This document shows positions 1 to 23,319 of a DNA stretch of 23,319 nt, piece after piece. Numbering within the stretch: the first letter of the stretch is position 1; each line of letters begins with the position of its first letter. The position numbers and the translations under genes are program-made. Source of the stretch: Actinomycetes bacterium. GTDB lineage: Bacteria > Actinomycetota > Acidimicrobiia > Acidimicrobiales > Bog-793. The stretch is taken from the NCBI GenBank assembly GCA_021785095.1, contig JAJYGM010000259.1, positions 4,252 to 27,570 on the forward strand, in the 5' to 3' direction. Under the pieces are notes generated by a model, which saw nothing but the letters and a program-made list of their open reading frames with translations, did no database searches and was not told the origin of the DNA.

Positions 1-283
1 CCACAGCGAGCCAGACGACGGCCGTGGTGCCGGCCGACCGCCCGGGCCGGGGCACGAGATGGTTGACAACGCTCCTCGTGAGCAACGGGTTGACGGCACC
101 AACAACAGCATCGACCACGATGAGCACCAAGAAGACCGCCAGCATGCGCCGGTACGGGCGGGCGAACCCGGCGACGCGGCGGACGATCCCCTTCGGGAGC
201 GTCTGGTTGACGACGCTCTTGTCCCTTCGGAGCGAGCGCATGGCGCTCCAGCCCTCGCCGCCGCCCATCATTCGCATTCCCAT
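1..283 (-). CDS. ABC transporter, membrane-domain N-terminus (partial)
   Basis: This is the 5' end of a minus-strand gene that runs off the window start; about 94 residues are visible. The protein opens with a Met/Gly-rich cytoplasmic stretch and a basic segment ending in RPYRR. A hydrophobic helix (AVFLVLIVVDAVVGAV) follows, then NPLLTRSVVNHLV. This layout is typical of the first transmembrane helix of ABC exporters that fuse permease and ATPase, where the 'NPLL...' region follows helix 1. The ATP-binding domain would lie outside the window, so the class is inferred from the N-terminus alone. The ATG at 283-281 is preceded by GAGGAAAG about 12 nt upstream. The gene diverges from lon across about 210 bp. 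The substrate cannot be told. Confidence 0.72.
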   Translation of the reverse strand, partial: MGMRMMGGGEGWSAMRSLRRDKSVVNQTLPKGIVRRVAGFARPYRRMLAVFLVLIVVDAVVGAVNPLLTRSVVNHLVPRPGRSAGTTAVVWLAV

Positions 284-493
284 GTCAGTGCCGTTCTTTC
301 CTCGTTAGGGGCGTGAACACCCCGACGCCCGGAACATTCCCGCCGAGCAGGGGTTACTGCCTGCGCGCGCAATGCGGTGCACGGAATATCCAACGGTCGT
401 CTGTGTTTGCCTAGACAAGTATTTCTCCTGGGTGGGGCAGCGACTGCACGTCTCGTTGCTTGGCCACGGAGCGGGCAACGAACCGGAGGCACT

Positions 494-2911
494 GTGGCCG
501 AGCACGACGAACAACTCACGCTTCCCCTGCTGACACTCACCTCCGGCGTGGTCTTGCCAGGCATGGTGTTCACCCTCGCGCTAGAGACCGACGAGTCGCG
601 GGTGGCAGTCGAGGCGGCGCGCGCGGCCGGCGGGCGCCTGCTCGTGGTCCCGAACATCGAGGGCCGCTACGCCCGGGTGGGTGTGATCGCCCAGATCATC
701 GAGGAGGGTGAGCTTCCGGGCGGCCCGACCGCGGTCATCATCGAGGGCGAGCAGCGTGGCGAGATCGGCACGGGCGTTCCCGGGACCGGTCAGGCGACGT
801 GGGTGCAAGTCGAGCCGATCGTCCACAGCGAGCCGACCTCCCAGGAGACAGAGCTGGCCCGCGAGTACCGAGCCGTCCTCGAGAACATCCTGCTCACAAG
901 AGGTGCCCGCCGTATGGCCGAGCGGCTCCGCGGCGTCCATGAGCCGTCGGAGATCGCTGACCTTGCCGGCTATTCGCCCGATCTCAGCTTGGAGGCGAAG
1001 GTCCAGGTCCTCGAGACGATCGACCTGGAGACGCGGCTGCGCCTGGTGCTCGGCTGGGCGCGTGAGACCCTTGCCGACCTTGCTCTTCGCGACCAGATCA
1101 AGTCGAGCGTCGAGGAGGGGATGGAGAAGACGCAGCGCGAGTTCCTGCTCCGGCGCCAGCTCGAAGCAATCCGCAAGGAGCTCGGGGAGCTCACGGGCTC
1201 GGCCGCGGAGACCACAGGTCCCGATGACTACCGCTCCCGGCTGGAGGCGCTCGAGCCTCACCTGTCGGAGACCGCGACGGCGGCGATCGCGAAGGAGATC
1301 GACAAGTTCGAACGTTCGAGCGAGCAGAGCCCCGAACGGGGCTGGATCCAGACCTGGCTCGACACCGTGTTCGAGCTGCCGTGGGCAAAGGAGTCCGAGG
1401 ACCGGCTCGACATCTCGGAGGCCTCCCGCATCCTCGAGGAGGACCACGACGGGCTGGCGGACGTGAAGGACCGCATCCTCGAGCACCTCGCCGTTCGCAA
1501 GTTGCAGTCCGAGCGGGGGCTCGTGCCCGTCCACGGCGGCCGCGGCGCCGGCGCGATCCTGGCGCTCGTCGGTCCTCCCGGGGTGGGCAAGACGTCGCTC
1601 GGGGAGTCAGTCGCTCGGGCGCTCGGCCGCAAGTTCGTCCGGGTCGCCCTCGGCGGCGTGCGCGACGAGGCGGAGATCCGCGGGCACCGTCGGACCTACG
1701 TCGGAGCACAACCGGGGCGCCTCGTCCGCGCCATCAAGGAGGCCGGCACGATGAACCCGGTCATCCTCCTCGACGAGGTTGACAAGCTCGGCGCGGACTA
1801 CCGGGGCGACCCGTCGTCGGCGCTGCTGGAAGTCCTCGACCCGGCGCAGAACCACACGTTTCGGGATCACTACCTCGAGATCGAGCTCGACCTGTCGAAG
1901 GTGCTGTTCCTCGCTACTGCGAACGTCGCCGAGACGATCCCGGGGCCCCTCTACGACCGACTCGAGGTGATCCGGCTCGACGGCTACACCGACGACGAGA
2001 AGGTCTCCATCGCCCGCCATCACCTCCTCCCCCGCCAGCTCGAGCGGGCTGCGCTGAAGGCCGACGAGGTTGTGGTCTCCGACGACGCGCTGAGGACGAT
2101 CATCGGCGACTACACCCGCGAGGCCGGGGTGCGCTCCCTCGAGCGTGAGCTCGGCCGGCTGTGTCGCAAAGTGGCGACGAAGCTCACGACCGACGCCGTC
2201 GAGGCACCGGTCATCGTGAGCGCGGGCACGGCACGGGAGTGGTTGGGGCGGCAGCGTTTCTTCTTCGAGGCTGCGGACCGGACCGCTGTGCCCGGCGTCG
2301 CGACAGGCCTGGCCGTGACCGGCATGGGCGGCGACGTCCTGTACGTGGAGGCGACTGCCCTCGAAGGCGGCGAAGGCCTGTCTCTCACGGGTCAGCTCGG
2401 CGACGTCATGAAGGAGTCCGCGGAGATCGCCCTCTCGTACGTGCGCTCCCACGCTTCGGACCTCGGCCTCGAGCCGGACAGGTTCTCCGGGAAGCGCTTC
2501 CACGTCCACGTGCCTGCAGGCGCGGTCCCGAAGGACGGCCCGTCCGCCGGTGTCACGATGACGACGGCACTCGTGTCGTTGCTCACCGGGAGGTCCGTCA
2601 AGGCGTCGGTGGGGATGACCGGCGAGGTCACCCTGCAGGGGCTCGTCTTGCCAATCGGAGGCGTGAAGCAGAAGGTGCTTGCGGCGTGGCGTGCCGGGCT
2701 CCGCGAGGTCGTGCTCCCGGTGCGCAACGGACCTGATCTCGAGGACGTGCCAGAGGCCGTGAGGGAGCAGATGACGTTCCACCTGGCGTCGAACGTCGGA
2801 GACGTGCTGGAGGCCGCGCTCGCACCTGCCACTGCCGATTCTGATTCGGATTCGGATTCGGTCGCCGTGGCTGTGGAGGACTCGACCGCAGCGTCACCTG
2901 CGGCGGCCTGA
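494..2911 (+). CDS. lon: ATP-dependent Lon protease
   Basis: Lon is a cytoplasmic AAA+ serine protease that unfolds and degrades damaged and regulatory proteins. The GTG at 494 gives 805 residues, the usual Lon length. It follows GGAGG (485-489), and the typical Lon opening (LTLPLLTLTSGVVLPGM) begins a few residues later. The frame stays open upstream to 377, but that stretch looks non-coding. The N-terminal substrate-binding domain is followed by a coiled region, the Walker A motif GPPGVGKT (about 360-367) and Walker B VILLDEVDK (about 423-431). The C-terminal peptidase domain has the catalytic Ser in PKDGPSAG (S684) and the catalytic Lys in GGVKQK (K725). The last 25 or so residues are a low-complexity acidic tail with Ser-Asp repeats. 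The gene is monocistronic. In Streptomyces lon is controlled by HspR, but I saw no clear HAIR box upstream here. Confidence 0.97.
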   Translation: MAEHDEQLTLPLLTLTSGVVLPGMVFTLALETDESRVAVEAARAAGGRLLVVPNIEGRYARVGVIAQIIEEGELPGGPTAVIIEGEQRGEIGTGVPGTGQATWVQVEPIVHSEPTSQETELAREYRAVLENILLTRGARRMAERLRGVHEPSEIADLAGYSPDLSLEAKVQVLETIDLETRLRLVLGWARETLADLALRDQIKSSVEEGMEKTQREFLLRRQLEAIRKELGELTGSAAETTGPDDYRSRLEALEPHLSETATAAIAKEIDKFERSSEQSPERGWIQTWLDTVFELPWAKESEDRLDISEASRILEEDHDGLADVKDRILEHLAVRKLQSERGLVPVHGGRGAGAILALVGPPGVGKTSLGESVARALGRKFVRVALGGVRDEAEIRGHRRTYVGAQPGRLVRAIKEAGTMNPVILLDEVDKLGADYRGDPSSALLEVLDPAQNHTFRDHYLEIELDLSKVLFLATANVAETIPGPLYDRLEVIRLDGYTDDEKVSIARHHLLPRQLERAALKADEVVVSDDALRTIIGDYTREAGVRSLERELGRLCRKVATKLTTDAVEAPVIVSAGTAREWLGRQRFFFEAADRTAVPGVATGLAVTGMGGDVLYVEATALEGGEGLSLTGQLGDVMKESAEIALSYVRSHASDLGLEPDRFSGKRFHVHVPAGAVPKDGPSAGVTMTTALVSLLTGRSVKASVGMTGEVTLQGLVLPIGGVKQKVLAAWRAGLREVVLPVRNGPDLEDVPEAVREQMTFHLASNVGDVLEAALAPATADSDSDSDSVAVAVEDSTAASPAAA

Positions 2912-2920
2912 CCTGGGCTT

Positions 2921-2935
2921 GCGGACTGCGTCCGC
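2921..2935 (+). terminator. possible hairpin terminator of lon
   Basis: A perfect 6-bp stem (GCGGAC/GTCCGC) with a 3-nt loop lies 10 nt after the lon stop codon. No T-run follows, which is common in high-GC actinobacteria, so termination is only inferred from position. Confidence 0.35.
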
Positions 2936-2988
2936 TCGCGCGCCCCGACACATCGGGCGTCACGTCGGCGCTCGCCGGTGGGTGCGAG

Positions 2989-3032
2989 GTGGCAGGCAGA
3001 TCGCGCCGTTTGTGTGCGCTTTTGCCTGCCAC
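2989..3032 (+). repeat. palindromic repeat, copy 1 (left flank of nuclease gene)
   Basis: A 44-bp hairpin element. Its outer arms GTGGCAGGCA (2989-2998) and TGCCTGCCAC (3023-3032) are perfectly complementary across 24 nt. A further GCGC/GCGC pairing inside is possible with a one-base bulge. The first 17 bases (2989-3005) are an exact reverse complement of the last 17 bases of copy 2 (4150-4166), and both copies are 44 bp long. The two copies therefore lie in opposite orientation around the gene at 3129-4094. They resemble REP or miniature-element palindromes in form. No family name is assigned. Confidence 0.8.
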
Positions 3033-3128
3033 TCTGCAGGCCGGGCCGGGCCTGGCGGCCGATTTCCACAAGCGCCGCGGTCGACAACGGTAGGTGCGGC
3101 GGTAAGTCCCTGACCGAGGCTCGGCGGG

Positions 3129-4094
3129 GTGAGCACTGCATCAGCGCGCCAGGCCCTGAGTCTTCTCGCCATCCGTCAAGGAGGAGTCGTCAGCAGGACC
3201 CAGGCCGGTGACGTCGGACTGAGCCGAGGCGTCCTGCGCAGGATGATCGATCGCGGCGAGCTGGACGAGCAGGACAAACTCTTACGGCTCACTGGTGTGA
3301 AACGGTCAGGGTCCACCCGGCTCTGGACAGCGGTACTCGTCACTCACGGATGGCTCTCGCATCTGAGTGCTGCCCGGCTCATCGCCGGCGACCGCCTCCT
3401 ACCGGAAGCCGTCCACGTCACCGTGCGGCGCGGGATGGCCACTCGATCCCCGGAGTGGGTACGCGTGCACAGCTCCCGGCGTCTTCCACGCCAGCACACG
3501 ACCACCCACGAGTCCGGGCTGCCGCACACCGTCCTGCCACGGACGTTCGTGGACCTTGCGGCCTCGGCTGTGTTTTCGGACCAGCAGCTGGTCGACTTTA
3601 TCGACGCCTGGATGACTCAGAGCGGACTCAGCCTGAGGTGGATCGCGTGGTTCCTCGAGCACGAGGCTGAGTCGCTGCCCGGTCGCCGCCGAGCGCTCGG
3701 CATCTTGCACTCGCTCGGAGGAGGCACGGTCGACAGCGGGGGCGAACGGATCGCTCAACGACTGTTCGCAGCTGCCGGGATACCGCCTCCGGTGCTGCAC
3801 CACCCGTTCGCCGTCGGCGGCCGGATCGTGGCGGAGATCGACTTCGCGTGGCCCGCTCACCGGGTCGCCCTCGAGATCGACAGCTACAAGTTCCATTCGG
3901 GGCCGAGGGTCTTCGTGGCCGACCGTCGGAAGGGCAACAAGATCGAGCTCGAGCGGTGGACCCTGTTGCGGATCCCGGCAGCAGACCTGCGTGACGAGCC
4001 GGAGCAGGTCGTAGCCACGGTGCGGCGCGCGCTCGAGGTCAGCGGAGCGGTCCTCGGCCCGCGCGTGGGTGAACCTCGGCCCCCACACGGGTGA
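3129..4094 (+). CDS. AbiEi-like winged-helix plus DUF559 (Vsr-fold) nuclease-like protein
   Basis: A 321-residue protein of the type common as scattered paralogues in actinobacteria. Residues about 1-75 look like the AbiEi-type N-terminal helix-turn-helix ([21 protein letters not shown]...). The middle has the usual HVTVRRG and LPRTFVDLA segments. The C-terminal part from about 200 resembles DUF559, a PD-(D/E)XK domain with the Vsr fold: Glu in SGGER (E206), Asp in EIDFAW (D238), ALEID (E249, D251), then a basic region ([18 protein letters not shown]). All expected acidic residues are present, so nuclease activity is plausible but not shown. The GTG at 3129 follows GAGG about 9 nt upstream. 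No toxin partner lies next to it, so a type IV toxin-antitoxin role is unsupported. Inverted palindromes flank the gene, and it overlaps the antisense read-through frame of ahcY. Confidence 0.8.
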
Positions 4095-4103
4095 ACCTCG
4101 GCC
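4067..4103 (+). repeat. 22-bp-period direct duplication across the nuclease gene stop
   Basis: GGGTGAACCTCGGCC occurs at 4067-4081 and again at 4089-4103, a period of 22 bp. The second copy carries the TGA (4092-4094) that ends the DUF559 gene. In the first copy the same TGA is out of frame. This suggests a small tandem duplication that shaped the C-terminus. Confidence 0.75.
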
Positions 4104-4122
4104 TCGGCCCGGCATGGTGAAA

Positions 4123-4166
4123 GTGGCATGCAAACCGCGCCAGGAAAGACGCGATCTGCCTGCCAC
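4123..4166 (-). repeat. palindromic repeat, copy 2 (right flank of nuclease gene)
   Basis: A 44-bp palindrome in reverse orientation to copy 1. Read on the minus strand it can form a 19-bp stem with a 6-nt loop (TTTCCT), with one true mismatch and three G-U-type pairs. The outer arms are GTGGCATGCA (4123-4132) and TGCCTGCCAC (4157-4166), which differ at one position. Bases 4150-4166 match the start of copy 1 exactly in reverse complement. It ends two bases before the 18-bp tandem repeat. Read-through transcripts from ahcY would contain this hairpin, so it could act as a terminator. Confidence 0.8.
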
Positions 4167-4167
4167 C

Positions 4168-4272
4168 CCGGTGGTAGAGCCGCCGGTGGTGGTAGAGCCG
4201 CCGGTGGTGGTAGAGCCGCCGGTGGTGGTAGAGCCGCCGGTGGTGGTAGAGCCGCCGGTGGTGGTAGAGCCG
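4168..4272. repeat. 18-bp tandem repeat (minisatellite)
   Basis: Five identical 18-bp units (CCGGTGGTGGTAGAGCCG) start at 4183, 4201, 4219, 4237 and 4255. A 15-bp variant lacking one GGT precedes them at 4168-4182. Because 18 is a multiple of three, no frame is broken. In the ahcY read-through frame on the minus strand it would encode GGSTTT repeats, and on the plus strand VEPPVV repeats. Identity between units implies recent expansion and likely copy-number variation between strains. It lies between the canonical ahcY stop (4300-4302) and palindrome copy 2. Confidence 0.95.
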
Positions 4273-4299
4273 CCGAGGGCGAGCAGAGGCGAGGCGCGA

Positions 4300-5728
<1,429 letters not shown>

Positions 5729-5732
<4 letters not shown>

Positions 5733-6157
5733 GGTGTGGGCATCTCCTGATGGTTTGAGCCGGCCTGCAGGACAGCAGCCGGGGGAAGGTCGAGGGAAGA
5801 TCCGATCTGTGCCAGGAGCTGGAGGTGCTTCTCCTGCTCGTAGGCGAGCCAACCTGAGTCCGGCACGTCCAGAGGGCGTAGAGCCGGAGCGACGAGCCAG
5901 GCGTTGATGGCATCGGACAGCTCCCGGTCGCGCTGCATCCTCAATGCGAAGCTCACGTCGGACAGCTCCACACCAAACTCCTCCAGCAGGTGACGGAGGG
6001 TGCGGAGCCGCTGCAGCTCAGCCGGACCGTAGAGGCGATAGCCGGACTCGGAGCGCGCAGGCACGACGAGACCGGTCTCCTCGATGTAACGCAGCATGCG
6101 CGGCGACCACCCCGTCGTCTGCGCGGCTTCCTGGATCGTCAGGGCGTCCGTGTTCAT
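5729..6157 (-). CDS. MerR-family transcriptional regulator
   Basis: A 142-residue protein. It starts with a MerR winged helix-turn-helix ([20 protein letters not shown], then [20 protein letters not shown], residues about 7-60), followed by a helical dimerisation stretch and a short C-terminus. It has no Cys residues, so a metal sensor of the CueR/ZntR type is unlikely and the ligand is unknown. Its stop overlaps the ahcY start by four bases (ATGA), so the two are one transcript and the regulator probably tunes ahcY along with itself. The ATG at 6157 is the only good start. A -10 hexamer (TAAGGT) ends 10 nt upstream, leaving almost no leader. An operator-like dyad sits between its -35 and -10 and also faces the divergent dcd gene. 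Confidence 0.88.
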
Positions 6158-6167
6158 GCGAGGGCAA

Positions 6168-6197
6168 ACCTTACCACAGTTGTGTGAAGGTTGCCGA
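6168..6197 (-). promoter_or_regulatory. merR-ahcY promoter with MerR-type operator dyad
   Basis: The dyad ACCTT-nn-CACA-...-TGTG-nn-AAGGT spans 6168-6191. On the minus strand it fills the 18-bp gap between a -35-like TCGGCA (6197-6192) and a -10 TAAGGT (6173-6168). MerR activators characteristically bind palindromes with ACCTT/AAGGT ends inside an overlong promoter spacer, so the MerR protein encoded just downstream is the obvious candidate to bind here. The site lies about 34 nt upstream of the dcd start and may influence it too. Confidence 0.6.
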
Positions 6198-6210
6198 GGT
6201 TCGACCCGAC

Positions 6211-6216
6211 TAGCGT
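6211..6216 (+). promoter_or_regulatory. possible -10 element of dcd
   Basis: TAGCGT fits TAnnnT and ends 8 nt before the dcd GTG, which has no Shine-Dalgarno sequence. This points to a leaderless or nearly leaderless transcript. No good -35 was found. Confidence 0.45.
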
Positions 6217-6224
6217 GCCCAGCT

Positions 6225-6806
6225 GTGATCCTCTCCGACCGCTCGATCCGTGAGGAAGTGGCCGCCGGCCGCATCATCATCGACCCGTTCGACGACTCGT
6301 GCGTGCAGCCTTCCTCCGTCGACCTCCACATCGACCGCTTCTTCAGGGTGTTCCGGAACCACACCATGGGCACGATCGACGTGAAGGAACAGCAAGAGGA
6401 ACTGACCGAGCTCGTCCAGATCGCTGAAGGCGACGTCTTCATGCTTCATCCGGGCGAGTTCGTGCTCGGTTCGACCTCGGAGCGCGTCGCCCTGCCGGAC
6501 GACCTCGTCGCCCGCCTGGAGGGAAAGAGCTCACTCGGGCGGCTCGGGTTGCTTATCCACTCCACCGCCGGATTCGTCGACTCGGGCTGGGACGGCCATC
6601 TGACCCTCGAGCTCTCGAACGTCGCGAACCTTCCCATAACCCTGTACCCGGGGATGAAGATCGGGCAGATCAGCTTCCTCCGCATGACGACGCCGGCAGA
6701 CCACCCGTACGGCTCCAAGGAGGCGGGTTCCAAGTACCAGGGGCAACGTGGACCGACCCCGAGCCGCTACTTCGAGAATTTCCGAACGGTCAGTAACGGG
6801 GAATAG
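6225..6806 (+). CDS. dcd: dCTP deaminase (probably bifunctional with dUTPase activity)
   Basis: Dcd deaminates dCTP for dTTP synthesis. The actinobacterial form also hydrolyses dUTP to dUMP, which avoids release of dUTP. The 193-residue product matches the M. tuberculosis protein closely as I remember it: an ILSDR start, [39 protein letters not shown] (KSSLGR at 101-106), then [15 protein letters not shown] with the catalytic Glu at 129, and [21 protein letters not shown]. The usual 'VDPGF' is VDSGW here, a conservative change next to the active site. The GTG at 6225 gives the canonical start MILSDR. The frame is open further upstream, but that part overlaps the merR promoter. It is divergent from merR-ahcY. 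Confidence 0.95.
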
Positions 6807-6893
6807 ATTCTCCAAGCTGGTAGAACGCCGGCAAGGCGGACCAGCCTGCGGCTCCCCGAGAGCCACGTCATCGGCAGCCTCTGAGGAGGGCAC

Positions 6894-9182
6894 GTGCTCA
6901 CCAGGTACCCCATCGCGCTGGCGGCGACGGCCATCGCGTTCGCGATCGCCGGCAGGCGGCTGTTCTTCCTGAGTCGCCTCGTGACCGCAGGCCAACCAGC
7001 ACCGGAACGGCTCTCGCGCTGGGGAAGGCGGGCCGAGGTCGAGGTCACCGAAGTCGGAGGCCAGAAGAGGCTGCTCAAGTGGACGGTTCCCGGCCTCGCG
7101 CACGCCTTCACTTTCTGGGGCTTCACGGTCCTGCTCCTCACGATCATCGAGGCCTACGGCGACCTGTTCAGTCCGACGTTCCACATCCCCCGCATCGGCA
7201 CGAACTCGTTCGTGGGCTTCATCGAGGACTTCTTCAGCGTCGCCGTCCTCGTCGCGCTCGTCGTGTTCACCGTCATCCGCTTGAGGAACGACCCGAGGCG
7301 GATGGAGCGGCGGAGCCGCTTCTACGGGAGTCACACCGGAGCGGCATGGGTCACCCTCGGGCTGATCGCGGGGGTCATCGTCACCCTCCTCATGTACCGG
7401 GCGGCGCAGACGAACGTCTCGACCGTCCAGGGCGGCAAGCGCATCCCTGACTTCCCCTATTCCAACTGGGCTTTCGCCTCACACCTCGTCGGGTCCTGGC
7501 TCCACCCGCTCGGCTCGAGCACGAACGAAACGCTCTCCACGGTCTTCGTAGTGCTGAACATCATCGTGATCGTCGGTTTCCTCGTCTTCGTGGTGCACTC
7601 GAAGCACCTCCACATCTTCATGGCGCCGATCAACGTCGCCTTCTCGCGCCAGCCCCGTGCCCTCGGCGCACTCGACAAGACGCCGGACATGGACATGGAG
7701 AACCTCGACGAGGACACGGTCTTCGGCGCCGGCCAGATCGAGCACTTCAGCTGGAAGCAGCTGCTCGACACCGTCACCTGCACCGAGTGCGGGCGCTGTC
7801 AGAGCCAGTGCCCGGCCTGGAACACCGGCAAGCCCCTCTCTCCCAAGCTCGTCATCATGGACCTGCGCGAGGAGCTGTTCGCAAGCGCCGGCCGGCTCCT
7901 CCAGAAGGACGAGACCGAGCCGCGCACGCTCGTGCCGGACGTCATCCACCCGGACGTCCTCTGGTCCTGCACCACCTGTGGCGCGTGCGTGGAGCAGTGC
8001 CCGGTCGACATCGAGCATGTGGACGCGATCATCGACATGCGTCGCTACGAGGTGATGATCGAGTCGCGGTTCCCGACCGAGGGTGGTCTCATGCTCCGAA
8101 ACATCGAGAACCGCGGCGACCCCTGGGGCCTCGGCCAGTCCAAGCGGCTCGACTGGACCGAGGGCCTCGAGTTCGAGATCCCTGTGGTGAAAGGCGACAT
8201 CCCGGACGACGTGGAGTACCTGTTCTGGGTCGGTTGCGCCGGTGCCCTCGACGAGCGAGCGCGGAAGACCACCCAGTCACTCGCCCGGCTGCTGAAGCGG
8301 GCCGGGGTCACCTTCGCCGTGCTCGGGCCGAAGGAGTCGTGCACCGGAGACCCGGCGCGCCGTCTCGGCAACGAGTACCTGTTCCAGATGCAGGCGATGC
8401 AGAACGTAGAGACGCTCACATCGGCGAACGTGAAGAAGATCATCGCCTCGTGTCCCCACTGCTTCAACTCGCTCGCGAACGAGTACCCGAAGCTCGGTGG
8501 GAACTTCGAGGTCATCCATCACTCGCAGCTCCTCAGCCACCTGATGGGGGCGGGAAAGCTCACGGCGGGTCACTTCGACGCGAAGGTGACGTACCACGAC
8601 CCGTGTTACCTGGGCCGCCACAACCGGGTCTACGACCCGCCACGCCGAGTCATCGAGAACGTCCCCGGCGTGACTTCGGTCGAGATGCATCGATGCCGGG
8701 AGCGGGGCTTCTGCTGCGGTGCAGGCGGAGCGCGCATGTGGCTCGAAGAGAAGATCGGCAAGCGCGTGAACCTTGAGCGGACCGACGAAGCGCTCGGGAC
8801 CGGCGCCGATGTTGTGTCCACGGCCTGTCCCTTCTGCATGATCATGCTCGATGACGCCGTGAAGGAGCGCCAGCGAGGGGAAGAGGTGTCCGTGCTCGAC
8901 ATCTCGCAGATCCTCGAGCGGTCGATGCAACCGGTGCCAGCCGCCGTCGGAGCGGCGGCAGAGGCGGCGGCAACGGCGGAGGGGGAAACGCCAGCGGAAA
9001 CGAAAACGGACACGGAGACGAGCTCGGAGATGGAGGCGGCGGCACCGGCGCCGGCGGAAACGGCGACGGAGGCGGAACCGGAACCGACGGTACCCGCCGG
9101 CGCGCTCGAGACCCAGCAAGACACCGCGGGTGATCGTGATGGCGCCGCCGAAGGCGGCGGCGAGGAGCCGGCGACCGACTGA
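6894..9182 (+). CDS. membrane-bound Fe-S oxidoreductase (HdrD/GlpC-like, Rv0338c type)
   Basis: A 762-residue fusion. The N-terminal ~260 residues contain about five membrane helices with candidate heme-ligand His residues (LAHAFTFWGF, HLVGSWLHPL, HSKHLHIF), like a NarI/HdrE cytochrome b subunit. Two 4Fe-4S ferredoxin motifs follow, CTECGRCQSQCP from about 296 and CTTCGACVEQCP from about 359. Two CCG domains come next, the first with GCAGALDE and SCPHCF, the second with DPCYLGRHN, FCCGAGGARMW (about 606-616) and ACPFCMIM. This is the plan of heterodisulfide reductase HdrDE and of mycobacterial Rv0338c. It probably passes electrons between a thiol or organic-acid donor and the quinone pool; the substrate is unknown. 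The last ~75 residues are an Ala/Glu/Thr-rich acidic tail. GAGGAGGG (6883-6890) supports the GTG start. Confidence 0.88.
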   Translation: MLTRYPIALAATAIAFAIAGRRLFFLSRLVTAGQPAPERLSRWGRRAEVEVTEVGGQKRLLKWTVPGLAHAFTFWGFTVLLLTIIEAYGDLFSPTFHIPRIGTNSFVGFIEDFFSVAVLVALVVFTVIRLRNDPRRMERRSRFYGSHTGAAWVTLGLIAGVIVTLLMYRAAQTNVSTVQGGKRIPDFPYSNWAFASHLVGSWLHPLGSSTNETLSTVFVVLNIIVIVGFLVFVVHSKHLHIFMAPINVAFSRQPRALGALDKTPDMDMENLDEDTVFGAGQIEHFSWKQLLDTVTCTECGRCQSQCPAWNTGKPLSPKLVIMDLREELFASAGRLLQKDETEPRTLVPDVIHPDVLWSCTTCGACVEQCPVDIEHVDAIIDMRRYEVMIESRFPTEGGLMLRNIENRGDPWGLGQSKRLDWTEGLEFEIPVVKGDIPDDVEYLFWVGCAGALDERARKTTQSLARLLKRAGVTFAVLGPKESCTGDPARRLGNEYLFQMQAMQNVETLTSANVKKIIASCPHCFNSLANEYPKLGGNFEVIHHSQLLSHLMGAGKLTAGHFDAKVTYHDPCYLGRHNRVYDPPRRVIENVPGVTSVEMHRCRERGFCCGAGGARMWLEEKIGKRVNLERTDEALGTGADVVSTACPFCMIMLDDAVKERQRGEEVSVLDISQILERSMQPVPAAVGAAAEAAATAEGETPAETKTDTETSSEMEAAAPAPAETATEAEPEPTVPAGALETQQDTAGDRDGAAEGGGEEPATD

Positions 9183-9186
9183 AGAC

Positions 9187-9200
9187 CCGGCCGCAGCCGG
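9187..9200. terminator. possible bidirectional hairpin between convergent genes
   Basis: CCGGC/GCCGG with a CGCA loop, 4 nt after the Fe-S reductase stop, in the 45-bp gap between converging genes. The stem is short and no T-run follows, so this is a weak call based mainly on position. Confidence 0.3.
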
Positions 9201-9227
9201 TTCAGCTGATCGCCGACGTCACGGCGC

Positions 9228-9656
9228 TCAGTGCACCGCGGCCTCGATCGCCTTCGTGTCCGCGCTCCGCAACCGTGACGCCGTGGCGACGAGCAGCTTG
9301 CGCACGGTCGACGGCGAGTCCTTCATCAGCTGGTTGAAGTCCTTCTGGTCGATGGCGAGCAGTTCCATGTCGGTCGCGGCCTGGACGGTCGCCGACCGGG
9401 GGAGGCGGTCGAGCAGCGCCAGCTCGCCGAAGTACCCGCCGGGGCCGAGCTCCGCCTGCTTGCGACCGCTGCGGAGCACGTTCGCCTTGCCGGAGAGGAT
9501 GAAATAGAAGGTCTGCCCGACCGATCCTTCGTCGCAGATCACGGTCCCGGACGACACCGACGTCGGCATCGCCCTCTTCTGGATCGTCTTCAGCTCCGCT
9601 CGCGAGCACTCGCTGAAGAGCCAGACACTGCTGAGATCAAGGTTCGCCCCTGCCAT
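9228..9656 (-). CDS. stand-alone cyclic-nucleotide-binding domain protein
   Basis: A 142-residue protein that is almost entirely one cNMP-binding domain of the CRP/PKA type. It has the beta-roll signature (GTVICDEGSVGQTFYFILSGKANVL) and an intact phosphate-binding cassette, FGELALLDRLPRSATV, whose Glu and Arg contact the cyclic nucleotide. The helical C-terminal hinge (LAIDQKDFNQLMKDSPSTVRKLLVATASRLR) follows. There is no DNA-binding, kinase or transport domain, so it probably senses cAMP and acts through a partner. The ATG at 9656 begins the domain directly. An upstream in-frame extension to 9812 overlaps glnB and looks non-coding. TACTCT lies 8 nt before the ATG, consistent with a leaderless start. 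The gene is downstream of glnB on the same strand. Confidence 0.82.
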   Translation of the reverse strand: MAGANLDLSSVWLFSECSRAELKTIQKRAMPTSVSSGTVICDEGSVGQTFYFILSGKANVLRSGRKQAELGPGGYFGELALLDRLPRSATVQAATDMELLAIDQKDFNQLMKDSPSTVRKLLVATASRLRSADTKAIEAAVH

Positions 9657-9664
9657 GACGCGAA

Positions 9665-9670
9665 AGAGTA
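9665..9670 (-). promoter_or_regulatory. possible -10 element of the cNMP-binding protein gene
   Basis: TACTCT on the minus strand fits TAnnnT and lies 8 nt before the ATG. No Shine-Dalgarno sequence is seen, so a leaderless transcript is possible. Confidence 0.4.
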
Positions 9671-9745
9671 GCGGGGCGGCGCAACCATTTCTCGTGCGCC
9701 CGCCCGACGATGGCAGAGGCCCGAAGGCTGCGGGCCCCGAAGGCA

Positions 9746-10117
<372 letters not shown>

Positions 10118-10168
10118 TCACGATACAAACGTGGTGTTGCAGCGCCGTACCCGGACGAAGAAGACCGC

Positions 10169-10195
10169 GTTACCCGGCCATGAATGCCGTGTTAA
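10169..10195 (-). promoter_or_regulatory. partial GlnR-like site upstream of glnB
   Basis: On the minus strand TTAAC (10195-10191) and GTAAC (10173-10169) are exactly 22 bp apart, two 11-bp steps, as in the GlnR consensus gTnAC-n6-GaAAC-n6-gTnAC. The middle box (TTCAT) is poor and there is no fourth box. It sits 85-111 nt before the glnB ATG, a suitable place for an activator. Confidence 0.35.
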
Positions 10196-10218
10196 GACCG
10201 GCCAACAGCGCGAACCGA

Positions 10219-10233
10219 GCCGATTACATCGGC
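10219..10233 (-). terminator. possible hairpin terminator of gpmA
   Basis: GCCGA/TCGGC with a 5-nt loop begins one base after the gpmA stop codon. The stem can extend by further pairs past a one-base bulge. No T-run follows, so the evidence is positional. Confidence 0.35.
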
Positions 10234-10234
10234 C

Positions 10235-11005
10235 TCAGCGAGCGGCAGCTGCGCCTGCCTGGTTCGCCACCGCGGCAGCCTTGGCCGCCACGACGTCGGG
10301 ATCGCCGAGATACCGCGGCTCGGCCGCGACCACGAGCTCGTCGTCGAGCTCGTACAGCCGTGGCACGCCGGTCGGGATGTTGACACCCACGATCTCGTCG
10401 TCCGGCACCGCCTCGAGATGCTTCAGCAGGGCGCGCATCGAGTTCCCGTGGGCGACCACGAGCACGCGCTCGCCTCGCAAGAGCTCGGGGGCGATCGCGT
10501 CTTCCCAGTACGGCAGCATGCGCTCGACCACATCGGCGAGGCACTCGGTGACCGGTAGCACCGACGCCGGGATCCCGCGATATCTCCGGTCGAAACGGGC
10601 GCTTGCCGGGTCGTCCGGCGGCAACGGCGGGGGCGGTACGTCGTAGCTCCTGCGCCACAGGGCGACTTGGTCAGCGCCGTGGCGAGCAGCAGTCTCCTTC
10701 TTGTTCAGCCCCTGGAGGCCGCCGTAGTGCCGCTCGTTGAGACGCCAGCTGCGGTGGACGGGCAGCCACGACCGGCCCATCACGTCGAGTGCGATGTTGG
10801 CCGTGCGGACCGCGCGTGTCAGAACGGAGGTGTGCACGACGTCGAAGTCGAGCCCGCTCAGCTCCCGCTCGGCAAGGAGCGTCTCGCCCGCTTCGCGCGC
10901 CTCTACCTCGCCGGTCTCCGTGAGGTCCACGTCCACCCAGCCGGTGAAACGGTTCTCGGCGTTCCACGTGCTCTCACCGTGGCGGAGCATGACGAGAGTG
11001 GGCAC
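10235..11005 (-). CDS. gpmA: 2,3-bisphosphoglycerate-dependent phosphoglycerate mutase
   Basis: GpmA interconverts 3- and 2-phosphoglycerate in glycolysis and gluconeogenesis through a phosphohistidine. The 256-residue protein has the RHGES motif with the catalytic His at position 9, [13 protein letters not shown], the [14 protein letters not shown] segment, [12 protein letters not shown] and the second active-site His in [11 protein letters not shown] (H186). All are as in the dPGM family. The GTG at 11005 gives the standard [16 protein letters not shown] start; there is no Shine-Dalgarno sequence, but TAGCCT lies 6 nt upstream, suggesting a leaderless mRNA. The C-terminal [17 protein letters not shown] is a normal actinobacterial tail. 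The gene lies between amt and glnB on the same strand, which is not a functional pairing I know of. Confidence 0.96.
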
Positions 11006-11011
11006 GCTCGG

Positions 11012-11017
11012 AGGCTA
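11012..11017 (-). promoter_or_regulatory. possible -10 element of gpmA
   Basis: TAGCCT (minus strand) is followed by exactly 6 nt and then the GTG start. This is the geometry of actinobacterial leaderless promoters. No convincing -35 was seen. Confidence 0.5.
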
Positions 11018-11090
11018 TCCCGGCACTCTCGGCGGACGGGGCGACGTCGTCCCAGTCCCTCCGCTTCGGCGTCTCCCTCAGTCCTCTCCC

Positions 11091-12785
11091 TCAGTCGTCG
11101 TCGGGTGGCCGCGGGGCGTCGGACCCTGCGTCGGACCCTGCGTCGAACCCTGCGTCGCACCCTGCGATGGGCGCTGGGCCGGAGTGCACCTCTTTTGTCG
11201 GCGCGCCCGCGCTGACCGGTGCTGCGGGCGCACGGGCACTCGCTCTGCTCGTGCCGAGGTGGGCCCCAGCAGCGCTCGCGAGGGCGAACGCGGCACCGGA
11301 CCTGATGGCACCCACTTCCTGTGGGAAGGCCTCCTCGTCATGGATCGCGAGGTCGCCGACCTCGAGGATCTCGTCCGGGTAGCGGGCTCCCCGGAGCACG
11401 AGCGAGACCAGCTTCATGATGACGAAGGTGATCACGGCTGACCACAAGATGACCCACATGGCGGCCCGGAACTGCTCCCACAGCTGGTGTGCAGACCCCG
11501 TGTACAACAGGCCGCCCACGCCGAACGGCGTGCAGGTGCCGTGCGGTGTCAGGTACGAGTGCGCGCTCGTGTTGACGACTTGCCCAGCAGTGCCGAGATG
11601 ACCGCAGCCGTACTCGATCATGCTCGGGTCGCCGAAGATCCCGAGCAGGAGGCCTCCGGCAAAGCCGGCGATGCCGTGGGTGTAGACGACGCCGAGCGCG
11701 TCGTCCACCTTCGAGAACGGCCGCACCTTCGGCAGGTAGTTCCAGGCCACCCAGACGACAGCGGTGCATATGAGCCCGATGAAGATGGCGCCTCGCCCGT
11801 TCACCCAGCCGGCACAGGGCGTGATGCCCACGAGACCGCAGATCATGCCGTTCACGCCGCCGAGGAAGGTCGGCTTGCGGGCCTTGGTGAACAGCCCGTC
11901 GAGCAGCATCCACCCGATGACGCCGGCCGCAGTCGCGAGGTTCGTGTTGATCACGGCCGCCGCCGCGCTCGCGCCGGCGTAGTACGGGTCGCCACCGTTG
12001 AAGCCGTTCCAACCGAGCCAGAGGATCCCGGCTCCAACGGCTGCCATGACGAGGTTGTTCGGCAGGGCATGCCTGCGATCTCGCAGCAATCGCGGTCCGA
12101 GCACCCATGCAGCAACGAAGCCCGACACGCCCGCAGACATGTGGATGACGTAGCCACCCGAGAAGTCGAGAGCGCCCTCCTGCGCGAGGTAGCCGCCGCC
12201 CCAGAGGAGGAAGGCGTCCACGCAGTAGACGAACGTCGACCAGAGCGGAACGAGGATGCACCAGGCGAGGAACTTGATGCGTCCGAGCACGCTCCCCATG
12301 AAGAGCAAAGGCGTGATCGCCGCGAACACGAACTGGAAGTAGGCGAGCGTGGCGGTCGGGAAGTGGAAGGGGATGATGGTGTTGGCGGCGGAGACGGCGC
12401 GGGACTGCTCGCCGGCGCTCGACGTGATCCCACCCGGCTTCCCGAGGAAGTTGTCGATGAAGTAGCTGAACCAGCTGCCGTGGTGCGAGAACTGGACCTG
12501 GACGCCGTTCACGACCCCGTTCCCGAACGAGGTCCCGCCGAAGCCCATCTTGTACTCCCACAGGACCCAGGCGATGAGCACGATGGAGAAGCCGGCGAAC
12601 GTCATCGCCAACACGTTCACCGCCCACTTCTTCGGGACGATGGAGGCGTACAGGACGGCAAGGGCAGGCAGGCTCATCAGGCCGACGAGGGTCGCGGCAG
12701 TGATCTGCCACGTGTTGTCGCCCGTGTTCAGCCAGCTTGGATAGGGGACGTAGCTGATGGCGCTCAGCGCGCCGACCAGGTGCAC
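11091..12785 (-). CDS. amt: ammonium transporter (Amt/MEP/Rh family)
   Basis: A 564-residue polytopic protein that conducts ammonium across the membrane. It has about eleven hydrophobic helices and the family landmarks: DFSGGYVIHMSAGVSGFV with the first pore His (about H215) and the conserved Asp, GWNGFNGG, and THGIAGFAGG with the second pore His (about H370). The regulatory cytoplasmic C-terminus (DEILEVGDLAIHDEEAF) is where PII proteins act. About 70 extra residues follow, rich in Ala and ending in a DAG-repeat stretch and PRPPDDD. That tail is unusual and partly encoded by a 12-bp tandem repeat. The GTG at 12785 has GAGAGGAG 10 nt upstream. A longer open frame to 13058 lacks membrane-protein character and was not used. 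A strong GlnR-like array lies about 160 bp upstream, fitting nitrogen-limitation control. Confidence 0.95.
   Translation of the reverse strand: MHLVGALSAISYVPYPSWLNTGDNTWQITAATLVGLMSLPALAVLYASIVPKKWAVNVLAMTFAGFSIVLIAWVLWEYKMGFGGTSFGNGVVNGVQVQFSHHGSWFSYFIDNFLGKPGGITSSAGEQSRAVSAANTIIPFHFPTATLAYFQFVFAAITPLLFMGSVLGRIKFLAWCILVPLWSTFVYCVDAFLLWGGGYLAQEGALDFSGGYVIHMSAGVSGFVAAWVLGPRLLRDRRHALPNNLVMAAVGAGILWLGWNGFNGGDPYYAGASAAAAVINTNLATAAGVIGWMLLDGLFTKARKPTFLGGVNGMICGLVGITPCAGWVNGRGAIFIGLICTAVVWVAWNYLPKVRPFSKVDDALGVVYTHGIAGFAGGLLLGIFGDPSMIEYGCGHLGTAGQVVNTSAHSYLTPHGTCTPFGVGGLLYTGSAHQLWEQFRAAMWVILWSAVITFVIMKLVSLVLRGARYPDEILEVGDLAIHDEEAFPQEVGAIRSGAAFALASAAGAHLGTSRASARAPAAPVSAGAPTKEVHSGPAPIAGCDAGFDAGSDAGSDAPRPPDDD
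11116..11163. repeat. 12-bp tandem repeat in the amt 3' end
   Basis: Four consecutive 12-bp units of the form GCGTCGGACCCT, with single-base changes in units 3 and 4, encode DAG(S/F) repeats at the Amt C-terminus on the minus strand. The repeat is in frame, so unit number can vary without breaking the gene. A separate 12-bp direct repeat (TCTCCCTCAGTC at 11072-11083 and 11085-11096) spans the stop codon just downstream. Confidence 0.85.
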
Positions 12786-12813
12786 GGGTCGACTACTCCT
12801 CTCAAACCGTCGA

Positions 12814-12845
12814 CGAGCCGAACGTGCTCGATTCGACTCGGCTCG
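12814..12845 (-). promoter_or_regulatory. hairpin in the presumed amt leader
   Basis: A perfect 8-bp inverted repeat (CGAGCCGA/TCGGCTCG) with a 16-nt loop lies 29-60 nt before the amt start codon, next to the ribosome-binding site. It may affect translation or mRNA stability. No known riboswitch class was recognised. Confidence 0.4.
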
Positions 12846-12941
12846 GCGCACCGCACCTTGGACGACGCTGTCGCTCGACCCAGTACGCCATGGCAGCAGC
12901 AGGCGGGATGACCCTGCTGACGACCAGGATGCCGGGCAGGG

Positions 12942-12979
12942 GTTTCGGCTCGGTGACGCACGTGTTATCAGTGTGTGAA
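12942..12979 (-). promoter_or_regulatory. GlnR-like operator array upstream of amt
   Basis: On the minus strand four pentamers occur at exact 11-bp steps: TTCAC-n6-ATAAC-n6-GTCAC-n6-GAAAC. The actinobacterial GlnR consensus is gTnAC-n6-GaAAC-n6-gTnAC-n6-GaAAC. The last two boxes match it fully and the first two match at the conserved AC and at most other positions. amt is a classical GlnR target, activated under nitrogen limitation. The array ends 157 nt upstream of the amt GTG. Confidence 0.65.
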
Positions 12980-13158
12980 CTGCCTCTTTCCGCGTGCTCG
13001 GCGGAAGTGGCAGCAACGCCGCCGGATATCCGGTACGCACCGCGCGGAAGAGGAGCAACGCGCTCCACCCCCCCGGGATCCGTGGTGCAAGCGATGGCGC
13101 ACCGGACGATCCCGGCCTCGCGTCGACGGTCGCGCGACAGCGACCGTCCGAACAGCGC

Positions 13159-13758
13159 CTAGCTCGTGGCTTCGATGCTCCTCGCCGCGGCGGCCACCGC
13201 CGTGCGCCCGCCCCGGTCCCGTGCAGCCCGGTCGTCGTCGGTCGGAAGGAGCTTCAGCTGCTGCGACATCCGGTACGACCGCACGAGCAGCCATGCCCCG
13301 GCCATCACGTACGGCATTCCGAAACCCCAGTAGTGCAAATTGAACACCCCCAGCCCGAAGAGGGCGGTGGCAACGGCGGCAGCCAGCCGTTTGCGCATCA
13401 TCGAGGCGATGAGGATCGAGAGCGACACGGCGAGAAGCACGACCTCGAGCGTGTGATAGCTGGACACGCCGACGTGCGCCGGGTTCAGCCTGCCGCTCCG
13501 CAGGCGCGCAGAGGGATCGCCGCTCACGAGCGCCGCTGTCACCACGAACGTGAGGAACGCGGCAACCGGTGCCCCGATCAGGCCGACCAGGCGCTCCTTG
13601 TCCGTCATGGATGAGGCGGCTCGCTCGAGATCGTCGCGGGTCATGGCGTCCTCGGATCTGCCAGATCTCCCGGCAGCGGACGGCTCGGCGGGCTTCAACG
13701 CCGCCGCACGCAGGCGCTCGCCGAGTGGGACCTTCGGATCCGCCGTGTTCGTGGGCAC
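13159..13758 (-). CDS. small membrane protein of unknown function
   Basis: A 199-residue protein. A polar N-terminus (TADPKVPLGERLRAAALKP, then a Ser/Arg linker) precedes three or four hydrophobic helices: LIGAPVAAFLTFVVTAALV, YHTLEVVLLAVSLSILIASMM, then AAAVATALFGLGVF running into FNLHYWGFGMPYVMAGAWLLV. The C-terminus is basic and polar. I do not recognise a named family; the N-terminal motif and the FNLHYWGFG segment look conserved, possibly lineage-restricted. The GTG at 13758 is preferred because TATCCT lies exactly 6 nt upstream, a leaderless geometry, and it keeps the N-terminal motif. An internal ATG (13643-13641) with GAGGA just upstream is the alternative. It is divergent from the ACT-domain gene. 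Confidence 0.75.
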   Translation of the reverse strand: MPTNTADPKVPLGERLRAAALKPAEPSAAGRSGRSEDAMTRDDLERAASSMTDKERLVGLIGAPVAAFLTFVVTAALVSGDPSARLRSGRLNPAHVGVSSYHTLEVVLLAVSLSILIASMMRKRLAAAVATALFGLGVFNLHYWGFGMPYVMAGAWLLVRSYRMSQQLKLLPTDDDRAARDRGGRTAVAAAARSIEATS

Positions 13759-13764
13759 GGCCGG

Positions 13765-13770
13765 AGGATA
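13765..13770 (-). promoter_or_regulatory. possible -10 element of the small membrane protein gene
   Basis: TATCCT on the minus strand, 6 nt before the GTG start and with no Shine-Dalgarno sequence between, is consistent with leaderless transcription. Confidence 0.5.
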
Positions 13771-13861
13771 CCGAGGGGCTGCCGGCCCGTTCCCGACCGG
13801 CGTCGCGAAAGACCAGCACGTAACAGAGAGTTCAAAGTTCGCTCGGACAGCCACGCCATCT

Positions 13862-13877
13862 TCGACCTAGCGTTCGA
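13862..13877 (+). promoter_or_regulatory. SOS-box-like palindrome over a possible -10 element
   Basis: TCGACC-TAGC-GTTCGA matches the actinobacterial LexA box TCGAAC-n4-GTTCGA at 11 of 12 positions. It overlaps TAGCGT (13868-13873), a TAnnnT hexamer lying 7 nt before the GTG of the ACT-domain gene. Repressor binding would block that promoter if transcription is leaderless. Confidence 0.35.
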
Positions 13878-13880
13878 ACG

Positions 13881-14534
13881 GTGCCGCGTTACTCCGTCGA
13901 GATCTCCCTGCAGGACCAGCCGGGCGCGTTGGGTGCGGTCGCCACTCTCATCGGCGCGATGGGAGGGGACGTCATCGACGTGGACGTGCTCGAGCACGGT
14001 CGCGGCCGTGCACGCGACGAGCTCACGGTCGAGCTGTCCGGCCCGAGCCAGGCCGAGGAGCTCGGGCGGCGACTCGGCGAGCTCCCGGGCGTGGACGTGG
14101 AGCAGCTCGCTCCGGTCGGAGAGTACGGCCACCACCTGCTCGTGGACGCCCTCGAAGTCGCCTCCGCCGTCGTCACGGAGACATCGGTCGACGGCGTCCT
14201 CGACGCGCTCGTGAGCGGGTGCGTGGCCGCCTTCGGCGTCTCGTGGGCTGTCCTGGCGCGCGAAGGCGAGGACCGACTCCTTGCCGCGGCCGGCCAAGTG
14301 CCGCCGGCGGTGGTGGCGAGTGCGGGCGGAGAAGGGCCGCGCTTCGTCGGGAGCGACGACTGTCTGGACCTTCCCATCGGCGCAGGCCCGGCGATGGGAG
14401 CGCTGGCCCTCGTCGTCGGCCGGGAGGGCTGGCCGTTCCTGAACCGGGAGCGCCGCGAGCTGACGACGCTCACGCACATCTGCGCAACGAGACTCGGCCA
14501 GCTAGGCCAGCTCGGGCAGCTCGATCACCCGTAG
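13881..14534 (+). CDS. ACT-domain protein with a GAF-like C-terminal part
   Basis: A 217-residue protein. Residues 1-75 form an ACT domain (YSVEISLQDQPGALGAVATLIGAMGGDVIDVDVLE), a fold that usually binds amino acids, with the PGAL turn typical of the ligand site. Residues about 85-205 (ALEVASAVVTETSVDGVLDALVSGCVAAFGVSWAVLAREGE...GALALVVGREGWPFLNRERRELTTLTHICATRL) resemble a GAF-type sensor, but this assignment is weak. No catalytic domain is seen, so a regulatory role is inferred. The end has a short GQL repeat. The GTG at 13881 gives an ACT domain without extension; there is no Shine-Dalgarno sequence and TAGCGT sits 7 nt upstream. It lies about 140 bp before dnaK but is probably a separate unit. 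Confidence 0.78.
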   Translation: MPRYSVEISLQDQPGALGAVATLIGAMGGDVIDVDVLEHGRGRARDELTVELSGPSQAEELGRRLGELPGVDVEQLAPVGEYGHHLLVDALEVASAVVTETSVDGVLDALVSGCVAAFGVSWAVLAREGEDRLLAAAGQVPPAVVASAGGEGPRFVGSDDCLDLPIGAGPAMGALALVVGREGWPFLNRERRELTTLTHICATRLGQLGQLGQLDHP

Positions 14535-14549
14535 GCGCCGCCATCTGCA

Positions 14550-14564
14550 GGCGGGACAGCCGCC
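14550..14564 (+). terminator. possible hairpin after the ACT-domain gene
   Basis: GGCGG/CCGCC with a 5-nt loop lies 16 nt after the stop and about 40 nt before the dnaK promoter. It is a weak terminator candidate without a T-run. Confidence 0.3.
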
Positions 14565-14605
14565 GAGTCCGAGCACCAGGTCGGAATGTATCTCTGCCGT
14601 GCGAG

Positions 14606-14637
14606 GTTGACAGTATCACGCTCAACTTGGTTATGCT
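14606..14637 (+). promoter_or_regulatory. dnaK operon promoter with HAIR-like dyad
   Basis: TTGACA (14607-14612) is a perfect -35 and TATGCT (14632-14637) a plausible -10, with a 19-bp spacer; a shifted -10 is possible. A dyad GTTGA-n11-TCAAC (14606-14626) overlaps the -35. HspR binds HAIR sites, CTTGAGT-n7-ACTCAAG, whose inner TTGA-n11-TCAA core is matched exactly in sequence and spacing; the outer bases differ. Since hspR is the fourth gene of this operon, autoregulated repression is likely. AAGGAG (14659-14664) is the ribosome-binding site of dnaK. Confidence 0.6.
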
Positions 14638-14673
14638 GAGTGCTGACAAACGACGAGTAAGGAGCAACGCACA

Positions 14674-16527
14674 ATGCCGAAGGCCGTAGGGATCGACCTC
14701 GGAACGACGAACTCGGTGGTGGCTTTCCTCGAGGCAGGAGAGCCCACCGTCATCCCCAACGCAGAAGGTGGGAGGACGACCCCGTCGGTAGTCGGTTTCG
14801 CGAAGTCCGGCGAGGTCCTCGTCGGTGAGGTCGCGAAGCGCCAGGCGATCACGAACCCGGACCGGACCATCCGTTCCGTCAAGCGCCACATGGGCACGAG
14901 CTGGACCGTCGACATCGACGGGAAGGCCTACACCGCCCAGGAGATCTCGGCTCGGATCCTGCAGAAGCTGAAGCGGGATGCCGAGTCCTACCTCGGTGAC
15001 ACCGTCACCCAGGCTGTCATCACGGTCCCGGCGTACTTCGACGACGCCCAGCGGACCGCGACCCAGGAAGCCGGCAAGATCGCCGGTCTCGAGGTGCTGC
15101 GCATCATCAACGAGCCGACGGCGGCCGCGCTCGCCTACGGGCTCGACAAGGAGGCGACCGACCAGACGGTCCTCGTGTTCGACCTCGGCGGCGGCACGTT
15201 CGACGTGTCGATCCTCGAGATCGGCGAGGGCGTCTTCGAGGTCAAGTCGACTTCGGGAAACACGCACCTCGGTGGCGACGACTGGGACCAGCGGGTCATG
15301 GACTGGCTGGTCAAGACGTTCAAGGACACCGAGGGCGTCGACCTCTCGAACGACAAGATGGCGATGCAGCGCTTGAAGGAAGCGGCCGAGAAGGCGAAGA
15401 TCGAGCTGTCCGCCGTCCAGGAGACGACGATCAACCTCCCGTTCATCACAGCGACCAACGAGGGACCGAAACACCTCGATGTGAAGCTCACGCGGGCGAA
15501 GCTCCAGGAGCTCACCGAGGACCTCGTCGAGGCCTGCCGTGGGCCGTTCGACTCCGCCATCTCCGACGCCAACCTCTCGAAGTCCGACATCGACCACGTC
15601 GTGCTGGTCGGTGGCTCGACCCGCATGCCGGCGATCCAGGACCTCGTGCAGCAGCTGACCGGCAAGGAGCCGCACAAGGGCGTGAACCCGGACGAGGTCG
15701 TCGCCGTCGGCGCCGCCATCCAGGCCGGAGTGCTGAAGGGCGAGGTGAAGGACATCCTCCTCCTCGACGTGACCCCGCTCAGCCTCGGCATCGAGACGAA
15801 GGGCGGCATCACGCACAAGCTCATCGAGCGCAACACGACCATCCCGACCCGCCGGTCGGAGATCTTCACCACGGCCGAGGACAACCAGCCCTCCGTCGAG
15901 ATCCACGTCCTCCAGGGCGAGCGCGAGATGGCCATGTACAACAAGACGCTCGGCAAGTTCCAGCTCGTGGACCTGCCGCCTGCACCCCGCAACGTCCCGC
16001 AGATCGAGGTCGCCTTCGACATCGACGCCAACGGGATCGTGCACGTGTCCGCGAAGGACCTTGCCACCGGCAAGGAGCAGTCGATGACCATCACGGGCCA
16101 GTCCTCGTTGCCGAAGGACGACATCGAGCGGATGGTCCGCGATGCCGAGCAGCACGCCGCCGACGACCGCCGGCGTCGCGAGGAGGCGGAGGCTCGCAAC
16201 CAGGCCGACACCCTCGTGTACCAGACCGAGAAACTCCTCCGTGAGCAAGGCGACAAAGTGCCCGCTGACGACCGGAAGGCGGTCGAGTCCGCCCTCTCGG
16301 ATGTGAAGGAGAAGCTCACAGGGAGCGACGTCGACGCGCTCAACCGGAGCCTCGACGTCCTCCGGACGGCTTCACAGCACCTCGGTCAGAGGATGTACGA
16401 GCAGGCCGCCTCGCAGCAGGGCACCTCGACCGGCAGCACCTCGACCGACGGTGCCGCCACCTCCGACGAGGACGTGGTGGACGCCGAGATCGTGGACGAC
16501 CCTGAGAGCGGTGCGGCAGGCGCATGA
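14674..16527 (+). CDS. dnaK: Hsp70 chaperone DnaK
   Basis: DnaK is the ATP-driven Hsp70 chaperone that binds unfolded peptides in the cytoplasm and works with DnaJ and GrpE. The 617-residue product has the full set of ATPase signatures: GIDLGTTNS (6-14), [23 protein letters not shown] (phosphate loop from about 170) and [11 protein letters not shown]. The interdomain linker [11 protein letters not shown] (about 364-374) and the beta-sandwich peptide-binding domain follow. The C-terminal lid ends in a Gly/Ser/Thr-rich stretch and the [16 protein letters not shown] acidic tail. Length and order are normal for actinobacteria. The ATG follows a good AAGGAG. It is the first gene of a five-gene heat-shock operon and its stop overlaps the grpE start. 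Confidence 0.99.
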
Positions 16528-17204
16528 CTGACGCGAGTGAGGACCGGAACACCTCGGCCGGGGAGGACTTCCCGGCCGAGGAGCCGGTGAGCGGCGGGCA
16601 TCCCACCCCGCGGGGCAGTGAGGCCGGTGAAGTTGGTGCGGCCGAGGAGGGTGAGGCCGCCGCCGAGACCGGCGGTACCACCCAGCCCGAGGCCGAACCA
16701 GAGGGAGCCAAGTCTCACGCCGGCAACACCGGGAACGGCGAGACCCTCGAACGCCTCATCGAGCAGGACATCGACAGGTTGGTGGCCGAGCGCGACGAGT
16801 ACCTCGACTCGCTCCGTCGCCTGCAGGCCGACTTCGACAACTACCGGAAGCGGGCGGTCCGCCAGCAGACCGAGCTCCTCGAGCGTGCCTCCGCGAACGT
16901 GCTCGTCGAGCTCCTCCCGGTGCTCGACGCGCTCGACCTGGCGGACGCACACGCCGGCGACGGCGACGACACCGCCGCGTTGACGCAGATCGCCACGTTG
17001 CTCCGCGGAACGCTCGAGCGCGAGGGTCTCGAGCGGATCGATGCGGTCGGCGTCGCGTTCGACCCGACGATCCACGACGCAGTGGCGCACGAGCCTGCCG
17101 GTGAGGACGACGAGACGAAGGGATCGGTCTCGGAGGTGATGCGATCGGGTTACCGCCTGAAGGGGCGCGTCGTGCGTCCCGCGATGGTGAAGGTGAAGGG
17201 CTGA
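16524..17204 (+). CDS. grpE: nucleotide exchange factor GrpE
   Basis: GrpE is the dimeric exchange factor that releases ADP from DnaK. The 226-residue protein starts with a disordered acidic Glu/Gly-rich region (about 1-75). A long helix ([20 protein letters not shown], then [10 protein letters not shown]) and a four-helix part with [11 protein letters not shown] follow. The C-terminal beta domain has the family signature [18 protein letters not shown]...[22 protein letters not shown]. The ATG shares four bases with the dnaK stop (ATGA) and lacks its own clear ribosome-binding site, so translation is probably coupled. Four bases separate its stop from dnaJ. Confidence 0.98.
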
Positions 17205-17208
17205 GCAG

Positions 17209-18381
17209 ATGGCTCCCCAGCGCGAGTGGTTCCAGACCGACTACTACAAGGTGCTCGGCGTCTCCCCCGAGGCGACCGAGAAGGAGATCACGCGCGCCTA
17301 CCGCAAGCTCGCCAAGCAGTACCACCCGGATCCGAACCCGGGGGCCGAGGACAAGTTCAAGGAGATCTCCGCCGCCTATGACGTGCTCGGCGACTCGGAG
17401 CGGCGCAAGGAGTACGACGAGGTGCGCCGGCTCGGGCCGCTCGCCGGGGGATTCGGCACGGGTGGCTTCGGCAACGCCGGATCGGGCGGTAACGGCTCGT
17501 TCAACTTCCGCCTCGACGACCTCGGCGATTTGTTCGGCGGGATCTTCAACCGCGGCGGCCGCGGCACCCGGGGTGCAGGCGGCGGCTCGCCGGCCGGCAA
17601 CCCCTTCGGCGGCCCGCGGCGCGGTCAGGACGTCGAGGCCGAGCTTCACCTGTCCTTCGACGATGCCGTCGAGGGCGTGGTGACGTCTGTCAACGTCGTG
17701 ACCGGGGCGATCTGTCATACCTGTGCAGGCTCGGGCTCACGCCCGGGATCGCTGCCCGTCACGTGCCCCCGCTGCAACGGGAGCGGCGTCCTCAACGACA
17801 ACCAGGGCCTCTTCTCTCTCGCCCAGCCGTGCCCGGAATGCCACGGGCGAGGCATGAAGGTCGTCGACCCGTGCCCGACATGCGGCGGTAGCGGCGCCGA
17901 GCGCCAGCAGCGGCAGGTCAAGGTCAGGATCCCTGCGGGCGTCGACGACGGCCAACGCATCCGGGTGAAGGGCCGCGGCGAGCCCGGAGCGAACGGCGGT
18001 CCAGCGGGTGACCTGTACGTCGTCGTCCACGTCGGCAAGCACGCGCTCTTCGGGCGCTCCGGTCGGAACCTCACGCTTCGAGTGCCTGTGAGCATCTCCG
18101 AAGCGGCCCTCGGTGCCGACATCACGGTGCCGTCGCTGGGCGAGCCGGTGACGCTCCGGATCCCGGCCGGGACAACGCCGGGGAAGACGTTTCGTGTGAA
18201 GGGGCGCGGGCTGAAGCAGTCGCACGGCGACGGCTACGGCGACCTGCTCGTCACCGTCGACATCGACGTCCCGAAGTCGCTCAGCGACGAGCAGCGGGCC
18301 GCGCTCGAGGAGTTCGCCGCCGCATCGGCGGACCGCTCACCCCGTGAGCAGGTCAATCAGTACCTGGGGGCTCAGTCGTGA
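17209..18381 (+). CDS. dnaJ: co-chaperone DnaJ (Hsp40)
   Basis: DnaJ delivers substrates to DnaK and stimulates its ATPase. The 390-residue product is a type I Hsp40. The J domain carries the essential HPD at 39-41 (KQYHPDPNPG), followed by a long Gly/Phe-rich region (about 80-140). Four CxxCxGxG zinc motifs follow (CHTCAGSG, CPRCNGSG, CPECHGRG, CPTCGGSG, about 169-229), then the two substrate-binding beta domains ending near SLSDEQRAALEEF. The N-terminus MAPQREWFQTDYYKVLGV is the longer 'DnaJ1' form typical of actinobacterial dnaK operons. The ATG is 4 nt after the grpE stop. Its own stop overlaps the hspR GTG. Confidence 0.98.
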   Translation: MAPQREWFQTDYYKVLGVSPEATEKEITRAYRKLAKQYHPDPNPGAEDKFKEISAAYDVLGDSERRKEYDEVRRLGPLAGGFGTGGFGNAGSGGNGSFNFRLDDLGDLFGGIFNRGGRGTRGAGGGSPAGNPFGGPRRGQDVEAELHLSFDDAVEGVVTSVNVVTGAICHTCAGSGSRPGSLPVTCPRCNGSGVLNDNQGLFSLAQPCPECHGRGMKVVDPCPTCGGSGAERQQRQVKVRIPAGVDDGQRIRVKGRGEPGANGGPAGDLYVVVHVGKHALFGRSGRNLTLRVPVSISEAALGADITVPSLGEPVTLRIPAGTTPGKTFRVKGRGLKQSHGDGYGDLLVTVDIDVPKSLSDEQRAALEEFAAASADRSPREQVNQYLGAQS

Positions 18382-18788
18382 GCCGGCGGGCCGACCGGAC
18401 GCAGTCCGGCGGGCCGCGCCAGCGCGCCGTCTACGTCATCAGCGTCGCCGCCGAGCTCGCAGGGGTGCACCCCCAGACGCTCCGGATCTACGAGCGCCGC
18501 GGCCTGCTCGACCCGGCCCGCACAGGGTCGGGGAACCGGCGCTACAGCGACGAGGACATCGAGCAGTTGCGCCGCATCCAGGATCTCACCAACGCCGGCG
18601 TCAACCTCGAAGGCGTCCGCAGGATCCTCGCTCTCGTCGAGGAGAACAGCCGCTTGCGCGACGATCTCGAGCGGACCCGCGAGGAGGCCCGCGAGGCGAT
18701 CGCCCGCACGCACAAGCACTATCGCCGGGACCTCGTCCCGGTGTCGAAGTCACAACTGCCCGCCAGGTGGCGGCAGGGAGCTCGCTGA
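18378..18788 (+). CDS. hspR: heat-shock repressor HspR (MerR family)
   Basis: HspR represses the dnaK operon by binding HAIR sites, with DnaK acting as co-repressor in Streptomyces. The 136-residue protein has a basic N-terminus, then the MerR-type winged helix ([20 protein letters not shown], then [20 protein letters not shown], residues about 18-57) with the HspR hallmark [15 protein letters not shown] coiled-coil helix ([21 protein letters not shown]) and a short basic tail follow. The GTG overlaps the dnaJ stop (GTGA), so it is co-translated with its target operon and forms a feedback loop. The likely operator is the dyad at 14606-14626. Confidence 0.96.
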
Positions 18789-18801
18789 CAAGACACGACC
18801 C

Positions 18802-21291
18802 ATGCCACTCGAACCGAACCGCTGGACCCAGAAGACCCAAGAAGCCACACGCGAGGCGGTCGCGCTCGCCCGGAAGTTCCATCACGTCGAGGTGGAGCCG
18901 GAGCACCTCCTCCTCTCTGCGCTCGGGCAGGAGGGCGGCGTCGCGATCCCGCTCCTCGATCAGCTGAAGGTCTCGCCGCTCACGATCCGCAACAGGCTCG
19001 ACGAGCGCCTCGGCAAGCTCCCGAAGGTCTACGGCGGCGAGGAGCCGTCGCTCTCGCTCGAGCTGACGCACGCCTTCGAGCGGGCCCAGGAAGCCCAGAA
19101 GGAGATGGGCGACGAGTACCTCTCGATCGAGCACCTCATGCTCGCCCTCGCCGACCGCCTCGGGGTGTCGCGCGACGACCTCCTGCGCGCGCTCCGCGAG
19201 ATCCGCGGGAGCCACCGCATCACGAGCCAGAACCCCGAGGAGCAGTACCGCGCGCTCGAGCGCTACGGCCGCGACCTCACCGAGCTCGCCCGGCAGCGCA
19301 AGCTCGACCCGGTCATCGGCCGGGACGAGGAGATCCGCCGCGTCATCCAGGTCCTCTCCCGCCGCACGAAGAACAACCCGGTCCTGATCGGCGAGCCCGG
19401 AGTGGGCAAGACCGCCATCGTCGAGGGGCTGGCGAACCGCATCGTCGAAGGCGACGTGCCGGAAGGCTTGAAGAACAAGCGGGTCGTGGCGCTCGACCTC
19501 GGCTCGATGGTCGCCGGCGCCAAGTACCGCGGCGAGTTCGAGGAGCGGCTGAAGGCGGTCCTGAAGGAGATCACCGATGCCGAGGGCGAGGTGATCACCT
19601 TCATCGACGAGCTCCACACGATCGTCGGCGCCGGCGCCGCCGAGGGAGCGATGGACGCCGGCAACATGATCAAGCCGATGCTGGCGCGAGGCGAGCTCCG
19701 CCTCATCGGTGCCACGACGCTCGACGAGTACCGCAAGCACATCGAGAAGGACGCCGCCCTCGAGCGCCGCTTCCAGCCGGTCCTCGTCAACCCGCCGTCG
19801 GTGGCCGACACCATCGCCATCCTCCGCGGGCTGAAGGAGCGCTACGAGGTGCACCACGGCGTCCGCATCCAGGACGCCGCGCTCGTGGCCGCGGCCGTCC
19901 TCTCGGATCGCTACGTCACAGGTCGCTTCCTCCCCGACAAGGCGATCGACCTCATCGACGAGGCGGCGAGCCGCCTGCGCATCGAGATCGACTCCATGCC
20001 GACCGAGCTCGACGTCGTGCACCGGCGCATCCGCCAGCTCGAGATCGAGCAGGTCGCGCTCGCGAAGGAGACCGACCCGGCGTCCCTCGAGCGCCTCGAG
20101 CGGTTGAAGGCGGAGCTGGCCGACCTCCAGGAGCAGCAGACCGCGATGACGGCGCACTGGCAGGCCGAGAAGGACGCCATCGGGGCCATACGTTCCGCCA
20201 AGAGCGAGCTCGAGACGGCGAGGAGCGAATCCGAGCTCCTCGAGCGCCAGGGCGACCTCACCCGCTCGGCGGAGATCCGCTACGGCCGGATCCCCGAGAT
20301 CGAGAAGGAGATCGACACGGCGACCGCACGGCTCGCCGAGCTCCAGTCCGAGCAGCAGATGCTGAAGGAAGAGGTGGACGACGAGGACGTCGCCGAAGTC
20401 GTGAGCCGCTGGACCGGGATCCCGGTCTCCCGGCTCGTCGAGGGCGAGGTCGCGAAGCTCGTGCACCTCGAGGACCTCCTGCACCTCCGCGTCGTCGGTC
20501 AGGACGAGGCAGTGACGGCGGTGGCGAACGCCATCCGGCGCAGCCGCGCCGGGCTGTCGGACCCGCACCGACCGATCGGCAGCTTCCTCTTCCTCGGTCC
20601 CACCGGCGTCGGCAAGACCGAGCTCGCCCGCTCGATCGCAGAGATCCTCTTCGACGACGAGCGCGCCATGGTCCGCATCGACATGGGCGAGTACCAGGAG
20701 CGCCACAACGTCTCGCGCCTCGTCGGCGCCCCGCCGGGCTACATCGGGTACGAGGAAGGCGGGCAGCTGACCGAAGCCGTCCGCCGGCGCCCGTACTCGG
20801 TCGTGCTGCTCGACGAGATCGAGAAGGCGCACGCTGACGTGTTCAACGTGCTGCTGCAGGTGCTCGACGACGGCAGGCTGACGGACGGCCAGGGGCGGAC
20901 GGTCGACTTCACCAACGTCATCCTGATCATGACGTCGAACCTGCCGGTCGACCCGCGGGACTTCTTCAAACCGGAGTTCGTCAACCGGATCGACGAGATC
21001 GTGCGGTTTCGCCCGCTCGATCGAAGCGACCTGTCCCGCATCGTCGACATCCAACTGGACAGCCTCTCGCGCCGGCTCGAGGAGCGCCGGCTCACGCTGC
21101 AGGTCTCCGGGGAGGCGAAGGAGTGGCTCGCCGACCACGGCTATGACCCCGCCTACGGCGCACGCCCCCTCCGCCGGACGATCCAACGAGAGCTCGGCGA
21201 CCGGCTGGCCGTCGCCCTCCTCGAGGGGCAGTACAGCGAAGGTGACGACGTCGCGGTCGACGTCAAGGACGGGGATCTGTCGATCACCTGA
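18802..21291 (+). CDS. clpB: disaggregase ClpB
   Basis: ClpB is the hexameric AAA+ chaperone that, with DnaK, pulls proteins out of aggregates. The 829-residue product has the N-terminal Clp repeat domain (1-145) and NBD1 with Walker A GEPGVGKT (197-204) and [10 protein letters not shown] (from 264). The coiled-coil M domain that marks ClpB follows (about 400-525), then NBD2 with GPTGVGKT (599-606), [11 protein letters not shown] and the C-terminal D2 small domain ([13 protein letters not shown]). It lacks the ClpP-binding loop of ClpA/ClpC, as expected. One oddity is the segment between MTSNL and FKPEF in NBD2, which is only about 7 residues and shorter than I recall for M. tuberculosis and E. 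coli ClpB. It starts 13 nt after hspR, without an obvious ribosome-binding site, so it is probably part of the dnaK operon. Confidence 0.97.
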
Positions 21292-21339
21292 CGACCCCGA
21301 GTGAGATCGCCCCGGCACCGTCTTCGCAGAGCCGGTGGG

Positions 21340-21345
21340 TAGATT
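21340..21345 (+). promoter_or_regulatory. possible -10 element of zwf
   Basis: TAGATT fits TAnnnT and lies 7 nt before the GTG at 21353, which has no good Shine-Dalgarno sequence. This favours 21353 over the upstream GTG at 21335 and suggests that zwf has its own leaderless promoter. Confidence 0.5.
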
Positions 21346-21352
21346 CGACGAG

Positions 21353-22876
21353 GTGGCCGCCCCGAACCCGCTGCGAGATCCGCGCGACCGTCGTCTCCCT
21401 CGGGTCCCGGACCCCTGCGCGCTGGTGGTGTTCGGCGTCACCGGCGACCTCGCCCGCAAGAAGCTGATCCCGGCCGTCTACGACCTCGGCAACCGCGGCC
21501 TCCTCCCGCCCGGTTTCGTCCTCCTCGGCTTCGCCCGCCGCGACTGGGGGGACGGCGACTTCGAACAGCTCGCCAGGAAGGCGGCGGAGCAGCACGCCCG
21601 CACCGAGTTCCGCGAGGACGTCTGGCGCCGGATCGCTGACAGCGTGAAGTTCGTGCCCGGGAGCTTCGATGACGACAACGCCTTCGATCAGCTCTACCAG
21701 ACGCTCGTCGACCTGGAGGACAGCCACGGGATCGCCGGCAACGCCGCCTTCTACCTCTCGATCCCGCCTGCCGCCTTCCCGCTCGTGCTGAAACAGCTCG
21801 CGCGCACGAGGATGGCCGACAGCGACGAGCGCGCCGGCTGGCGGAGGGTGGTCGTCGAGAAGCCGTTCGGCCACGACCTCCCGAGCTCGAAGGAGCTGAA
21901 CAGTCTCGTCGACTCGGTCTTCACCGCACATGACGTCTTCCGGATCGACCACTATCTCGGCAAGGAGACGGTGCAGAACCTGCTGGCTCTGCGTTTTGCC
22001 AACACCTTGTTCGAGCCGGTCTGGAACTCCAACTTCGTCGACTCGGTTCAGATCACGATGGCGGAGGACGTGGGGATCGAGGGGCGGGCCGGTTTCTACG
22101 ACGCCGCCGGCGCGGCGCGTGACGTCCTTCAGAACCACCTGCTCCAGCTCCTCGCCCTCACCGCCATGGAGGAGCCGGTTTCATTCGACGCCGACTCGCT
22201 CCGCGCCGAGAAGCACAAGATCCTGAACGCCATCTCCCTCCCCTCGGACCTCGGCGCACATACGGTGCGCGGCCAGTACCAGCAGGGCTGGCTCGGTGGC
22301 CAACGGGTGAAGGGGTACCTCGCCGAGGAAGGCGTGCCAGAGGGATCGACGACCGAGACGTACGCAGCCGTCCGGCTCGGCATCGAGACCCGACGCTGGG
22401 CCGGCGTGCCGTTCTACCTGCGAACGGGCAAGCGGCTCCCCCGTCGGGTGACTGAGATCGCCGTCGTGTTCAAGCGCGCACCGCACCTTCCCTTCACGAA
22501 GACCGACACCGTCGAGCTCGGGAACAACCAGCTCGTCGTCCGGGTGCAGCCGGACGAGGGGATCACGTTGCGGTTCGGCTCGAAGGCGCCGGGCTCGGCG
22601 ATGGAGATCCGGGAGGTGTCGATGGACTTCCTGTACGGCACGGCCTTCACCGAGTCGAGCCCCGAGGCCTACGAACGGCTGCTGCTCGACGTGCTTCTCG
22701 GCGACAAGACGCTCTTCCCGGACCACGTAGAGGTGGAGGCCTCCTGGAGCGTGATCGACCCGCTCGAGCAATTCTGGCAGGGCACGACGCCCGAACCGTA
22801 CCGATCGGGTGAGTGGGGGCCGCAGGGCGCCGACGCCATGCTCGCCCACGACGGCCGGACCTGGCGGCGGCCATGA
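21353..22876 (+). CDS. zwf: glucose-6-phosphate 1-dehydrogenase
   Basis: Zwf oxidises glucose 6-phosphate to 6-phosphogluconolactone, the NADPH-yielding entry to the oxidative pentose phosphate pathway. The product is about 507 residues. It has the coenzyme motif FGVTGDLARKKLIPAVYDL (from 27), the VVVEKPFGHDL segment, and the active-site signature RIDHYLGKE with the catalytic His about residue 200. FEPVWN, ITMAEDVGIEGRAGFYD, the C-terminal PFYLRTGKRL and a YERLLLD...LF segment follow, all family-typical. The start is uncertain: GTG 21335 would add six residues, but the promoter geometry favours 21353. Its stop overlaps the opcA start (ATGA). It lies 61 bp after clpB. Confidence 0.97.
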   Translation: MAAPNPLRDPRDRRLPRVPDPCALVVFGVTGDLARKKLIPAVYDLGNRGLLPPGFVLLGFARRDWGDGDFEQLARKAAEQHARTEFREDVWRRIADSVKFVPGSFDDDNAFDQLYQTLVDLEDSHGIAGNAAFYLSIPPAAFPLVLKQLARTRMADSDERAGWRRVVVEKPFGHDLPSSKELNSLVDSVFTAHDVFRIDHYLGKETVQNLLALRFANTLFEPVWNSNFVDSVQITMAEDVGIEGRAGFYDAAGAARDVLQNHLLQLLALTAMEEPVSFDADSLRAEKHKILNAISLPSDLGAHTVRGQYQQGWLGGQRVKGYLAEEGVPEGSTTETYAAVRLGIETRRWAGVPFYLRTGKRLPRRVTEIAVVFKRAPHLPFTKTDTVELGNNQLVVRVQPDEGITLRFGSKAPGSAMEIREVSMDFLYGTAFTESSPEAYERLLLDVLLGDKTLFPDHVEVEASWSVIDPLEQFWQGTTPEPYRSGEWGPQGADAMLAHDGRTWRRP

Positions 22877-23319
22877 CGACCACGCTGTGGGACACGAACG
22901 GCGGCGACGTGGTGAGAGCACTCGCCGCAGAACGCCGTGCCGGCGCGATGGTCGCGTCAGGCCTTGCCGTCACCCTCGTCGTGACCGTCGACGAGAAGGA
23001 TGTCGCCGTCGCCGAGGAAGCGGCCACGATCGCCGCCCAGGCTCACCCGTGCAGGCTGGTCGTCGTGATCCGGCGGCAGCTCGACACCACGGATCGGCTC
23101 GACGCGGAGGTTCAGGTCGGCGGGCGGCTCGGCCCGATCGAGGCGGTCGTGATGCGCATGTACGGCAGGCTCACGCTCCATCCCGAGTCGGTCGTGCTTC
23201 CCCTCCTCGCGCCGGACTGCCCGGTCCTCACGTGGTGGCATGGTCCGCCGCCCGACGAGATCGCCGTCGACCCGCTCGGCGTCCTCGCCGACCGGCGCGT
23301 GACGGACTGCGCGCTCGCT
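22873..23319 (+). CDS. opcA: glucose-6-phosphate dehydrogenase assembly protein OpcA (partial)
   Basis: OpcA is the allosteric and assembly partner of G6PDH known from cyanobacteria and actinobacteria. 149 residues are visible before the window ends. Family features include the opening TTTLWDTNGGDVVRALAAER, VTLVVTVDEKD, AQAHPCRLVVVI, the MRMYGRLTLHPESVVLPLLAPDCPVLTWW stretch, and DPLGVLADRRVTDCA, which matches the usual 'PLGxLAxRRITD' segment. The ATG overlaps the zwf stop by four bases, so the two are translationally coupled, as is common in actinobacterial zwf-opcA operons. The C-terminal domain is outside the window. Confidence 0.93.
   Translation, partial: MTTTLWDTNGGDVVRALAAERRAGAMVASGLAVTLVVTVDEKDVAVAEEAATIAAQAHPCRLVVVIRRQLDTTDRLDAEVQVGGRLGPIEAVVMRMYGRLTLHPESVVLPLLAPDCPVLTWWHGPPPDEIAVDPLGVLADRRVTDCALA

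What the first reader, a model, noticed from the sequence alone, without database searches (positions are those of the whole stretch)
2989..4166. Nuclease-like gene bounded by inverted copies of a 44-bp palindrome: candidate mobile cassette
Two 44-bp hairpin elements lie 111 bp before and 31 bp after a single AbiEi/DUF559 gene, in opposite orientation. They share 17 identical bases and the same overall length. Copy 2 folds as a near-complete 19-bp stem with G-U-type pairs. The gene's Vsr-fold acidic residues look intact. One hypothesis is that the palindromes are termini or recognition sites for this nuclease, making a self-contained 1.2-kb element that inserted between lon and ahcY. DUF559 proteins are abundant actinobacterial paralogues without a known job, so a palindrome link would be new to me.
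Basis: partly seen in the sequence, partly recalled or inferred. Interest (0 to 1): 0.75.

Follow-up and report, generated by a model that had tools for sequence, protein, structure and literature searches.

The report
Palindrome family with its own nuclease
A gene for a predicted DNA-cutting enzyme in an actinobacterium sits between two copies of a ~50-letter palindrome that is also scattered around its genome, and dozens of related bacteria carry a similar gene between copies of their own, different palindrome, which looks like an undescribed class of repeat-plus-enzyme system.

Summary
The window gene (3129-4094) is predicted to be an AbiEi-type DNA-binding module joined to an EDxHD/Vsr-fold (DUF559) nuclease. 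It lies between two copies of a hairpin with seven further dispersed copies in its genome; its four paralogues there lack matched flanking palindromes. Of 104 related genes from the same order, 59 have matching inverted flanks (score >20; 0 of 2,200 mismatched controls); without the four seeds, 56 of 100. Hairpins overlap the match on both sides in 43 of the 59. Nucleases over 60% identical usually share palindromes; more distant ones rarely do. I searched 16 bracketing palindromes in their 12 genomes: every printed match is the genome's own, and printed rows show dispersed copies in 8 of 12 (the list is truncated). In one genome, 20 of 20 fetched best-scoring copies are identical over 50 bp. 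Dispersed copies favour gene 3' ends. The layout resembles REP/RAYT, with an unrelated enzyme. AbiEi is published to bind two 23-bp inverted repeats 3 bp apart, about this palindrome's size. That the nuclease spreads the palindromes is inferred; no insertion, empty palindrome site or target duplication was seen. A 1.2-kb element inserted between lon and ahcY is not shown.

The parts
2984..3037 (+). Palindrome copy 1 (54 bp, hairpin arms about 2988-3033), upstream of the nuclease gene, starting 73 bp after the lon reading frame ends
   Evidence: R2 model 46.3 bits on +
3129..4094 (+). AbiEi-DUF559 nuclease gene, 321 aa (P0001)
   Evidence: ORF; Pfam AbiEi_4 E 1.1e-5 (above its cut-off) and MTES_1575 E 1.6e-4 (below its cut-off); PADLOC AbiEi E 3.6e-18; AlphaFold2 mean pLDDT 92.3
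3132..3719 (+). Residues 2-197: AbiEi antitoxin-like two-domain module
3729..4049 (+). Residues 201-307: EDxHD/Vsr-fold nuclease domain
4118..4171 (-). Palindrome copy 2 (54 bp), downstream of the nuclease gene, in opposite orientation to copy 1
   Evidence: R2 model 51.8 bits on -; upstream/downstream pair score 25.0

Best explanation
The window holds one nuclease-palindrome pair of a system found in many genomes of its order (Acidimicrobiales by inference). A gene for an AbiEi-type DNA-binding module fused to an EDxHD/Vsr-type (DUF559) nuclease lies between two copies of a ~50-bp near-perfect palindrome, and further copies of the same palindrome are scattered in the genome, mostly just 3' of genes. 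Shown by sequence: the hairpins, the bracketing, dispersal of the bracketing palindrome in several genomes, its restriction to the nuclease lineage, near-identity of the best copies in one genome, and the 3'-end preference. Predicted: the fold. Inferred: (1) the protein binds its palindrome, one AbiEi module per arm, as AbiEi binds two 23-bp inverted repeats 3 bp apart; (2) the nuclease cuts or nicks the palindrome, probably as an extruded hairpin or during replication, since cutting every duplex copy would destroy the chromosome; (3) repair of these breaks copies palindromes to new sites and homogenises them. The palindromes would then behave as REP-like non-autonomous repeats and the bracketed gene as their dedicated enzyme, the role proposed for RAYT transposases with GTAG REPs.
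For: Bracketing: of 142 hits printed for the palindrome-flanked subfamily I examined the best 110; 104 had both flanks. 71 score >15.5, 59 >20 and 50 >25, against 7, 0 and 0 of 2,200 mismatched-genome controls. Without the four seed genes: 67 and 56 of 100. Of the 59, hairpins overlap the match on both sides in 43 and on at least one in 56. Neighbouring genes: 5 of 267 >15.5, two of which are these nucleases, so 3 of 265. The window gene scores 25.0; its four G000 paralogues 8.5-9. Dispersal: 16 bracketing palindromes from 12 genomes searched in those 12; every printed row falls on the genome's own palindrome, and printed rows include copies away from the nuclease gene in 8 of 12 genomes. 20 of 20 fetched G263 copies identical over 50 bp with unlike flanks. 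Covariation: 19 of 25 pairs with two-sided changes. Co-occurrence: 18 of 24 genomes with the R2 palindrome have the nuclease subfamily at 1e-40 versus 55 of 274 without (taking the two draws of 298 as the same genomes). Specificity: nucleases >60% identical share palindromes in 6 of 9 pairs, those <50% in under 1%. Relative P0004 (63% identical) ends in a peptide that reads like a window-type palindrome. Fold: AbiEi plus I-Bth0305I. Literature passages: AbiEi binds two 23-bp inverted repeats; I-Bth0305I dimerises on a target of nearly 60 bp.
Against: No insertion event, target-site duplication or matched empty site for a palindrome was seen. The G048/G101 comparison found one shared locus among 9 versus 17 sampled loci, inconclusive. 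33 of 104 subfamily genes show no matched pair at 15.5, and 16 of the 59 clear pairs lack a called hairpin on one or both sides. In 4 of 12 genomes (G238, G136, G059, G233) only rows at the nuclease gene were printed, so dispersal there rests on unprinted tallies of 27-82 rows. G048 has many copies of a palindrome whose cognate nuclease was not found. P0001 is a diverged member (26% identical to the first seed); its nearest positional relative (G006) has no such palindromes. A homing-type nuclease with dozens of intact sites should damage its own genome unless restrained. No biochemistry was found for this protein.
Confidence: 0.6

Rival explanations
1. Operator explanation. The upstream palindrome is an AbiEi-type operator by which the protein represses its own gene. 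The downstream and dispersed copies are duplicated operators forming a regulon or a sink, and the nuclease acts on something else, such as phage DNA.
For: AbiEi proteins autoregulate by binding two 23-bp inverted repeats (PMC7319586 passages), about the same overall size. In 37 clean cases the upstream palindrome ends 29-150 bp before the profile match start, 29 of them within 80 bp, where an operator could lie.
Against: Dispersed copies lie mainly at gene 3' ends: 41 convergent, 29 tandem, 9 divergent of 88, against 20, 60 and 52 of 132 background gaps, so shared promoter regions are under-represented. A second copy at the gene's own 3' end is not needed for autoregulation. Identity of 20 copies at 50 of 50 positions exceeds what operator function should need.
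Confidence: 0.15
2. RNA 3'-end explanation. The palindromes are transcribed hairpins that act as bidirectional terminators or 3'-end stabilisers, and the linked nuclease processes or protects them; spreading is a side effect of selection for terminators.
For: Median 14 bp from stop codon to element, and enrichment between convergent genes. Stable RNA folds and strong covariation. A consensus scan of window 2880-4320 finds one terminator-like site, at 3002-3018 inside palindrome 1 (0.3 expected).
Against: A T-run after the whole hairpin is not the rule: TTTT within 12 nt at 4 of 40 hairpin sides in G263. Independent terminators would not be identical at 50 of 50 positions at 20 sites. The nuclease domain resembles DNA endonucleases.
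Confidence: 0.15
3. One reading: the gene with its two palindromes moves as one 1.2-kb element.
For: In four seed genomes the 3' palindrome overlaps the gene's stop codon. Cassettes sit at different places: lon-ahcY, a sigma-factor/dehydrogenase locus and a HAD-hydrolase locus (gene names by recognition).
Against: Same-genome paralogues that both score >20 are 25-68% identical and mostly carry unlike palindromes, so recent gene copies are not seen while palindrome copies are abundant. G035/G088 share one locus and G127/G036 another, which looks inherited.
Confidence: 0.08
4. No link: ordinary terminators or REP elements that happen to flank this gene.
For: Palindromes are dispersed, and none of the 23 PF18741 matches in six palindrome-bearing genomes fell on a palindrome place then known.
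Against: Two of those 23 (G048 C26, G044 C43) were later found to have matched palindromic flanks, and that profile missed the divergent members. The direct test gives 56 of 100 non-seed genes versus 0 of 2,200 controls.
Confidence: 0.02

Closest known systems
REP / REPIN elements with RAYT (REP-associated tyrosine transposase)
   Same: Short palindromes dispersed in a genome; a dedicated enzyme gene beside or between copies of the cognate repeat; several repeat-enzyme pairs can coexist in one genome, each enzyme distinct (PMC3733652 and PMC3116915, passages). REPs too lie mostly 3' of genes (recalled, not seen in a call).
   Different: The enzyme is an AbiEi-EDxHD nuclease, not a Y1 HUH transposase; no GTAG tag at the immediate ends of the window or G263 palindromes; the clean palindromes measured are 43-56 bp against the 20-40 bp given for REPs (abstract start).
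CGTC REPs
   Same: Dispersed palindromes not linked to RAYT; PMC3733652 states they apparently lack a dedicated transposase (passages).
   Different: No CGTC tag at the immediate ends of the window copies; here a dedicated enzyme is proposed.
AbiE type IV toxin-antitoxin system (AbiEi antitoxin)
   Different: A nuclease domain is fused; the neighbouring genes are lon and ahcY, not an AbiEii-type toxin; the putative site is dispersed.
EDxHD homing endonucleases (I-Bth0305I) and Vsr
   Different: The gene sits between two complete palindromes with many more in the genome, not inside its own site; it is not beside a cytosine methyltransferase in the window.

Membership tests
REP elements (broad sense) | Short palindromic repeat in several dispersed extragenic copies | tested here: met
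   Nine copies of the window type counting both window copies; 82 of 88 sampled copies or arrays from 12 genomes not inside a called gene, 3 of those at a contig edge
REP/RAYT | Y1 HUH transposase (PF01797) as associated enzyme | tested here: not met
   PF01797 in 2 of 7 genomes searched (G000, G058), none in G035, G048, G044, G037, G003; the bracketed protein is predicted AbiEi plus EDxHD
REP/RAYT | Enzyme gene flanked by its own repeat | tested here: met
   59 of 104 genes >20 versus 0 of 2,200 controls; copies of the same palindrome elsewhere in the genome printed for 8 of 12 genomes
REP/RAYT | GTAG tag at one end of the repeat | tested here: not met
   No GTAG at the immediate ends of either window copy (one lies a few bases beyond copy 2, in the tandem repeat) or of 20 G263 copies; other families' ends not scanned
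REP/RAYT | Demonstrated mobilisation or excision | not testable with these tools
   Needs population sequencing or an in vitro assay
AbiE toxin-antitoxin | AbiEi fold | tested here: met
AbiE toxin-antitoxin | Adjacent AbiEii (DUF1814) toxin gene | tested here: not met
   Neighbours in the window are lon and ahcY (names by recognition)
EDxHD homing endonuclease | EDxHD catalytic fold with conserved residues | tested here: met
EDxHD homing endonuclease | Gene interrupts its own recognition site (intron, intein or insertion) | tested here: not met
   Gene lies between two complete palindromes, with more intact copies elsewhere; the true recognition site is not known
Insertion sequence with terminal inverted repeats | Near-identical whole-element copies and target-site duplications | tested here: inconclusive
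   Same-genome nucleases 25-68% identical; flanks of 20 G263 copies show CCY|palindrome|RGGY preference, no duplication by eye
Known structured RNA families | Match to an Rfam family | tested here: not met
   0 matches at gathering threshold in the window

The most novel reading that the evidence does not exclude
Acidimicrobiales carry an unrecognised class of selfish repeat system. An AbiEi-EDxHD nuclease reads a ~50-bp palindrome as two AbiEi half-sites and multiplies it through hairpin cleavage and repair. Many nuclease-palindrome pairs with different specificities coexist, up to five in one sampled genome (G233), making this a non-RAYT route to REP-like repeats and a natural library of palindrome-specific DNA-recognition modules.
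Probability: 0.5. Interest if true: 0.95.

Novelty: categorically new. Interest (0 to 1): 0.87.

Why it matters
Here a large subfamily gets a concrete candidate partner: a specific DNA palindrome that can be read off the genome, so binding and cleavage can be tested directly. REP origin is an open question; RAYT is the dedicated enzyme proposed for GTAG REPs, and CGTC REPs are said to lack one. This would be a second, unrelated enzyme with the same arrangement, and a set of nuclease-site pairs from which recognition rules could be learned.

Tried and rejected
Rfam scan of the window: 0 matches. PF18741 search for a DUF559 link looked negative at first; reading the genes between close palindrome pairs revealed the link. 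Y1 transposase as mover: in 2 of 7 genomes only. Scan of named genomes with P0001: no relative; with the A4 alignment: 5 loci, two of which are seed genes again. Plasmid and phage collections: no match. Sister species G048/G101: one shared locus, inconclusive (whose printed list was cut; full recount). Sequence search of solved structures with P0001 alone: none.

Errors of mine: first runs of the paired-palindrome and protein-similarity tests used the wrong strand for 11 of the first 30 loci; one search corrects them. The counts quoted (neighbouring genes, G000 and G006 genes) do not depend on those strands. One search failed on a syntax error; one search stopped with an error after printing its table. 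Genes were called with a home-made codon-score script, so orientation counts are approximate. Seed genes were chosen for lying near palindromes; counts without them are given. The 20 G263 copies were chosen from the best-scoring printed rows. Gene names lon, ahcY, cofD, HAD, sigma factor and dehydrogenase are by recognition, not from a family search.

Full report
1. The observation. The window has one 321-aa gene at 3129-4094 between lon and ahcY (neighbours named by recognition), and two hairpins as an inverted pair: arms 2985-3033 and 4122-4170, 76% complementary over 49 nt. The 18-base core occurs exactly once on each strand, with 0.09 matches expected at up to 3 mismatches and none of 100 shuffles giving two. 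Each copy folds far better than shuffles on at least one strand. Measured gaps are 95 bp before the GTG start and 27 bp after the stop.

2. The palindromes are dispersed. In the window's genome (G000, 81% complete) an arm search and a covariance model find seven further places: C3, C65, C1, C76, C118, C34 and a weaker one on C146. Eight copies, including both window copies, share a spacing of 24 nt between 9-base arms. Caveat: window bases 1 to about 4232 are not in G000's contig C25, which begins inside the tandem repeat, so the nuclease locus comes from sequence that runs past the held contig. The same protein from a later start codon (P0002, 100% identical, 283 aa) is recorded on 4 contigs, the longest of 48,212 bases.

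3. The family across relatives. The same architecture occurs with different arm sequences in other genomes. Forty-one copies from six genomes including the window align over 55 columns. Of 25 pairs, 19 show changes on both sides, 87.3% of cells pair, and no slid control exceeds 37%. A model of these (R2) hits 24 of 298 genomes of the order at E <= 1e-5, in 22 of 172 genera, a patchy spread; that search scored only 19 candidates per genome. With more candidates scored, ten such genomes give 10 to 102 strand rows each at E <= 1e-4.

4. Where copies lie. Of 88 dispersed copies or arrays from 12 genomes, 41 lie between convergent genes, 29 between tandem genes, 9 between divergent genes, 6 inside a called gene and 3 at a contig edge. 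Of 132 background gaps in the same loci, 20 are convergent, 60 tandem and 52 divergent. The median distance from stop codon to element is 14 bp. Genes were called with my own script, and the copies are the better-scoring ones.

5. The link to the nuclease. A Pfam search first suggested no link: none of 23 PF18741 matches in six genomes fell on a palindrome place then known; two of them (G048 C26, G044 C43) later proved to have matched palindromic flanks. Reading the genes between close palindrome pairs changed this. In G035 and G088 an AbiEi/DUF559-like gene lies between two palindromes at one shared locus. In G127 and G036 another lies beside a shared HAD-type gene with palindromes on both sides. 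In these four the 3' palindrome overlaps the gene's stop codon. Pfam scores two of these four proteins weakly.

6. The systematic test. A profile of those four proteins (A4) hits 73 of 298 genomes at E <= 1e-40. I examined 110 of 142 printed hits, the best-scoring ones; 6 were dropped because a contig end cut a flank below 150 bases. For each gene I aligned the upstream flank to the reverse complement of the downstream flank. In the strand-corrected run, 71 of 104 exceed 15.5, 59 exceed 20 and 50 exceed 25. For 2,200 pairings of flanks from different genomes the counts are 7, 0 and 0, with a maximum of 19.5. Without the four seeds, 67 and 56 of 100 pass 15.5 and 20. In 43 of the 59 a hairpin overlaps the matched stretch on both sides, in 56 on at least one. 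Among 267 neighbouring genes 5 exceed 15.5; two are these nucleases themselves, leaving 3 of 265, one of them a cofD-like gene that lies between two palindromes. The window gene scores 25.0, its four G000 paralogues 8.5-9, and the G006 gene in the lon-ahcY gap 8.5. Thirty-three of 104 genes show no pair at 15.5.

7. Cognate dispersal. I searched 16 bracketing palindromes from 12 genomes against those 12 genomes. All 12 contain matches (20 to 84 strand rows each, at most 40 candidates scored per genome). By query coordinate, every printed row is a match to the genome's own palindrome. The list is truncated to the best rows. Printed rows include copies away from the nuclease gene in eight genomes (G112, G101, G263, G170, G171, G313, G183, G088); for G238, G136, G059 and G233 only the row at the nuclease gene was printed, so dispersal there is suggested only by their tallies (54, 27, 28 and 82 rows). 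I fetched 20 G263 copies from the best printed rows: all 20 are identical over 50 bp (190 of 190 pairs), the flanking sequence differs, and the immediate flanks favour CCY before and RGGY after; 10 lie between convergent, 9 between tandem and 1 between divergent genes. Genomes with the R2 palindrome carry the A4 nuclease more often: 18 of 24 versus 55 of 274 (Fisher 6.7e-8), taking the two draws of 298 as the same genomes. The six without are G000, whose own gene is the more diverged P0001, and G058, G075, G239, G276 and G287. G048 and G101 carry many copies of a palindrome for which I found no cognate nuclease.

8. Palindrome follows nuclease lineage. Among 59 clear cases (1,711 pairs), nucleases more than 60% identical share palindromes in 6 of 9 pairs, those 50-60% identical in about 8% of 36, and those under 50% in under 1%. 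The rank correlation is weak (0.17) but none of 2,000 permutations reaches it. Same-genome paralogues (32 pairs) mostly have unlike palindromes; three pairs are partly alike (scores 18.5-20). Among 37 clean upstream hairpins the median length is 51 bp (43-56), and CTGG is over-represented in the outer 12 bases (15 of 37; the top 4-mer in 300 shuffles reaches at most 10). P0004, 63% identical to P0001, ends in a peptide that closely resembles a translation of a window-type palindrome, so that relative appears to carry a like palindrome at its 3' end; its DNA was not seen.

10. How it probably works. From passages of PMC7319586, AbiEi binds two 23-bp inverted repeats separated by 3 bp, 49 bp in all. 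From passages of PMC3943268, I-Bth0305I dimerises on a target of nearly 60 bp. A palindrome of 43-56 bp read by an AbiEi-EDxHD dimer would fit both. Binding, cutting and copying are inferred. Because dozens of intact sites coexist with the enzyme, unrestrained duplex cleavage is unlikely; a hairpin, cruciform or replication-linked substrate is my preferred guess. As to the terminator rival, the window scan finds one terminator-like site, inside palindrome 1 (0.3 expected), and TTTT follows within 12 nt at 4 of 40 hairpin sides in G263.

11. Comparison with known systems. [quoted passage not shown] The present system shares that layout but no component: PF01797 is in 2 of 7 genomes, the enzyme is unrelated, and no GTAG tag lies at the ends of the window or G263 palindromes. 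So it works like REP/RAYT but is not a member. Literature searches for DUF559 with palindromes, AbiEi or inverted repeats, for DUF559 alone (14 papers, listing only), and for REP with endonuclease, RAYT or short-patch repair found no report of the link in what was listed. The library lacks most subscription papers.

12. The lon-ahcY site. In G006 a 43.6%-identical gene lies between lon and ahcY; R2 finds nothing there at E <= 1 and the gene's two flanks do not match each other, though an unrelated inverted repeat follows lon. In G005 and G017 lon abuts ahcY. Of 30 ahcY loci fetched, lon was seen in these three only; the own-genome locus is cut by its contig end. Thus the gene's presence varies, but when and how gene and palindromes came together here is unresolved.

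13. Organisms. Iamia majanohamensis is in Acidimicrobiales, so the order searched is taken to be Acidimicrobiales.

Noticed in passing
window 4170-4275: An 18-bp unit repeated 5.9 times with 100% matches directly beside palindrome 2; tandem arrays with other units also lie beside the G000 copies on C3, C76 and C34.
   Followed up: partly
window 4280-4330 and L149 1-90: The window's ahcY reading frame runs on without its stop through the tandem repeat, whereas G000 contig C25 has the normal end; the two differ by an indel near the last codons, so this is probably an assembly difference.
   Followed up: partly
window 1-4232: This part is absent from the held contig C25, which starts inside the tandem repeat.
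   Followed up: partly
L118 2464-2876 (G278) and L119 2727-2904 (G127): Tandem arrays of the hairpin, with about 72-bp and 62-bp spacing.
   Followed up: partly
L129-L145 (G048) and L109-L117 (G101): A high-copy palindrome (TTGCGTAGG-type arms) without a cognate nuclease among the hits examined; these genomes also carry a second palindrome type beside a nuclease gene.
   Followed up: no
L128 2001-3110 (G240): A cofD-like gene also lies between two of the palindromes.
   Followed up: no
L085 3931-3981 (G058): A 51-bp hairpin with perfectly matching 20-base arms and an unrelated sequence, perhaps another family.
   Followed up: no
L068 / G000 C149:37637-38002: A single Y1 transposase gene in the window's genome.
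   Followed up: no
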